64,000 nt of DNA from Paramagnetospirillum marisnigri (GTDB lineage: Bacteria; Pseudomonadota; Alphaproteobacteria; Rhodospirillales; Magnetospirillaceae). Below are positions 1 to 64,000 of the stretch, in pieces. The DNA is taken from NCBI RefSeq assembly GCF_001650715.1, contig NZ_LWQT01000098.1, positions 1 to 64,000 on the forward strand, written 5' to 3'. Both the position numbers and the translations under genes were made by a program. The notes below the pieces were generated by a model. The model was given only the letters and a program-made list of their open reading frames with translations, had not been told where the DNA came from and searched no databases. Within the stretch, counting starts at the first letter, position 1; every line of letters starts with the position of its first letter.

Positions 1-667
1 ATGTCTCTTCTTCGGCATGGAATGTCCCCTTCATGGTCAGTTGAATTATTACATTCAACCTGGAGCCATTCACGGGGGGAGGGTCAACGGGATCAGGAAC
101 CAATTGTCGGATGCTCTTGCCGATAACTTCGTCAGCCTTGAAATCAAAAATTCGCTCAGCGGCAGGGTTGAAGGTCTGAACGATGCCGTTCTTATCGACG
201 GTGACGATACCGTCGGCCACGGTATTGATGATCCCTTCAAGCCACTGCTCTCGTGCCCGTAGGGCACGGGCGGACTTCAGATGATCCGAGATATTACGGG
301 CCTCAATGATGAATATCTCTTCACCGGGCATCCCCAGGCGGTTGACCCACATTTCCACATCAATTTCCAAGCCATCCCGATGCAGAAGCTTCAGGGGGAT
401 CACCTGCTCTTCGGCAAGCAATTCAAGGCCCAGACCGACAAGCTCGGCATAATCAGGGTGAAAGAGCCCACCAATTTCAGATTCCAGAAGCACAGATTTT
501 TCGTATCCAAGCCAGCGTAGCCCTGCGGGATTGATGAAAACGATTTGATGGCTTTGGACGAGAATTATGAGGTTCTGCATCTGCTCAAGAAGATCAAGCC
601 TGACCTCCCAGCCATCCTTCGCCGTGCCGCTGATCAGTTCCAATTCACGGAGAAACTTTGAAGCCAT
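1..667 (-). CDS. PAS-domain sensor protein, N-terminal part (runs off the window)
   Basis: On the minus strand the frame is open from an ATG at 667 to the window edge, about 222 codons, so the C terminus is missing. A good ribosome site (AGGAAG) lies just upstream of the ATG. The protein begins MASKFLRELELISG. The first PAS fold covers roughly residues 30-130, with the core IVFINPAGLRWLGYE and the closing IIEARNISDHLKSA. A short helical linker (ARALRAREQWLEGI) leads to a second PAS fold with DGIVTVDKNGIVQTFNPAA and the typical FDFKADEVIGKSI. PAS modules sense ligands, redox state or light and pass the signal to a kinase, cyclase or methyl-accepting output, but that output lies outside the window. 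No membrane segment is seen, so it is probably cytoplasmic. The gene sits on the island side of the radC junction. The family call is firm; the function is open. Confidence 0.85.
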   Translation of the reverse strand, partial: MASKFLRELELISGTAKDGWEVRLDLLEQMQNLIILVQSHQIVFINPAGLRWLGYEKSVLLESEIGGLFHPDYAELVGLGLELLAEEQVIPLKLLHRDGLEIDVEMWVNRLGMPGEEIFIIEARNISDHLKSARALRAREQWLEGIINTVADGIVTVDKNGIVQTFNPAAERIFDFKADEVIGKSIRQLVPDPVDPPPVNGSRLNVIIQLTMKGTFHAEEET

Positions 668-828
668 CAAACTTCCTATGGTTCCAATTCGTTGGTCGTG
701 CCCGCAGGTGGGATATCGGCTTTGACAAGCCCAATGAGATCAATGCTCTCCAGGCCGTCACCAGTTCACTCTACCATGAAGATTTTCTGTGCGACATCGC
801 CGCCAGCCATGCTCCCTGCTCAATATGA
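661..828 (+). pseudogene. possible gene remnant (C-terminal fragment, 5' end lost)
   Basis: The plus-strand frame through 661-828 ends in TGA at 826-828. It reads like real protein, including RARRWDIGFDKPNEINALQ and then FLCDIAASHAPCSI. It has no start codon with a ribosome site, and upstream it runs into the antisense of the PAS gene start, where stops appear at 628-630 and earlier. The composition, rich in W, F, C, D and H and poor in the R/P/A runs typical of antisense frames here, suggests the broken 3' end of an older gene cut off by rearrangement near 660. I do not recognise the family. It may be chance. Confidence 0.3.
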
Positions 829-1259
829 TCTGCCCAGTGATGGCGATACGAACGAACGCCACCTGAAGCATGGTGGAGTCCGTTTAGCGGACATTCCGTC
901 GCCGCCGCTGCACCGAGATTTGAAGATTTTTGAAACCGTGACATTCGGGCCGCACACTTCCATACGCTGCGGGAAAATAGGCCAGGACAAGAGTGTTCAC
1001 TTTAAGTTCCAAAAAGACCGGCCAATTATTTTAAAAGTGTGCGAAACCGCAAATCAGCCTGATTTAAATATCAGGTGATTTTCAGACTGAATACAACCAT
1101 GATGATATAATATTATAAGAATGATTTTGAACATGAGTGTTATTTTTGGCGTTGACGAACACCACATTGCGGCCGTAGTACGCAAAATAACACGGCAGAA
1201 CGATCCGTAATTTCGGATAACATTGCCATTTGATTTATGCGTAACAGGAGGCAGTTGTG
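829..1259. other. intergenic stretch, AT-rich in its right half
   Basis: No convincing gene was found here. Two short hairpins are visible: GTCCG/CGGAC around a five-base loop at 878-892, and CCTGAT/ATCAGG around TTAAAT at about 1058-1075. From about 1020 the sequence becomes clearly AT-rich and leads to the strong ribosome site of the next gene, so this half probably carries its promoter. Confidence 0.5.
1152..1181 (+). promoter_or_regulatory. possible sigma-70-type promoter
   Basis: TTGACG at 1152-1157 and TAGTAC at 1176-1181 are separated by 18 bases. They lie about 80 bases ahead of the start of the next gene, inside an AT-rich stretch. The -10 match is only moderate, so this is a candidate only. 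Confidence 0.3.
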
Positions 1260-1943
1260 ATGAATATTAAACGTGGACGTTTCGATCAGATCGAAACTGT
1301 CGACTCGAAGCCCGCAACCAGCATTTTGGATCACTTCAAGGCCGCTCTCCCTGAGCGGTTCGTAAAGTTCGACAATGCATGTCGCGGGGATGCCTTAAAC
1401 CTCGATCTCTATGGGGTTGACCCCGAACAGGATGTGGCCGTGGTCCAGGTCCGGCACTCCTTCCGCCGCTACCGCAATGGCTTTCTCAACCAGCACAAAA
1501 CCTACGTCCTCTGTGGGTACAACGAATTAACCAAGCAGCCTTTCCGTCACCCGGTTGGTGCCGCTGCTGTTCGTGCTGCAATCCGCCGCGATCCGACCGA
1601 TCCAACAGCACCAGTTCTGGCTTCCCAGAGGTGGATGTGGAAGGTGACCAATCGCCAATTGGCAATGGGAATTCGCCAGGGCGATGTGCTGCTGGTCCCC
1701 GAACGCGGTCAGCCCAAGGTCGCTAAGGAAATCGGCACCCAACACACTGTCGGCCAAAGCCATGAAATCCGGGCCGCCAGGATCGTAGTCACCATTGATG
1801 GGCGGGTCTGGGCCTTCTCCCCAAGCGTTTGGCACGCCAAGAACCAGCACGACCCGATCTTTGCCGACCATGAGGGCTGGCACTCGGTTCGGGTCGCCCG
1901 TGAGGAAATGGCCTGGAACTTCAGCGTCAGACTAGGCGATTGA
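1260..1943 (+). CDS. hypothetical protein, about 227 residues
   Basis: A clear AGGAGG at 1246-1251 precedes both a GTG (1257) and an ATG (1260). The ATG is preferred for its 8-base spacing. The protein is basic and rich in aromatic residues, with no signal peptide or membrane segment. Notable stretches are VRHSFRRYRNGFLNQH near the N-terminal third, ASQRWMWKVTNRQLAMGI in the middle and a C-terminal VWAFSPSVWHAKNQHDP followed by EGWHSVRVAREEMAWNF. The middle part (RQGDVLLVPERG) resembles a small beta-barrel, but I do not recognise a named family. It lies 19 bases ahead of the next gene, which has its own AAGGAGG, so the two are probably one transcript. The location near an integrase suggests an accessory gene of the island. 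Confidence 0.75.
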   Translation: MNIKRGRFDQIETVDSKPATSILDHFKAALPERFVKFDNACRGDALNLDLYGVDPEQDVAVVQVRHSFRRYRNGFLNQHKTYVLCGYNELTKQPFRHPVGAAAVRAAIRRDPTDPTAPVLASQRWMWKVTNRQLAMGIRQGDVLLVPERGQPKVAKEIGTQHTVGQSHEIRAARIVVTIDGRVWAFSPSVWHAKNQHDPIFADHEGWHSVRVAREEMAWNFSVRLGD

Positions 1944-1962
1944 GACCAAGGAGGTCGCAGAA

Positions 1963-2313
1963 ATGGACAAGATCATCAAACTGCTCGCCGCCGCAGTCGA
2001 TCCTGCTGCAACAGACCCAGAACGGCTGACGGCCATGAGCAAGATTGCAGCAATCCTCAACGCCAAAGGAATCCACGCAAGCCAATTGTCGATCAGGACG
2101 GATGACATCGAAATCGGCAGTTCGTCCATCGATTGGGAAAAGGAGGCCAAGGAATCGTGGGAAGAGCTTACTCGCCTGCGGCGGGAGCTATCCAAGCTCA
2201 AGACCGTCCATAAACGGGCGGCCAAGCCTAACGACTGCCGGGGCTGGTCCTCAACGGTGAAGGCCAACGTGGTGACTGACAAGGACGGGTACGTGGTTGG
2301 GTCTTGGTCGTGA
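1963..2313 (+). CDS. small hypothetical protein, 116 residues
   Basis: The ATG at 1963 follows an AAGGAGG ribosome site, 19 bases after the previous stop. The N-terminal half (KIIKLLAAAVDPAATDPE, then RLTAMSKIAAILNAKGI) looks helical. The middle is acidic and the region around residues 60-85 (WEELTRLRRELSKLKTVHKR) is a likely short coiled coil. The tail is YVVGSWS. The N terminus recalls phage and plasmid proteins that start with a helical repeat of the type K-LLALA-DPN--E---A, but the match is too loose to name. Nothing suggests an enzyme. It is probably co-transcribed with the gene at 1260-1943. Confidence 0.65.
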   Translation: MDKIIKLLAAAVDPAATDPERLTAMSKIAAILNAKGIHASQLSIRTDDIEIGSSSIDWEKEAKESWEELTRLRRELSKLKTVHKRAAKPNDCRGWSSTVKANVVTDKDGYVVGSWS

Positions 2314-2340
2314 CCCTATGCCGACAGGCAGACGATCAAT

Positions 2341-2411
2341 GGGTGATGTAGCTCACCGTAGAGCGGCGGCGAAAGTCGCAGGCGATGGGTCGTTCCCATC
2401 CATCACTCCCG
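2341..2411 (+). ncRNA. tRNA-like RNA with a GAAA tetraloop in place of the anticodon loop
   Basis: The stretch folds as a complete tRNA cloverleaf. The acceptor stem is 2342-2348 with 2401-2407 (7 pairs, one G-U), extendable by G2341-C2408 as in histidine tRNA. T and A occupy positions 8 and 9. The D arm is GCTC 2351-2354 with GAGC 2361-2364. The third arm is GCGGC 2366-2370 with GTCGC 2375-2379 and closes a GAAA tetraloop. The variable region is AGGC. The T arm is GATGG 2384-2388 with CCATC 2396-2400 around a seven-base loop, joined directly to the acceptor strand. The D-arm sequence TAGCTCA...GTAGAGC is canonical. There is no anticodon, the T loop (GTCGTTC) lacks the usual T54 and A58, and the 3' end is CCG rather than CCA. 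It is therefore not a decoding tRNA, but either a tRNA mimic or a decayed tRNA. Confidence 0.6.
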
Positions 2412-2449
2412 ATGGCGGCGTTGAACACTCGTTGATAACGAACGGACTG

Positions 2450-2486
2450 ATGGTGCAGGCACCGGAATCTATGGTTCCTGCACCAT
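2450..2486 (+). other. perfect 10-bp hairpin downstream of the tRNA-like RNA
   Basis: ATGGTGCAGG at 2450-2459 pairs perfectly with CCTGCACCAT at 2477-2486 around a 17-base loop. No clear T-run follows (TTTCGG), so it is a weak candidate for a classical terminator. It could be a 3' structural domain or an end-stabilising hairpin of the RNA that starts near 2341, or a protein-binding inverted repeat. Confidence 0.45.
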
Positions 2487-2540
2487 TTCGGACACAAGAC
2501 TGCACTCGCAGCCTAAATAAATATGAAAGCGAGGTGCGTC

Positions 2541-2717
2541 ATGCATGATAAGCCAAATAACGTAATTCTATTTACGAAAACTATAGATATAAACCCGGAC
2601 CATTACGCCAGAACATGCCCAAAGTGTGGAGGAATACACTACCTAATAACTCTTACAAATAAGATAATCTGCGATAACTGTTTTGTAGCCGCCGAGTTTC
2701 CTGATGATGAAATCTGA
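2541..2717 (+). CDS. small zinc-ribbon-like protein, 58 residues
   Basis: The ATG at 2541 is chosen over the one at 2523 because GAGG at 2531-2534 lies six bases ahead of it. The product starts MHDKPNNVILFTKT and holds two cysteine pairs, CPKC and CDNC, about 15 residues apart, with a GGIHYLITL strand between them. This is the layout of a small zinc ribbon that could bind nucleic acid or a partner protein. The gene is markedly AT-richer than its neighbours, which suggests acquisition by transfer. Its last 14 bases overlap the start of the next gene, so translation of the two is probably coupled. No function is known. Confidence 0.6.
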   Translation: MHDKPNNVILFTKTIDINPDHYARTCPKCGGIHYLITLTNKIICDNCFVAAEFPDDEI

Positions 2718-3027
2718 AGAAGAACTGATCTTGGTTGCCGCAATTGAGCGTCGATTGGCGGAACTGTCCTCCCGATATCCATCGTCAATTATGCTGGCTG
2801 TTGATAACGAGGGCCGAGCTTACCTGGACGCTGCCCTGGAGGATCGCCTGGGGGAGGTGGTGCTCACCGATAACGGCGGCGGCCCTTTGACCGAGGTGCA
2901 TTGGAAGACGGTTATCAACCACATCGGTTTCGTCGCCGTGATCGTGTGGCTGAGCGATCCACGAGACTTGGCCTTGGTCAGGCAGGCGTGTCGTGAGGTG
3001 GAGGAGATGCATCAGACAAACACTTAA
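2704..3027 (+). CDS. small hypothetical protein, about 107 residues
   Basis: Two ATGs in tandem (2704, 2707) overlap the end of the zinc-ribbon gene, and the ribosome site is weak, which fits translational coupling. The N-terminal half is helical (LILVAAIERRLAELSSRYP). The middle reads IMLAVDNEGRAYLDAALEDRLGE and the C-terminal part has a hydrophobic strand (NHIGFVAVIVWLSD) before a helical tail. I recognise no family. The last 50 bases overlap the end of the convergent integrase gene, so the two messages are antisense to each other at their 3' ends. Confidence 0.6.
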   Translation: MMKSEEELILVAAIERRLAELSSRYPSSIMLAVDNEGRAYLDAALEDRLGEVVLTDNGGGPLTEVHWKTVINHIGFVAVIVWLSDPRDLALVRQACREVEEMHQTNT

Positions 3028-4576
3028 TTGTCGCAATAAACGCCCTCATTTCAACGCTATTATATGTGTATTCACCGTGGAAATTCCTGATTTCACTTCC
3101 AATACACTCATCGTCCATGCCTATCCAGTTCACCCCAATCTCTTGCCATATTCGTATTAATTCACGGGCGTCAGAAAGGAATGGGTTTTTAATTTCTCTT
3201 TTCGCACCCGCCTTAGCATCTTTAAATACGTCGGCCAGCCCGATATCGATAGTCCCCGCAAGAGCCTCCAAATTTTCTCGCAGATTAATATCAGATGCAT
3301 AGTGCTTTCTGATTTGAACTTCAGATGTCCCCATATTTGCAGCAAGCTTGTATAAGTTAAATGGCGTCATATTATGTATCATCCATTGGCAGTATGAATG
3401 CCGCATACTACCAAGTGTACGATAACCACCCTTTCCATCACTCCACAGGCCAGCTTTTTGCAGTAGAACCTGGACACCATCATTAATGTGACATGGCTTC
3501 AACGGATTAAATTCATTTGAAAAAACATATTCAAGTGGGTCTTCAGTCTTTCTGTGTGCGAGCATTTCCACATATGTATTCATTATTTCAGACCGACAAA
3601 CGACAGATCGCACCGGCTTCAGTTTTGACCTTACATTGCTAATGTGCAGTGTTTTCCCAGATTGAACGGGAATTACAGCAATATCACCCCACTTAAGACT
3701 ATGCACTTCCGCAACACGCAAACCAGAATACAGCACAAACTCAAATGCACAAATCACCCTTCGCAATCTCCATTTGTGATAGTCCCGTTTCTCAGCATTA
3801 ATTCTTTTCTGCTGTAAGTCACAAATAGCTTTAAATTGGTCGGCTGTGATGGATGAACGTGGTGAATCTAGACGATCCGTGTAGACAGTTTTTGTGAGGC
3901 GATGCTCCGTCCTAAAATGTGTTTTCGAAAATCGCAAAACTTCATTGATTGTCATTGCATATTGATTAATTGTATTTCTATTGGATACGCCGAGCTTCCG
4001 CCTTGTAGTTTCCTGAACACGTCCATTCTTAACAAAGCTCAACTTACTAATATTTTTCCCAGGCCCTTCAGTCCAATAAGTTGCGAAATGGGTTTTTGCC
4101 CTCCTTATATCATCATCGCTTATATCCTTTATTTCCTTATCCGCAAAAAATGGGATCAGATACGAGCGTATGTGATTAATTTTCTTACCAAGTGTTTGAG
4201 GATGCCGCAGACGATCACCGTTTGGGGCACGCTCTCCATATTTCTTACGTGCCTTCAATTCTTCCTCAAGCTCTTCAGCTAATTTTTCGGCCACTATGCG
4301 GAAGGTCACATCCTTCCGGGGCTTTCCACTGCTGATTCTCGTCTGTAGCTTGATAAATTCAGCTTGGGCCTTTCTTCGAGCATCAGCCTCATCGGCGGTT
4401 CCGGTGGTCAAGCGAACCGGTACTCGCTCTCCTGGTCTCCTGAAAAGGCAGTACCAGCGATCCCCACGCCAATATAATTGCTGAGTTCCCTCTGATGCGG
4501 GCGTAAAGTTGAGCAGGATCGGTTCCCTGTGCTGCACTGTGTCCGTTGTTTTTTCAGCGTTTTTCGTGTGTCGCAT
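2978..4576 (-). CDS. tyrosine recombinase / phage-type integrase
   Basis: This site-specific recombinase is expected to insert and excise the element at its right end. The ATG at 4576 is preferred over the GTG at 4591, giving about 532 residues. The N-terminal region holds an AP2-like or arm-binding segment (QQLYWRGDRWYCLFRR) and then a core-binding SAM-like domain. The C-terminal catalytic domain shows the box I arginine in YSGLRVAEVHSLKWGD, a lysine region near SNVRSKLKPVRS, the box II arginine-histidine pair in LGSMRHSYCQWMI, and the tyrosine nucleophile in VQIRKHYASD. The usual HxLRH motif is altered to a serine-methionine form (GSMRH). The gene lies about 170 bases from the broken radC, the usual place for an integrase beside its attachment site, and is transcribed into the island. 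Its AT content is higher than in the core genes. Confidence 0.9.
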   Translation of the reverse strand: MRHTKNAEKTTDTVQHREPILLNFTPASEGTQQLYWRGDRWYCLFRRPGERVPVRLTTGTADEADARRKAQAEFIKLQTRISSGKPRKDVTFRIVAEKLAEELEEELKARKKYGERAPNGDRLRHPQTLGKKINHIRSYLIPFFADKEIKDISDDDIRRAKTHFATYWTEGPGKNISKLSFVKNGRVQETTRRKLGVSNRNTINQYAMTINEVLRFSKTHFRTEHRLTKTVYTDRLDSPRSSITADQFKAICDLQQKRINAEKRDYHKWRLRRVICAFEFVLYSGLRVAEVHSLKWGDIAVIPVQSGKTLHISNVRSKLKPVRSVVCRSEIMNTYVEMLAHRKTEDPLEYVFSNEFNPLKPCHINDGVQVLLQKAGLWSDGKGGYRTLGSMRHSYCQWMIHNMTPFNLYKLAANMGTSEVQIRKHYASDINLRENLEALAGTIDIGLADVFKDAKAGAKREIKNPFLSDARELIRIWQEIGVNWIGMDDECIGSEIRNFHGEYTYNSVEMRAFIATIKCLSDASPPPHDTPA

Positions 4577-4743
4577 TTGTGTTTTTACCACCAGATGGAT
4601 GACGAATCATACAGGGTGGATTGGCAGGTTTCAACGGCCTCGCGACGCAACATTTTGGGCATCACTCGGAAAATTACAGCTTATATGGTAAGTGTTGGGT
4701 TATTTGCTCTTTAAAGCGAAAATAAAAGGTCACCGGCTAACGA

Positions 4744-4902
4744 CACAACCACCCCTCGGGCGATCCCAAGCCGTCGCGCGCAGATATCGACATGACCCGT
4801 GCCGTCAAGGAGGCACTGGGCGCGGTCGGCATCGGAGTCCACGACCATGTGGTCATCGGCCGCAAGGGCCACGCCAGCTTCAAGGCGATGGGGATTTTGT
4901 GA
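4744..4902 (+). pseudogene. radC: radC 3' fragment, cut at the island junction
   Basis: Fifty-two codons in frame from 4744 read [18 protein letters not shown] and continue through [19 protein letters not shown] to a stop at 4900-4902. This is the C-terminal end of the RadC/JAB family, including its metal-binding HxHPSGD motif. The frame hits a stop (TAA, 4738-4740) two codons upstream, and no other part of radC is in the window. The gene has been separated from its 5' portion exactly at the motif, with the integrase just beyond, so this is most simply the right attachment site of an element inserted in radC. Its 3' end overlaps the end of convergent mipZ by 23 bases, an old core arrangement. 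Confidence 0.8.
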
Positions 4903-5728
4903 GCCTGTCCAGCCGCTCCGCCACCCGGGGCAGCCACAGATTGGCCAGCAGGGCGCAGACCTCGTCGCGGGCGGAATGGTGGGAGCGGGTCAGTTCCATG
5001 CCGATGCCCGCCTGCTCCACGTCCAGCACCGTCAGCCCCCACAGGAACATATAGCGGTAGATCACCCGCTCGCCGAAGCCCTCGGCCAGACGGAATCCCA
5101 GGATGCGCTGCATCTGCGGCAGCACATCGGCCATCATCTGCTTGTTGCGATCCGCCAGGGCCGACAGGCGCGAGCGGGTCACCACCCAGTCGATGCCGGA
5201 TTTGTGGCGGGCCCGGCGTTCCCGCCGCAGTTCCCAGACCAGATCGGAATAGACACCGGATCGCTTCAATTCGCGGCTGACCGGGTCCAGTTGCCCCAGC
5301 AGGTCCAGGTCCAGCAGGCTGTCGTTGAGCGGCGTGATCAGGGTATCGGCATGGGTATGGGCATGGCGCGACAGCGGCGCGTCGGCACCGGGACAGTCCA
5401 CCACGATGAAATCGGCGGCGCCCGCCAGCTCGGCCAGGGCGGCATCCAGCGCCGCCTGTTCCTCCGCCACCGCTTCCGACTTCAGGTCCAGGGCCGAAGG
5501 CCGCACCACCGCCTGGGTGGGCATGGGCAGGGCGACGCCGGTACGCTCGACCCAGGACAGGCGGTTGGCGACATAGCGGGCCAGGGATTGCTGGCGGTGG
5601 TCCAGGTCGATACAGCCGACGCGGAAGCCCAGGCGCAACAGCCCCACGGCCAGATGCATGGCCACGGTGGTCTTGCCCGACCCCCCCTTTTCGTTACCGA
5701 TCACCACCACATGGGCGCGTCCCGCCAC
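4880..5728 (-). CDS. mipZ: MipZ, division-plane positioning ATPase
   Basis: MipZ is a ParA/MinD-type ATPase of alphaproteobacteria. It binds the ParB-parS complex, forms a gradient from the poles and blocks FtsZ assembly away from midcell. The deviant Walker A loop KGGSGKTT follows VVVIGNE at residues about 7-21. The second conserved aspartates are in [24 protein letters not shown] at about residue 110 is the Walker B region. WVVTRSRLS and the long C-terminal helices match the family, and 282 residues is the usual size. The start is a GTG at 5728 behind a GGAGAGGGAAG ribosome site. It is divergent from the histidine kinase gene and convergent with the radC remnant. Confidence 0.9.
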
Positions 5729-5819
5729 TGCGTTCTTCCCTCTCCTGCCTTGCCGACCCCTCCCCTATGCTACACTATCCGGGCCGGGTAAACCCAAAGC
5801 ATCGGAAAGCGCGCGCTTC

Positions 5820-7340
5820 ATGCACAGGTCAAGTATCCAGTTCCACCCGGGCGGTGATGATGCCACGTCGCCGTTCTGCACGGTGGCGACACGCCTGCTG
5901 GCCGATATCGGCTGCATCGGCCTGCGGCGGCATATGACCCCAGAGGGAGAAATCACCTATCCGTGGTTTTCCGAGGCCCTGCACCGCATCCTGGGATTTC
6001 AGTCCGACCAGATGACAGTGAACGCCAAGGGCGCCCTGAACCCCATCCATTGGGCCGACCGCGACGACCACCTGCGCGAGATCCTGAAATCGGCCGCCTC
6101 GCTGCACCCCTGCCACGAATCCTTCCGCATCATCGATGCCCAGGGCGAGACCCGTTGGCTGACCGGCACCTCCTATCCCCGCCAGTTGCCGGATGGGCGG
6201 GTGATCTGGGATGGCGTCTGGATGGACGACACCCTTCTGCAACGCGCCCAGGACCAGCATGAAATGCTGATGGACGCCGCCGAGGACTGCATCTTCATCC
6301 TGGATGGCGATGGTGTCATTACATGGGCCAACGCGGCCGCGGCGAACTGTTTCCGCCAGGAGGCGGACCATCTGCCCGGACACCCTTTCGGCGAGTTGGT
6401 CGAGACGCCCGATCTGCGCCCCGGCAGCCACGAATTGAGCGCCCGCCGCCCCAATGGCGAAACCTTCCCCTTCCAGATGACGGTCAGCGAGATGCGCCGC
6501 GACGGCAAGCTGAACCTGATCGTCATCGGCCGCGATATCACCGAAGCTACCCGCATCCGCCAGGAACGGCGACATCTGGAACTGCTGTTGCTGGAAAGCC
6601 AGAAACTGGAGGCGCTGGGACGGCTGGCCGGCGGCATCGCCCATGAGCTGAACAACATGCTGGGCCCCATCCTGATGGGCGCCGAGATGGTGGCCCGCAC
6701 GGCACCACTGGACCAACGGAACGCCGAGCGGGTCCAGCGCATCATCGACGCCGCCAAGAACAGCCGCGACATCGTCCGCAGCATCCTGGCCTATTGCCGC
6801 AAGGAGGCCAAGACGCTGGTGCCGCTGGACATGGTGCCACTGGCACAGGATTTCGCCGCCATGGCCGAATCAGTCCTGCCCGCCGCCATCAAGGTGGTCC
6901 GCCATATCCGAACAGACCGGGCGGTCATCATGGGCGATTCCGGGCAGTTGCGTCAGGTCCTGCTGAACCTGGCCAACAATGCCCGCGATGCCATGAACGG
7001 CGAGGGCACCCTGACCCTGGAACTGTCGCTGCCATCAGACGGGGAACTGGCGGCATTGGTGGCCGATGACGGCAAGACCCCGATCAATCCCCTGTCGGAC
7101 ATCACCCCCGGCTACCGCTATTTGTTGCTGCGGATCACCGATACCGGCCCGGGCATCCCCCCCCAACTGGCGGCCAAGATTTTCGATCCCTTCTTCACCA
7201 CCAAGCCGGTGGGCCAGGGTACCGGGCTTGGCCTGTCGGTGGTCCAGGGCATCATCAAGGGCATGGCGGGATCAATCGCGGCACGCAGTCGCCCGGGCGA
7301 GGGAGCAACCTTCGACATCCTGCTGCCCCTGGCGGAATAG
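5820..7340 (+). CDS. PAS-domain hybrid-type sensor histidine kinase
   Basis: The start is taken at the ATG 5820 (MHRSSIQFHPGG), because sequence upstream in frame is antisense to mipZ. This gives 506 residues. A PAS fold of the PAS_3 type covers about residues 30-145 (ILGFQSDQMTVNAKG to RVIWDGVWMDDT). A second PAS covers about 155-260 (EDCIFILDGDGVITWAN, ending LIVIGRDITEA). The phosphoacceptor histidine is in LAGGIAHELNNMLGPI. The catalytic ATPase domain shows the N box (VLLNLANNARDAMN), the G1 box (ITDTGPGIPPQ), the F box (IFDPFFTT) and the G2 box (GTGLGLSVVQG). No transmembrane segment or receiver domain is present, so it is a cytoplasmic sensor that must signal to a separate response regulator not seen nearby. 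Confidence 0.9.
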   Translation: MHRSSIQFHPGGDDATSPFCTVATRLLADIGCIGLRRHMTPEGEITYPWFSEALHRILGFQSDQMTVNAKGALNPIHWADRDDHLREILKSAASLHPCHESFRIIDAQGETRWLTGTSYPRQLPDGRVIWDGVWMDDTLLQRAQDQHEMLMDAAEDCIFILDGDGVITWANAAAANCFRQEADHLPGHPFGELVETPDLRPGSHELSARRPNGETFPFQMTVSEMRRDGKLNLIVIGRDITEATRIRQERRHLELLLLESQKLEALGRLAGGIAHELNNMLGPILMGAEMVARTAPLDQRNAERVQRIIDAAKNSRDIVRSILAYCRKEAKTLVPLDMVPLAQDFAAMAESVLPAAIKVVRHIRTDRAVIMGDSGQLRQVLLNLANNARDAMNGEGTLTLELSLPSDGELAALVADDGKTPINPLSDITPGYRYLLLRITDTGPGIPPQLAAKIFDPFFTTKPVGQGTGLGLSVVQGIIKGMAGSIAARSRPGEGATFDILLPLAE

Positions 7341-7342
7341 GA

Positions 7343-8008
7343 TCAGAATACCGCCGAGATCACCGAGATGGTGGCGGTGATCATGGCGATGATGATACCG
7401 GTCACCGCCGCCGTCTGGCGACCGATGCGATCGGCCTCGACGGCGCGTTCCTCGGTTTCGGTAATGATCTGCCTGATTTCTTCCTCGGCGGCATGGTATT
7501 GCGCCTGGGCGAACTGGAACTCGTGCTCGTCGCGGACCTTTTCGTCGATATTTTCCAGCAGGTTGTAGATTTCGACGATGGAGCCCTTACGCACCAGCTT
7601 GGGAATTTCCTTTTCCAGCTCCTTGCGCTTCTGGCGGCCGTGGAAGGCCGCCACCACCGGCGCCATCACCGCTCCCATCCACCCGGCCAGGCCAGGCAGG
7701 GATTCCGGTCCCAAGCGGTATTGCAGAACCGCGTAGAGGTTGAGCACCGCCAGCATGGCGGCGCCCTGGCTGGAGTCGTTGAGCTGCATCAGGTTGCGGT
7801 CGATATCCGAGCGCATGCGGGCGCCCAGGAAGGCGGCGATGTGACGGTCCATGGGGCCGTGCTTGCTGTCGGAACGCTTGGCCGCGGCATTGCTGAGGGC
7901 GGGCAGCAGTTCCTTGACCTCGACCACATATTCCTCGCCCAGCAGCGAGCTTTGACAGGGCAGCGCGTCGTTCATCTCGTACAGGCAGCGCTCCAGCCCG
8001 AATCCCAT
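7343..8008 (-). CDS. C-terminal half of a split pseudokinase-like membrane protein
   Basis: This frame is the direct continuation of the gene at 8015-9406. Both are in the same frame, and only the amber codon (8015-8017) plus two codons separate them. The ATG at 8008 has no ribosome site, so independent translation is doubtful. The product (221 residues) has a hydrophobic stretch around GPESLPGLAGWMGAVMAPVV, a charged helical part (HGRQKRKELEKEIPKLV, then a long Glu-rich helix) and a terminal membrane segment TGIIIAMITATISVISAVF. It therefore looks like the membrane-anchoring tail of the upstream kinase-like domain. Known function: none. It ends two bases from the convergent histidine kinase gene. 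Confidence 0.7.
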   Translation of the reverse strand: MGFGLERCLYEMNDALPCQSSLLGEEYVVEVKELLPALSNAAAKRSDSKHGPMDRHIAAFLGARMRSDIDRNLMQLNDSSQGAAMLAVLNLYAVLQYRLGPESLPGLAGWMGAVMAPVVAAFHGRQKRKELEKEIPKLVRKGSIVEIYNLLENIDEKVRDEHEFQFAQAQYHAAEEEIRQIITETEERAVEADRIGRQTAAVTGIIIAMITATISVISAVF

Positions 8009-8014
8009 GCCGGT

Positions 8015-9406
8015 CTAGGCGAGATAGGCCCGCAATTCCTTGAAGTTCGACTCCATCAGAGAATTGTCGAGCTGGTAGTCACCCCTGAAGCCGAACCACA
8101 GCTTGGGCACCTCGCGCAGGATGATCTCGGTCAGCAGCCTGGTGTCGCTGCGATTGGCCATCACCGCCGCCAAGGCGGCGCCGAAGCCGTCGGGCATGAA
8201 GTTGAAGCCCTTGTAGCGGATGGGCGCGTGGGGATCGAGAATGATCAGGACCTTGCACAACATCAGGTCGGTGGCGCTTTTCTTGTCGGCACTCTCGTTG
8301 AGCGCCATGCGCACCACCTCGGCGACGACATTGGCCTTGTCCTTGTCCTCCACCGCCCGGCGCAGCCACAGCTCGATCTTGCCTTCCACCACCGGCGGAA
8401 TGGCCTGGTCCCAGTTCTTGGACATGGCCTGCGACAGTTCGCGGCCGTTGAAATACTCCTTGCCCTGGAAGGGGAAACCGCGGCTGGCACGTTTTTCACC
8501 GCGCGGCTGCAGGGGCGACATGCGCCGCCCGCTCATCCACAGGTCCAGGTCCTCCAATTCCCAGCGCTGGGCGGCGTCGTCGCACAACAGGCCGCGCAAC
8601 AGCTCGATCATGGCCAGCGGCAGGCGTTCCTCGCCGATCAGGGTGTTGTAGCTGCCCTGCTGGATCTTGGCCGACAAGATGGCCTCGTCGCTCATCCCGC
8701 CGCAGGGATTGCGCCCCAGCAGCAGCAGCGCCAGGGTGACGCCGAAGGCATAGAAATCGTCGGCGAAGGTGCCCGAGCCGCGCGCGATGGGGGTACACAT
8801 GCCGGATTCGACGGTCTCGAACAGCACCGGCTGATCGAAGGCGGCGGGCGTGGTGGCGCAATCGCCGCAGCCCAGGCGGTCGCCATTGCCACTGATATCA
8901 AACAGGTTGGTGGGGCGGATGGCACGGTGGGTGACACCGCGCGAGGCCATTTCCTTCAGCGCCCCGGTCACGGGCTCGATCACCTTCTTGATGATCTCGT
9001 ATTCGTCGATGCGCTTGAATTCGCTCTTCATGTTGGCCATGAAGCGCCGCCCGCCGGGACGCTCGTAGACCACCGTCATGCACTGGCGTCCAGCGGGCGC
9101 CCAGAACAACGGCCCCCATTCCACCAGTTGCTGCAGGCCGGGGGCGGAGACGCCCTTCAACGCCCGCATGACGGTGACGCGGGGCGGCAGTTCCGGCTTG
9201 CAGATCAGGGCATAAAGGGCGCGGCTGCTGTCACGCTTGTCCTCGGCCACGAAGGCCTCGGCCCCCGGTGTCGACAGGTCGGGCAGCGGCTGGTTCGACC
9301 GGATCATGTAGCGGTCGCGCAGCATGCCGGGCGGGCTCGCGGTCTTTACGACCTCGACCTTTTCCTCGACCTCCTGCTCGACCTCGGCGTGTTCGGCGTC
9401 CGCCAT
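8015..9406 (-). CDS. pseudokinase-like protein, N-terminal half of a gene split by an amber codon
   Basis: The ATG at 9406 follows AAGGGTG. The first 30 residues are acidic. A protein-kinase-like fold follows at about 30-290. It keeps the general layout, including EIIKKVIEPVTGALKEMA and ASRGVTHRAIRPTNLFD, but the HRD catalytic aspartate is replaced (HRAIRPTN) and the DFG site reads GDC, so phosphotransfer is unlikely. The helix DDFYAFGVTLALLLLGRNP is the typical subdomain IX. The C-terminal part (about 310-464) is helical and of unknown type. The stop is a single TAG, after which the frame stays open for 223 more codons (7343-8014). A CAG-to-TAG change would explain it. The original protein was probably about 687 residues. 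Confidence 0.75.
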   Translation of the reverse strand: MADAEHAEVEQEVEEKVEVVKTASPPGMLRDRYMIRSNQPLPDLSTPGAEAFVAEDKRDSSRALYALICKPELPPRVTVMRALKGVSAPGLQQLVEWGPLFWAPAGRQCMTVVYERPGGRRFMANMKSEFKRIDEYEIIKKVIEPVTGALKEMASRGVTHRAIRPTNLFDISGNGDRLGCGDCATTPAAFDQPVLFETVESGMCTPIARGSGTFADDFYAFGVTLALLLLGRNPCGGMSDEAILSAKIQQGSYNTLIGEERLPLAMIELLRGLLCDDAAQRWELEDLDLWMSGRRMSPLQPRGEKRASRGFPFQGKEYFNGRELSQAMSKNWDQAIPPVVEGKIELWLRRAVEDKDKANVVAEVVRMALNESADKKSATDLMLCKVLIILDPHAPIRYKGFNFMPDGFGAALAAVMANRSDTRLLTEIILREVPKLWFGFRGDYQLDNSLMESNFKELRAYLA

Positions 9407-9482
9407 CACCCTTATCCGTTAGCCGGTCAAACCACGGGGGCGACCGCCTCGCCAGTGTAGAGACAGGCGAGCCGCCCGACAA

Positions 9483-10772
<1,290 letters not shown>

Positions 10773-10785
10773 TCTCAACCCCTAC

Positions 10786-11919
10786 CTATTGAACGTCCAA
10801 GAGTCCGTCCGGGCCGAGCACATGCCCACAACCCAGACGCTTCGCCTCACTCATGCCATCGCCGGGCTCCAGCCCCGCCACGGTAATCCATCCCTGTTCC
10901 CGCAGGGCTTTCGCCCGCTGGCGGTCGGTTCCGGCCGGAACCAGGACCCGGGGGCCGGGTTTCGGTCCCGCCAGGGCCGACAGCACCGAATCCATGAACA
11001 GGGTGGCGCCGGTGGCGGGCTCGGTCCCGCCCGCCAGATAGCGCCCGCCCCGGCCCAGTTCCGCACCGATATTACGGGCGAACAGGGTGAATCCGACACC
11101 GGTATGATACTCGAAGCCGCGATTTTCCACCGGATCGACGGTCAGCGTCAGCCCGGGCAGGTCGGCCCGCACCAGTTCCACCACCCGGGCGAGGCGATCG
11201 CGCTCGGCGGCGGCGGCGGGCGGCAGGGCCAGATCCTTCAAGGCGGCAATGGCGCGATCGGCCGGCCCGGCCGCGGCGATCAGCCGGGCCAACAGCGGCG
11301 CGGCGGTGCCCGCCTCGGCCACGGTGGCGGAATCCTTGTGATCCAGCGCCGCGCGCATGCGCTCGGCCAGGGCGCCGGTCAGGCCCAATTCACCGAACAG
11401 CACCGGGATCAGGGTCGGCAACGCCAAATCCACCGACACGCCCGGCACCGCCAGATTGATCAGCGCCTCGGCGGTGAGCACCAGCACCTCGGCATCGGCG
11501 GCGGGTGAATCGCTGCCGATCAGCTCGATCCCGGCCTGACCGAACTGGCGCTCGGGGCGCAACTGGGTGCCCTTGACCCGCAGAACCTGACCGCCATAGG
11601 ACAGGCGCAACGGCCGCGCCACCTGGGCCAGCCTTGTGGTGGCGATGCGGGCCACCTGCGGCGTCATGTCGGCGCGCAGCCCCATCATGCGCTGGCTGAG
11701 AGGGTCCATCACCCGGAAGGTATGGGATGAGGTGGCGGCCCCGGCACCATCCAGCAGGCTTTCCTCGAATTCGATCAGCGGCGGTTTGACCCGCTCATAG
11801 CCATGGGCGGCGAAGCCGTTCATGAGCTGGTTGACCACATTGGCCTCGAAGGCGGCGTCGGGCGGCAGCATGTCGCGCAGGCCGGCGGGAAGCAGGGCGC
11901 GATTGGCGAAATCGGTCAT
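10786..11919 (-). CDS. hisZ: ATP phosphoribosyltransferase regulatory subunit
   Basis: HisZ is a catalytically inactive relative of histidyl-tRNA synthetase that pairs with the short HisG and allows feedback inhibition of histidine synthesis. The ATG at 11919 gives 377 residues beginning MTDFANRALLPAGLRDMLPP. The synthetase-like motif 2 region reads QRMMGLRADMTPQVARI, followed by RLSYGGQVLRVKG and RQFGQAGIELIG. The histidine-binding motif is degenerate (ENRGFEYHTGVGFTLFA), as expected for HisZ, and there is no anticodon-binding domain. The ribosome site is weak. The gene leads the hisZ-purA pair. The partner HisG is not in the window. Confidence 0.93.
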   Translation of the reverse strand: MTDFANRALLPAGLRDMLPPDAAFEANVVNQLMNGFAAHGYERVKPPLIEFEESLLDGAGAATSSHTFRVMDPLSQRMMGLRADMTPQVARIATTRLAQVARPLRLSYGGQVLRVKGTQLRPERQFGQAGIELIGSDSPAADAEVLVLTAEALINLAVPGVSVDLALPTLIPVLFGELGLTGALAERMRAALDHKDSATVAEAGTAAPLLARLIAAAGPADRAIAALKDLALPPAAAAERDRLARVVELVRADLPGLTLTVDPVENRGFEYHTGVGFTLFARNIGAELGRGGRYLAGGTEPATGATLFMDSVLSALAGPKPGPRVLVPAGTDRQRAKALREQGWITVAGLEPGDGMSEAKRLGCGHVLGPDGLLDVQ

Positions 11920-11943
11920 CGGAGATGTCGCAACCTGGAACAA

Positions 11944-11961
11944 GGGCGGCGCCTGCCGCCC
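11944..11961. other. GC-rich hairpin in the hisZ leader
   Basis: GGGCGGC at 11944-11950 pairs perfectly with GCCGCCC at 11955-11961 around GCCT, only 25 bases ahead of the hisZ start. In the message it could slow translation or protect the 5' end. No attenuator peptide rich in histidine was found. Confidence 0.35.
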
Positions 11962-12306
11962 GATGAATCGAGCAACCGCCTAGGTATCGCTTTTAGCGCG
12001 GAACGGCAAACGGAAATGACAGGCAAGCCAGGCAATCGGATGAAGGACCCGATTCCCTCTCCCGCTTGCGGAAGGGAAGAATGCAGAAGTTTCTCCTTTG
12101 CCCGATGCCTCTGGACAGTCGGAAGAATTTGCTGCGGCGCAGCTAATACCCTTGCGTCGCCTCTCTAAACAGAGGGGCTCTATGCCTTCCGATCAACCCA
12201 GAGTACAGTCCTCGTCGTGAAATCATTCCATGGGGCCGCCGGATGCAGGCGCCCGTCCTGACTTCGGTTGATCATGTTCGCCCATGTCTTCGGAAGGAGT
12301 TTCGGA
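11962..12306. other. intergenic stretch with REP-like palindromes
   Basis: No gene was found between hisZ and the gene at 12307. The stretch holds the REP-like hairpin listed separately (12053-12078) and a small hairpin CCTCT/AGAGG at 12160-12175. The promoters of the two divergent genes must lie here, but none stands out. Confidence 0.4.
12053..12078. repeat. REP-like imperfect palindrome
   Basis: TTCCCT 12053-12058 pairs with AGGGAA 12073-12078. Inside this, CCGC 12062-12065 pairs with GCGG 12068-12071 around TT. Sequences of the form CCCTCTCCCGC-TTGC-GGGAGAGGG recur in intergenic DNA of many proteobacteria. Only one copy is visible here, so its repeat nature is inferred from the sequence type. 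Confidence 0.35.
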
Positions 12307-12777
12307 GTGACAACAGCCAATGCCACGGCACCGCGCCGCGCCGCTCGCCCTCAGCCGAGGAAGCCCGCCTCGGAGCCACCGACCAGCAATGTCATACCGC
12401 TGACGCCCTGGAGCGTGCCGCTGCCGCCGCTGGGCGAGGGAGACATGCTCGGCTGCGCCTGCGACATGGTCATTATCGACGGCGACATCGCCAATGCCGT
12501 CATCACCGCCCAATGCGACTACCACAAGGATCTGCTCGATCTCGCCAGCGACACGGTCGCCACCATGCAGGCCGTGATCGACCGGACCATCACCGCCACC
12601 GCATCGTCCGCTTTGCCCGGTGACGACGCCCTGCAACAGGACGGCGCCAAGGTCCTGGGCCAGATGGAGCGCTACGCGGCGGCCAATCTGCGGCTGGCCC
12701 GGCGCCTGTTCGATGCCCAGATGGCGGCGCTGGAAGGCTTGGCGGGGTTGCCGCGCCATTTCCTGCACCTGAACTGA
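12307..12777 (+). CDS. hypothetical helical protein, phasin-like in part
   Basis: The start is the GTG at 12307 (VTTANATAPRRAARPQ), because AAGGAG at 12294-12299 lies seven bases ahead of it. The upstream ATG has no ribosome site. The product has about 156 residues. A proline- and arginine-rich disordered N-terminal third is followed by LGEGDMLGCACDMVIIDGD and then continuous amphipathic helix (LLDLASDTVATMQAVI, later NLRLARRLFDAQMAALEG). Long helices with ARRLFDAQMA recall phasins, the granule-associated proteins, but the match is weak and no PHA genes are near. It is 28 bases ahead of the next gene, so the two likely form a two-gene unit. Confidence 0.65.
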   Translation: MTTANATAPRRAARPQPRKPASEPPTSNVIPLTPWSVPLPPLGEGDMLGCACDMVIIDGDIANAVITAQCDYHKDLLDLASDTVATMQAVIDRTITATASSALPGDDALQQDGAKVLGQMERYAAANLRLARRLFDAQMAALEGLAGLPRHFLHLN

Positions 12778-12805
12778 AACCCAACGGCCGGACAGGAGGG
12801 GGGAG

Positions 12806-13141
12806 ATGCCCGAATTTCAGAGCAACGATGCCCGTAGCGCCATGACGGAACAACGCCTGAAGCGGTGGACACAGGGTCGCGAGCCCATCGGCAGCCCGTC
12901 GCTGTGGCATGTCATCACCCATGCGGTCGAACGGGCGCAAGACCAGGGGTTGGGGGAAGCCCAGCAGTATAACCGTGCCGTCCATGCGGTCATGCGGGTG
13001 GAGCCGTCGCTGACGCTGCTGTCGGCCGCGCGGCTGGTCAATGCCCATCTGGAAACCGTGGACCCGCTGGGACTGCTGGCCCGCTACACCAGCACCGTCG
13101 CACGCGGCACCAAGCCCTTGGACGAGGCAGCCCCGCCCTGA
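12806..13141 (+). CDS. small hypothetical protein, 111 residues
   Basis: A very strong AGGAGGGGGG site precedes the ATG at 12806. The protein is soluble and mostly helical: RLKRWTQGREPIG, then LWHVITHAVERAQDQGL, YNRAVHAVMRVEPSLTL and LLSAARLVNAHLE. The end (ARGTKPLDEAAPP) is probably disordered. There is no cysteine and no membrane segment. I do not recognise it. It follows the gene at 12307-12777 in the same direction and ends 12 bases from the convergent chemoreceptor gene. Confidence 0.7.
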   Translation: MPEFQSNDARSAMTEQRLKRWTQGREPIGSPSLWHVITHAVERAQDQGLGEAQQYNRAVHAVMRVEPSLTLLSAARLVNAHLETVDPLGLLARYTSTVARGTKPLDEAAPP

Positions 13142-13153
13142 GAGGGAGCCGAA

Positions 13154-14548
13154 CTAGAACCGATTGCGATTGCCCAACTGGTCCAGGCTGGCCATCACCC
13201 CCTTGGAGGCTTCGGCCGCTAGGGCGATCGCCGTCAGGGCACCGTCCAGATCGCCAGCCTTGAAGCGGCGGGCCGCCTCGATACCGTGGCGATGGACCTC
13301 GCGATGGGGTTCCTCCAATGCCGCGAAGGCGGGATGACGCAAGATGGTCTGGTCCTGCAAGGTCCCGCACCACTTGCCCAAACGGCACTTGGTATGGTCG
13401 GCCAGGTCGTCGGGATTGAGCACTTCTCGCCCCACCACCATGTCGGCGAGGCGCTTGCGCCACAGCATGTGGTCGGACTTGGCCACATGCAGGGTGAAGT
13501 CCTCGATCTCCAGATCAGCCATGGAATTCAAGGTGGCGACCACCTTTTTCGAGGCCGCATCCATCTCTCCCACCACATCGGTGATGGCAGCCACATTGGC
13601 GGCCGCCAGATTGGCGATGGCGCCGACGCCTTCCGACACGTCCTGCGAGGCGGCGGTCTGCTGGCTGAGAATGCCCGCGATTTCCGCCATCTTGACCGAG
13701 ACTCCCTCCACCTGGGCGGTCAGGTCGCGCATGCCGTCGCTGGTGGCGGTAATGACGTCCTCGCCCGTCCGCACCGCCTCGGCGCCTTGCTGCATGGTGC
13801 GCACGATCTCGTCCATGTCCTGGCGCAGCCCCTCGATGCGGTCACGGATGTCGACCGTGGCCTTGGCGGTCTGATTGGCCAGGGTCTTGACCTCGTTGGC
13901 CACCACGGCGAAGCCCTTGCCCGCCTCACCGGCGCGGGCCGCCTCGATGGTGGCGTTGAGCGCCAGCAGGTTGGTCTGGGACGCAATGTCCTCGATCTGA
14001 TTGACGATATCGCCGATCTGCACCGAGGCCTGGGCAAGGCTGTCCACCTTTGCCGCCGCCATGGTCACCGCCTCGGCGATGGCATGCATGGCCGCAATGG
14101 CCTGGTTGGCCGCCGACTGGCCCTGCTGGGCGACCGAGCGCGCCGACTGTGCCTGCTGCGCGGCGGCATCGGAATTGCGGGCGATTTCACCGACACTGGC
14201 CACCAGTTCCTCGGAGGCGGCGGCGATGGCCTGGGAACGGCGATCAACCTCGTTGACGTCACGCATCATGGAGGCCGCCTTGGTGACCGCCTCGTTGATA
14301 TTGACCGAAAGATCCACATCCAGCCGCAGGGTCTCCCCCGCCTTGGCCTCCAGCAGGGTCGCCAGTTGCTTGACCTTGCGCGAAACCGGACAACTTCCCT
14401 CGGGAACACTGCGGTACTTTCCCGCCAGCAGCAGGTCCAGGGTGGCATCGACTTGCGAGAAAGCAAGCATCTCTTGAGAATTGCTCACGTCTTGCGAGCT
14501 ATCCGGCACAACGGAAGTCTGGGTTCGAGAAGAAAAAAGCCAGGACAT
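13154..14548 (-). CDS. soluble methyl-accepting chemotaxis protein with a CZB zinc-binding domain
   Basis: This chemoreceptor passes signals to CheA/CheW. The ATG at 14548 follows GGGGGTG. There is no membrane segment, so the receptor is cytoplasmic. The N-terminal 60 residues are short and without a recognisable sensor. The signalling coiled coil covers about 90-350, with the highly conserved hairpin tip [20 protein letters not shown] then [15 protein letters not shown]. The C-terminal 110 residues are a chemoreceptor zinc-binding (CZB) domain. Its ligands show as the histidine in [13 protein letters not shown], the cysteine in [10 protein letters not shown] and the histidines in [18 protein letters not shown] domains respond to zinc and to oxidants such as hypochlorite. 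The gene is divergent from the radical SAM gene. Confidence 0.93.
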
Positions 14549-14858
14549 AACACCCCCATCGGACTTCGCGCATGGCCAGCGCTAATTTTCGGCGGACGAT
14601 ATCAATCAGCCCAACCAGCGTCACCATACAATTGGATGCGCATACCTTTTATATATGGAATTGACTTGACTATTGCTTACAGCAGAGGACACAGCAACTT
14701 TTGATCAAGGAACGACTCCCTGAGTCGTAGATTTGATTGCTCAACATGCCAGGCGATCGGCCGCCCCTGATATCCGTGGCGATTGACCGGCCTTTCGGCC
14801 TCGGCGCACAATGCTCCACGCCCAGGCCGCGAAAGCGGCAAGATTCCGGAGTGCCCGC
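14549..14858. other. divergent intergenic region of about 310 bases
   Basis: This region must carry promoters for the chemoreceptor gene (minus) and the radical SAM gene (plus). It has a central AT-rich part (around 14630-14710) and the perfect dyad at 14712-14728. No further gene was found. Confidence 0.5.
14712..14728. promoter_or_regulatory. perfect inverted repeat between divergent genes
   Basis: ACGACTC at 14712-14718 and GAGTCGT at 14722-14728 pair perfectly around CCT. The position, midway between two divergent genes, fits a regulator binding site. No T-run follows, so a terminator is less likely. Confidence 0.4.
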
Positions 14859-15695
14859 ATGGCCGACGATATTTTCACCCTTCCCTTCGGGATCGAGATG
14901 GATATCGCCCAGTCATGCAACCTCCACTGCCGGTTCTGTTCCCATTACTCCAATTACGGCTTGAAGGGACTGGTGCCGCTGAAGGATTCGGCGCCGTGGC
15001 TGGCGGCCCTGAAGCGCCGGGTGATCCCGAAGCATTTCCAGTTGCTGGGCGGCGAGCCGACCCTGAACCCGGAACTGTGCGACTATATCGTCTTCGTGCG
15101 CGAACTCTGGCCCGAGGTGGACCTGATCGTCGCCAGCAACGGACTGCTGTTGGACCGCCAACCCGATCTGTGGCGGGTGCTGGCCGAGACCGGGGCGAAG
15201 CTGGCCATCAGCCGCCATTCCAGCCTGGATCAGGCCTATCTCGCCAAATTCGAGCCCGCCATGGACAAGGCCCGCGAACAGGCAAGCCGGTTCGGCGTCG
15301 ATCTCACCATCCGCCAGGGCTACGCCGCCTTCGCCCGGACCTATCTGGGCGAGGGTCCAAGCATGCGCCCCTATGCCGAGGGCAATCCGGCGGCGTCATG
15401 GGAGTTGTGCACCAGCAAGTACTGCACCACCCTGTTCCGGGGCCGGTTGTGGAAATGCCCGCCCATCGCCTTCCTGCCGCTGGTCGCCGCCAAGTTCGGC
15501 CTGGACTCGGTGCCGGAATGGCAGCCCTATCTGTCCTATGGCGGTCTCGACGTCATGGCCTCGGCCAGCGATTACGCCGCCTTTCTCAACGCCAATTACG
15601 CGCCTCAATCCATCTGCGGCATGTGCCCCACCCGGTGGGAGATTCACGAGCATGTGGATGTGATGACGGCGCCGCGCTTCCCCGCCGCCCAATGA
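14859..15695 (+). CDS. radical SAM protein
   Basis: The ATG at 14859 (MADDIFTLPFGIEMD) has GGAG about eight bases ahead, giving 278 residues. The [4Fe-4S]-binding motif CNLHCRFC is near residue 21, in the classical CxxxCxxC spacing, and the SAM-binding GGEP follows in FQLLGGEPTLNPEL. The barrel continues with LIVASNGLLLDRQPDLW. A second cysteine cluster lies towards the C terminus (SWELCTSKYCTTLF, RLWKCPP and ICGMC). This is an auxiliary iron-sulfur site like those of SPASM or twitch proteins. Such enzymes modify peptides or small molecules through a 5'-deoxyadenosyl radical. The substrate cannot be told, and no precursor-peptide gene was found next to it. Confidence 0.85.
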   Translation: MADDIFTLPFGIEMDIAQSCNLHCRFCSHYSNYGLKGLVPLKDSAPWLAALKRRVIPKHFQLLGGEPTLNPELCDYIVFVRELWPEVDLIVASNGLLLDRQPDLWRVLAETGAKLAISRHSSLDQAYLAKFEPAMDKAREQASRFGVDLTIRQGYAAFARTYLGEGPSMRPYAEGNPAASWELCTSKYCTTLFRGRLWKCPPIAFLPLVAAKFGLDSVPEWQPYLSYGGLDVMASASDYAAFLNANYAPQSICGMCPTRWEIHEHVDVMTAPRFPAAQ

Positions 15696-15698
15696 AAA

Positions 15699-15726
15699 GC
15701 CCCGCCGGACCATGATCCGGCGGGGC
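15699..15726. terminator. terminator shared by serA and the radical SAM gene
   Basis: GCCCCGCCGGA at 15699-15709 pairs perfectly over 11 bases with TCCGGCGGGGC at 15716-15726 around a six-base loop. On the minus strand it is followed by TTTTCATT, and on the plus strand by CGTTCTTT, so it can serve both convergent genes but suits serA best. Confidence 0.85.
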
Positions 15727-15743
15727 CGTTCTTTGCCGTTGTC

Positions 15744-17321
15744 TTAGAAGCTCAGCGTCTTGGCCTGCACCACCTGCGGCAGCGCCTTGACCTTGTCCAG
15801 CAACTCGGCGGAAACCGGCTGATCCACCTGGGTCAGCAGGATGGCGTCGCCGCCCGCCTCGTTGCGGCCCAGATGGAAGGTGGCGATATTGACGCCGTGC
15901 TGGCCCAGCAGCGAGCCCAGGGCGCCGATGAAGCCCGGCTTGTCCTGGTTGGTGACATAGAGCATGTAGGGGCCCAGTTCGGCCTCGATGGCGATGCCCT
16001 TGATATCGACCAGGCGGGGCTTGTCGCCGCCGAACAGGGTGCCCGCCACCGAGCGCTCGCGCTGGTCGGTCACCACGGTCAGGCGGATCAGGGTGTGGTA
16101 ATCGCCCTCGCTGTCGGTCTTGACCTCGGACACCTTGATGTTGCGTTCCTTGGCCACCACCGGGGCGTTGACCATGTTAACGGCCTCGTTCATGGGCTTC
16201 AGCAGCCCTTCCAGCACGATGGCGGTCAGCGGCTTGGTGTTGAGGCCGCCCACATGGCCGAGATATTCGATCTTCACTTCCTTGATGCCGGTCTCGGTCA
16301 GCTGTCCGGCGAAGCTGCCCAGCTGGTTGGCCAGACGCATATAGGGGCGCAGCTTGGGCGCGTCCTCGGCCGAGACCGAGGGGATGTTCAGCGCATTGGT
16401 GACGGCGCCGGTCAGCAGGTAGTCGGCCATCTGCTCGGCCACCTGCAGGGCGACATTCTCCTGGGCTTCCGAGGTGGAGGCGCCGAGATGGGGGGTGCAC
16501 ACCACCTTCTCGTGGCCGAACAGGATGTTCTCCTTGGCGGGCTCGGTCTTGAACACGTCCAGCGCCGCCCCGGCAACCTGGCCGGAGTCCAGAGCCGCCT
16601 TGAGGTCCTCTTCCACCACCAGACCGCCACGGGCGCAATTGATGATGCGCACGCCCTTCTTCATCTTGGCCATGGCCTTGGCGTCGATGATGTTGCGGGT
16701 GGCGTCGGTCAGCGGCGTGTGCAAGGTGATGAAGTCGGCGCGCGGGAACAACTCGTCCAGCTCGACCTTCTCGACATTCAGCTCCTTGGCGCGCTCATGC
16801 GACAGGAAGGGGTCATAGGCGATGACGCGCATGCGCAAGCCCTGGGCGCGGTCGGCGACGATGGCGCCGATATTGCCGCAGCCGACGATGCCCAGCACCT
16901 TGCCGGTCAGCTCGACGCCCATGAACTTGGACTTCTCCCACTTGCCCGCATGGGTGCTGGCATTGGCCTGGGGAATGTCGCGGGCCAGGGCGAACATCAT
17001 GGCGATGGCGTGTTCGGCGGTGGTGATGGAATTGCCGAAGGGGGTGTTCATCACCACCACGCCACGGCCGGTGGCGGCGGGAACGTCCACATTGTCGACG
17101 CCGATACCGGCGCGGCCGACCACCTTCAGATTGGTGGCGGCGGCCAGTATCTCGGCGGTGACCTTGGTGTTGGAGCGGATGGCGAGCCCGTCATAGCCAC
17201 CGATGATGGCCTTCAATTCGTCGGGGGCGAGGCCGACCTTGACGTCGGTCTCGATGCCGCGATCCTTGAAGATCTGGACGGCGGCGGGGCTCAGCTTGTC
17301 GCTGATCAGAACTTTCGGCAT
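15744..17321 (-). CDS. serA: D-3-phosphoglycerate dehydrogenase
   Basis: SerA oxidises 3-phosphoglycerate to 3-phosphohydroxypyruvate with NAD, the first step of serine synthesis. The ATG at 17321 follows GAGGGAAG. The protein has 525 residues, the long form. The N-terminal substrate domain begins MPKVLISDKLSP. The NAD fold shows LGIVGCGNIGAIVADRAQG. The catalytic arginine is near INCARGGLVVEEDL, and the His region reads CTPHLGASTSEAQENV. The C terminus has an intervening (ASB) domain and an ACT domain (MLYVTNQDKPGFIGALG), which in other family members binds serine. It lies behind serC, with a strong hairpin in between, and ends at a clear terminator. Confidence 0.97.
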   Translation of the reverse strand: MPKVLISDKLSPAAVQIFKDRGIETDVKVGLAPDELKAIIGGYDGLAIRSNTKVTAEILAAATNLKVVGRAGIGVDNVDVPAATGRGVVVMNTPFGNSITTAEHAIAMMFALARDIPQANASTHAGKWEKSKFMGVELTGKVLGIVGCGNIGAIVADRAQGLRMRVIAYDPFLSHERAKELNVEKVELDELFPRADFITLHTPLTDATRNIIDAKAMAKMKKGVRIINCARGGLVVEEDLKAALDSGQVAGAALDVFKTEPAKENILFGHEKVVCTPHLGASTSEAQENVALQVAEQMADYLLTGAVTNALNIPSVSAEDAPKLRPYMRLANQLGSFAGQLTETGIKEVKIEYLGHVGGLNTKPLTAIVLEGLLKPMNEAVNMVNAPVVAKERNIKVSEVKTDSEGDYHTLIRLTVVTDQRERSVAGTLFGGDKPRLVDIKGIAIEAELGPYMLYVTNQDKPGFIGALGSLLGQHGVNIATFHLGRNEAGGDAILLTQVDQPVSAELLDKVKALPQVVQAKTLSF

Positions 17322-17341
17322 GAATCTTCCCTCATGGAGTT

Positions 17342-17372
17342 CGGGCGCCGCCCCGGTGAAGGGCGGCGCCCG
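17342..17372 (-). other. 12-bp hairpin between serC and serA
   Basis: CGGGCGCCGCCC at 17342-17353 pairs perfectly with GGGCGGCGCCCG at 17361-17372 around seven bases, in the 69-base gap between serC and serA. In the transcript it is followed by AACTCCATGAGGG rather than a U-run. It is therefore probably a processing or stability element that sets the ratio of the two enzymes, not a terminator. Confidence 0.6.
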
Positions 17373-17390
17373 CGTTTATTGTTGGGATGG

Positions 17391-18569
17391 TCAGGCGACC
17401 TTGGCGGCGAACTCGGCCTTGACCTGGGCGAAGGCCCAGTCCAGCCAGGGCAGCAGCGCCTCGATATCCTTGGTCTCGACGGTGGCGCCGCCCCAGACCC
17501 TGAGGCCGGGAGGAGCATCGCGATAGGCGCCGATGTCGTAGGCCACCTTCTCCTTTTCCAGGATCGACACGATCTTCTTGGCGGCGGCCGCCTGATCGTC
17601 GGCGGACAGCTTGGCGAAGAAGGGCGCCTTGATGGACAGGCAGATGGATGTGCAGGAGCGCACCTTGGCGTCGTCGGCCAGATTGGCGGCCCAATCGGAC
17701 TTGTCGGCCCAGGCCTGCACCGCCGCCAGATTGGCTTCGGAGCGGGCGATCAGGGCCTTGAGGCCGCCGATGGACTCGGCCCATTTCAGGGCATCGATCT
17801 GGTCTTCCACCGCGATCATGGAAGGCGTGTTGATGGTCTCGCCCTTGAAGATGCCTTCGGACAGCTTGCCGCCCGAGGTCAGGCGGAAAATCTTGGGCAG
17901 CGGCCAGGCGGGCTTGTAGGTGGTCAGCCGCTCGACGGCGCGGGGGCTCAGCACCAGCATGCCATGGGCACCCTCGCCACCCAGCACCTTCTGCCAGGAC
18001 CAGGTGACCACGTCGAGCTTGTCCCACGGCATGTCCATGGCGAACACCGCCGAGGTGGCGTCGCAGATGGTCAGGCCCTTGCGGTCGGACTTGATCCAGT
18101 CGCCGTTGGGCACCCGCACGCCGGCCGTGGTGCCGTTCCAGGTGAAGACCACGTCACGGTCGCAATCCACGTCGGCCAGGTTGGGCAGCTCGCCGTAACC
18201 GGCCTTGAGCACCCGGACATCTTCCAGCTTCAACTGCTTGGTGATGTCGGTGATCCAGCCCTCGCCGAAGCTTTCCCAGGCCAGGGCATCGACACCCCGG
18301 GCGCCCAGCAGCGACCACATGGCCATTTCCACCGCGCCGGTATCGGAAGCGGGAACGATACCGATGCGATAGTCGGCGGGAATGCCCAGCACCTCGCGGG
18401 TACGGGTGATGACTTCCTCCAGGCGCGCCTTGCCGATCTTGGCGCGGTGGGACCGGCCCACCGGAGTGTCCTTCAGCGCATCCACCGTCCACCCGGGACG
18501 CTTGGCGCAGGGACCAGAAGAGAAATTGGGATTATTCGGCCGAAGGCTCGGCTGCGGAAAATCGGTCAT
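17391..18569 (-). CDS. serC: phosphoserine aminotransferase (alphaproteobacterial type)
   Basis: SerC transaminates phosphohydroxypyruvate with glutamate to phosphoserine. The family also acts in pyridoxal phosphate synthesis. The ATG at 18569 lies behind AGGGAGGG. The product has 392 residues. The N terminus [15 protein letters not shown] and the block [19 protein letters not shown] are typical of the alphaproteobacterial and actinobacterial branch. The PLP-binding lysine is in [17 protein letters not shown], with [19 protein letters not shown] just before it. It is the first gene of serC-serA, and its leader carries two hairpins, one of which covers the ribosome site. Confidence 0.96.
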
Positions 18570-18640
18570 AGGATGTAACCCTCCCTCTTAGGAAGGGACG
18601 CGGCCCGTTGGGGGGCCGTGGCCCGGCGGGAGTTTATGAG
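18570..18640 (-). promoter_or_regulatory. candidate serC-type leader RNA
   Basis: Directly ahead of serC the transcript can form two hairpins. One is GGGAGGG with CCCTTCC (coordinates 18579-18585 with 18591-18597, seven pairs, five-base loop), and it contains the ribosome site itself. The other is CGGCCC with GGGCCG (18601-18606 with 18613-18618). A conserved RNA element called the serC motif is known in front of serC in alphaproteobacteria and has a hairpin at the ribosome site. This region fits that description, but I cannot check it against the covariance model. Confidence 0.5.
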
Positions 18641-18735
18641 GGGGCGCGCCAGCCCGTCAACGAGGCAATTGGGGGCTTTCAAAGATTCCCCGGCACGGCT
18701 GGCGTCGGCTGGCTGTGCTTGCTATCCTCCCCGCC

Positions 18736-19509
18736 ATGACCAGCCCCTTCACCGCCGAGTCCGCCCTCAAATCCATCACCGCCCCCCGCCAGGGATCGGG
18801 CCGCACCAGCCCCTTGCGCGATGCCGCCTTCGACGCCGTCCAGGCGGCGGTGACTCCCAAACTGGCCGATGGAGCCGAGGCGGCGGTTGCCGCCGTGGCG
18901 AAGGCCTGGGCGGTGGCCGAGGAGTTGTGGGCCAAGACCCGCGCCACCCCCGCTTTTGCCCTGGGAACCCCCAAGGCCGCCTGTGGCAAGGGCTGCGGCT
19001 GGTGCTGCCACCAGCGGGTCGGCGCCGCGGCGGTGGAAGTGCTGCATATCGCCGAGCGACTGCGCTCCCATCCCACCCGGGACGAGATGCTGGCAAGGCT
19101 GGAAGCCTGGCCCCAGGGGCGGGCTTGCGCCTTCCTGGTGGACGGCGCCTGTTCCATCTACGACATGCGCCCCCTGAAATGCCGGGGCCTGTACCAGTTG
19201 GATGCCCGCTGGTGCATGACCACCTATGCCAAGATGGACGTGCCGCTGTTCGGCCCCGCCCCCAGCCACGACTTCCAGATTCCTCCAAAGGACGTATTCG
19301 ACGGAGCGGTGTTCGGCCTGGCCCTGCCCTTCCACCGCTCCGGCCACGACTGCCCCGGGGTTGATTTCATTCCCGCCCTGAAGGCGATCATCCACCGCCC
19401 CGACGCCGCCCTGGCCTGGTGGCGGGGGGAATCGGTGTTCCCTGCCGACACGCGCCTGCATGACTGGTTCCCGCCGCTTTCCAAGACGGGAAAGACGAAG
19501 CGGAAGTGA
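18736..19509 (+). CDS. YkgJ-type cysteine cluster protein
   Basis: The ATG at 18736 (MTSPFTAESALKS) is preferred; the upstream TTG has no better ribosome site. The product has 257 residues. A helical N-terminal 80 residues precede the cysteine cluster KAACGKGCGWCCHQRVG at about 90. Further cysteines follow in RACAFLVDGACSIYDMRPLKCRG, and RWCMTTYAK lies a little later. This pattern defines the zinc- or iron-chelating YkgJ (CxxCxxCC) family, whose biochemical role is unknown. The C-terminal third is not part of the core domain. It is divergent from serC. Confidence 0.82.
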   Translation: MTSPFTAESALKSITAPRQGSGRTSPLRDAAFDAVQAAVTPKLADGAEAAVAAVAKAWAVAEELWAKTRATPAFALGTPKAACGKGCGWCCHQRVGAAAVEVLHIAERLRSHPTRDEMLARLEAWPQGRACAFLVDGACSIYDMRPLKCRGLYQLDARWCMTTYAKMDVPLFGPAPSHDFQIPPKDVFDGAVFGLALPFHRSGHDCPGVDFIPALKAIIHRPDAALAWWRGESVFPADTRLHDWFPPLSKTGKTKRK

Positions 19510-19674
19510 TCAAAGCCATGCACTGGCGACACTTTCTTTACCTGCAATAAAATGCATTACTCCCCAGCGTTACATTGTGACGATTGATTACGACACCTTG
19601 CACTCTGAAACTTGGCGGAATAACATCCCACAGCAAGTACAATGCATGACGTTATGAATATGCAGGGGATGACT

Positions 19675-20046
19675 ATGAGAACCAAACTTCTTGCAAGCTT
19701 GTTTGCTTTTGCCATTGCCGCTCCCGCCCTCGCCCTCGCCCAGGACGCCAAGCAGGATTTCACCCTGGTCAACCGGACCGGCTATGAATTGAACGCCGTC
19801 TATGTGTCGCCCAGCCATGCCGAGGATTGGGGCAGCGATGTCATGGGTCGCGATACCCTGGCCAATGGCGGCACAGTCGATATCCATTTCAACCGCGCCA
19901 GCAGGACCTGTAACTGGGATCTGAAGGTGGTCTATACCGTCGATGATTCCAGCGCGGTCTGGCACGATATTGATCTGTGCACGGTGAGCAAGATCACCAT
20001 CCGCTACAACAAGAACACCGATACCACCACCGCCAGCTACGACTGA
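19675..20046 (+). CDS. small exported protein of unknown function
   Basis: The ATG at 19675 is preferred because GGGG lies just ahead, and from here a classical signal peptide follows (MRTKLLASLFAFAIAAPALA, cleavage after ALA before QDAKQ). The mature part of about 100 residues is a beta-rich domain: DFTLVNRTGYELNAVYVSPS, then AEDWGSDVMG, VDIHFNRASRTCNWDL and KITIRYNKNTDTT. Two cysteines could form a disulfide in the periplasm. Similar short proteins with an N-R/K-T-G...YVSP start occur in many alphaproteobacteria without a known function. It ends at a strong terminator. Confidence 0.78.
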   Translation: MRTKLLASLFAFAIAAPALALAQDAKQDFTLVNRTGYELNAVYVSPSHAEDWGSDVMGRDTLANGGTVDIHFNRASRTCNWDLKVVYTVDDSSAVWHDIDLCTVSKITIRYNKNTDTTTASYD

Positions 20047-20071
20047 GACGCGGACCGGAGTCGGGAATGAT

Positions 20072-20097
20072 GGGGCGGCCGAGGCATCGGCCGCCCC
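20072..20097. terminator. terminator between the exported-protein gene and thiD
   Basis: GGGGCGGCCGA at 20072-20082 pairs with TCGGCCGCCCC at 20087-20097 around GGCA (11 perfect pairs), followed by TTTGCTG on the plus strand. It lies between two convergent genes and can end both messages. Confidence 0.8.
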
Positions 20098-20105
20098 TTT
20101 GCTGT

Positions 20106-20903
20106 TCAGGGCATCACGACCGTATGGCCGTGATTGAGCGGTCCATGGCCGCCGCCCAGGCCCGGCGCGGTCTCGATGGCGCGGCGGACATAGTCCCTGC
20201 CCCGAGCCACCGCCTGATCGATCGCCATGCCCTGGGCGATGCCGGTGGCAATGGACGAGGCTAGGGTGCAGCCGGTGCCATGGGTGGAGCGGCCGGGGAT
20301 CCGTCGCCCGGCGAAGCGTCGCACGCCCTCGCCATCGGCCAGCAGATCCACCAGATCGTCGCCCTCCATATGGCCACCCTTCAGCAGCACGGCTTGCGGC
20401 CCCAGGGCCAGCAGATCGACCACCGCCCGTTCCATGGCTGCAAGATCGGGAATGGGTCGACCGAGCAGGACCTCGGCCTCGGGGATATTTGGGGTCAGCA
20501 GCCTGGCGCGCGGCAGCAACTGACGGACCAGCGCCCCGGCGGCGCTGTCGGCCAGCAAGGCGGCGCCGCCCTTGGCCACCATCACCGGATCAAGCACCAA
20601 TGGCACATGGGGGGCGAAGTCCTCCAGGGCTTGAGCCACCGCCTCGATGATGGCAGCAGAGGCCAGCATGCCGGTCTTGACGCAGTCGGCGCCGATATCG
20701 GTCAGAACCACTTCCATCTGGCGACGGACGAAGTCGGGCGCCACCTCGGAAATCCCGAATACCCCATGGGTGTTCTGGGCGGTCAGCGCCGTGATGGCCG
20801 TGGCGGCATAGCCCCCCAGGCAGGTCACCGCCTTGATATCCGCCTGGATTCCGGCACCACCGCCCGAATCCGATCCAGCCACCGCCAGCACCCGTCCGAG
20901 CAT
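20106..20903 (-). CDS. thiD: hydroxymethylpyrimidine/phosphomethylpyrimidine kinase
   Basis: ThiD phosphorylates hydroxymethylpyrimidine twice to give the pyrimidine part of thiamine. The ATG at 20903 (MLGRVLAVAGSDSGGGAGIQ) follows AAAGGAACGGGA. This gives 265 residues, the normal length. The ribokinase fold is seen in AGSDSGGGAGIQADIKA, the substrate region YAATAITALTAQN, and the anion hole and catalytic Asp in GRSTHGTGCTLASSIATG. No thiamine riboswitch signature is visible in the leader. It is divergent from the small gene at 21065. Confidence 0.95.
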   Translation of the reverse strand: MLGRVLAVAGSDSGGGAGIQADIKAVTCLGGYAATAITALTAQNTHGVFGISEVAPDFVRRQMEVVLTDIGADCVKTGMLASAAIIEAVAQALEDFAPHVPLVLDPVMVAKGGAALLADSAAGALVRQLLPRARLLTPNIPEAEVLLGRPIPDLAAMERAVVDLLALGPQAVLLKGGHMEGDDLVDLLADGEGVRRFAGRRIPGRSTHGTGCTLASSIATGIAQGMAIDQAVARGRDYVRRAIETAPGLGGGHGPLNHGHTVVMP

Positions 20904-20992
20904 TCCCGTTCCTTTCTTTCCGTCACAAATGCGCCACAAACTACATATCGGTGATTTATTGTAACAACCCACTAAATAAAGCTTTAGTCGTG

Positions 20993-21021
20993 TTGTGCAG
21001 CGCAGCAGCCGTAGGTATGAT
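20993..21021 (+). promoter_or_regulatory. probable sigma-70-type promoter
   Basis: TTGTGC at 20993-20998 and TATGAT at 21016-21021 are 17 bases apart, about 45 bases ahead of the start at 21065. Both hexamers and the spacing fit a housekeeping promoter. Confidence 0.5.
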
Positions 21022-21064
21022 TTTTCTTATACGAAAGATGACGCACCATCGAACGAGGTCCAAG

Positions 21065-21253
21065 ATGCAATATCGCTGGGAAGAAATCGATCAGCTTGCT
21101 GAAATCCTCGAGGCCGAGGCCGCCGGGCATTCCATCGACCACGAACGCGCCCGCCATCTGGCGCAGCGCCTGTGCGAATTGTGCCCCGACATCGCCAGGA
21201 CCATGAGCCGGGTGATCGAACGGGCCAGCGGACTCGCCGCCCGGGCGGCCTGA
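21065..21253 (+). CDS. small hypothetical protein, 62 residues
   Basis: The ATG at 21065 has GAGG six bases ahead. The longer reading from 20951 includes the promoter sequence and lacks a ribosome site. The product is one helical domain: MQYRWEEIDQLAEILEAEAA, then GHSIDHERARHLAQRLCELC, ending SRVIERASGLAARAA. Two cysteines lie in CELCPDI. It could be a small regulator or partner protein. I recognise no family. It ends 16 bases from convergent glmM. Confidence 0.6.
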   Translation: MQYRWEEIDQLAEILEAEAAGHSIDHERARHLAQRLCELCPDIARTMSRVIERASGLAARAA

Positions 21254-21269
21254 CCCCGAAGCGACCGAA

Positions 21270-22625
21270 TTACCCGGCCACCCGCTGGATGGTGTCGACG
21301 ATCCCGTCGACCACGGCGGCGACCAAGGCGTCGTCCTTACCTTCGGCCATGACCCGGATCAGGGGCTCGGTGCCCGATTTGCGGATCAGCACCCGCCCGG
21401 TCCCGGCCAGACGGGCCTCGCCTTCGGCGATGGCGGCTACCACCGTCGTATCGGCCAGCACCTCGGCCACCGAGGACTTGGCCACCCGGACATTCTTCAG
21501 AATCTGCGGCAGCGGCAGGAACAGGCGCAGGATCTCGGAAGCGGGCTTGCCCGACTGCACCAGGGCCGCCAGCACCTGCAACGCCGCCACCAGACCGTCA
21601 CCGGTGGTGGAATAATCCGACAAGATGATATGGCCGGACTGCTCGCCGCCAACATTGTAGCCGTTCTTGCGCATGTGCTCGAGGACATAGCGGTCGCCCA
21701 CATTGGTCCGCGCCAATCCCAGGCCACGCTGGTCCAGGAAGTGCTCCAGCCCCAGATTGGACATGACGGTGGCGACCACGCCACCGCCCTTGAGCTGCCC
21801 CGACTTTCGCCACAGATCGCCGATCAGGGCCATCAGCTGGTCGCCGTCGATCAAGGTGCCATGCTCGTCGCACAACACCACCCGGTCGGCATCGCCATCC
21901 AGCGCGATGCCGAGATGGGCGCCATGGGCCACCACCTGACTGCGCATGGTTTCGGTGTGCAGCGATCCGCAATCCTTGTTGATGTTGAAGCCGTCGGGCG
22001 CCACCGCCACCGGCACCACCTCGGCACCCAGTTCCCACAGCACGGTGGGAGCGACCTTGTAGGCGGCGCCGTTGGCGCAGTCGATCACGATCTTCAGCCC
22101 ATCGAGCCGCAGGCCCTTGGGGAAGGTGTTCTTGACGTATTCGATATAACGACCGTTGGCGTCGTCCAGACGCTTGGCACGGCCGAGATGGTCGGAGCCC
22201 ACCCGATAGGCTTCCATCCCATTGGCCATGCTGGCCTCGATGGTCAGCTCATCCTCGTCGGACAGCTTGAAGCCGTCGGGGCCGAACAGCTTGATACCGT
22301 TGTCCTGATAGGGATTGTGCGACGCCGAGATCATCACGCCGAGATCGGCCCGCAAGGACCTGGTCAGCATGGCCACGGCGGGTGTGGGCAGCGGCCCCAG
22401 CAGCATGACGTCCATGCCCACCGAGATGAACCCGGCGGTGAGCGCCGGTTCCAGCAGATAGCCCGACAGACGGGTATCCTTGCCGATCACCACCATGTGG
22501 CGATGGGGACCGCGGGTGAAATGCCGCCCGGCGGCCATGCCCAGCTTCAACGCCATTTCGGCGGTCATGGGCTCGATATTGGCGGTGCCTCGCACCCCGT
22601 CGGTGCCGAACAGCTTGCGCGTCAT
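21270..22625 (-). CDS. glmM: phosphoglucosamine mutase
   Basis: GlmM converts glucosamine-6-phosphate to glucosamine-1-phosphate for peptidoglycan and lipopolysaccharide precursors. The N terminus [16 protein letters not shown] is diagnostic. The phosphoserine loop is in [17 protein letters not shown], the metal-binding loop in [14 protein letters not shown], the sugar-binding loop in [11 protein letters not shown], and the phosphate-binding loop in [16 protein letters not shown]. The length of 451 residues is normal. In many proteobacteria glmM follows folP and ftsH. Here neither is beside it, and it stands alone between a small gene and the hemerythrin gene. Confidence 0.97.
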
Positions 22626-22765
22626 GTGTCTGGATCATCCCTTCTGGCGGAAGAGCGATTGATTAGCAAGCCCCGGCGCCAATGGGAAGGGGAAAGGGAC
22701 TCTCACGCCGCCGAGGTTCACGCGGGTGATACGCAGGCTTGTCATTTGACCTCCAGGGTCCGGCT

Positions 22766-22791
22766 ACCTAACTATCATACGATAGGCAGGT
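22766..22791. promoter_or_regulatory. 26-bp dyad ahead of the hemerythrin-like gene
   Basis: ACCT (22766), two bases, CTATC, ATAC, GATAG, two bases, AGGT (22791) form a symmetric dyad with nine pairs in all. It lies 16 bases before the start codon and just after a TTGACC at 22746. The position suggests an operator overlapping the promoter or a leader hairpin ahead of the ribosome site. Confidence 0.45.
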
Positions 22792-22807
22792 AAGCCCCGG
22801 AGGTCCC

Positions 22808-23266
22808 ATGCTTCACTGGAACATGTCCCTGGAAACCGGTATCGCCGCCGTCGACCATGGCCGTCGCCAGCTCCTGGAGGCCATGGTGGACTTCATCCAG
22901 ATTGTCGACGATCCGGGTCTCAACCAGAAGCTGGTGGCCGAACGGACCGGCGCCATCTTCAAGGCCATGAAGGTCGCCTTCGCCGCCGAGGAGGAGTTCC
23001 TCAACGGTCGGCCCGAGGCGGACTCGGCCCCCCATATCGCCTCCCATGCCGCCTACAGCCTGGCTTATGTGGATCTGTGCAAGAAGCTGGTGCCCAAGAT
23101 CAGGAATCTCAAGCAGGCCCAGCAGGCCTGCCTGGAAATCTATCGCTGCATCGAACACGGGGTGTTCAAGCATGTGGGCGAGGAAGCCCTGGCCTATAAG
23201 CGCATGCGGCGCCAAGCATCGTCACAATCGCCCAGCCCGGTCACGTCGTCGGCTTCGCCAGCTTAA
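22808..23266 (+). CDS. bacteriohemerythrin-like protein with altered iron ligands
   Basis: The ATG at 22808 follows GGAGG. The product is 152 residues, with the start W-x-MSLETGIAAVDHGRRQLLEAM that marks bacterial hemerythrins. Such proteins bind oxygen at a di-iron site in a four-helix bundle. Ligand positions visible are the His in VDHGRRQ, the Glu in AFAAEEEFL, HIASHAAY and EHGVFKHVGEEA. The usual HF-x2-EE motif lacks its histidine, and the final HxxxxD is changed, so the di-iron site may be incomplete. The last 25 residues (RRQASSQSPSPVTSSAS) are a disordered tail. Its end overlaps the convergent PilZ-like gene by 26 bases. Confidence 0.82.
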   Translation: MLHWNMSLETGIAAVDHGRRQLLEAMVDFIQIVDDPGLNQKLVAERTGAIFKAMKVAFAAEEEFLNGRPEADSAPHIASHAAYSLAYVDLCKKLVPKIRNLKQAQQACLEIYRCIEHGVFKHVGEEALAYKRMRRQASSQSPSPVTSSASPA

Positions 23267-23594
23267 GAGTGAATTTGCCGGTCATCAGAGTCACCACGTC
23301 ATCCAGCGACAGATAGGCGTAGAATCTGGCCCCCGCCAAGCCATCCTTGGCCCACATCACCGTGGCGGAGAACACCGTCCCATGGCTGTTGGTGACCAGA
23401 AGATCGACCGGGGGCGGGGTCAAGTATCCCATAGCCCCCTCGATCTGCTCGAAGCGCAATTTGAAGCCGCCGGGCGATGCATCCACCATGAAGGCGCGGG
23501 ACTGGAAGGCGTCTACCGTGAACACCCCTTCCGTGCCGCAATTCTGCCGCTGCCAGGTACGGTTCCCCAGCCCACCTTCAAGCTTCTGATCCAT
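23241..23594 (-). CDS. PilZ-domain-like protein
   Basis: The ATG at 23594 (MDQKLEGG) has GAGGGGAAG ahead. The product has about 117 residues. The fold resembles PilZ, the c-di-GMP-binding beta-barrel, with NRTWQRQNCGTEGVF and then FMVDASPGGFKLRFE, which matches the D-x-S-x-x-G part of the PilZ signature. The RxxxR segment is only partly present, and the C terminus AKDGLAGARFYAYLSLDD gives the G-x-x-F strand. I call it PilZ-like with moderate confidence; c-di-GMP binding is not shown by the sequence alone. The gene follows the outer membrane barrel gene on the same strand, beyond a terminator. Confidence 0.6.
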   Translation of the reverse strand: MDQKLEGGLGNRTWQRQNCGTEGVFTVDAFQSRAFMVDASPGGFKLRFEQIEGAMGYLTPPPVDLLVTNSHGTVFSATVMWAKDGLAGARFYAYLSLDDVVTLMTGKFTLKLAKPTT

Positions 23595-23673
23595 AGTCAC
23601 CGTCTTCCCCTCGGGGCCGTGAGGCATACCTCCAGGTTAGGCCGACTGCCCCATTCTGTCCATCTTCCCCCTT

Positions 23674-23718
23674 AAAAAAGTTCAGCCCCGCCCCCCTCGC
23701 GCGGAGGGAGACGGGGCT
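23674..23718 (-). terminator. terminator of the outer membrane barrel gene
   Basis: AGCCCCG (23684-23690) pairs with CGGGGCT (23712-23718), with a GC-rich inner stem. On the minus strand this is followed by a run of six T (bases 23674-23679). It is a typical intrinsic terminator just behind the stop of the gene at 23738. Confidence 0.85.
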
Positions 23719-23737
23719 GGCCTTGGGGGTCAGGAAA

Positions 23738-25294
23738 CTAGAACTTCACGACCAGGGCGGTCTCACCCAGATACCAGGTCTTGTCCGCGTCCCAGCCATT
23801 GGCATTGTTCTTCAGGTATTCGCGGTAGCCGGTCCCGGCCTTGGCCATGCCAAAAGCCGCGGTCAGCAGCAGGTGGTCATTGATGGTCCACTCGGCGGTG
23901 AAGTCGATTTCACGGGCCAGATTGTCGGAGGTCACACCGGCATTCTGGGTCTTCTGATCGTAGTTATAGGTGAAGCCCAGCACGCTCAGCTTGACATTGT
24001 CCAGCGGATTGATGGACAGCGCCACTTCGTGGATGTTCACGTTGCTGTTGGAGATCACGTAGTTGCCGATGATCTCGCCGATGAACCAGGTGCCGTAGCC
24101 ACGGGTGATGGCATTGTAGAAGAAGGGATCATAGGCCTTCTTGGTGGTGTCGCCCGGGGACTTGTCGCCGCTGAAATGCGCGTAGCGATAGGTCAGCTTG
24201 GGGGTCATCGGCAGGTCGGAGAACTGATAGCCCGGCTCGATATACCAAGCGTTGGCGTTCACCTTCTTATTGTTCGAGGAATTGTTCTCGTAGACATAGT
24301 TGCCGTACAGCGAGAAGTCCGGCAGGAACGGCAGGACATTGCCGCCCACATGGGCCGAGAACACGTTCATGCCGTCACGGTTGGAGGTCAGGGTATTGGT
24401 GACCGTGGTGTTGCCGCCGTTACCGGTATTGCCGAAGGCGAAGTTGTTGCCGTTGCTGGCGTCGAACACCTTGAAATAGGTGATACCGGCATACCACTTG
24501 CGGTCGGCATAGACGGTGGCGCCGTCCTTGGCGGGCTTGCCGTCCTCGCTGGCCAGGTTCTCGAAGATTTCGAGATTGCCACCGATCAGGCGGGTCTTGG
24601 CATTGTCGACCAGGCCGGGGTCCAACTTGCTGTTGGCCGACACGTTCTGCAGATAGAAGATGTCGCCGCGCACCGGGCCGCTGGCGGCCTTCAGGATGCC
24701 GGTCTGCTCGAAGGCGGTACGGGACTGGGTCCAGTACATGCCGCGCTTACCCTGGTTGTTGACGCCGTTGCTGATCAGGAAGCCGTCGGCGACGCGGAAG
24801 CTTTGACGGCCGCCGGAGATGTCGAGGCCGTTCTCGTCCAGGAAGGGAACCAGATTGCCGGACTTCCAGCCGCCATACAGATTTTCCAGCTCCAGCAGGA
24901 TGGGACGGCCATAGGTGGTGGAAACCAAGCTGGCGTCGCCGTCGCCGCCGGTGGCGGTCACCTGGGCGCTGACATCGCCGTAGAAGGTGCCGTGGGTGCC
25001 GGTGTCATAGGCGGCCTTCAGTTCCGGATGGATGAACCATTCGGTCCAGGCGGGATGGCCGGAAATCCGCTTACCGGGAGCAGCCGCGCCGTTATTGGAC
25101 CACGAACCGGCGCCGAACTGGGCACCCGGCGAGGAGAAGGCCGCGATACCGCCGGTGAAGGCGCCATCGATCTTCAGGCCGCCATTCTCGTAAAGCGACA
25201 CATCGGCGGCGGCCGGGGTAGCGGCGAAGCCGAGAACGGCGGAGAGAATCGCGCCAGAAATCAGGCAGCGGCACCGGAGATTACGTTCAACCAT
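23738..25294 (-). CDS. alginate-export-type outer membrane beta-barrel protein
   Basis: The ATG at 25294 follows AAGGGAG. The longer reading upstream lacks one. The product has 518 residues with a signal peptide (RCRCLISGAILSAVLGF, cleavage near AAA/DVS). The remainder alternates short hydrophobic strands and glycine/asparagine turns, such as LYGGWKSGNLVPFLDENGL and GNYVYENNSSNNKKVNA, and the last residue is phenylalanine (ETALVVKF), the usual end of barrels handled by the BAM machinery. The pattern fits the alginate export (AlgE-like) family, large barrels for anionic polymers or related solutes. The substrate here is unknown. No alginate synthesis gene is near. Confidence 0.75.
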   Translation of the reverse strand: MVERNLRCRCLISGAILSAVLGFAATPAAADVSLYENGGLKIDGAFTGGIAAFSSPGAQFGAGSWSNNGAAAPGKRISGHPAWTEWFIHPELKAAYDTGTHGTFYGDVSAQVTATGGDGDASLVSTTYGRPILLELENLYGGWKSGNLVPFLDENGLDISGGRQSFRVADGFLISNGVNNQGKRGMYWTQSRTAFEQTGILKAASGPVRGDIFYLQNVSANSKLDPGLVDNAKTRLIGGNLEIFENLASEDGKPAKDGATVYADRKWYAGITYFKVFDASNGNNFAFGNTGNGGNTTVTNTLTSNRDGMNVFSAHVGGNVLPFLPDFSLYGNYVYENNSSNNKKVNANAWYIEPGYQFSDLPMTPKLTYRYAHFSGDKSPGDTTKKAYDPFFYNAITRGYGTWFIGEIIGNYVISNSNVNIHEVALSINPLDNVKLSVLGFTYNYDQKTQNAGVTSDNLAREIDFTAEWTINDHLLLTAAFGMAKAGTGYREYLKNNANGWDADKTWYLGETALVVKF

Positions 25295-25382
25295 CACAAA
25301 CTCCCTTGCGGAACGGGACAACATTGCAAATCCGTAAAGCAACGCACATGCCAACCTTGCGTCGCTTGGCTGGCCTCGATTC

Positions 25383-25394
25383 CGCGATATCGCG
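25383..25394. promoter_or_regulatory. 12-bp palindrome upstream of the barrel gene
   Basis: CGCGATATCGCG is a perfect palindrome about 90 bases ahead of the barrel gene start. It may be a regulator site. It also contains a common restriction-type core (GATATC), so chance cannot be excluded in GC-rich DNA. Confidence 0.3.
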
Positions 25395-25663
25395 AAAGAA
25401 CCGCCATGCCATTTTGTTAAGCAAGGCTTTTCTAGCTGACTCAATATTAGGCAAGCAAGGTGGATTCAGCGTTTCCAGCCATCCGCCCCCATTCCGGCGG
25501 CGATTGTTGCAATCGCGCAACACATTCGCAAAGCGGCAACACAGCTACACCTATTCTAAACTTCCACCCACCACAGACTCCACCCCACACAACATGGAGC
25601 GCACCCAGACACGGGAAGTACCATATGAGGATGGCGCCTAACTCAGCCACGATTACGCAACAA

Positions 25664-25691
25664 GGGCAGGATGATTTCCATCACCCTGCCC
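25664..25691 (-). terminator. terminator of the giant gene
   Basis: GGGCAGG (25664-25670) pairs with CCTGCCC (25685-25691), with an inner TGAT/ATCA, just behind the stop at 25720. On the minus strand the stem is followed by TTGTTG, a short T-rich tail, so it is a plausible but weak intrinsic terminator. Confidence 0.6.
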
Positions 25692-25719
25692 CCATCGTCT
25701 CGCCCCTTTGGCCTATCCG

Positions 25720-28700
25720 TTAGCCGACGTGGATGTTGTTCTCCACCAGGACATGGGCATCCCCATTGCTGTACTGGGTATAACTGTCACTCTGACCATT
25801 CACGGTCAGATTGGCTTGGCCATCGGCATGCCAGCCACTATCGGAGAAATTGACATAGGTGCTGTTGGAACTGCCGATCACCACCAAGGTATTGGCGGTG
25901 CCGGTCACCGCATTGCCGTTGTTGGTCATGCCCAGAACATGGGCAACATCCAGCATGGCCCCGGAATTGTAACCGCTTAGGTTCAGGATATCGAAGTTCT
26001 GCAAGGCGTTGGTCTGCAGCTGGCTCATGTTGAAGGTGGTGTTGTTCCCCCCCTCCCAGACCAGTTCGTTGTTGCCACCAACACCACCGTCCAGGAAGTG
26101 GAAGTTGTGGCCGCTGATCCCTACCGAATTATAGCCACCCATGCCCACGAAAACGTCATAGCCCGACCCCAGATGGGCGATGTCGTTATTGCCGGTGGCG
26201 ATGACATAATTGCTGGTCGTACCCGTATCAATGAAGCTGGTGTTCGAGCTGAGGACCGCCACGGAGGCGCCGCTTTGCACCGTCAGGCTGAGTCCGGTGG
26301 TGCTGAAGACCGGGTCGAGGACCCAGCCGCCGCTGCCACTGGCCAGTCCATAGATGCCTTCGAAAGCGCCGCTATAGCCGGTCCACTGCATCAGACTGGT
26401 GCTGGCGGTGGGAGTGGCGTGGGCGTAGAGGAACAATTCCCCTCCCAGCGTCACATGGCCGTTGACGTTGATGGCATCGTTATAGCCGGGTCCGCTGCCG
26501 CCCAGTGACAGGTCGAGGACCACATGGGAATCCGAGGCCAAGGTCATGTCGCCGTTGATCTGCAAGGTCCCGGCGGTGGTGCTGTCACCCGGCTTGAGAT
26601 AGCCGTGATTGACGAAATCCGCATCGCGGACATCGATCTTGCCGACGCCGGAAATCAGCGCCCAGTTCTCGAAATCCGAATGGGTGGAACTGCTTGAGCT
26701 CTCGACGGTCAGGGTGGCGCTGCCGCTCATGGTCAGCGCCCCGTGATTGTCAAAGGACCCGCCGACCAGGATCATGTCGCGGCCGACCTGGATCAGGCCG
26801 TAATTGTCGATGCTGTCCGCTTGCAGGACATGGGTGCCCGCCGTCATGGAGCCGGTGGAGAGGATGGTGCCATGATTGGTCAGGGCGCCTTCCACTTCCA
26901 GGGCCGACCACCAGTTCGAGACATTGCCGGTCCCGGCGCTGAGATTGACGGTGCCCAGGTTATCGAAGCTGTGCTCGATCACCCCCACGGAACCGGTGCT
27001 GCTGATGGCCTCGACCAGAAGCAAGGTGGCGGCGGCGTTCTGGAAGGCGGCGCCGATATGGTTGCCGATCCCGGTCAGGCTCAGGGTTCCGGCGCTTTGG
27101 ATCACTGTTCCGGAACCGGTCAGGGTGCCGCCATTCATCGACAAGGAGCCCGAGGACTTCAAGATGGCATTGGCGCCCAGGGACAGGGTGCCCCCCGACA
27201 GACACAACGCGGACCCGGCCGCCACCGAACTGCCGATATCGACGGTGATGGCGCCACCGCCCACCATCAAGTGCGAGGCGGATAGCAGGTTGAGCCCAGC
27301 CACCTCCACCGCGCCGCTGGAATGGGTGATGGTGGTGCCGGTCAGGCTCACCAGACCGGTAAGATCGGTGGCAATGGCCGTGGTTGCGGCGGTCTGGTGA
27401 TTATACAGCTCGACCCGCTCGGTGCGGCTGGTGGTCAGGGTGCCGTCGCTGGCCCGCCAGGTGAAGCCGTCGATGCCGGTGATGGAGGCCGAGGTCGGGG
27501 TATAGGTATAGCCCCCGGTGGAGGAGTTGATGGTCAGCGTCCCCTGCGCCGGTCCCGTGACCGTGGCATAACTGACGGAGGAACCGTCGCGATCCACCGC
27601 CGCCAGGGTCCCGGTCAAGGCCGCTCCCGCCACCGCGTCCAGATCCAGAACCGACGAGGTCAGTTCCGGTGCCCGGTTGCCGATGGTCACCGCCATGGAC
27701 TGGCTGGTCACCAGGGTATGGGCGGTGCCATCGCCGGACTTGTCCCAGACCTGGATGTTCAAGGTATCGCCGCCGACACCGTTCCAGGCCGGATCGGCCA
27801 CATAGACCGCGGTGGCCAGGGCGGCGTTGATGCGGTCCAGGGCGCTGGATACCACCACCGTGGCGGAACCGTTGACGGTGCTCGAGCCGAAGGTCAGCCC
27901 CGAGGTGTCCTTGAGCAGGATGGTGCCATGGGCGGCGGTCAGCTTCAGCTCATAGAGATGATGCCCGCTCTGGCCGATGGGATCGCTGACGGAAATGGCC
28001 AGGACGTGGCTGCCCGAGGAACTGGTGGTGAAGGCCCCCGCCCCGGTCAGGAACGGCGCGTCCTGCACCGAACGCACGCTGACCCCAATAGTGCCATAGG
28101 TCAGGTTATTGCTGCCGTCATTGATGCCGACGATGAAGCTGTCACTGCCGACATAATTGGCATCGGGCGTGTAGACGTAGTTGCTGCCGCTGATGGTGAC
28201 GGTGCCGTGGCTGGCCTGCTGGCTGAGGGTCACGGTCAGGCTGGCCGAGGCGTCATCGTGATCGATGGCGAACAGCGAGCCGCGCGCGACCGTGTCCTCG
28301 CGGGTGGTCAGCACATCGTCATAGATGGAGGCCTTGGCGCCGACCGAGGTCACGCTGGTGGCGCTGCCGCCATTATGGCTGGTGCTGTCGGGAACGGTGG
28401 TGCCCGAGATATCGTCGAGACGCCAGTTGTTCAGCAGCCCGTATTCCGTACCGGACAGACGGGTGTTCATATAAGACGAGATTTCGCCCTGGGTTCGCGC
28501 CGTGCTCCACGCCCGGACGTCGGAGATCAAGCCGGTATAGAACTGAGAGGCGGTCCCGCCATTCACCGAATTGCCGATGGCGAGATTGGCCGAGGAACTG
28601 CCCACCGCCGCGTCGAAGTGATAGGTGATGCTCCCCGAAGCCACGCCATTGACGTAGAGGGTAAAGACGTCGCCCGCCCGGGTGACGCTCACATGCGCCC

Positions 28701-31700
28701 ACTGGTTGGCCGCCAGCGTCTGCGAGGACTGCAGGTCGTAGGTCGAGCTGAACAGCCCATCCCCGTTGACCGAGCTGTTGGCCTGGAAGAACAGATGGCC
28801 GCCAATCAGGCCAAGGCGCAACTGCGGCACGCCGATGCCCTGGTTCAACTGCTTGGACAGCAGCACCACCTCGCTACCCAAAGCCGCCGCACCGGGATTG
28901 ATCCAGGCCTCCAGGGTGAAGTCGCCGCTGCCCAGGGTGGCGAGCGCACCCGTGGTCCCGCCGACGGTGATGCCGCTGGTGCTGCCGTTGAACGACGCCA
29001 CCCGGCCCGCGGTATTGACATATTGCGGCATGGCCGAGCCATAGCCCGAGCCGGTCCCAAGCACCAGATCATGCCCCGAATAGGACGTGTCCAGCATATA
29101 GGGAAAGGTGGTTCCCTGGCTGGTGTTGAGTTGGCGATCCATGGCCCACTCGGCCAGCATATGGTCGGTGCTCTCAAGCTCCTTGCGATGGAAATCGTCA
29201 TAGATTTCAGCGGCGCTGCGAACGTCGCTGAACAGGCGCACCATGTCCATCTGGCCCTGGAAGCCGCTGGTGACCGTGGTGTCGTCGCTCAGGGTGGCAC
29301 CGACATAGAGGGTACTGGCACCGGTAAACGAAACCGGTGTCGCGTCGTTGACGCCCACCAGGGCACCATCCTTGTACAGGCTGATGACGCCGGTCGCATG
29401 GTCATAGCTGCCCGCCCAGTGGCCCCACTGGTTGACGGTGCTGCCCGCCGCCATCGTCACCGAGCCCACGCCAACCACGGTGAAGACCAGATTGTTGGAG
29501 GCGTCGAAGGCCACGGACATGGATCCGTTCTGATACAGGGCGGTCTCCGCCACGCCAACGACCGAGCGGCTGCTCCAGAATTCGAAGCTGAACGACTGGT
29601 TGGTCAGGGCCATGCCGGACGACTTGGCGTACTGGCTGCCGTTGAACTGCAGTGCCGCGCCGGACGCGCCGACGCCGATGGGGTCCACCGGGCTGGGAAC
29701 CTCGATGGCGATGACCTTCTGGGTGACGGAACCGTCGGAGCCGGTGGCCCGGGCGGTGAAGTAGTCGACACCATGCCACCCGGATGTGGGGGTGTAGACG
29801 AAGCTGCCATCCATGGCCAGGGTGACACTGCCATGCTGGGCGGCTCCCACCACCGACCAGGCCAGCGACGAGGCCGAGGTCTCGGCCGCCAGGGCGCCAT
29901 GATAGGGGGCGCCGTAATCGGCGGTGATCACCTGATCGTAGACCGGAACCTGATTGTCCACCACGGTCAGGGTGCCGGAAACGGTGCCGTTATGGGGGAT
30001 CGCCGCCGAATCGGCGACGGTGGAGCCGTTCACCCCGTCAAGGCGCCAATAGCCGACCAGGCCGGTCTCACCCCCCGCCAGGGGCGCGTTCATATGGGAT
30101 TCAATCTCGGCGGCGGTGCGAACCGTGTTCCACAGCCGGGCATCGGCCATATCGCCATTGTACTGGGCGGTCGTGCCATCATAGAAGGTCGCCAGCCGGA
30201 CCGCGCCCGCGACATTGTAATTGCCGACCGTTCCGGTCCCATCGACCTTGCCGTCCACATACATGGTGTAGCTGGCGGTGGTGGCGTTCAGATTGGACAA
30301 GGTCACGGCCACATGATGCCACACCCCATCCGCCACCACCGCGTTGCCCGCGACGGAGCCGGCGTCACCGGCGACCGACAAGTGAATCTTGCCGTCGACG
30401 CTGGAGTAGATCCACAGCCCCTGCTCGGCGTTGTTAACGCCGGAGGTGAAGATCATCTGCGCCTGCGAGACATCGGATGTCCTGATCCAGGCTTCGTAGG
30501 TATAGCTGCCAGTTCCTTGGCCAATGGCCGAGCCCAGATTGACCGATTGGCTCAGGTTGAAGTGCAGCGCATTGGTGGGCGGATTGATCACGCGCGGTGA
30601 ATTGGCGGCGGACAGGTCGATATAATGACCGTTGTGGGACTGGTCATCCAGGGCATTGCCGCTGAAATCCTCGCCGTTCCAATAGCCGATCAGGCCGGTC
30701 CCGCCATCCAGGCGCTGACTGTATTCGGCCGCGATTTCGGACGGAGTCCGGGCGGTGTTCCAGACCCGCACCTCATCCATGCTTCCCTTGACGCCATGGT
30801 CGAAGGTGCCGCCAAGAATGGTGCCGCCGATGACCAGGCCCGAGGCATCCGTCAGACTGCCCAGCGACCGGGTGATGGAGCCCTCGGCCTCGCCATTGAC
30901 ATACAGGGTGAAGGTATCGCCCGAACGGGTCACCGCTACATGGGCCCATTGCCCGGCGGTCAGGCTATTGGCGCTCTGAAACTCGTAGCCATTGTTGTAA
31001 AGACCGGTGCCCGAAGTGTCCTGGGCCATGAAGATCAGCTTGCCGTTCATGACCTCGAGGCGCATCTGGAGCGATGTGCCTGAATAGGCGGCCGACTCCT
31101 TGGCCAACAGGACCTGTTCGGTGGTCACGTCGGTCAGGTTGATCCAGGTCTCCATGGTGAAGTTACCGGAGCCCAGGGTGGTCAGATCGCCGGTATTGGA
31201 CACGACCGCCCGCTGGGTGCCGTTGAACGACAGCACCGCCTGGCGCTCGCTGGCCCCCAGGATCTCGGTATTGCCCTGCACGTCCAGGCGGATCAACTTG
31301 AAGGTATCGCTGCGTCCGTCATTGACCTTGACGACGAAACTGTCGGCCCCGACATAGCCGTCGCTCGGGGTATAGGCGAAGCTGCCATCGGAATGGATCA
31401 CCAGGGCGCCGTGCAGCGGCGTGGCCTCGACACCATAGCTGAGCGCCGCGCCCGAGTTGTCCGAGGCCAGGACCATTCCGTGATAGGACGACCCGCTGTC
31501 GATCTCGATGACCTCGCGTGCCGTGGGCACACCGGTATCGACAATGCCGACCGAGCCGGACACGGTCCCGACATTGCCATAACCGGAGCCATCGGCCACC
31601 ACGCCGCCCTCGGCGGAATCCATCCGCCACAGGCCGACCAATCCCCCCTCGTAGCCCATGGGGATCTCGTCCTTGAAGGCACTGATCTCGGCGGCCGTCC

Positions 31701-34700
31701 GCGCGGTGTTCCAGACCCGGACATCGGCCATGTCGCCATGCAAATAGCCGGTGCCGAAATGGCTTCCCCCAAGCACCGCGAAGGCGCCGCTGGACTGGAT
31801 ATTGGGCGGCATGTCGCTGCGGGTGGCATCGGCGACGCCATCCACATAAAGCTGCACCACCCCGGATTTGACGGTGACGGCCACGTGGTGCCACTGGCCA
31901 TCGGCGACGGTGGCGGTGGAGGACAGGCCATTGATCTCGTCCGAGAAGCCAAGCTTGCCATTCAGCAGGTAGAGATAGGCATTGTGCGTGCTTGAACCGG
32001 CATCGACCAGATACTGAAGATTCCCCGAGGCATCGGAGCTGCGGACCCAGCTTTCCCAGGTGAAATCAGCGGTTCCAGCGGCCAAGGTCGCTGGGGTGCT
32101 CAGGGCAATCGATGTCGAACCGTCAAAATGGGCCGCCCGGAAGGGCACGCCCGCGACGGTGGCCCCCTCCAGGGTCAAGCCGTGGCCATTACCCGAGGCA
32201 TCGCTGGTGCTGTTGCCCTTCCAATCCGCGAGCAGGCTTTCGTCCGACAGGTCGCGCAGATACATGGTATCGGCGATGTCCTCGGGATTGCGACCGTCAT
32301 TCCACAACCGGACCCCGGCGATCTGCCCCTTGAAGGTGGTCACGGTATCCAGGCCGCCGCTGCCGCTGCCCTCTCGGGCACCGATCAGCAGGTCAAAATC
32401 ATTGGTCAGATCCAGTTGCGGCATTTCCACCGCCGCCACCGCCTGACCATTGACGGTCATGACATAGATGCCGTCCTCGCCGCGACTGACCGCCACATGC
32501 GCCCATTGCCCCGCCGTCAGGACCGACGGGGTGGCAAGGTCGAATCCTTGGGTATGGAAAACCAGCGTTCCGTCGCGGGTGAACAGCGACATCACCGGGT
32601 CGCTGGTCACGGTGGCGCTGTCCTTGGCAACGATCATGTGATCGCCGGTCAGGTCGGACGGATTGATCCAGGCCTCGATGGTGAATTCGCCACCACCGAC
32701 ATTGAAGATATTGCCGGCATTGGCCGCCGCGCCACCCCGGAAGGTCAGGGCGGTGTTCTGGCCACCGCCGCCCATGGCATCGGCATGCCCCTCGGACACG
32801 GAAACCGCCTCGGAATTGGAATAGCGGCTGTAGCCCACCCCACCCACGCGGGTGCCGTTCTGGTCACCGCCCGCCATGTCCGTCACTGCCGTGGTCTTGG
32901 CGTCATTGAAGGTATAATTGGCGATCAGCGTTCCGCCCTGGGTACCGCTCAGGACCATATCGTAGTTGTCGGAAATCTGCTGGCCGGTGCGAGCCACGTT
33001 CCACACCCGCACATCGTCCAATTGGCCGTCGTAATGGCTGCTGCCGGCGGTATCGAACTTGTCACCGATCCTGAAGGTGCCGGTGCCGGTGAAATCCGTG
33101 GTGCCGGTATAGGTCGCGACCTGGGTGCCGTTCTTGTAGAGCACCTTGGTATTGGTCGCGGCGTCGTAGCTGGCCGCCCAATGGACCCAGACTCCCACAT
33201 TATCGGTGGTATCGGTGAAGACCAGATCCTCGCCCCAGAACGAGAAGATCACCTGGTTGCCGACATTGACGGGCTGGAAGTCGATATGAAGCCCCTGCCC
33301 GCCAACTCCCGCCGTCCCCATGGAGATGGCATTGTCCTCGGTGGAGCTGCTGGCGCGGTTGGCCCAGAACTCGATGGTGAAGGAATTGCTGGCCAGGGAG
33401 ATGCCGCTCGCCGTCACCGCGTCATCGGTGCCGTCGAACTTCATGGCCAGATCGCGGGTGAACTGGCCGCGTCCCACGCCCTGTTCGCCAACCTTGCCCG
33501 CGCTGTAATCGTTCAGCGGCAGGTAATCCACCAGATCCACTTCACTCCCGGTCAGGCGGCTGTCCTTGCCGGACGCCAGGGCGCCGACACTCTTGGCCAC
33601 CGACCAGATGCGGACTTCGGACATGTCGCCGAGGAAATTATCGGCGGTATATCCATTTGCGCCGATCCTGGCGCCGATCAACAGGGGATCGCCGCTGTTC
33701 AGATTGGGGGTTTGGCCGCCCCAATCATGGGTGGCCACCTGTGTGCCATTGACATAGAGGGTGAAGGCATTGCCGGAACGGGTGACCGCGACATGCTGCC
33801 AGGTATCGGCGACAATGGCGGCTCCGCTAGTGGTCTCGACCAGCGCGCTATAGCCCCCCACTCCATCGGGACCCGCGAAAACCAGGTTGCCGTTGGTAAT
33901 GGTGAAGGACCACCCGTTGACATTGCCGGCCTGATCCTCGCTGAGGATAGCGCGCCCTCCCACGACAGTCGTCGGCTTGATCCAGGCTTCCATGGTGAAA
34001 GCCCCGGTTCCGGGATCATAGGGAGTCGAGGCCTGGATGACGCCGCCACTGCCCAGGGTGACGGCCTTGGAGCCATCTTCCCCGGCGCTCAGGCCAAGGC
34101 CCGCTCCGGCACTGGCACTGACATTCCTGGCGCTCGCCTGATCATGGCCATCATTGCTGATTTCAGCGAAGCCAATGCCCCCGGCATCATTAAGCGGGAT
34201 ATAATCCGCCAGACCGGCCTCGTTGCCCGCCAAGCGATTGTTCATGGTGGCCGAGATATCGGCCGCGCTCCGGGCGGTGTTCCACAGGCGCACATCGGAC
34301 ATGGAACCGGAATAGACCGTGCCCGACTCCACGCTGGTTCCCTGGTCGTACTGGGTGAAGCGACCGCCCAGGGACAACTGAATCTCGTTGGCGAAATCGT
34401 CCACCTGGGACGAGTGGTAGGTCGCGACCGAACTACCATTCAGGAACAGGGTGTAATCCTGGCCGGAGCGGGAAACCGCCACGTGCTGCCAGGTGTCGGC
34501 GGTCAGGACATTGGTCGCCACAAGGTTGGGAACCCATGTGGTTCCATTGAAGTAGATCAGTCCTGGCCCCGAAAGCTGCAGACTGGCGCCATTGCTCACC
34601 AGCGCCCAACCGTTGGTGTTTCCGGACTGGTCCTTGGCCACCAGCATCTGGGTCCCGGTCAGGCTGGTCGGCTTGATCCACAGTTCCACCGTGAAATTGC

Positions 34701-37700
34701 CGGTGGGCTCGAACTGATTCTCGGTCTTGAGCAGGGACGTACCGCTGAAGGTCGCCCCCTGATAGGGAGACGCATCTCCAATGATGGGAAGATCGCCCAG
34801 GGCCGCCTTGGTCACGCTACCGACCTTGGTGACAAGGCTCATATCCATGTCGGCCGAATCGTGGATGGCATAGCCGGATACCTCGTCCAGCTTCCAGTAC
34901 CCCACCAAGCCGCTTTCATCGCCCCGAATGGGGTTCTGCATGGCGGAATGGATCTCGCTCAGGTCGCGAGCCTTGTTCCACAACTGGACATCGGCGATCT
35001 CGCCCCGGAAGTTCTCGGTTCCGATGGCACCGGCATTGCCGATGACGAACTGCCCCGGATAGGAGGCATAGTCCCCCATGCCGGTGGTATTGCTAGCGGC
35101 GAAGGAGGAATGGGACACGCCATCGACCACGATGGACCAGGCCCCATTCTCGTGTACCAGGGCGACGTTCTGCCACAGCCCCGTCGTCAGGCTGGCGGTG
35201 GTGCTGAGGTTTGCCGCGACGCCGCCGCACATATAGCCCAGCTTGCCGGTGGTGGTGTCCACATACAGGCCAAAACCGCTGTTGCTGGCATCACCGTTAT
35301 AGGCGATGAAGCCGCCAGCGCCGGTATTGACACCGTCCCACTTGACCCAGGCCGACAGGGTCAGGTCGCCGGTGATGGGGCTTGCCGGGCCGGTCACGGC
35401 GATGGACTGACCAGCCTGGAACACCATGGCCCGCGAAGGCGGCGCCGACACGAAGGCGTTGGTCCCCACCACCATGGCGGTGTAGTCGCCACCCGCCAGA
35501 TTCTCGACGACGCTGCCGCCCTCGTTGAAGGCCCAGTGCCCCACCAGCGCGCTGTCGCTGGACGACTCGGACTGGCCCATCTCGCTGATCTGGCGGGACG
35601 ACAGCACCGTGTTCCACAGCTTGACATTGTCGATCTGGGCGGTCAGCGAGGTGGCATTGCTGTCGGGGCCGACGACCACCTTGGACAGGTTGCTCAGCAT
35701 GTTGACGGTGGCGCCGCTGGCCGATCCCGCCCAATGGCCATTGAGGTAAAGGGTGGCGCTGGACCCGTCGAAGGTCACCGTCGCATGGGCCCAGCTCCCG
35801 GCCGTCACCGAGGTGAGGCCGGTGCCGGGTGTCCCGTTCAGGCCGACCATGATATGGCCGGTACTGTCGATGGCGACGCCGATCAGGGCGGAATTGCTGC
35901 TGTTCATCAGGCTGACCAGCCGCTGGGTCGAGCCCGAGATTGCCGTCGGGACCAGGAAATCGAATTCCAGGCTGGCCTGGTTGCCGCCGAACTGGCCGGT
36001 ATCCATCTTGGCGATGGCCGCGGAGCCAGTCCCCTTGGCGGTCAGGACGCCGGTACGCTCGGACAGGCCGGAAATGGTGGTGCTGTCGGTCACGTTGACG
36101 GTGATGGTCTTGGTCGAGGTCAGGCCGCTGCTATCCGTCACCGTCAGGGTGAAACTGTCGGTGCCGTAGAACCCCGGATTGGGGGCATAGGAATAGGACC
36201 CATCCGCGTCCACCACCAAGGCACCGTTGCGCGGATTGCCGCCCGACGCCTTGGCGACGGTATAGGTGTCGCCGTCCACCTCCTTGACCACGACATTGCC
36301 GCTGAGGACCCCGCCCTCGCGCAGGGTAAAGCTGGTGGCCCCGGCCTTGGGCTCCATGTCATCGGCCAGATAGACGGTACCCACCACCGCCGCCCCGGCG
36401 TCATGGAAGGTATTGTCGATGATATAGCCGTCAGCCACCACGAATTCACGCAGCAGGCCGGTCTCTCTCCCGGTCAGGCCATGATTCATGTCGGCGGCGA
36501 TATCCCAGCCGTTCCGGACGGTGCTCCACAGCCGGACATCGGCAAGATCGCCGGTCAGCGGAGCGGTGAGATCGCTGCTGTCGCCCATGCGCATCTTGGT
36601 GCCGGACGCCACGAAGGCGGTGGGGGAACCGGTGCTCACCCCCGTCCCTGCGGCAATGGCCACGCCGTCGATGAACACGTTCATGGTGTTGGTGGAAGCC
36701 ACGTAGCTGTAGGCGACATGGTGCCACTGGCCGTCATTGAGGGCGGTTCCGGCCGGAGTCCATTCCCGGTAATCGGTGGCCGTGCCGATCCGGATCTTGA
36801 GGTTGCCGGTACCATTGACCATCACATCCACGGACTGGTCGCTCGCCGTGGCGGCGGTGGTCGAAATCAGCGAGTGGTATCCGGTGGTGGTATCGCTGGT
36901 CCGCACCCAGGTCTCGATGGTGTGGTCGGTAAAGGCCATGGTGGTGCTGGCATTGGTGGTGACCCGCCCCGCCCCCACCAGGGAAATGGCCTCGGAGGGC
37001 GGCGCCACCAGCGAGGCGGCGCCCGACACGGTCAAGGAGCGATAGCCGGTGACATCGGCAAGAGTCGAGCCGCCATTGGCGTCGAAGGTCCAGGCCCCCA
37101 CCAGTCCGGACTCGGCCCCGGTATAGGGGCTGCCCGCCTCGGCGATCATATCGGCCACCGGCCGGGCGACATTCCACACCCGCACATTGTCGATGAGGCC
37201 GTCCAGGGTTCCGACCGCGCCACCACTGCCATCGCAGCCGATGGTGATGCGGTTGAGCGACGAGAACGAAGACGTGAAGTTGAACGGCCCCAGCGTATCC
37301 ACCACCACGCCGTCCACCACGAAGCTGGCGGTGGCCATGTTCACCCCGGAGGGGGCGTAGTTGACCGCGACATGGTGCCAGGTGTCGGTGGTCAGAGTGT
37401 AGTTGGTGCTGGTCTGAACACCCGACCCGTTGTCCACATACAGACGGCCGGAGCTGTTGACACCAAACACCAGGTGGTTGCTCTGGCTGCTGGACGAGAC
37501 CAGGCGGATGAATTCCTGACTCTGGGACAGCGAGTCCACCCTGACATCGCATTCCAGGGTGGCCGTTCCATCGGAGAACTGCCCACTGGGCAGGCTGCCC
37601 GCCACGGTGGCCGCCGCCCCTGTCATGGACAGGGCGGTATTGCGGGCCGTCAGACCCTGCAGCACCGGAGCGTCATTGACCGCCGCAAGCGACATGGTGG

Positions 37701-40700
37701 CGCTGCCATTGACGGTGCCGCCATGGCTGTCCGAAGCGGTGAAGGTGAACGTCGCCGTGCCGTTGAAATTGGCGTTGGGCGTGAAGGTGTAGCCGCTGCC
37801 ATGCTCGACCAGGGTGCCATGCGCCGTCGAGATGGTGGCGATGGACAACGAGTCACCATCCGGGTCACTGATATTGGCCAGCAGGGCGGCCTTGGTGATG
37901 GTGACCGCCGTATCCTCGGTCCCCGCGGCCAGGGTGACGGCGCCGCTGCTGACCGGCGCGTCGTTGATGTCGTAGGTCAGCACCGTGGTCTGAAGGGCGG
38001 TGCTCGACGCATTGCCATCGCTGACCGTCAGGGTGATGGTGCGGGGTGTCATGCCCGGCGCATCGCCACTGTTCGAGAACGTCACCGATGTGATGGCCGC
38101 CTGATACTGGGCCACGGTCGCCGAACCGCTCAGGGTCAGCACACCGGTCGTGCTGTTGTAGCTGCCGGTGATGCCGTTGGCATTGGTGAAGGACAGCACA
38201 TCGCCCGCCACCTTGTTGGTGATGGTGACGGTGGCCCCGGTCAGGGTGGCGTTGTCGGAATCGGCAATGCTCAGATTGGAGAACACCGGCATCGCCACGC
38301 TGCCCTCGGTGTAGACCGACGGGGTGGGCGGGGCCGAGACCGAATAGCTGATATTGTCCAGATAGGCCGCATCCGCCTCGGCATGGAACATGACCGAGTT
38401 CCACAGATACGGATTGGCGGCGGTGGTGCCGCTCCAGGACAGCCCGGCATTGATGTTCTGCAATCCCGTGGCCTGGACCCAATTGCCGCTATTGCCAAGA
38501 TCGCGATAGGAAACGCTCAGCGCGCCCTGGCCGCCATTGGCGCTGGTATCCAGGGTGATCTGCAGGGTGCTCCAACTGGTCAGGTTGCCCACCGTGGCGG
38601 TAAGCGCGGTGCCATCGGCCTTGTACAGGGTCAAGACCCCGCCGCCTTCCTGGCGATAGCCCATGCCGATGGAATTCTCGTTCGGATCCAGCGGCCCATT
38701 GCCGGAATAGGAGCTGAGGGCAAAGGTGGAGCCGTCATAATCCAGATCGGCGCCGATGCGCATATAGCTGCCCCAATACGAGGCGGTGAAGTCATAGCTG
38801 AAGGTCAGGGTCGCGCCCTGGCTGACCGTGGCCAGTGTCAGATTGCCACCGGAGGCATGGGAAATTTCCCGATTGTAATTGCCCCCGGTCGACCCTGCAT
38901 AGAAGGCGTTGGAGGAGGTATAGAGCCCGGAGGAGGTGGAGGTCGCCACCGTCCCCTGGGTGGTGTCGTTCATCACCCAGCCGTCCTGGCCGACGATGGT
39001 CTGGCCGACAGTCGTCGATTCGAAGCCATAATTGGCGGTTGATACGCTTGGGTTTTGAACCACCACCGGCGCCTGATTGATGACGGTGACCGTCGGACCG
39101 GCCAAGTCTCCCCCCGCCGGGGCCGAAGTGACGCCGGACAGCTTCACCAGGGTGCCATCCATGGCGCCGCCCTTGAAGACCATCCACCCATCGGTGCCAT
39201 CGGTGACGAAGACCGCATTGGCGCCCGTCAAGCCGCTGAGGGCGGTGATGGAACTGGCCAGACTGCCCGCCCACGCTCCACCCGGAGTATAGCTGATGCC
39301 GCTTCCCGCCGCCGACAGGTCGAGCTTGTCGGTGCCGCTGACGAAGTCGGTAATCACCATGGGCGAGCCCAAGACCCCGGCAGTGGCCGCGACCACGAAC
39401 TTGTCCGCCCCGGCGCCGCCGGTGAGGGTATCGCCGCCGGTCCCGCTATTGATTGTATCCGCCCCCGAGCCGCCGACGATGGTGGTCAGGGCCGCATCGG
39501 CGCTGGCATCGATGACCAGCGCGGCGGAGGAGCCGCTGCCGTCCAGCTGGGTGATGCCCGCCGCCTGGGCCGAAGCCCCCATGGTCAGGGTGCCGCCGCC
39601 GCTGATCTTCAGGGTCTCGATCCCGGACAGCTTGGCGAAATTGGAATCGGTCAGGGTGCCGCCGCTCGACAGCATCAGGGTATCGGTCCCGGCACCGCCC
39701 GCCACCGTGGTAGTGGCGAGGTAATCGGTTCCCGACAGCTTGATGACGTCATCGCCCAGTCCGCCATCGATGCTGGCGAAGCCATAGCCAATATCCAGCG
39801 TATCATTGCTGGCACTGCCGGTCACCGAGGCGGCCGCCGTCCCCAGGGTCAGGCCGAAGCCACCCGAGAATTCTGCCGTCTCCACATTGATCAGGGTGTC
39901 GGTGCCGTCATTGCCGTCACCGGCATAGCTGTCCATCACCGAAATGGTCCCGGCGGCCACGGACGAAATGCGATAGTCGCCCATGCTGCCGTGGAACACG
40001 ACCTTGTCGGCGCCCGCGCCGCCGTTGAGGCTGTCATTGCCCGCGCCGCCGGTCAGGGTATCGGCCCCACTACCGCCGATAACGGTCAGCGCCGCCGAGG
40101 TCTCGGCCGAGCCGTCGATGATCGCTTGGTAGGTGTCGGCGGCATTGATCAGCAACCCGCTGGTATTGTTGGCGTCGTTGAGGGTCAGGGTGGTGATGAT
40201 ATTGGAACCATAGCCGTAGGACGCCCCCAGGGTCAGGGTCTCCCAGCCGGTGATGTTGGACATCTCGGTGGCATCCAGGCCATAGCTCCAACTGCCCAGG
40301 ATGTTCAGATTGTCGGAACCGCCGCCGCCGTCAACGATCCGGCCGGCGCCATTGGTATCGAGAACGCCGCGGTCGATGGTGACACTGTCATTGCCGCTAC
40401 CGCCGATCACCGTCTCAACATCGGTCAGGATCACGCTGACACCGCCATTGTCCAGGAAGACCATGTCGTTGCCGCCGCCGCCTTCGACCACGGCGATGCC
40501 GGACCCCACATTGAACGTCTCGGCCGCCGAGCCACCGGTCAGCATCACCGAACCGGCATGAAGGGCCTTGCCCTGGGCATCGAAACGCTGGGCATAGACA
40601 CCATAGCTGGACCCGTCCTGGCCCTCGCTCTGCCAACTCACCACGAAACCGCCATCGGCCAGCACCGCGACCGACGGTAAAGTTTGCTCACCGCTGAGGG

Positions 40701-43700
40701 CGGCATTGACCCGGAACTCGGACCCGACCACCTGGCCGAGGGAATCATAGCGCTGGCCATAGATCTGGGAACCGGTCCCGGTGCCGCCGCGCCAATCCGC
40801 CCACACCGCCACGAAGCCGCCATCGGGCAAGGCGGCCAGGGCCGGTACCGATTGGTGAGTGGAAACAGAGCAGATGGAGAATTCCGTGCCCTGAGGGGTC
40901 CCCGAGGCATCATAGCGCTGGGCCTGGATATCATAGTTACCGGTAGCCAAACTCTGCCAGGCGATCACGTAACCGCCACCGGTCAGGGCCACCACCGTCG
41001 GATAAGTCTGCACACTGGTGACGGTGCTATTGACCAGGACCTCGGAGCCCAGGGCGGTGCCGGAGGAATTGAAACGCTGGGCATAAATGCCAAAGTTGTT
41101 GCCGTCCGATCCGGTATCGCTCACCCAGGTGGCGACCATGTCACCACCGGTCAGCCCCGCAACCGCGACGGCGGTCTGTGAGCCGCTGGTGGTGGTGTTG
41201 AAATGGATTTCCACGCCCTGGGCCACGCCGGAGGCATTGTAGCGCTGACCGTAGGTGCCCCAGTTAGTCCCACCGCCCTCGTAACTGCTTTGCCAGCCGA
41301 TCAGGAAGCCGCCATCGGCCAGCGCGGTGATGGAGGGAATGGTCTGGGCATTGGTGACGACGGTGTTGACCCGGAACTCGCCGCCCTGGGCGGTGCCGGA
41401 GGTGTCGTAGCGTTGGGCGTAGATGCCTTCCGCCGACCCGTCCTGGCCAATGCTCTGCCAAGCCACCACGAAGCCGCCGCCGCTCAGCGACGCCACCGTG
41501 GGTGCTTCCTGCGCCAGATTGGTGGTGGTGTTAACCCGGAACTCGCTGCCCTGGGCCACGCCCGAGGCATTGTAGCGCTGGGCATAGACGCCGTTGCCCG
41601 ATCCGTCCTGGTTGGCGCTTTGCCAGACCACCACATAGCCGCCGCCGGGCAGATTGGCCACCGCCGGAGCGGACTGATTGCCGGTGGTGGTGGTGTTGAC
41701 CCGGACTTCCACCGGGGAAACGGTGAGGCTGGTATCCGCGAAAGCCAGCGTCTCGACCCCCACCAGGGTGTCGGTGCCGTCATCGCCATTGCCGGTATTG
41801 ATGTCGGTCACCGTGATGGTGCCGCCAGCCAGGCTGCTGATGCGGTATCCCGACAGCGAGCCATGGAAGATCGCCTTGTCAGTGCCCGCGCCAGCAACGA
41901 AGGTGTCGTTGCCCGAGCCGCCGGTCACCGTATCGGCCCCACTGCCCGAGGTCAGCGTCAGACCAAAGGAACTGCCGGAATTGTCGACCACGATGCCGCC
42001 GGTCATGGCCGAGGCATCGACCTGCTCGATTCCCGACAGTTTGGCGAAGTCGGCGGCCGTTAGGCTGGTGCTGCCGGTCAGTATCAACTGATCAAAGCCC
42101 GCGCCACCGCTGACGCTGCTTGCCGCCGCCAGACCGGCGGCGGTCAGCTTGATCACGTCGTTGCCGTTGCCGCCGTCCAGTTGATAAATACCAGTCCCCA
42201 CATCAAGCGTGTCTGCCGAAGCGCTGCCAACAAGCATTGGCAACGGCGTGCTCGACTGAACCGCATTGTGAACGGCCATGGTCTGGGCGCCCGATGCGCC
42301 GGACACGTCCGCAACCGTGTTGCTGGTAGTGATATTTCCCAGCTCCCAGGCGCCCTTGAGGCCGCTGGCGACCTGGGCGCTTCCCAGGGCCGTCGCCATG
42401 TCGGTCTGGATCTGTGCCGGGGTGCGAGCGCCGTCCCATACCGCGAAATTGGCGACCTGCCCATCCATCGCGGTCACGTCGGAATTATATCCCCAGCCCT
42501 TCTGATCGCCGATCACGAAACGGGTCGGACCAACCCAGGCATTGGGCAAAGCCACCGAAGCTTCCTGGACACCGTCCACCACCAGCTTCATGGAACCGCC
42601 ACCCTGGGTCAGGGCGACGTGATACCACTTGCCCGCCTGGATGGTGCTGGTGCCGTTGGCATAGGTCCACTGGTTGGTGTTGTCCCAGGCATAGCCAGCG
42701 AGTTTGCCGGTGGCGGCGTCGTAGTACACCGCGTCGGTATAAGCGAGGCCGGCATTGTTCGGCCCGGTGAAGGTCGTTGAATTCCAGTCGGCATCATTCA
42801 TCCGGAAAAAGACGAAACTGGTGCCGCTGGTGGGCAGGGTATCGAACTTGACCCAGGTCTCCACCGTCATGGTGCCGCTGGTCACGCCGCTGATGACCGA
42901 TGCGCCGGAATCGGCGGCACCGTTGAAAGCGGCGGCGGTGGGATAATTGGCCATGCCAGAGCCCTGAACCACACCGGTCAGGGACAACGAGCCATCGGAG
43001 AACTGCAACGTCTCGATATCGCGCAGAGTATCGGTACCGTCATTGCCGTCGGCGGTATTGATATCGGTGACGATGATGGCGCCGTCATTGGTGCTGAAGC
43101 GGTATCCGGCCATGGCGCCGTGAAGCGCGACCGTGTCGGTCCCGAGCCCACCGGAGAAGCTGTTATTGGCGGTGCCGCTGACGAAAGTGTCGGCGGCACT
43201 GCCGCCCCTGGCACTGATGGATGTGCTTCCGGCATCGAGGAACAGCGAACCACTCGAAAGGGAGGCATCCACCATGGTGAGGCCGGCATTGACGCCCGAC
43301 GCGCCCATGATCACGCTCGCCGCCCCGGTCACGGACAGGGTTTCGACCCCGCTGACATGGCCGAAGATGCTGTCAAGCAGCGTACCGCCGCTGACCTGAA
43401 GCGTGTCTTTGCCAGAACCGCCGGTAACGGTATCCATGCTGTCGAGATTGGCGCCCAGCTTGAAGGTGACATTGCCCGATCCGGTATTGATCAGGGTGTC
43501 GCTCCCGCTGCTGCCGGCGTCCACCACGTCGATACCGTAACCGACCCGAATCAAGTCGCTCCCAACCCCACCGGCCACGGTGGAAAGGCCCCCGCCATAG
43601 ACCAGCGAAACATGGCTGGAATCGCTGTAATACAGCTCCTCGACACCGGTCATGCTGATATAGGAACTGCCGCTGCTGGCGGAGAAATTCCCCGAACTTC

Positions 43701-46700
43701 CCATCAGCGTCGTGGTCATGGCCATGAAGGAAGCCTTGACCACATCACTGCCGCTACCGCCCAGGATGCTGCTGTAGCCGCTACCGATTGCAACGGACAG
43801 CCCCGAGGAGAACCCCGAGGCGTTGACGGTGACATTGCCACTGGTGGCCGAGGCATCCAGGGCACCGATCCCGGCCGCCATTGCCTGCGCCCCCAGGGTG
43901 ATGGTCCCGGACATGCCGGAGGACAGGGCCAGCTTTTCCACATTATGAAGGTCGGAGAAGAAAATATCGAAAGCAGTGTTACCGACGATACTTGTCAGAA
44001 CCAGCGTGTCCGTGCCGGAACCAAGATCAATATTGCCACTACTGGTAAAGCTATCATTCAGGGTCACCAGGTCATTGCCGGTGCCCCCGATCAGAGTCTC
44101 GGCCCCGGCCACCGCCAGGGTCATGCCACCGTTCATCAAGGTCACCGTGTCGGTGCCGAAGCTGCCATCCACATAGGTGACACCGGTGCCGATCACCAGC
44201 TTCTCGTCGGCCGAAGCGCCGATGATCGAGGAGCCTCCGCTGTTGATGGAGGTATGTCCGCCGCCGTCATTGTACTCGATCCACATGGTGTTGGCGGACA
44301 GGGTGTCGTTGGCCCCGCCGCCGGTCACGGTGGTGGTGCCACCCGCCACGGTAAGAGTGTGGTTCGAGCTCTGCATCATGAATCGGTTGATACCGCTGCC
44401 ACCGATGAAGGAATCGGCCCCGGCGCCCTCGATCATGCTCACTTCGCCGCTCATGGCGGAGGCATTGACCGAGACGGTGCCACTGGCGGCGGAAGCATCG
44501 ATGACCTGGAATCCGGCCTGGGTCGCCTCGGCACCCAGCGCCACGGTCGCGGCCCCGGTCAGGCGCAGGCTTTCAACCTGGGTCACGTTGGTGAAGGCGG
44601 AATCCGTCAGGGTGCCGCCGCTGATCGTCAGAGTATCGGCCCCGGTCCCGCCGGTAACGGTATCCGTGCTGTCTAGGCCAGAGCCCAGATTGAAGGTGAC
44701 AGGAACAGCCCCGGAATTGATCAGCACATCGGTGCCGCCCGAACCGGCATCGATGACGCCGATGCCGCTGCCGACCCGGATCACGTCATTGGCGGCTCCG
44801 CCGGTCACGGTAACCGTGCCGCCGCCCGCAGCCAGCGACAGGGTCTTGGAATCCGAGAAGCCGATGGCCTCCACGCCATAGAGGCTGAGACTGGCCCCCG
44901 AATGGGCGCCGGTAAAGGCGGCGGTGATGGTATCGCCGCTGGCCGACAGCGTCGCTTCCGCCTCGGTGGACAACACCTGAATCCGGTCGGTTCCGGCACC
45001 GGAACTCCAGGAAACCCTCCCCTCGCCCGCCAAAAGTGTCAGATTGTGGAAATCATAGCCGGTATCCAGGGTCAGAGAACCAGTGGTCAGGGACATGTCC
45101 ATGACATTGATGCCGGCATAGCGGCCGAATTCTCCCAAGATCAGGGAAATGGGCGTCGAGCCCGACACGGTCAGGGTCTCGATACCGGTCAGTTTTCCCG
45201 TCAAGGCGTCGGGAAGATTGCCCGCATTGGCCAGGATCAGCTGGTCCTCGCCCAAGCCACCATCGACGGTGGCCATGATGGCGAGATCGGCGGCGTTCAG
45301 CTTAATGACATCGTTGCCGCCGCCCGCATTGATGGCGGCTATGCCTGCGCCCGCATCGATGATATTGGCGGCAGCGTCACCCACAAGGTTAGCTCTGCCA
45401 GACAGGACCGTCAGACGCTGCACGAAGATGTCTTGGCCGCCGCTGCCATTTTGCAGATAGCTGACAACAACATCGCCATTGGCGAGGGTCGATGCGGAAG
45501 GCTTATGCTCGATACCGCTCGCGGAAGTAAGCGTCAGCTCCCCCCCCACTTGCAGGCCATCGGCGCCATAGATTTGCGCCTTGACCACAAATGAGCCGGA
45601 AGACTGATCGTCCCAAACCGCCAGGAAGCCACCATCGGCTAGTTTCGTGATGCTGGGCCAGGCCTGCCAGCCGGTAACGTTGGAGGTGTTGACCAGGAAT
45701 TCCTGATTATTGACCGCCGTGCCGTCAGCATTGAACACGCGGGCATACACACCGAAATTGGCGCCGCCGTCACTGACGGAATCATGCCAGATCACGGCGA
45801 AACCACCACCGGTCAGCGCGGTGATACTCGCACCGAATTGTTGGCCGGTAGTCAGGCTGTTGACAGGGATGACCCCGCCGACCAGAGCGCCGGTCGAGGG
45901 ATTGATCCGCTGTGCGAAGACACCCTGGACATTGGTATCACTCCCATCCCAGCACACCACCACGGTGCCATCGGCCAAGGTCACCGCTCCAGCGGTGGGC
46001 TCACGTCCGCCGGACGCGATGGATATCTCGCTACCCACCTTGGTCCCGGTGGCATCAAAGCGCTGCCCCGTGATCAATCGGCTGGTGACGGTCGCCCCGC
46101 CATGGCCATCCCAGGCGGCGAAGAAGCCACCATCATTGGTGGAGGTTACGACCGGCCACGCCTGATAGCCGGGCGTGGTGGTGTTGACACGGAACTCGGA
46201 GCCCGCGGTGCCGCTGGTGGGCCAGGTGGAAGGGTAGATGCGGGCATAGACACCAAAGCTATCGGTATCCTGGCCATTGTCGTGCCACATGGCGACGATC
46301 CGGCCATCGGACAACTGAGTGAAGTTGGCAGCCCATTGTTCGCCCGCCAGCCTCTCGTTGACGACGAATTCAGAGCCCACCTTGGCGCCGTTGGAATCAA
46401 AGCGCTGGGCAATGGCTCCCCAGTTGCCATCAACATTGTCCTGGCCCTGGGTCCGCCATGTGCAAATCCAGCCACCATCGGCCAGGGACGCAACAGCTAT
46501 CTCATCCTGAGCGCCTGCATTGAAGACATTGACCTGGCTTCCCGTTCCAATGGCAATGCTCGTAGCGGCCGGAGAGGCCGACAGCGAGCCATCGGAGAAC
46601 TGCAAGGTCTCGATATTGCGCAGCGTGTCGGTACCGTCATTGCCATCGCCGGCATTGATGTCGGTGACGATGATGGCACCGTCATTGGTGCTGATGCGAT

Positions 46701-49700
46701 ATCCGGCCATGGCGCCATGCAGGACCACCTTGTCGGTGCCCGCCCCGCCATCAATGACATTGTTTCCGGTCCCCGTGGTGAAGGTGTCCGCACCGCTGCC
46801 GCCCTTGGCACCCATGGCGGTGCTGCCCGCGTCAAGGACCAGCGAGCCGCTGGAGGTGGACGCATCCACCAGGCTAATCCCGGCCGAGGTCGCCGAGGAG
46901 CCCAGGGTCACCGTAGCCGCCCCGGTCACGGACAGGGTTTCGACCGAGCCGACATGGGCGAAGGCGCTGTCAAGCAGCGTACCGCCACTGATCTGAAGGG
47001 TGTCGGCGCCGCTGCCGCCGGTCACGGTATCCGTGCTGTCGAGGCCACTGCCCAGCTTGAAGGTGACAGGAATGGCCCCGGCATTGATCAGCACATCGGA
47101 GCCGCCAGTACCGGCATCGATGACGCCAATGCCAGAGGCAACCCGGATGAAATCATTGCCGGAACCGCCAGCCACGGTGGACACGCCGCCGCCCGAGGCC
47201 AGCGACAGGGTCTTGGAATCCGAGAAGCTGATGGCCTCGACGCCAGAGAGGCTGAGGCTGGCCCCCGAATGGGCGCCGGTGAAGGCGGCGGTGATGGTAT
47301 CGCCGGTGGCCGACAGCGTCGCCTCGGAGGAAGCGGAAAGCACCTGGATCCGGTCGGCTCCGGCGCCGGAACTCCAGGAGACCCGCCCCTCGCCCGCCAG
47401 CAGGGTCACCCCGGCCGGGTCGGCGGAAGCATTGACGGTCAGGCTGCCGGTGGTGGTCGCCGCGTCGATGGTGGTCAGACCCGAGCCAGCCGCTCCCGTC
47501 CCCATGGTCATGGTCAGCGGGTCGGCACCGCCGAGGCTCAGCTTCTCGATGCCGTTGAGCCGACCGAAATCCGCGTCGGTCAAGGTCCCGCCGCCAGAGA
47601 CGACCAACTCGTCCGTTCCCGCCCCACCGATGACGCTGGTCATGGTGATCAGATTGGCGGCCGAGACCTTGATGACGTCGTCGCCAGCACCCGCGTTCAC
47701 CGTTAGAAGGCCAGCCCCCACATCGATCACCTCGGCACCGCTGGTGCCGGTCAGTTCGGCGACCGGGGTGCCGGTGGCGACCGGGGTGGCGTTGTTCACC
47801 AGCGCCGTGGTCGGAGTGCTGTTGCCGGACAGGTCTGCGACGACACCGCCACTGGCGGTACCCAGGTTCCACAAGCCGATCAATCCCTGAGCCGCCTGCG
47901 ACGGCCCCAGATTGGTAGTCATGTCCGAAGCGATTTGCGTAGAGGTACGTACGCCGTTCCAGATGGCAAAATCAGCGAACGCGCCGTCAACGCCGATCAG
48001 GCCGCTGCCCGGCAGGGCGGCGCCAATGACAAAGTGGTCTGTTCCAGACAGGTCCGTGGCCGTCCGACCATCTGTCGTGGCGCCGTCAACGGCGCCGTTC
48101 ACGAACAAGGTCAGGCCGCTCGGCCCGGTTGTAAGGGCAATATGATACCATTGGCCGGTCTGTAGCACCGTGGTGCCGCTGGCGCTGGCCCAAAGATTAA
48201 TACCGCCGCCATCAAATGCATACGCGACCAGCTTGTGGGTGGCCGGGTCAATCTGCACCGCCGGGCTATGGAAATCCGCGGTATTAACGAAGTTGGCCTG
48301 ATCCCAGTTGGCTGCGGGGACGCGACTGAACACATTCGTCCCAGTCACGCTAGATATGGTGTCAAACTTGACCCATGTTTCCAGCGTCATCGCACTGGTC
48401 TGACTGTTCACCAAAACGGCGCCGGAACCGCTTCCACCGGTAACGTCTAGCGCGCTAGCCGCACCGGAATAAGTTGGCCCCATGCTGGCCAAAGCCGACA
48501 GCGACCCATCGGAGAACTGCAGCGTCTCCATATTGGTCAGGGTATCAGTGCCGTCATCACCGTCGCCGGTATTGATGTCGGTCACGGTGATGGTTCCGCC
48601 GCTGGCAGAGATCCGATATCCCGCCATGGCGCCATGGAACACCGCCTTGTCGGTGCCCGTGCCGCCGTCGAACGTATTGGCGCCCGCGCCGCCGGTGAAG
48701 GTGTCGGCCGAGGAAGATCCGGTGAGCGACAGGCCGGTGGAACCGGTATCGATCACCACCGGTCCGCTGGAGGTGGAGAGATCAAGCGTGCTGATTCCCG
48801 ACGCCAGGAAGGATGTCCCCAGGGTCAGGGTGGACGCCCCGGTGACGGCCAAGGTCTCGATGCCGCTCACATGGGAGAAGGCTGCGTCGGCAACGGTACC
48901 GCCATTGAGCTGAACGATATCGCTACCGCCACCGCCGATCAGGGTGTTGAGCGCGGTCAGGTCACTTCCCGACACGGTCAGGGTGTCATTGCCGTCTCCC
49001 AGCAAGACGCCCTTGAAGCCACTGCCCAGGCTGAACACTTCACCGCCGACACCGCCGGTCAGGGTCTGCGCCCCGGCCGAGCCGGACACGCCCAAGTCGG
49101 TGTTGATGAACCGCAGCGTCGAGATACCGACCAGGGTATCGGTCCCGGTCGAGGCTCCGGCGACCGTCAGTGTGCCAGAGGCATTGGTCGCGATCGTATA
49201 ATCGTTGGTGAAGCCACTAAACACCACCGTATCCGACCCACCACCGCCCGTGACGGTGTCGTTTCCGGTGCCGCTGTAGAAGGTGTCGTTGCCAGTGGTG
49301 CCGGTACTGGGCGCCGTCACCAGCACCGAGACCGTCTGAATGCTGGATGTTCCGCCATGAGCATCCATGGCGACGATCTGGAAGCTGTCGGTGTAGCTCG
49401 ACCCGATGGACTGGGTCACATAGGTCGGACCGGGCGCATAGGTATAGGCGCCCGTGGAGCTGTTAATGGAAATGGAGCCCTTGCCGCCATTGGTCATGCC
49501 CGAGATCAGCGCATTATAGCCATCCCAGATGGCATAGGTCAGGGTATCGCCGCTATCGACATCGGTGGCGACGGCCGTGGCGGTCCCCGACCCCAGATTG
49601 GTCAGGGTCAGTTGCGCCGGTGCCGCCAGGACGGGCGCGTCGTTGACCGATGTGACGCTCAGGTTGACGGTGCCGGTGCCGCTCAGCGGCCCGCCGCTGC

Positions 49701-52700
49701 CGGTGTGGCCCTGGTCGTTGACGGTGACGACAAGTTGGTCGGTGCCGTTATAATTCTGGCTGCCCCGATACGATACGGTGGCCAGCGCCGTATTGATGGC
49801 CGACTTGGCGCCGGTGAAGGTCATGGTGGCGTCGCTGGCACCATCGCCGGTGGTGAAAGTCAGCCCGGTGGTGGTCCCCAGGGTCACCTGACCATGCCCG
49901 GTCGACAGCGTCACCTGCATAACGTCGGAGGCGGAGGCATCCACATCTGCGACGGTGATGGCACCGACCGCGATGGAGGTATCCTCGTTCACGGTCAGCG
50001 GGGAGGCCGCGGTGCCCGAGCTCCCCAGCTTGGTGACCATGATATCACGCCCATTGGCGGCCAAATCCCAGACGACGGCCAAGCTGCCGTCCGGCAGGGC
50101 GGCGAGCCCCATGGTATGGAACCACTCGGCGCCGCTTCCCACCGTGAACTCGTCGCCACGCGGCGTATCGTCGGCATTGAACGTCCGACCATGAACCTCG
50201 TTGACGCTGTTGACAGTGGTAATCCAGGTCACCGCGTAGCCACCATCCGGTAGGGCGACGATGGCTGGAGGCTTCTGTTCACCGGTCACCGAGACATTGG
50301 CGAGTATCTCATGACCCGTATTGCCGTTGCCCACGGTATTGAGCGGGTTGCCGGACGCGCTGTAATGGCGAACGGCGATGTCGATCCAGTTGCCCCCCGG
50401 CTGACCATCGGACATGAAGGCAACCACGAAGCTACCATCGGCCAGGCCGGTCACACGCGGTTCCAGATTGGTACCGGCGGTGTTGACGGTAATTTCATTG
50501 CCGACCGGACTGACGGTCCCGCCGCTCACCGCGAACACCTGTCCCTTGATGGCGCCGCTGCTCTCCCAGGTCACAACGAATTTATCGTCCTGCAGGGCCG
50601 CGATGGCCCCGGCACGCATATATTGCGAGCCAGACATGTTGGAATTGGCGAGAATTTCGCCACCAACCTTGGTGCCGCTGGCGTTGTAAACCTGCAAAGC
50701 CACGCCGTTATCACTGTCCCCGGTGGCCGGGTCGGCGGTGGTGAACGCCACGACAAAACCGCCATCGGTCAAGCCGCAAATCGCCGGATAGGCCTGCATT
50801 CCAACCAGGTTGGTCGGAACGGTGATCTCGGGCCCCACGGCGCTGGGCGTGCCGTCGCCACCGACGGTGAAGCGCTGGGCGAAGACAGTGGAGCTATCGT
50901 CCCAGGTCACCACGAAACCGCCACCATTCAGGGCAGCGACCGAGCCGCGCACCTGGGATCCTCCCGTGGTGGCGTTGACCAGGGTTTCCTGGGTTCCGAA
51001 CGGTGTGCCATCGGCGGCGAATCGCCGGGCATAGATGCCGCTTGTGTCGGCTCCGGCAATGCTGCTATTGCCAAACCAGACCGCGACAAAGCTGCCATCG
51101 GACAATGCCGCCGCCGAGGAATAGTCCTGGTTGTTGGCATTGGCGAGATGGGCGGTGGTGGGGTTGCCACTGGCGACGAAGCCACCGGAATAGCTGACGG
51201 TCGGCGCGTCATCGACGGCGGTGATGCTGGTCCCCAGCACGACGGTTCCCGACGACAGCGAGGTGCGGCCCCCCGTCACGCTGGTATCGACGGTGACGGC
51301 GGAACTGGTGGCGCTGTCCGAGAACGACCCGGCATAGGTGCTGTCGATGGCGCGAACGCCCAGCCCGGTGGGCGTGCCGTTGTAGTCGGCACCGGGAAGG
51401 AAGCGAAGCTTGCTGGCCGCCGACAGCGCCAGCGCCGTCGCGCCATCCGCCACGGTCCCCACATCCTGCCAATGGGCGCCGGAATCACTGGAGAACTGCC
51501 ACTTGCCCATGGCCACCGTGGCGGCATTCGAGATCACCGCCACGCCCGCCATGGTGCTGTCGGGGTCGGTGAAATTGCCGCCGAACAGCGACGACACCGT
51601 CGCCCCGGCCGGAGAACTGGCATCCTCGGCAATGGCCGTCAGAGTCGCCGTCCCCGTCAGGGTCGGCGCGTCATTGACCGAGACGACCGAGATGCCATAG
51701 CTGGCCGTGGCGGTCTTCGAGCCGCCCGTGCCGAAATGGCCCAGGTCATTCATGGTCAGAGTCAGGGTGTCGGACCCCGAATACTCCGAATCACCACGAT
51801 AGTTCAGGCCTTGAAGGGCGGTGTTCAAATTGGCGATGGTGCCGGTCAGTTCCAATCCGTGGGCGGTGCTGGTCACCGTCAGGCCGGTGGAACTGGACAG
51901 GGTCAGGCTGCCATGGGTGGTGCTCAGCGTCAGCTTTTCCGTGTCGGACCCGGCCGCGTCGGAATCGGCGACGGAAATGCCGTATAGTGAGATGGCCTCA
52001 TCCTCACCACCCGCGAATCGGCTGAAGGCGGTGGTGCTGGTGCCGGTATAGCTGCCATTGGTCGAGGTGATCTGGGTGCCGCTGGTCTCGTCCATGCGGA
52101 AATTGGCGACCAGACCGCTGGTGTCCAGCGGCATCTGCTGGAAGCGGTTGTCGGTGATCTGGCTTCCGCTACGGGCCACGTTCCAGATACGCACATCGTC
52201 GATCTGGCCCGCGAAATTATTCGGAGCCTCGAAGTAGTTGCCCTGGCCGATGCGGATGGTGTCGGTGGCGATATCGGCGTTGCCCGCCGCGTAGGTGTTG
52301 GACCCCGAGCTGCGGTCGACACCGTCCACATAGATCTTGCCGACACCGGCGGAGCCTGAGCCGGAATAGTCCCAGACCACCGCCACATGATGCCACTGGC
52401 CGTCATTCACCGTGACGGTCCCGTCGATGTAGCTATTGCCGTAGCCGACGAAGCTGAGATAACCGCCGCCGTCGATGAAGAAGCTGCGCCCGCCCTCGGT
52501 CCAGGTGCCGCTGTTGTCGCCCTTGGTGACAATGCCCTGGTTGACGCCGGTGGTCTTGATCCAGGCCTCGATGGTGAAGTCGCCCACCGACAGTTCGACC
52601 TGATTGGCCAGGGTGGTCTGGATCACCGAGGCGGCGGTGCCGTTGAAGCCGATGCCGGTATCGGCACTGATCGTCGGCGCCTCATTGGGATGCAGCACAT

Positions 52701-55700
52701 CCACCACCATGGTCTGGGTGGCGGTTTCGGTGTCGCCACCATCGGTGGATGTCGCCTGGATGGTCAGGGTCGAGGAGCCGTAATAGCCCGAGGCAGGGGT
52801 CATCACCAGACCCGACAACTGGGCCGGGGTCAGGGTCAGGGTTCCGGCCGAAAGGGTTCCGGCACTGAAAGTGGCCCCCGACGGAATGCCGGTGATGGTG
52901 ACGCTGACGCTATCGCTGGTATCGGGATCGGCCACCGACAGCGACAGCGGGATGCTGGTGTCCTGGTTGCCCGAGGCCGCCGTGGCGGTGATGGTGGGCA
53001 GGGTGGCATTGGCCGCCACCGTCAGATTGACGCTGGTGGACGAAGACTGGCTGGCGGCTCCATCACTGGCGACGGCCAGCACATTGAGGCTAATGGCTCC
53101 GTTGAAATAGGCCGGGGTGTGAAGGCTGAGGCCGCTCAACTGCGCCGGAGTCAGGGTATAGGTGCCGTTGGACAGCGAGCCCGCGGACAGGGTGGCGCCC
53201 GTGGGCAGGCCGCTGATCTTGACCGCCACCGCGTCGGAGGTGTCGAGGGTCGTGGCGCTGATGGTCAAGGGGATGGTGGTGCCGCTGGCGCCTTCCGAGC
53301 CGTTGGGGCCACTGGCGGTCAGGGTCGGGGCGGTCGCCACCGGGGCGATGGTGAAGCTCTTGGTGGTGGTGACGGTCTCGGTATCGGTGCCGTCGGTGGT
53401 CAGCGCGACCACGTTGAGATTGACCGTGCCGTTGTAATAGGCCGGCGTGGTCATGGTCAGGGTCTTGCCGGCATCGGCCGCCGACAGGGTGAAGGTGCCG
53501 TTGGTGGGCAGCAGGGTGGTACTGCCGGACTTCAGACTCGCCCCGCTGGGCAGGCCGGAAATCTTCACCCAGGACAAGGTGTCGCTGGTGTCCGGCTTGT
53601 CGAAGGTCAGCGGCAGGGTGAAGCTTTGGCCCCCCGCGCCGCCCTCGGTCACCGACATGGTCGCCAGGGTGACCGTGACCGGACTGGCCACCGGCGTCAC
53701 GTCGATATGCAGGGTCCCCACCCCCTGCTTGGTGGCGGTGGCCCCCGCCCCGGTCGAGGTGGAGGTGGCGGTGATGGTCAGGTCGATACCGGCATGGGAA
53801 TACTGGACCGGTTCAAGCTTGAGGCCGCTCAACTGCGCCAGATTGAGCACATAGGCATTGGCATCATTGGCGGTCAGCAGGGTATTGCCGCTGTAGAGCT
53901 TGGCCCCCGAGGGCACGCCCGTGATGGTGATGGAACTGATGGTGTCGCTGGTATCGGGATTGCTCACCGAGATGGAGAGCGGAATCTGGGTCGCCGACGA
54001 GGTGTATTCCACCCCGGTGGCATTGACGGTGGTGATGGTGGGCGCCGTCGCCACCGGCTTGACCGACAGGGTGGCGGTGGCGGTGGCGGAATAGAGCAGC
54101 CCGTCCGAGGCCTGCCACGAGAAGGTGAAGTTGCCGTTGTGATACAGCACCGGCCGATAGGTCAGGTTGCCGAGATTGGCGATGGCGATTTCCTGACCGG
54201 CGGTGACGGCCACGCCACTGAGCAGCAGGCTGCCTTCCGAGGGCAGCGCCGTGATCTTGATCTTGGCCAGGGAATCACCCTGGTTGAGGTCGGTGAAGGC
54301 GTTGGTGAAGGTGGACGCACTGATGGACAGCGCCGACGAGCCCGAGGTGTTCTCCAGCCCGACCACCGTGACATTGGCGATGGTGGGCGCCACGTTGACG
54401 TGGTTGACGGTGATGGTCAGGGTGCCGGTGGCGGAGCTGACCTTGCTCAGGGTGGCGGCCGCGGCGTCGGTCTGGGTCACGCTCAGGGCGGCGGTATTGG
54501 TCAGGGTATAGGTGATGGTTTCGGTGCCGTAGAAATACTTGTCCGGCGTATAGGTGATGGTGTTGTCGGCATTGATCACCACCTTGCCATGGGCGGCGGT
54601 TCCCACCGCCGTCAGCACCACGGATTCCGAGGTGATGGTGGCTCCGCCACCCTGGCTTCCCGGACCGAAGGCGGTGCCGCTCAGATGCTTGTCGTTGGAC
54701 AGCACATTGATGGTGACCGAATTGACGGTGTTGCCGACGCTCTCGTTCACCGAGGCGGTATCGTTGACCGCAACGGCGGCGACATTGGCGGCAGCGGTCT
54801 GGACGGCGGCGGCATTGGCCGCCTTGATGGTCTGATTCACCTGGGACTGGAACTGGGTGAAGGCGTTCTCGATGGCGGCGACATTGCTCTTGGCCGCCAG
54901 GACAGCCTGGGCGGCGGCCTTGGTGATGGCCAACTGGTTGGTCGCGGTCTGCGCCAGGGTGTCCGAGGCGCTGCCCTCACCCTGGGCCGAGGTGACGTTG
55001 CCCGCGCTGGGAGTTCCGATGGCGGATAGCACACCGATATCGATGACATTCTGGTCCAGGCCGCTATCGGCGGAAACCACCGCATTATAGGCCGCCAGGA
55101 CATCACCGGACTTCGTGGTGGCCGACGTGTCCAGCGCCGTCGCCTTGGAAATCAGGGTGGTCAGGACGCTGGTGTCGATGCTGGGATGCGACGAGATATA
55201 GGCCTGCATCTGGCCGATGATGGTCCCGAGGCGGGTATGGGTATCGGTATAGGCGGCATCGGCGGCGGTCTTCTGGGCCAGGGCCTCGGTCTTGGCCGCT
55301 TCGGAGGCGGTCGCCTGGGCGGAAATGGCCGTCTCGATATTGTCGATGGCGGCGGCCCGCGCGGCATCCGCACCGCTGGAGGCGGCGGTGGCCGAGGCGG
55401 CCGCCTTGGTATCGGCGGCGGCGGCGGCGTTATACGAGGCCGCCGCGTTGTCCTTCGAGGTCAAGGCAGTGGCGACCGAACTGGTCGCGGATGTGATATA
55501 TGCCGCGATGGCGGTCTCGCCCGACAGCCCTCCCGCCGCATCCGAGGCGGAATTCTTCGCCGTCACGGCGGCATTATAGGCGCCAAGGGCATTCCCCTTC
55601 GCCGTATCCGCCGCCAGGGCGGCGGTATGAGCCAAGGCGGCATGGGCGGCGGAACTCGCCACCAACGCGTCGATCTGGGTCTGGGTCAGGCCTCCGGCGA

Positions 55701-58700
55701 AGGCGGCCATGGCATCGGCCGCCGCCAGGGTGGCTTCCGACTTGGCGGTGGCGGCCTGGGCAGTCGCGGTCGCTTCGTACTGGGCGGCCAGGGCCGCCTG
55801 TTGCGCGGCGGTGGTCGCGAAACCCTTGACCGTGGTCGCGGTGCTCAGCAGCGTCCCCGCCGTCTGGGCGGCGGTCAGCTTGACGTCGACAGTGGAGATA
55901 TTGGCATCGACCACCGCCTTGGCGGCCAGGGCGGCGGTCTTGTACTGGGCCACCTGGGCGGCGGCATTGGCGGCTTCCTGCCCCAGCTTGACCGCGTCGG
56001 AGACGGAAATACCCGCCACATGGGCGGCGGTCTTGGCCGTGGTCGCCGCCGCCAGTTGGCCGACGGCATCCAGCGAAGACCCGGTCTTGTCGAACAGGTC
56101 CAGCGCCAGCGCCTTCGAGGTCGTGATCAGGTCGTCGGCCTGCTTGGCCTGCTTGTAGAGCGATTCGATCAGCGCCCGGGTCTGGGCATCCGCCGAATTG
56201 GCTGCCGTCTGGTTGACCACCCAGGTGTTGTAGAGGGCGGTGAGTGAGGCGAACTTGGCCGCCTCGGTCCCCGCCGTGCCGCTGGTGCCCACCGAGGAGA
56301 CGACGGAATTCTTCGCCTCCTGGATGGCGGCATGACCAGCCGTCGCCGCCTCGAACGAGGCATCGGCGGTGGAGATGGCGGTGATGCTGACCGCCTTGTT
56401 GACGGCGGCCGAGATCATGGTCGACAGGCCGCCCACGCTGTCGCCGACGGAGCTCTGCAAACCGGCAACGTCGGAGACCTTGCCCGCCGCTACGGTCGCC
56501 TGGGCCTGAGCGGCGGAGGCGGCGTCGGCGGCCTCCTTGGCCAGGCTGGAGGCCAGGACGGCGGCGGCCTTGGCGGTATTGAGATCCGAGGTGGCGGCGG
56601 CGATATACTTGGCGGTGGCGGCGTCGGTGGCGGTCCCGGCCAGCACCGTGTCGAAATTGCCCTGACTGATGGCAAGGGGATTGTTCGAGCCGTCGACGAT
56701 GGAAACCACATGCGCCAGACCGGTTCCAGAGCCATCCAGGGTAATGGTCCCGGCACTGGTCTTGAGATGGGTGGAATCGCCCGCCTTGGCCTGGGCGGTC
56801 GCCAGGTAAGTGGACGCCGAGGTGGAAGCCGAGGCAGCGGCCACCGCCGCCTTGTAGGCGGTCGCCAACTCATTGGAGGCGGCACCGGCCAAAACCGTGT
56901 CGTAATTGCCCGAATTGAGGGCCAGGGTGTTATTCTGGCTGTCCTTGATGGCGGTGACATTGGCGAAGCCGATGCCGTTGCCGCTCAGGATCAGGGTTCC
57001 GGCGGCGGTCTCGATCTGATTGACCACGCCGTTCATGCTTCCCGCCGCATCCCCGATCTCGGACGAGGCGGTGGAGACTTCGGAGGCATTGGAGATGGCG
57101 GTCAGGGCCGCCTTCCACACCTGGGTGATGGGATCATTGGTTTCCGCGGCGGTCGCGGCGGCGGAATAGGTCGCGCCCCCGTTCAGCGCCTTGAACGCCG
57201 CCACACTGCCATTGAACGGCGTGTTGTTGGCGTTGTAGTGGTCCAGCACCGCCTGGTCGTAACTGGCCTGGGCGGTTGACGAGATATTGTTCATGGTGGT
57301 GACGGCATTGCCCAGCCGGGTCACGCCGTCCGAATAGGCGGTATTGAACTTGCTCAGCACATCGGTGACGCCCGAGCCGTCATCGGCGGCACCGTTCAAC
57401 AGGGTGGCCGCCTTGGCGGCGCTGGTCACCGCGCTGGTCGCCGCCGTGACCGCCGCCGTCGCCTGGGTGGCGGCATCCGCCGCGGCCGTCTGGGCGGGAA
57501 TGATGTCGATGGCATCCTGGGCGGCTTGCTGGGCGGCCACCACCTGCGCCTGGGCCAGCGACTTTTCCGCGTCCTGCCAGCGCTCATAGGCCAGGTCGGA
57601 ATCCTGGCGAACCTCGGCGGCGAAGGCGGTGGCCTTGGCGTAATCGGCTTCCGCCTGGGCCTGGGCCTGCAACCAGGCATCCTTGGCCTGGGGAATGGCG
57701 TCGGCGAGATTGGCGATGCTGGTGCTCGCCCAGGCCAAAGCCTTGGTGGCCTTCACCAGAGCCGCCTCCGCCGCCGTGACCGCGGCGGCGGCATTGTCGT
57801 AATCGGATTCGGCCAGATCGGTCGCGGTGGAAGCCTCGGTCACCTTGGCGGCGACGGTGACGCTATTGCCCAGGGCGGCGGCGGCATCGGCGGCGGCGGT
57901 GGCGGCGGTGGCGGCATGGGTCGCGGCATCCGTCGCCTCGTGCGCGGCTCCGACGGTTCCGTCATTCAGGGCGGCGTCGATGGCGGCCAGGGCCTCGGCC
58001 AGCAAGGTGGCGGCCTGCTTCTCGGCGGTGGCCTCGCCCAGGACTTCCAGGGTCTCGGCGGCGGCCTGATTGGCGGAAGCCGAAGCCAGATTGGACTGGG
58101 CGGCGGTATAGGCGGCGGCGGCGGCATCGGCATCGGCCTGCAGCGACGCGGCCCGCGCCACGGCGGAGGCATAGGCGGAATCGGCCTGGTCCGAGGCGGT
58201 CTTGGCATTGTCGTAGGCGTTGTAGGCCCCTTCATAGCCGTCGTGCCAGGCAGCCTTCACCACGTCGGCGGAATCGGCCGGGGTGGCGTTCCATTTGGTG
58301 GTGATCGCCGCTCGGATCGCCGCCTCGGTGGAGGAAACGGTCAGCGAGCTTCCCCCCACATAGGCATTGGCGGCGGCGATCAGGTCGGCGGTGGAGGAAG
58401 AGGCGGGTGTCTGCCCCACTGATTCCAGGAACTTGGACAGAGCGGTGTGCAGCGAGTCCTGCTGGCTGACCAGGGTAGCATTGGCGGCGGCCTTGGCCAC
58501 GGCCGGGGCATTGGTGTCGGCCTGGGCCTCGGCGGCCGCCGTGGCGGCGGAGTCATTGGCCGCCTTGGCACTGGTCCAGGCATCGCTGGCGGTGGTATAG
58601 GCGGTTTGCGAGGCGATGCGGTCGGAGATCAGGGTGCCCGCCCGCCAGGCATCGGCCGACCCGGCCAGGTTGGAGGCGGTGGTCGCCAGGGCGGCGGCAT

Positions 58701-61700
58701 TGGCGCTGGCGGTCTTGGCGACTTTCAATGCCGTCGAGGCGGCGGCGATATCGGCGGCGGCGGACTGATAGCCCTGCCCCACGGCGGCGGCGGCGTCGAA
58801 ATCCACCTGGGCGGCGGTGGCATAGGTCTTGGCCAAAGTGGCGTCGGTGGCGACCTTATCCAGATTGCCCGCCCAGAAATCCAGATAGGTCTGGATTTCA
58901 GCGGTCACCGCATCGGTCACGGTGACGCTGGTCTGCGCCGCGCCATCGACCCAATAGGTCTTGTTGGCGATGTCCAATCCGTTCTTGCTGGCTCCGGTTC
59001 CCGTCACGGACAGCTTGGCACTGTTGCCCGCCTGGACCAGGGCGTCATCGGCATAGGAATCGGCCTGGGTATGGGCCTGGGTTTCCGCCTGCTGGCGGGC
59101 CGCCTCCTGGGCGTCGATAGTGGCCTGGGCGGCGGCGGCGGCCTCGCTGGCGGCGGCCTCGGCGGCCTCCTTGGCGGCGGCGGCGCTGACCAGCACGTCA
59201 TGCTTGACCGAAGCGGCGGTCGCCACCTGCTGCGCCTGATCCGACCAGGTAGCGGCCTGCTCCGCCGATTTCCGCAGCGAAGCCACATGGGCCTCCAACT
59301 GCCCGACCTTGTCGGAAATCGCCTTGGACTGGGTGGTCACCCCATCGCCAAGACTGGTGGCGTTATCGGCGGCGGCCTTGATGGCGGCCAACTGCACCAG
59401 GGCATCGGCCAGCTTGGCATCGGCGGCGTCCTTGGCCGTCAGGGCGGCGGCGGCGGCGGTGGCCACCGGCGTCGCCGCATTGCTGGCCAGACTCATATTG
59501 GTCAGGGCCGTCTTGGCCGTGGTCAACTGGGTCTGGGCGGCGGTCGCCGCCGTGGCGGCATCGATGACATCCTGGGCGGCGGCGGCCAGGGCGGCATTGG
59601 CGGCGGTGGTGGCGACCGCAACGGCCGCCGTGGCAGCGGCATCGGCGGCGGTACTGGCGGCGGTGGCCTGAAGCTTGGCCATATAGGCGGCCGAGAACGC
59701 ATCCAGCGGCGTTCCCGCCAGGGTGGCGTTGAGGTCGCCGCTGGTCTGCACCCCGGCGGCATTGAACACCACCGTGCCGGTGTTGGTCTTCAGATGCTGG
59801 GGATCGCCCGCCTTGGCCATGGCCAGGGCCGGATTGGCCGCCGCGTTGGCATCGGCCAGGAATCCATCGGCCAAAGCCGACAGGGCAGTGGCGGCGGCGG
59901 CGGCGGTCTGGGCCGCCTGGAACTGGGCATAGGTGGTGGCGTCGCCCGCGCCTCCCCCGTACAGGGTATTGGCATTGGTGGCGGCGGCCAGGGCGGTGGC
60001 GGCGCTCTGCTCGGACGACGCCGCCTGGGCGGCGGCGGCGGCGGCCTGCTGCTTGGCATTGGCCTGGGCGACCGCATTGGCCGAGGCATTGGCGGCGTCC
60101 ACCACATTCTGCGGCGCCGGATCGGTCAGGATCACCAGGTCGCGGGCGGCAGAGACCGAGGCCAGGGCCTTCTGGGCGGCGGCGGCGGATTTCTGCGCCG
60201 CCTCCAGCCCCGCATCCATGGCGCTGGTATAGACGTTCCAGGTCTGGGCCTCGTCGATGGCGGCCTGGGCGGCCAGCACCTGGGCGGTCGCCGTCTGATA
60301 GGCGGTCTGGGCGGTGGTATAGGCATCCTCCACCGCCTGGAGATAGCCCTTGTAGGTATTGGTCTTGTTGGCATCCGCCGTCAGGGCGGCGCCGGTCAGG
60401 CTGTCGTCGATGAAGGAATAGTTGGGGTCCTGATTATAGGCCGCATAGGCGGCATCGGCGGCGGTGGAGGCGGACACGGCGGCATTGGCCGCATCATCGG
60501 CGGCATCGGAGGCGGCGGACACGGCGGTCGCCATGTCGGCATTGGCCTCGGTCACCGCGGCGGTATGGGCGATGTCGTAGTACCATTGGGCGGCGGCAAG
60601 GTCGGCCTGGGCCTCGCCCAGCGAGGTCATCAGGGTCAGCGAGTCAGCCAGCTTCTGGGATGCCAGATCCTGAGCCGCCGTGATCTGCCCTTCATAATTA
60701 TTGAAGGCCGTCTCGGCGGCGTCGGTCAGCAATTGCTGGGCGTCGGCATCGGCCGCCGCGTCCACATAGGCGGTATTGTAGACGCTGTAGAGCGAGGAAT
60801 AATAGGTCTGCAGGCTGACGGCCGCCGCCGAGGCCTGGGACACGATCACCGAGGCGGCCTCGACCGCCGTGTCGTCGGAGGTGGTCAGGCTATCCAGGGC
60901 GGCCTGCGCCGCCTGCGCCACCGCCACGGCCACCGTCCAGGAACCGGCGGCATCTCCGGTGGCGGTATCGGCACCGGCCTGGGCCAGACGCTCGGCCAGA
61001 TAGAGATAGGTGGCGGCATCCTGGGCGGTTCCCACCACCACCGCGTCGTAATTGGTCTGGTTGAGGGCCAGGATATTGCCGTTGGCATCGAGGATGCCGG
61101 TCACATGGGCCAGTCCGGCGCCGCTTCCATCCAGGGTCAAGGTGCCGGTCGAGGTCTTGACGTGCAGCAGATCGCCCACCAGGGCGGCGCGCGCATCCGC
61201 CGTGGCGCTGACGGCGGCCGACAGCTTGGCCGAGGCGGCGGCCAGATCGGCGCGATAGGTCGCGCCCCAGGCGTCCACTGCGCTCTGGGCATTGACCTTC
61301 AGGGCCAGGGCATCGGATTCGGCTGTGTCGTAGGCGGCCTGCTTGGCCACCGCCAGCAGATAGGAGTTGATGACCGAGGTTTCGCCATCACGCAGGGTCT
61401 GGATGGCGGCAACGGCGGTATCGGTGGCGGCCTGGGCGGTGTTGACCAGGGCCTGGGCGGCGGTGACGGAATCCCCGGCGGCGTCCAGCGCCGCCTCGGC
61501 GGCGCCGCTCTCCCAGGCGGACAGGGCGGTGGCCTTGACGTCGTTGGGATTGGCCAGAATGGCATGGGCCGTGTCCTCGGCACTGTCCACATAGGCGAAG
61601 CTGGCGGCGGCGGCCTGCGACTGGGCCAGGGTGGCCAGGGCGGCATTGCCAGCATTGGGATATTGGCTGGCCAGAAGAACGGCAAGGTCGGCGTATTGAT

Positions 61701-63066
61701 CCGCCAGACCGGCCTGGGTGCTGGCGGTGAGCTTGGCGGCGTCAACCTGGGCCGACAGGGCGGCCAGCTTGTCCGCGAGGCTGGCATAACCGGTATGGTC
61801 GCCGGTCAGGACCGCGTCCACCATCTGGTTGACCAGAGTGGTGGCCAGGGTCTTGGCGCTAGCGGCGGCGGCGGCGGCGGCGGTCGCCTTGACCAGCAGA
61901 CCACCCGCCGAATCCACGGCGACGATGACCTGCTGGTTATTGATGATGAAGGTATAGGTCTGGGTCGCGGCTCCCGCCGGAGCATTGATGGCGGCCAGGG
62001 CGTTGGCCGCCTCGGCATTGGCCTGGGCGGCGGGATCGATGACATCGCGGATGATCTCATTGAGCCGGGGCGGCAGCTCGTTGGCCTTCTCCTTGAGCTC
62101 CGCCAGCAATTGCTGCAGCGGCCGGAAGATGTTCAAATCCTGGAGCCGCTGCTCCAGCTTGGCCTCGACCTCCTTGACCACCTCCTTGGCCTCGGCGACC
62201 TTTTCGTCGGCGGTCCGCTCCACCTGGGCACCGATCTTGCTGAGATCGGTCAGCGGAATCTCGTTCTTGAGGCCCAGCGCGATGGCGATCTTATCGGCGA
62301 CCCTGGCCACGGCAGTGCTCAGCGCCACCGCCTTTTCCTGGGCGGTCTTCTCCTGCGGCGTCACATTGCTGGAGGGCGGCGGCGGCGGAGGCGGCGGCGG
62401 AGGCGGGGTGGTCTGCTGCGGCGCGGGTTGGTTCTGCTGCTGCACCTGCTGCGCGGCGCTGTTGTAGGTGTTGGACAGCAGATTATTGGCGTTGGGCAGG
62501 GTATAGGACGCGGTGCCGCCGATCTGCATCACCTGGGTCGGCGTCAGGGTCACGCTGGTCAGGGAACCGGTGGACGACAGGGTGGCGCCCTGCCCCGCCC
62601 GATTCAGAGTCATGGCGGCGCCGGAAGACGTGCGGATGAAGACTTCGCCCGCCTGGCCGCCCTTTTCCTGCATCATGGCGACGGTGGTGGAATTGCCGGT
62701 AAGGCCGGTACCGCGAATGCCCACCGTCATGGTGGGAGTCTTGATGGACAGCGCGTCGGGAGTGGTCTTGGAAATCTGGCCGCTGACCAGGGCGAAGGAA
62801 CCGGACTGCAGGCTGAGATGGGCTTCGCCGGTCTTGGTGGCGGGGTCATAGGCGAGGTCGTCCAGGGTCATCTTGCCCTTTTCGCCCAGCGACAGCGAGG
62901 TTCCGTCCGCCAGCATCATGCCGACGGCGCCACCCTGGCCGGTCTTGACCACATCGCCCTGGAACAGGCTGTCGCCCATATGGAGCTCGGCCTTGCTCCC
63001 ATCGGCGTGAACGACCTCCGCCTGGCCGTTCAGCGTCTGGACCTTGCCGATGGCGTTATCTGCCAT
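25720..63066 (-). CDS. giant FecR/LamG/RTX-type surface or secreted protein, about 12,448 residues
   Basis: One frame runs uninterrupted for 37.3 kb. The ATG at 63066 (MADNAIGKVQTLNG) has GAGGGTGG ahead and is preferred over the TTG/ATG readings further up. From the N terminus it shows a FecR-like domain, a proline tract, an Ala-rich helical region, Ig/cadherin-like repeats, LamG domains, RTX-like repeats and GGFVVxW repeats, then a beta-helix-like region and a Gly/Asn-rich tail. No Sec signal peptide is seen. The layout and the Gly-Asp-rich repeats fit a type I-secreted RTX adhesin held at the surface, but no transporter gene lies in the window. Expected roles are attachment, aggregation or biofilm. 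Predicted mass is about 1.2 MDa, among the largest bacterial proteins. Domain positions are listed separately. Confidence 0.92.
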   Translation of the reverse strand: MADNAIGKVQTLNGQAEVVHADGSKAELHMGDSLFQGDVVKTGQGGAVGMMLADGTSLSLGEKGKMTLDDLAYDPATKTGEAHLSLQSGSFALVSGQISKTTPDALSIKTPTMTVGIRGTGLTGNSTTVAMMQEKGGQAGEVFIRTSSGAAMTLNRAGQGATLSSTGSLTSVTLTPTQVMQIGGTASYTLPNANNLLSNTYNSAAQQVQQQNQPAPQQTTPPPPPPPPPPPSSNVTPQEKTAQEKAVALSTAVARVADKIAIALGLKNEIPLTDLSKIGAQVERTADEKVAEAKEVVKEVEAKLEQRLQDLNIFRPLQQLLAELKEKANELPPRLNEIIRDVIDPAAQANAEAANALAAINAPAGAATQTYTFIINNQQVIVAVDSAGGLLVKATAAAAAAASAKTLATTLVNQMVDAVLTGDHTGYASLADKLAALSAQVDAAKLTASTQAGLADQYADLAVLLASQYPNAGNAALATLAQSQAAAASFAYVDSAEDTAHAILANPNDVKATALSAWESGAAEAALDAAGDSVTAAQALVNTAQAATDTAVAAIQTLRDGETSVINSYLLAVAKQAAYDTAESDALALKVNAQSAVDAWGATYRADLAAASAKLSAAVSATADARAALVGDLLHVKTSTGTLTLDGSGAGLAHVTGILDANGNILALNQTNYDAVVVGTAQDAATYLYLAERLAQAGADTATGDAAGSWTVAVAVAQAAQAALDSLTTSDDTAVEAASVIVSQASAAAVSLQTYYSSLYSVYNTAYVDAAADADAQQLLTDAAETAFNNYEGQITAAQDLASQKLADSLTLMTSLGEAQADLAAAQWYYDIAHTAAVTEANADMATAVSAASDAADDAANAAVSASTAADAAYAAYNQDPNYSFIDDSLTGAALTADANKTNTYKGYLQAVEDAYTTAQTAYQTATAQVLAAQAAIDEAQTWNVYTSAMDAGLEAAQKSAAAAQKALASVSAARDLVILTDPAPQNVVDAANASANAVAQANAKQQAAAAAAQAASSEQSAATALAAATNANTLYGGGAGDATTYAQFQAAQTAAAAATALSALADGFLADANAAANPALAMAKAGDPQHLKTNTGTVVFNAAGVQTSGDLNATLAGTPLDAFSAAYMAKLQATAASTAADAAATAAVAVATTAANAALAAAAQDVIDAATAATAAQTQLTTAKTALTNMSLASNAATPVATAAAAALTAKDAADAKLADALVQLAAIKAAADNATSLGDGVTTQSKAISDKVGQLEAHVASLRKSAEQAATWSDQAQQVATAASVKHDVLVSAAAAKEAAEAAASEAAAAAQATIDAQEAARQQAETQAHTQADSYADDALVQAGNSAKLSVTGTGASKNGLDIANKTYWVDGAAQTSVTVTDAVTAEIQTYLDFWAGNLDKVATDATLAKTYATAAQVDFDAAAAVGQGYQSAAADIAAASTALKVAKTASANAAALATTASNLAGSADAWRAGTLISDRIASQTAYTTASDAWTSAKAANDSAATAAAEAQADTNAPAVAKAAANATLVSQQDSLHTALSKFLESVGQTPASSSTADLIAAANAYVGGSSLTVSSTEAAIRAAITTKWNATPADSADVVKAAWHDGYEGAYNAYDNAKTASDQADSAYASAVARAASLQADADAAAAAYTAAQSNLASASANQAAAETLEVLGEATAEKQAATLLAEALAAIDAALNDGTVGAAHEATDAATHAATAATAAADAAAALGNSVTVAAKVTEASTATDLAESDYDNAAAAVTAAEAALVKATKALAWASTSIANLADAIPQAKDAWLQAQAQAEADYAKATAFAAEVRQDSDLAYERWQDAEKSLAQAQVVAAQQAAQDAIDIIPAQTAAADAATQATAAVTAATSAVTSAAKAATLLNGAADDGSGVTDVLSKFNTAYSDGVTRLGNAVTTMNNISSTAQASYDQAVLDHYNANNTPFNGSVAAFKALNGGATYSAAATAAETNDPITQVWKAALTAISNASEVSTASSEIGDAAGSMNGVVNQIETAAGTLILSGNGIGFANVTAIKDSQNNTLALNSGNYDTVLAGAASNELATAYKAAVAAASASTSASTYLATAQAKAGDSTHLKTSAGTITLDGSGTGLAHVVSIVDGSNNPLAISQGNFDTVLAGTATDAATAKYIAAATSDLNTAKAAAVLASSLAKEAADAASAAQAQATVAAGKVSDVAGLQSSVGDSVGGLSTMISAAVNKAVSITAISTADASFEAATAGHAAIQEAKNSVVSSVGTSGTAGTEAAKFASLTALYNTWVVNQTAANSADAQTRALIESLYKQAKQADDLITTSKALALDLFDKTGSSLDAVGQLAAATTAKTAAHVAGISVSDAVKLGQEAANAAAQVAQYKTAALAAKAVVDANISTVDVKLTAAQTAGTLLSTATTVKGFATTAAQQAALAAQYEATATAQAATAKSEATLAAADAMAAFAGGLTQTQIDALVASSAAHAALAHTAALAADTAKGNALGAYNAAVTAKNSASDAAGGLSGETAIAAYITSATSSVATALTSKDNAAASYNAAAAADTKAAASATAASSGADAARAAAIDNIETAISAQATASEAAKTEALAQKTAADAAYTDTHTRLGTIIGQMQAYISSHPSIDTSVLTTLISKATALDTSATTKSGDVLAAYNAVVSADSGLDQNVIDIGVLSAIGTPSAGNVTSAQGEGSASDTLAQTATNQLAITKAAAQAVLAAKSNVAAIENAFTQFQSQVNQTIKAANAAAVQTAAANVAAVAVNDTASVNESVGNTVNSVTINVLSNDKHLSGTAFGPGSQGGGATITSESVVLTAVGTAAHGKVVINADNTITYTPDKYFYGTETITYTLTNTAALSVTQTDAAAATLSKVSSATGTLTITVNHVNVAPTIANVTVVGLENTSGSSALSISASTFTNAFTDLNQGDSLAKIKITALPSEGSLLLSGVAVTAGQEIAIANLGNLTYRPVLYHNGNFTFSWQASDGLLYSATATATLSVKPVATAPTITTVNATGVEYTSSATQIPLSISVSNPDTSDTISSITITGVPSGAKLYSGNTLLTANDANAYVLNLAQLSGLKLEPVQYSHAGIDLTITATSTSTGAGATATKQGVGTLHIDVTPVASPVTVTLATMSVTEGGAGGQSFTLPLTFDKPDTSDTLSWVKISGLPSGASLKSGSTTLLPTNGTFTLSAADAGKTLTMTTPAYYNGTVNLNVVALTTDGTDTETVTTTKSFTIAPVATAPTLTASGPNGSEGASGTTIPLTISATTLDTSDAVAVKISGLPTGATLSAGSLSNGTYTLTPAQLSGLSLHTPAYFNGAISLNVLAVASDGAASQSSSTSVNLTVAANATLPTITATAASGNQDTSIPLSLSVADPDTSDSVSVTITGIPSGATFSAGTLSAGTLTLTPAQLSGLVMTPASGYYGSSTLTIQATSTDGGDTETATQTMVVDVLHPNEAPTISADTGIGFNGTAASVIQTTLANQVELSVGDFTIEAWIKTTGVNQGIVTKGDNSGTWTEGGRSFFIDGGGYLSFVGYGNSYIDGTVTVNDGQWHHVAVVWDYSGSGSAGVGKIYVDGVDRSSGSNTYAAGNADIATDTIRIGQGNYFEAPNNFAGQIDDVRIWNVARSGSQITDNRFQQMPLDTSGLVANFRMDETSGTQITSTNGSYTGTSTTAFSRFAGGEDEAISLYGISVADSDAAGSDTEKLTLSTTHGSLTLSSSTGLTVTSTAHGLELTGTIANLNTALQGLNYRGDSEYSGSDTLTLTMNDLGHFGTGGSKTATASYGISVVSVNDAPTLTGTATLTAIAEDASSPAGATVSSLFGGNFTDPDSTMAGVAVISNAATVAMGKWQFSSDSGAHWQDVGTVADGATALALSAASKLRFLPGADYNGTPTGLGVRAIDSTYAGSFSDSATSSAVTVDTSVTGGRTSLSSGTVVLGTSITAVDDAPTVSYSGGFVASGNPTTAHLANANNQDYSSAAALSDGSFVAVWFGNSSIAGADTSGIYARRFAADGTPFGTQETLVNATTGGSQVRGSVAALNGGGFVVTWDDSSTVFAQRFTVGGDGTPSAVGPEITVPTNLVGMQAYPAICGLTDGGFVVAFTTADPATGDSDNGVALQVYNASGTKVGGEILANSNMSGSQYMRAGAIAALQDDKFVVTWESSGAIKGQVFAVSGGTVSPVGNEITVNTAGTNLEPRVTGLADGSFVVAFMSDGQPGGNWIDIAVRHYSASGNPLNTVGNGNTGHEILANVSVTGEQKPPAIVALPDGGYAVTWITTVNSVNEVHGRTFNADDTPRGDEFTVGSGAEWFHTMGLAALPDGSLAVVWDLAANGRDIMVTKLGSSGTAASPLTVNEDTSIAVGAITVADVDASASDVMQVTLSTGHGQVTLGTTTGLTFTTGDGASDATMTFTGAKSAINTALATVSYRGSQNYNGTDQLVVTVNDQGHTGSGGPLSGTGTVNLSVTSVNDAPVLAAPAQLTLTNLGSGTATAVATDVDSGDTLTYAIWDGYNALISGMTNGGKGSISINSSTGAYTYAPGPTYVTQSIGSSYTDSFQIVAMDAHGGTSSIQTVSVLVTAPSTGTTGNDTFYSGTGNDTVTGGGGSDTVVFSGFTNDYTIATNASGTLTVAGASTGTDTLVGISTLRFINTDLGVSGSAGAQTLTGGVGGEVFSLGSGFKGVLLGDGNDTLTVSGSDLTALNTLIGGGGSDIVQLNGGTVADAAFSHVSGIETLAVTGASTLTLGTSFLASGISTLDLSTSSGPVVIDTGSTGLSLTGSSSADTFTGGAGANTFDGGTGTDKAVFHGAMAGYRISASGGTITVTDINTGDGDDGTDTLTNMETLQFSDGSLSALASMGPTYSGAASALDVTGGSGSGAVLVNSQTSAMTLETWVKFDTISSVTGTNVFSRVPAANWDQANFVNTADFHSPAVQIDPATHKLVAYAFDGGGINLWASASGTTVLQTGQWYHIALTTGPSGLTLFVNGAVDGATTDGRTATDLSGTDHFVIGAALPGSGLIGVDGAFADFAIWNGVRTSTQIASDMTTNLGPSQAAQGLIGLWNLGTASGGVVADLSGNSTPTTALVNNATPVATGTPVAELTGTSGAEVIDVGAGLLTVNAGAGDDVIKVSAANLITMTSVIGGAGTDELVVSGGGTLTDADFGRLNGIEKLSLGGADPLTMTMGTGAAGSGLTTIDAATTTGSLTVNASADPAGVTLLAGEGRVSWSSGAGADRIQVLSASSEATLSATGDTITAAFTGAHSGASLSLSGVEAISFSDSKTLSLASGGGVSTVAGGSGNDFIRVASGIGVIDAGTGGSDVLINAGAIPVTFKLGSGLDSTDTVTGGSGADTLQISGGTLLDSAFAHVGSVETLSVTGAATVTLGSSATSAGISLVDASTSSGSLVLDAGSTAMGAKGGSGADTFTTGTGNNVIDGGAGTDKVVLHGAMAGYRISTNDGAIIVTDINAGDGNDGTDTLRNIETLQFSDGSLSASPAATSIAIGTGSQVNVFNAGAQDEIAVASLADGGWICTWRTQGQDNVDGNWGAIAQRFDSNGAKVGSEFVVNERLAGEQWAANFTQLSDGRIVAMWHDNGQDTDSFGVYARIYPSTWPTSGTAGSEFRVNTTTPGYQAWPVVTSTNDGGFFAAWDGHGGATVTSRLITGQRFDATGTKVGSEISIASGGREPTAGAVTLADGTVVVCWDGSDTNVQGVFAQRINPSTGALVGGVIPVNSLTTGQQFGASITALTGGGFAVIWHDSVSDGGANFGVYARVFNADGTAVNNQEFLVNTSNVTGWQAWPSITKLADGGFLAVWDDQSSGSFVVKAQIYGADGLQVGGELTLTSASGIEHKPSASTLANGDVVVSYLQNGSGGQDIFVQRLTVLSGRANLVGDAAANIIDAGAGIAAINAGGGNDVIKLNAADLAIMATVDGGLGEDQLILANAGNLPDALTGKLTGIETLTVSGSTPISLILGEFGRYAGINVMDMSLTTGSLTLDTGYDFHNLTLLAGEGRVSWSSGAGTDRIQVLSTEAEATLSASGDTITAAFTGAHSGASLSLYGVEAIGFSDSKTLSLAAGGGTVTVTGGAANDVIRVGSGIGVIDAGSGGTDVLINSGAVPVTFNLGSGLDSTDTVTGGTGADTLTISGGTLTDSAFTNVTQVESLRLTGAATVALGAEATQAGFQVIDASAASGTVSVNASAMSGEVSMIEGAGADSFIGGSGINRFMMQSSNHTLTVAGGTTTVTGGGANDTLSANTMWIEYNDGGGHTSINSGGSSIIGASADEKLVIGTGVTYVDGSFGTDTVTLMNGGMTLAVAGAETLIGGTGNDLVTLNDSFTSSGNIDLGSGTDTLVLTSIVGNTAFDIFFSDLHNVEKLALSSGMSGTITLGAQAMAAGIGALDASATSGNVTVNASGFSSGLSVAIGSGYSSILGGSGSDVVKASFMAMTTTLMGSSGNFSASSGSSYISMTGVEELYYSDSSHVSLVYGGGLSTVAGGVGSDLIRVGYGIDVVDAGSSGSDTLINTGSGNVTFKLGANLDSMDTVTGGSGKDTLQVSGGTLLDSIFGHVSGVETLSVTGAASVIMGASGVNAGLTMVDASLSSGSLFLDAGSTSISARGGSAADTFVSGTANNSFSGGLGTDTVALHGAMAGYRFSTNDGAIIVTDINTADGNDGTDTLRDIETLQFSDGSLSLTGVVQGSGMANYPTAAAFNGAADSGASVISGVTSGTMTVETWVKFDTLPTSGTSFVFFRMNDADWNSTTFTGPNNAGLAYTDAVYYDAATGKLAGYAWDNTNQWTYANGTSTIQAGKWYHVALTQGGGSMKLVVDGVQEASVALPNAWVGPTRFVIGDQKGWGYNSDVTAMDGQVANFAVWDGARTPAQIQTDMATALGSAQVASGLKGAWELGNITTSNTVADVSGASGAQTMAVHNAVQSSTPLPMLVGSASADTLDVGTGIYQLDGGNGNDVIKLTAAGLAAASSVSGGAGFDQLILTGSTSLTAADFAKLSGIEQVDASAMTGGIVVDNSGSSFGLTLTSGSGADTVTGGSGNDTFVAGAGTDKAIFHGSLSGYRISSLAGGTITVTDINTGNGDDGTDTLVGVETLAFADTSLTVSPVEVRVNTTTTGNQSAPAVANLPGGGYVVVWQSANQDGSGNGVYAQRYNASGVAQGSEFRVNTTTNLAQEAPTVASLSGGGFVVAWQSIGQDGSAEGIYAQRYDTSGTAQGGEFRVNTVVTNAQTIPSITALADGGFLIGWQSSYEGGGTNWGTYGQRYNASGVAQGVEIHFNTTTSGSQTAVAVAGLTGGDMVATWVSDTGSDGNNFGIYAQRFNSSGTALGSEVLVNSTVTSVQTYPTVVALTGGGYVIAWQSLATGNYDIQAQRYDASGTPQGTEFSICSVSTHQSVPALAALPDGGFVAVWADWRGGTGTGSQIYGQRYDSLGQVVGSEFRVNAALSGEQTLPSVAVLADGGFVVSWQSEGQDGSSYGVYAQRFDAQGKALHAGSVMLTGGSAAETFNVGSGIAVVEGGGGNDMVFLDNGGVSVILTDVETVIGGSGNDSVTIDRGVLDTNGAGRIVDGGGGSDNLNILGSWSYGLDATEMSNITGWETLTLGASYGYGSNIITTLTLNDANNTSGLLINAADTYQAIIDGSAETSAALTVIGGSGADTLTGGAGNDSLNGGAGADKVVFHGSMGDYRISSVAAGTISVMDSYAGDGNDGTDTLINVETAEFSGGFGLTLGTAAASVTGSASNDTLDIGYGFASIDGGLGDDVIKLSGTDYLATTTVAGGAGTDTLMLSSGGTLTDSNFAKLSGIETLKISGGGTLTMGASAQAAGITQLDGSGSSAALVIDASADAALTTIVGGSGADTINSGTGGDTLTGGAGADKFVVAATAGVLGSPMVITDFVSGTDKLDLSAAGSGISYTPGGAWAGSLASSITALSGLTGANAVFVTDGTDGWMVFKGGAMDGTLVKLSGVTSAPAGGDLAGPTVTVINQAPVVVQNPSVSTANYGFESTTVGQTIVGQDGWVMNDTTQGTVATSTSSGLYTSSNAFYAGSTGGNYNREISHASGGNLTLATVSQGATLTFSYDFTASYWGSYMRIGADLDYDGSTFALSSYSGNGPLDPNENSIGMGYRQEGGGVLTLYKADGTALTATVGNLTSWSTLQITLDTSANGGQGALSVSYRDLGNSGNWVQATGLQNINAGLSWSGTTAANPYLWNSVMFHAEADAAYLDNISYSVSAPPTPSVYTEGSVAMPVFSNLSIADSDNATLTGATVTITNKVAGDVLSFTNANGITGSYNSTTGVLTLSGSATVAQYQAAITSVTFSNSGDAPGMTPRTITLTVSDGNASSTALQTTVLTYDINDAPVSSGAVTLAAGTEDTAVTITKAALLANISDPDGDSLSIATISTAHGTLVEHGSGYTFTPNANFNGTATFTFTASDSHGGTVNGSATMSLAAVNDAPVLQGLTARNTALSMTGAAATVAGSLPSGQFSDGTATLECDVRVDSLSQSQEFIRLVSSSSQSNHLVFGVNSSGRLYVDNGSGVQTSTNYTLTTDTWHHVAVNYAPSGVNMATASFVVDGVVVDTLGPFNFTSSFSSLNRITIGCDGSGGAVGTLDGLIDNVRVWNVARPVADMIAEAGSPYTGAESGLVGAWTFDANGGSTLADVTGYRSLTVSGAASLVAPPSEAISLVGAGRVTTNASTTMAFTDHTIETWVRTSDTTTGYHSLISTTAATASDQSVDVMVNGTGNLKIRIGTATDYREWTPAGTALNDGQWHHVAYSYVASTNTMNVFIDGVAIAAGTGVSTGSPTAFVASGTKMRMGDSSDLTAPLTGDLADVRLWSTVRNGWDIAADMNHGLTGRETGLLREFVVADGYIIDNTFHDAGAAVVGTVYLADDMEPKAGATSFTLREGGVLSGNVVVKEVDGDTYTVAKASGGNPRNGALVVDADGSYSYAPNPGFYGTDSFTLTVTDSSGLTSTKTITVNVTDSTTISGLSERTGVLTAKGTGSAAIAKMDTGQFGGNQASLEFDFLVPTAISGSTQRLVSLMNSSNSALIGVAIDSTGHIMVGLNGTPGTGLTSVTAGSWAHATVTFDGSSATLYLNGHWAGSASGATVNMLSNLSKVVVGPDSNATSLTAQIDNVKLWNTVLSSRQISEMGQSESSSDSALVGHWAFNEGGSVVENLAGGDYTAMVVGTNAFVSAPPSRAMVFQAGQSIAVTGPASPITGDLTLSAWVKWDGVNTGAGGFIAYNGDASNSGFGLYVDTTTGKLGYMCGGVAANLSTTASLTTGLWQNVALVHENGAWSIVVDGVSHSSFAASNTTGMGDYASYPGQFVIGNAGAIGTENFRGEIADVQLWNKARDLSEIHSAMQNPIRGDESGLVGYWKLDEVSGYAIHDSADMDMSLVTKVGSVTKAALGDLPIIGDASPYQGATFSGTSLLKTENQFEPTGNFTVELWIKPTSLTGTQMLVAKDQSGNTNGWALVSNGASLQLSGPGLIYFNGTTWVPNLVATNVLTADTWQHVAVSRSGQDYTLFLNGSSVATYHSSQVDDFANEIQLSLGGRFTQYDQGTSVESGTVYSGSMSDVRLWNTARSAADISATMNNRLAGNEAGLADYIPLNDAGGIGFAEISNDGHDQASARNVSASAGAGLGLSAGEDGSKAVTLGSGGVIQASTPYDPGTGAFTMEAWIKPTTVVGGRAILSEDQAGNVNGWSFTITNGNLVFAGPDGVGGYSALVETTSGAAIVADTWQHVAVTRSGNAFTLYVNGTQVATHDWGGQTPNLNSGDPLLIGARIGANGYTADNFLGDMSEVRIWSVAKSVGALASGKDSRLTGSEVDLVDYLPLNDYSAGKVGEQGVGRGQFTRDLAMKFDGTDDAVTASGISLASNSFTIEFWANRASSSTEDNAISMGTAGVGGQGLHIDFQPVNVGNQVIFSFWGEDLVFTDTTDNVGVWVHWAASYDAATNTKVLYKNGTQVATYTGTTDFTGTGTFRIGDKFDTAGSSHYDGQLDDVRVWNVARTGQQISDNYDMVLSGTQGGTLIANYTFNDAKTTAVTDMAGGDQNGTRVGGVGYSRYSNSEAVSVSEGHADAMGGGGQNTALTFRGGAAANAGNIFNVGGGEFTIEAWINPSDLTGDHMIVAKDSATVTSDPVMSLFTRDGTLVFHTQGFDLATPSVLTAGQWAHVAVSRGEDGIYVMTVNGQAVAAVEMPQLDLTNDFDLLIGAREGSGSGGLDTVTTFKGQIAGVRLWNDGRNPEDIADTMYLRDLSDESLLADWKGNSTSDASGNGHGLTLEGATVAGVPFRAAHFDGSTSIALSTPATLAAGTADFTWESWVRSSDASGNLQYLVDAGSSTHNAYLYLLNGKLGFSDEINGLSSTATVADGQWHHVAVTVKSGVVQLYVDGVADATRSDMPPNIQSSGAFAVLGGSHFGTGYLHGDMADVRVWNTARTAAEISAFKDEIPMGYEGGLVGLWRMDSAEGGVVADGSGYGNVGTVSGSVGIVDTGVPTAREVIEIDSGSSYHGMVLASDNSGAALSYGVEATPLHGALVIHSDGSFAYTPSDGYVGADSFVVKVNDGRSDTFKLIRLDVQGNTEILGASERQAVLSFNGTQRAVVSNTGDLTTLGSGNFTMETWINLTDVTTEQVLLAKESAAYSGTSLQMRLEVMNGKLIFMAQDTSGTGLYNNGYEFQSANSLTAGQWAHVAVTRSGDTFTLYVNGEAEGSITRSLGSLTDASGLVIGGTILGGTFDHGVKGSMDEVRVWNTARTPSEIAAEYSQRLDGGTGLIGYWNGEDFSGNALDDQSHNGHYIDLSAANSPRVINPPTNALHFNLSQSVNLGSAIGQGTGSYTYEAWIRTSDVSQAQMIFTSGVNNAEQGLWIYSSVDGKIHLSVAGDAGSVAGNAVVADGVWHHVAVTLSNLNATTASYTMYVDGKVDGTGTVGNYNVAGAVRLATFYDGTTAQYNGDMADARLWNTVRTAAEIESHMNAPLAGGETGLVGYWRLDGVNGSTVADSAAIPHNGTVSGTLTVVDNQVPVYDQVITADYGAPYHGALAAETSASSLAWSVVGAAQHGSVTLAMDGSFVYTPTSGWHGVDYFTARATGSDGSVTQKVIAIEVPSPVDPIGVGASGAALQFNGSQYAKSSGMALTNQSFSFEFWSSRSVVGVAETALYQNGSMSVAFDASNNLVFTVVGVGSVTMAAGSTVNQWGHWAGSYDHATGVISLYKDGALVGVNDATPVSFTGASTLYVGATLSDDTTVTSGFQGQMDMVRLFSDVRSAAEIYDDFHRKELESTDHMLAEWAMDRQLNTSQGTTFPYMLDTSYSGHDLVLGTGSGYGSAMPQYVNTAGRVASFNGSTSGITVGGTTGALATLGSGDFTLEAWINPGAAALGSEVVLLSKQLNQGIGVPQLRLGLIGGHLFFQANSSVNGDGLFSSTYDLQSSQTLAANQWAHVSVTRAGDVFTLYVNGVASGSITYHFDAAVGSSSANLAIGNSVNGGTASQFYTGLISDVRAWSTARTQGEISSYMNTRLSGTEYGLLNNWRLDDISGTTVPDSTSHNGGSATSVTSVGAKASIYDDVLTTREDTVARGSLFAIDHDDASASLTVTLSQQASHGTVTISGSNYVYTPDANYVGSDSFIVGINDGSNNLTYGTIGVSVRSVQDAPFLTGAGAFTTSSSGSHVLAISVSDPIGQSGHHLYELKLTAAHGTILLKDTSGLTFGSSTVNGSATVVVSSALDRINAALATAVYVADPAWNGVGGDTLNIQVWDKSGDGTAHTLVTSQSMAVTIGNRAPELTSSVLDLDAVAGAALTGTLAAVDRDGSSVSYATVTGPAQGTLTINSSTGGYTYTPTSASITGIDGFTWRASDGTLTTSRTERVELYNHQTAATTAIATDLTGLVSLTGTTITHSSGAVEVAGLNLLSASHLMVGGGAITVDIGSSVAAGSALCLSGGTLSLGANAILKSSGSLSMNGGTLTGSGTVIQSAGTLSLTGIGNHIGAAFQNAAATLLLVEAISSTGSVGVIEHSFDNLGTVNLSAGTGNVSNWWSALEVEGALTNHGTILSTGSMTAGTHVLQADSIDNYGLIQVGRDMILVGGSFDNHGALTMSGSATLTVESSSSSTHSDFENWALISGVGKIDVRDADFVNHGYLKPGDSTTAGTLQINGDMTLASDSHVVLDLSLGGSGPGYNDAINVNGHVTLGGELFLYAHATPTASTSLMQWTGYSGAFEGIYGLASGSGGWVLDPVFSTTGLSLTVQSGASVAVLSSNTSFIDTGTTSNYVIATGNNDIAHLGSGYDVFVGMGGYNSVGISGHNFHFLDGGVGGNNELVWEGGNNTTFNMSQLQTNALQNFDILNLSGYNSGAMLDVAHVLGMTNNGNAVTGTANTLVVIGSSNSTYVNFSDSGWHADGQANLTVNGQSDSYTQYSNGDAHVLVENNIHVG
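25723..28330 (-). other. C-terminal cadherin-like, beta-helix-like and Gly/Asn-rich end of the giant protein
   Basis: Cadherin-like segments (28330-27420) lead into a region with repeated short strands of the type LSLTGIGNHIG, SGSLSMNGGTLTGSG and FDNLGTVNLSAGTG (27400-26290), which resembles a right-handed beta-helix passenger. The last part (26280-25723) holds RTX-like sequence (SGYDVFVGMGGYNSVGIS) and ends NGDAHVLVENNIHVG. Type I signals lie at the C terminus but are not conserved, so secretion is inferred from the architecture. Confidence 0.5.
28400..39060 (-). repeat. array of 13 LamG/concanavalin-like domains with cadherin-like linkers
   Basis: After a jelly-roll-like part (about 39060-38300) and two cadherin-like parts comes an array of about 230-residue units. 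Each starts with a strand such as VLSFNGTQRAVVS or LHFNLSQSVNLG, then F-T-(M/I/V)-E-x-W-(I/V/A) and ends with WHHVAV and ADVRVWNTART. I count 13 such units from about 37600 to 28500, several separated by Ig/cadherin-like segments (DGSFAYTPSDGYVGADSF). LamG domains bind sugars, sulfated glycans or matrix proteins. Together with three earlier units the protein has about 16. The count is by eye. Confidence 0.6.
44653..45031 (-). repeat. 379-bp near-identical internal repeat, copy 1
   Basis: This stretch aligns without gaps to 47020-47398, with only scattered base differences, many of them synonymous. It covers the RTX-type segment that includes the acidic loop DSTDTVTGGTGADTL and the SGAGTDRIQVLS end. 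It is the best evidence for recent duplication inside the gene. Confidence 0.7.
47020..47398 (-). repeat. 379-bp near-identical internal repeat, copy 2
   Basis: This is the partner of 44653-45031, of equal length. The repeats lie about 2.4 kb apart, as does a larger RTX/YRIS unit in which they are embedded. A third, more diverged copy may be present near 43430-43620. The lower divergence here than between other repeat units suggests a later event. Confidence 0.7.
49320..54760 (-). repeat. Ig/cadherin-like repeats, first LamG domain and first GGFVVxW block
   Basis: From about residue 2770 the sequence becomes beta-rich. It opens with VLSNDKHLSGTAF and YTPDKYFYGTETITYTLTN, the Ig/VCBS type, followed by five to six repeats of about 100 residues with SITITGVPSGAKLYSG and LTPAQLSGL at their ends. 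A LamG fold follows at about 52680-52010 (GDFTIEAWIKTTGVNQG). After a cadherin-like part, repeats of about 50 residues with SDGSFVAVWFG and GIYARRFAADG stand at 51190-50010. A second cadherin-like part ends near 49320. Confidence 0.6.
54770..62340 (-). repeat. Ala-rich helical region with recurring HLKT modules
   Basis: About 2,500 residues are dominated by alanine with periodic Thr, Asp, Lys and Gln (such as AAAATAASAATAAQAAA), typical of long coiled coil or solenoid helices. Four related modules interrupt it, roughly at 61180-60990, 59820-59680, 57015-56850 and 56775-56590. They share a core of the form HLKTxxGTxxLDGSGxGLAHV and then xNxDxVLAGTAxDAATA. I do not recognise this module. Two copies are almost adjacent, the others are 1-3 kb apart. 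The region is GC-rich and low in complexity. Confidence 0.6.
62365..63066 (-). other. N-terminal FecR-like domain and proline tract of the giant protein
   Basis: Residues about 1-190 are a beta-rich domain. Examples are VQTLNGQAEVVHADGSKAEL and GDSLFQGDVVKTGQGGAVGM, followed by LSIKTPTMTVGIRGTGLTG. The last is the hallmark of FecR-type domains. Such domains stand at the start of several large secreted adhesins. After Gln/Ala-rich sequence comes a run of prolines at about residues 210-230 (62370-62410), probably a flexible spacer. No TAAG or PAAG-type cleavage site for a LapG-like protease was recognised. Confidence 0.7.
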
Positions 63067-63144
63067 TCCACCCTCATCAAACAGTGTGCACCACCTCGCA
63101 CCCGCCAAACCCAGAGAGGGGGCGGGTACACTTCACCACTGTGC
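63067..63144 (-). other. leader of the giant gene with a hairpin
   Basis: ACCCGCC 63100-63106 pairs with GGCGGGT 63121-63127 around 14 bases, just ahead of the ribosome site. The leader also has two related copies of GTGTGCA/GTGCAT around it. It may affect translation of this very long message. Confidence 0.35.
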
Positions 63145-63174
63145 ATACTACATGTAGCGGGGACACGCCGTCAA
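63145..63174 (-). promoter_or_regulatory. probable promoter of the giant gene
   Basis: On the minus strand TTGACG (63174-63169) and TAGTAT (63150-63145) are separated by 18 bases, about 80 bases ahead of the start codon. Just upstream the DNA is AT-rich, which may act as an UP element. CTACATGTAG, a 10-base palindrome, overlaps the end of the spacer and the -10 element. Confidence 0.5.
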
Positions 63175-63534
63175 TATACAGCGTTCACCTGACAAGGTTT
63201 CGTCAAAGCAAAAATGAAGCAAAACCAGAAATAGCCCGAGATTATTTTAAAATACAATTGAATACTTAGCCAAACACGCACAACTAATTTTTCAAACAAT
63301 ATTTATACAACAGACATCATCACTGCAGTATGCGCACATCGATTTGCGGCGTTTTAACGCAGGCATACATCAACACAGCCATCGAACGTGAGCCGCGACA
63401 GAAAACCGGAAAGTATTTTGAAAAAGGCTGGCGTTCGACCTGCCATACCTGTCGGCGTAAGAAATGTTGTTCCAGGATGGGATCCCTCGCTGCCGCTCGG
63501 GATGACAGGATGAGTCGGATCAGGCGCCGACCTG
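63175..63534. other. intergenic region, AT-rich on the left
   Basis: Bases 63180-63330 are markedly AT-rich (runs such as ATTATTTTAAAATACAATTG), unlike the GC-rich neighbours. This is the kind of DNA that nucleoid proteins such as H-NS or MucR-like silencers bind. The right half holds the repeat-like segment listed separately. No gene is supported. Confidence 0.5.
63473..63513. repeat. short intergenic repeat of the CCCGAGCGGCAGCGAGGGATC type
   Basis: On the minus strand the segment reads GTCATCCCGAGCGGCAGCG, then AGGGATCCCATCCTGG. Intergenic repeats of this form (TCATCCCGAGCG...GAGGGATC) are common in many bacteria. Here a single copy is seen, so the assignment rests on sequence type. Confidence 0.4.
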
Positions 63535-64000
63535 TCAGGCTGGCGTTGCCGCCGTCGATACGCACGGCATCGTGAAATAGAAGGTGCTGCCCTGGCCCGG
63601 CACCGATTCCACCCAAAGCCGCCCACCGTGCCGCTCGACGATCTTCTTGCAGATGGCCAGGCCGATGCCGGTCCCCTCGAACTGGTCGCGGGTGTGCAGG
63701 CGCTGGAAGATCAGGAAGATGCGCTCGAAATATTCCGCATCGATGCCAATGCCGTTATCGGCCACCGAGAACACCCAGTCGTCTCCCGAACGCACCGCGC
63801 CGACCACGATTTCGGGAGGACGCTCGGGATGGCGGTATTTCAGGGCATTGCCGATCAGGTTCTGGAACAGGCGGACAAGTTGGGAGCGATCGGCCCGCAC
63901 CTCGGGCAAGGGAGCGACCTTCAACAGGGCGCCGCTGTCCTGGAGGGCGGCCAGCAGATTGCGCCGCGCATCCTCCAACGCCTCGGCGGCATCGAAGACC
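63535..64000 (-). CDS. sensor histidine kinase, C-terminal part (start lies beyond the window)
   Basis: The frame is open from the stop at 63535 to the window edge, so the N-terminal part is missing. The visible 155 residues are an ATPase domain of the HATPase_c type. The N box reads [17 protein letters not shown], the G1 box [17 protein letters not shown], the F box [14 protein letters not shown], and the G2 box [18 protein letters not shown]. The RLH motif and the short C terminus ([14 protein letters not shown]) are typical of phytochrome-like and PAS/GAF kinases. The sensing part is unknown. It is on the same strand as the giant gene and upstream of it, but 470 bases away, so it may not be linked. 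Confidence 0.85.

Follow-up and report, generated by a model that had tools for sequence, protein, structure and literature searches.

The island genes around the tRNA-like element

The DNA analysed here, referred to as the window, is a stretch of 64,000 nucleotides that carries a series of small island genes near its beginning. On the plus strand, a conserved island gene of 228 codons (positions 1257–1943) is followed by an open reading frame of 116 codons (ORF116, 1963–2313). Beyond the tRNA-like cloverleaf RNA (2342–2408, plus strand) that is the subject of this report, two further plus-strand frames encode proteins of 64 aa (2523–2717) and 107 aa (2704–3027). The 228-, 116- and 107-aa products match no Pfam family at an E value of 0.001. 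The 64-aa protein has CxxC motifs, and its homologue at L032:9208-9402 gives a weak match to a zinc ribbon. A tyrosine recombinase, the integrase of the island (Phage_integrase, 1.1e-9), is encoded on the minus strand at 2978–4591, and a sequence match identifies a 3′ fragment of radC just past this gene, at 4756–4899.

An initial annotation of this DNA had placed the RNA between two small island genes, and this position is confirmed. It had also proposed that the RNA could be a tRNA mimic, a regulatory RNA or an attachment-site decoy of the island. The first two proposals are the leading readings, whereas the third is unsupported because the integrase gene sits between the tRNA-like element and the radC fragment. 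This arrangement suggests that the island ends at radC, and the attachment site is therefore probably there and not at the tRNA-like element. A MipZ ATPase gene (4880–5728, minus strand) adjoins the island end. Farther along the window, a serC leader RNA (RF00517) is found at 18575–18628 on the minus strand, scoring 36 bits where the cut-off is 35.

A tRNA shape closed by a GNRA tetraloop

The window locus holds a tRNA-shaped structure with a GNRA tetraloop at the place of the anticodon loop. The exact cloverleaf occupies 2342–2408, and the span of 2341–2411 quoted earlier adds one base on the 5′ side and CCG on the 3′ side. As read from the sequence, the acceptor stem (2342–2348 with 2401–2407, GGTGATG/CATCACT) comprises 7 bp, including one G-U pair, and is followed by T8-A9 at 2349–2350. 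The D stem pairs 2351–2354 with 2361–2364 and precedes base 26 at 2365. A 5-bp stem with a GAAA tetraloop (2366–2379, plus strand) takes the place of the anticodon arm, with 2366–2370 paired to 2375–2379 (GCGGC/GTCGC, one G-U pair) and the tetraloop at 2371–2374; this assignment is based on the sequence and on pair-keeping changes in homologues. A variable loop at 2380–2383 leads to the T stem (2384–2388 with 2396–2400), which encloses the T loop (2389–2395), and the discriminator C2408 is followed by CCG. The encoded 3′ end reads CCCG or ACCG across copies.

Every arm of the originally described cloverleaf, with its four paired arms and GNRA cap, is thus confirmed by sequence. The assertion of exact tRNA geometry holds for the stems but not for the elbow, which is degenerate. 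The D-loop (ACCGTA) is short, contains a single G and provides no G18-G19 pair, and the T-loop, GUCGUUC (GTCGTTC in DNA), lacks both U54 (T54) and A58, so that the canonical elbow formed by G18-G19, T54 and A58 is absent. The minimum free energy fold of the 71 nucleotides contains all four arms, with a z score of −3.71, and is better than 199 of 200 shuffled sequences. In a longer context (2310–2500), the minimum free energy fold swaps the acceptor pairing for a helix with bases that lie past the deletion junction of the window copy.

Relaxed-score searching with Infernal, a check suggested at the outset, recognizes the tRNA form. When 91 bases are searched by cmscan with permissive filters, the Rfam tRNA model RF00005 matches the element with 36.0 bits (E 1e-6) and is aligned completely, from model position 1 to 71; the curated cut-off is 29 bits. 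A second copy of the element in the same genome scores 39.2 bits against that cut-off. Relative to the model, the third loop has 4 bases instead of 7, and the D-loop is one base shorter. The Infernal match appears with 91 bases, where filters relax, and is lost at 401 bases or more, where filters tighten. Consistent with this behaviour, the element is not listed when the whole window is compared with Rfam at curated thresholds, is not matched at E values up to 5 when 401 bases are searched, and is not among the 47 matches of a genome-wide RF00005 search. ARAGORN reports no tRNA and no tmRNA in the window. If the E value of the 91-base search is extrapolated arithmetically to the 4.6-Mb genome, with tRNA as the only model, it becomes about 1e-5.

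The geometry by itself is a less demanding test. Order-2 Markov sequence built from the window, 64 Mb in all, contains 45 instances of the exact arrangement with any third loop of 3–9 nucleotides, which gives an expectation of 0.045 per 64-kb strand versus the one occurrence in the window; a smaller Markov run yielded 0 occurrences in 12 × 64 kb. Cloverleaf geometry by chance is therefore uncommon rather than impossible. Since it is not overwhelmingly rare, the case is carried by the covariance score and by conservation, and on these two grounds, not on geometry, the earlier rejection of chance stands.

Conservation among island copies

The cloverleaf lies within a conserved block (2284–2427, plus strand) that also contains the last codons of ORF116. 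DNA comparison recovers the full 144 bases in eight copies: the window; a second locus of the same genome (C28, 96% identical); and six related genomes (G126, G102, G110, G094, G213 and G158), in which identity over the 144 bp is 96–98%. The full block is carried by 6 of the 17 genomes of the genus and by 7 of the 55 of the family. One further genome (G255) has only the first 33 bases, without the tRNA-like element, and the remaining matches among 297 genomes of the order are short (E 2.5e-4 to 0.0094).

The most divergent copy is that of G126. Compared with G102 in 30-base steps, it is 0.93–1.0 identical from −69 to +140, and identity in the flanks is 0.51–0.6 at −249 to −160 and 0.73–0.87 at +141 to +320. 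The two loci are also alike outside the block, at −399 to −250 (0.83–1.0) and at +381 to +530 (0.93–1.0), and in single steps at +561 and +681 (0.97–1.0). Given these other similar stretches, recombination may contribute to the conservation of the block.

Five positions vary within the 71 bases: three in stems, one at T-loop position 60, and the discriminator. All stem substitutions keep their pairs (in the tetraloop stem, C-G becomes U-G and G-U becomes A-U; the acceptor has G-C for G-U). Broken stems or a normal seven-base loop in relatives had been named beforehand as findings that would speak against the proposal, the normal loop by making this a decayed copy. All stems are retained in all eight copies, and each has GAAA where the seven-base anticodon loop belongs, which upholds the earlier statement that the RNA cannot decode. 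The search for covariation had a mixed outcome: GAAA and pairing are kept, but no pair is changed on both sides among the four distinct sequences that the eight copies represent, and with such high identity and so few sequences the test is a weak one.

These data bear directly on whether the cloverleaf might be a mere relic, left by a tRNA gene or an attachment site from which the anticodon loop has disappeared. The tRNA-like D-arm and overall model match would fit such an origin, as would the ACCG terminus of the second copy, which is near to a CCA end. Decay would be expected of a relic, yet the stems and the GAAA loop persist in every copy. Moreover, no host tRNA stands out as a parent, with the best alignments to tRNAs for Phe, Thr, Trp and Val scoring alike in a comparison with 37 tRNA predictions in 30 loci of the 47 RF00005 matches (an earlier comparison used the first 50 bases only). 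The integrase side of the island likewise points to radC. We regard a relic as very improbable.

Protein coding is the other explanation that conservation could invite, because a 49-codon frame overlaps the cloverleaf from position 2318; part of this frame is present in the window copy (2318–2427, plus strand). If it were a real gene, the cloverleaf would be a by-product, and the start and stop codons are indeed intact in all seven full-length copies. However, its 12 variable sites in the eight copies comprise 2 synonymous and 10 nonsynonymous changes, which is near the mix of 113 synonymous to 319 nonsynonymous among all possible single changes, and a 56-aa version has no family match. The frame is judged to carry no sign of protein-level constraint. 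Every stem change, by comparison, keeps RNA pairing, and the tRNA model matches, which makes a short protein a highly unlikely explanation. The sequence is conserved as DNA across eight island copies, and protein coding does not explain this. In sum, the element is a genuine tRNA mimic, conserved and locked by its GNRA loop but degenerate at the elbow; its structure is well supported, and its function is inferred.

Similarity beyond these islands is sparse. Phage DNA yields nothing beyond a 27-base match (E 0.2) in two records of Listeria phages, plasmid DNA gives no match, and the exact D-arm pattern has 0 matches in viral contigs. A covariance model of the eight copies was run over 385 genomes of the class with stricter filters and with scoring limited to 13 candidates per genome. 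It gave at least 26 matches, two of which are the genome's own copies, and 18 of the other 24 overlap a tRNA called by ARAGORN. Among the six that do not (23.5–31.4 bits), five were inspected by eye, and none of these is a capped cloverleaf.

The tRNA-like element at the head of a cargo cassette

In the other copies, the tRNA-like element stands at the 5′ end of a small cassette and is followed by an orphan 193-aa gene and then by a gene for a small HicA-like protein, an order seen in six loci. The 193-aa gene follows the RNA in all seven other copies, although in G110 the contig stops within it, and the 65-aa HicA-like protein is present in the six loci whose contig reaches far enough. The small protein is identical in five of these and 68% identical in G126. 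Among the 297 genomes of the order that were searched, the 193-aa gene and the RNA share the same seven. The window copy is reduced. At a junction between 2427 and 2428, recognized by comparison with the other copies, its sequence jumps from the RNA to the downstream region, so that the RNA is kept and both protein genes are missing. In G255, the end of ORF116 runs almost straight into the downstream region, and neither the RNA nor the 193-aa gene is present.

Several features of the surrounding site were also observed. An inverted-repeat hairpin, found by alignment at 2450–2486, lies about 40 bases behind the tRNA-like element, and in the C28 copy it comes after the cassette; it has no T-run and was not called as a terminator. 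A string search finds its first arm in seven of nine loci (the window, C28, G102, G094, G213, G158 and G255); the arm is absent in G126, and the G110 contig ends before its place. The interval from ORF116 to this hairpin is a variable cargo site, which is nearly empty in G255 (L014). In C28 (L030), G094 (L011) and G158 (L013), an extra segment separates ORF116 from the RNA block, amounting to about 650 bases in C28.

This gene order provides the main rival to a role in trans, namely that the RNA is a cis-acting leader of the 193-aa gene and serves as an RNase P/Z processing signal, a stabilizing cap or the binding site of an autoregulator. The RNA precedes the gene in all seven loci that have it, and both occur in the same seven genomes. 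High identity extends to about +142, just before the start codon of the 193-aa gene, and a consensus scan of positions 2200–2600 detects neither a sigma-70-like promoter on the plus strand nor a terminator-like site that would isolate the RNA. Against this stands the window copy, which keeps the RNA without the gene; nothing would keep a leader so stranded from decaying, although the gene may have been lost only recently. Leaders also do not usually need anything as elaborate as a full tRNA cloverleaf. On balance we consider the leader explanation somewhat unlikely.

The boldest local form of action in trans would be a type III-like toxin-antitoxin system, in which the tRNA-like RNA neutralizes one or both downstream proteins, one of them resembling the HicA RNase. 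The order of RNA, 193-aa gene and 65-aa gene would suit such a system, as would the presence of the RNA in all seven loci with the 193-aa gene and its retention, without the genes, in the single reduced locus. The 65-aa protein, identical in five of six loci, matches the PADLOC HicA-like profile (9.2e-5) and is predicted to adopt an alpha-beta-beta-beta-alpha fold (pLDDT 70). This HicA evidence is weak, however. The Pfam HicA match (0.036) falls below the cut-off, a Foldseek search gives nothing at E 0.001 or better and ranks a HicAB complex (E 0.31) behind unrelated structures, and no HicA appears among the sequences of solved structures at E 1. The 193-aa protein belongs to no known family (no Pfam or PHROG match, and 0 occurrences in viral contigs), and its AlphaFold model (pLDDT 43.6) is unusable. 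Known type III antitoxin RNAs have a repeat array, and this RNA has none. A system of this type appears decidedly unlikely.

A wider set of GNRA-capped cloverleaves

GNRA-capped cloverleaves also occur outside this family. They were sought with a pattern that combines a TAGCTCA...GAGC D-arm, a TTCRA T-loop and a spacing fixed for a four-base loop, and that samples the group via this D-arm alone. A full cloverleaf was taken to have all 5 bp of the third stem paired, at least 5 of 7 acceptor pairs and at least 4 of 5 T-stem pairs. In IMG/VR viral contigs, 10 of 59 pattern matches are full GNRA-capped cloverleaves (two of the 10 are identical), compared with 2 of 29 for the equally degenerate control loop AGNR and 1 of 15 (14 classified) for CNYT. 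GTDB contigs contain at least 119 pattern matches, and 118 were classified, with 23 full cloverleaves among the matches listed. With a looser first pattern, 4 of 80 loci checked among the matches listed had a fully paired third stem and a tetraloop.

In a 26-row alignment (A8) that includes both copies of this genome, 97.8% of cells pair versus 31–50% with slid partners, a percentage biased upward because the 24 outside rows were picked for good pairing; that choice does not account for the variety of pair types. Covariation is strong in the acceptor, third and T stems, and the pattern itself dictates the D stem. The outside rows are 17 of the 23 genome cloverleaves, 5 of the 10 viral ones and two from the looser pattern, with duplicates and most weak acceptors excluded.

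Among the matches listed, a Band_7/SPFH gene is present in 16 of the 23 full genome loci and in 4 of the other 95, as judged with a profile that drew 13 of its 16 proteins from the full loci and 3 from the others, so that only 3 and 1 of these, respectively, are new matches. Those four other loci are near-miss members of the same capped group, and the Pfam Band_7 model independently matches 18 of the 23 proteins of alignment A6. A neighbour scan of 113 proteins, which took in 33 of 41 loci and excluded 8 tRNA-array loci and part of the candidate ORFs, found 10 Band_7, 3 RtcR and 1 RtcA.

A second tRNA-like lies directly behind the capped cloverleaf in the eight inspected GTDB loci with a nearby tRNA call (L308, L310, L313, L321, L323, L336, L361 and L307). 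For six of these followers ARAGORN gives an anticodon, a different one each time; for those in L361 and L307 it gives none, and the L307 follower appears to be GAAA-capped too. Seven of the eight loci, all except L336, have a Band_7/SPFH gene. The capped cloverleaf and its follower possibly constitute a pair of one uncuttable and one cuttable tRNA. Capped cloverleaves are also seen inside tRNA arrays in viral contigs (L149, L146, L228, L243 and L247, the last with a weak acceptor) and in genome contigs (L373, L381 and L273). ARAGORN either misses these array members or labels them tRNA-??? or, in L243, tRNA-His.

The window RNA has the same unpermuted cloverleaf, 5-bp third stem and GNRA tetraloop as the Band_7-associated group. 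It differs in several respects. Members of the group have TTCRA T-loops (imposed by the pattern) and, in many cases, CCA or CCA-like ends, and the window RNA has neither; nor does it have the second tRNA-like found in some of them (the eight loci inspected) or the Band_7 gene found in 16 of 23 among the matches listed. None of the 297 genomes of the order that were searched, this one included, contains the TTCRA-type GNRA pattern, and this genome has no match to RtcB or RtcR. Because the Rtc setting is lacking and the pattern is absent from these genomes, the wider group is treated as an analogy and not as ancestry. The window RNA is accordingly filed as one that may work like the Band_7-associated, GNRA-capped group, with kinship not proven. 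From the phage arrays, the Band_7 genes and the Rtc neighbours, we infer that the settings of GNRA-capped cloverleaves are linked with tRNA damage and repair.

Comparison with known tRNA-like RNAs

The Y RNA YrlA, a partner of Ro60/Rsr, is a noncoding tRNA mimic, as the window RNA very probably is. In Salmonella, YrlA belongs to an RNA-repair operon, and no YrlA fragments are reported to appear when tRNAs are cut (PMC7790460). Y RNA can be superposed on tRNA if the fold is circularly permuted (PMC11472068), and it is held to Rsr by a large basal stem (PMC8394870). The window RNA is instead unpermuted and ends at the acceptor. Membership in the Y RNA (YrlA) class is ruled out, given the missing permutation and the lack of any TROVE/Ro60 match at E 0.01 in this genome. 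Similarly, tmRNA has a tRNA-like upper half without an anticodon (PMC3985003). It carries a tag reading frame, whereas the window RNA is a closed cloverleaf.

Another comparison is with the phage tRNAs that evade anticodon nucleases, since they are tRNA-shaped with an altered anticodon loop and GNRA-capped forms occur in phage tRNA arrays. The argument for such escape comes from van den Berg et al. In the passages relied on here, phage tRNAs are argued to evade anticodon nucleases through changes to the loop, and these published tRNAs still serve translation (PMC10264068). The window RNA differs in that it cannot decode.

No description of a GNRA-capped tRNA was found in the literature searched, which covered the Y RNA and RNA-repair survey literature in part. 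The text available from one source (PMC11090510) has nothing on GNRA-capped tRNA-likes, and another places an SPFH gene inside an rtc locus (PMC13086221). The tRNA-likes of Rtc/SPFH operons may already have been described in the RNA-repair or Y RNA literature.

Proposed function and significance

The overall best explanation is a noncoding tRNA mimic that most likely serves as an uncuttable decoy or inhibitor, a combined reading that we hold tentatively and with somewhat less than even confidence. Its two parts differ in strength. That the RNA is a noncoding tRNA mimic is very probable; that it serves to decoy or inhibit a nuclease directed at tRNAs is plausible but falls short of probable. 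In this proposal, the cloverleaf would be transcribed as the 5′ part of the small cargo cassette and trimmed like a tRNA, with RNase P acting at the acceptor stem. It would then act in trans as a tRNA look-alike that is unable to decode and has no anticodon loop for a nuclease to cleave. By occupying a tRNA-binding protein, likeliest a tRNA-targeting nuclease of the host, a phage or the cassette, the RNA would serve as a decoy or inhibitor.

Retention of the RNA without both protein genes in the window copy is expected if the RNA can act alone. Conversely, the lack of a recognizable plus-strand promoter or terminator-like site in the consensus scan speaks against this proposal, and the degenerate T- and D-loops mean that tRNA-binding proteins that depend on the elbow may not bind it. 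What appears to be the closest printed precedent for a decoy mechanism concerns YrlA, whose uncut tRNA-like domain is proposed to be a competitive inhibitor of anticodon nuclease (PMC7790460).

A broader conjecture, which we consider unlikely as it stands, would make the GNRA-locked tRNA shape the RNA component of a mobile cassette for defence or of a toxin-antitoxin type, where it would bait or neutralize a tRNA nuclease. It would then be one instance of an unnamed class of "locked tRNAs" used by phages, islands and Rtc/SPFH operons wherever tRNAs are attacked.

The kind of RNA, a tRNA mimic, is known. Its GNRA-locked form appears to be new and points to a wider group without description in the literature searched. 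Such RNAs are easily overlooked or mislabelled, as ARAGORN missed the window RNA and labels many look-alikes "tRNA-???". If these RNAs are indeed decoys or inhibitors of tRNA nucleases, they would join repair and replacement as a third RNA-based response when tRNAs come under attack, and the role of bacterial tRNA mimics would become directly testable in small cassettes.
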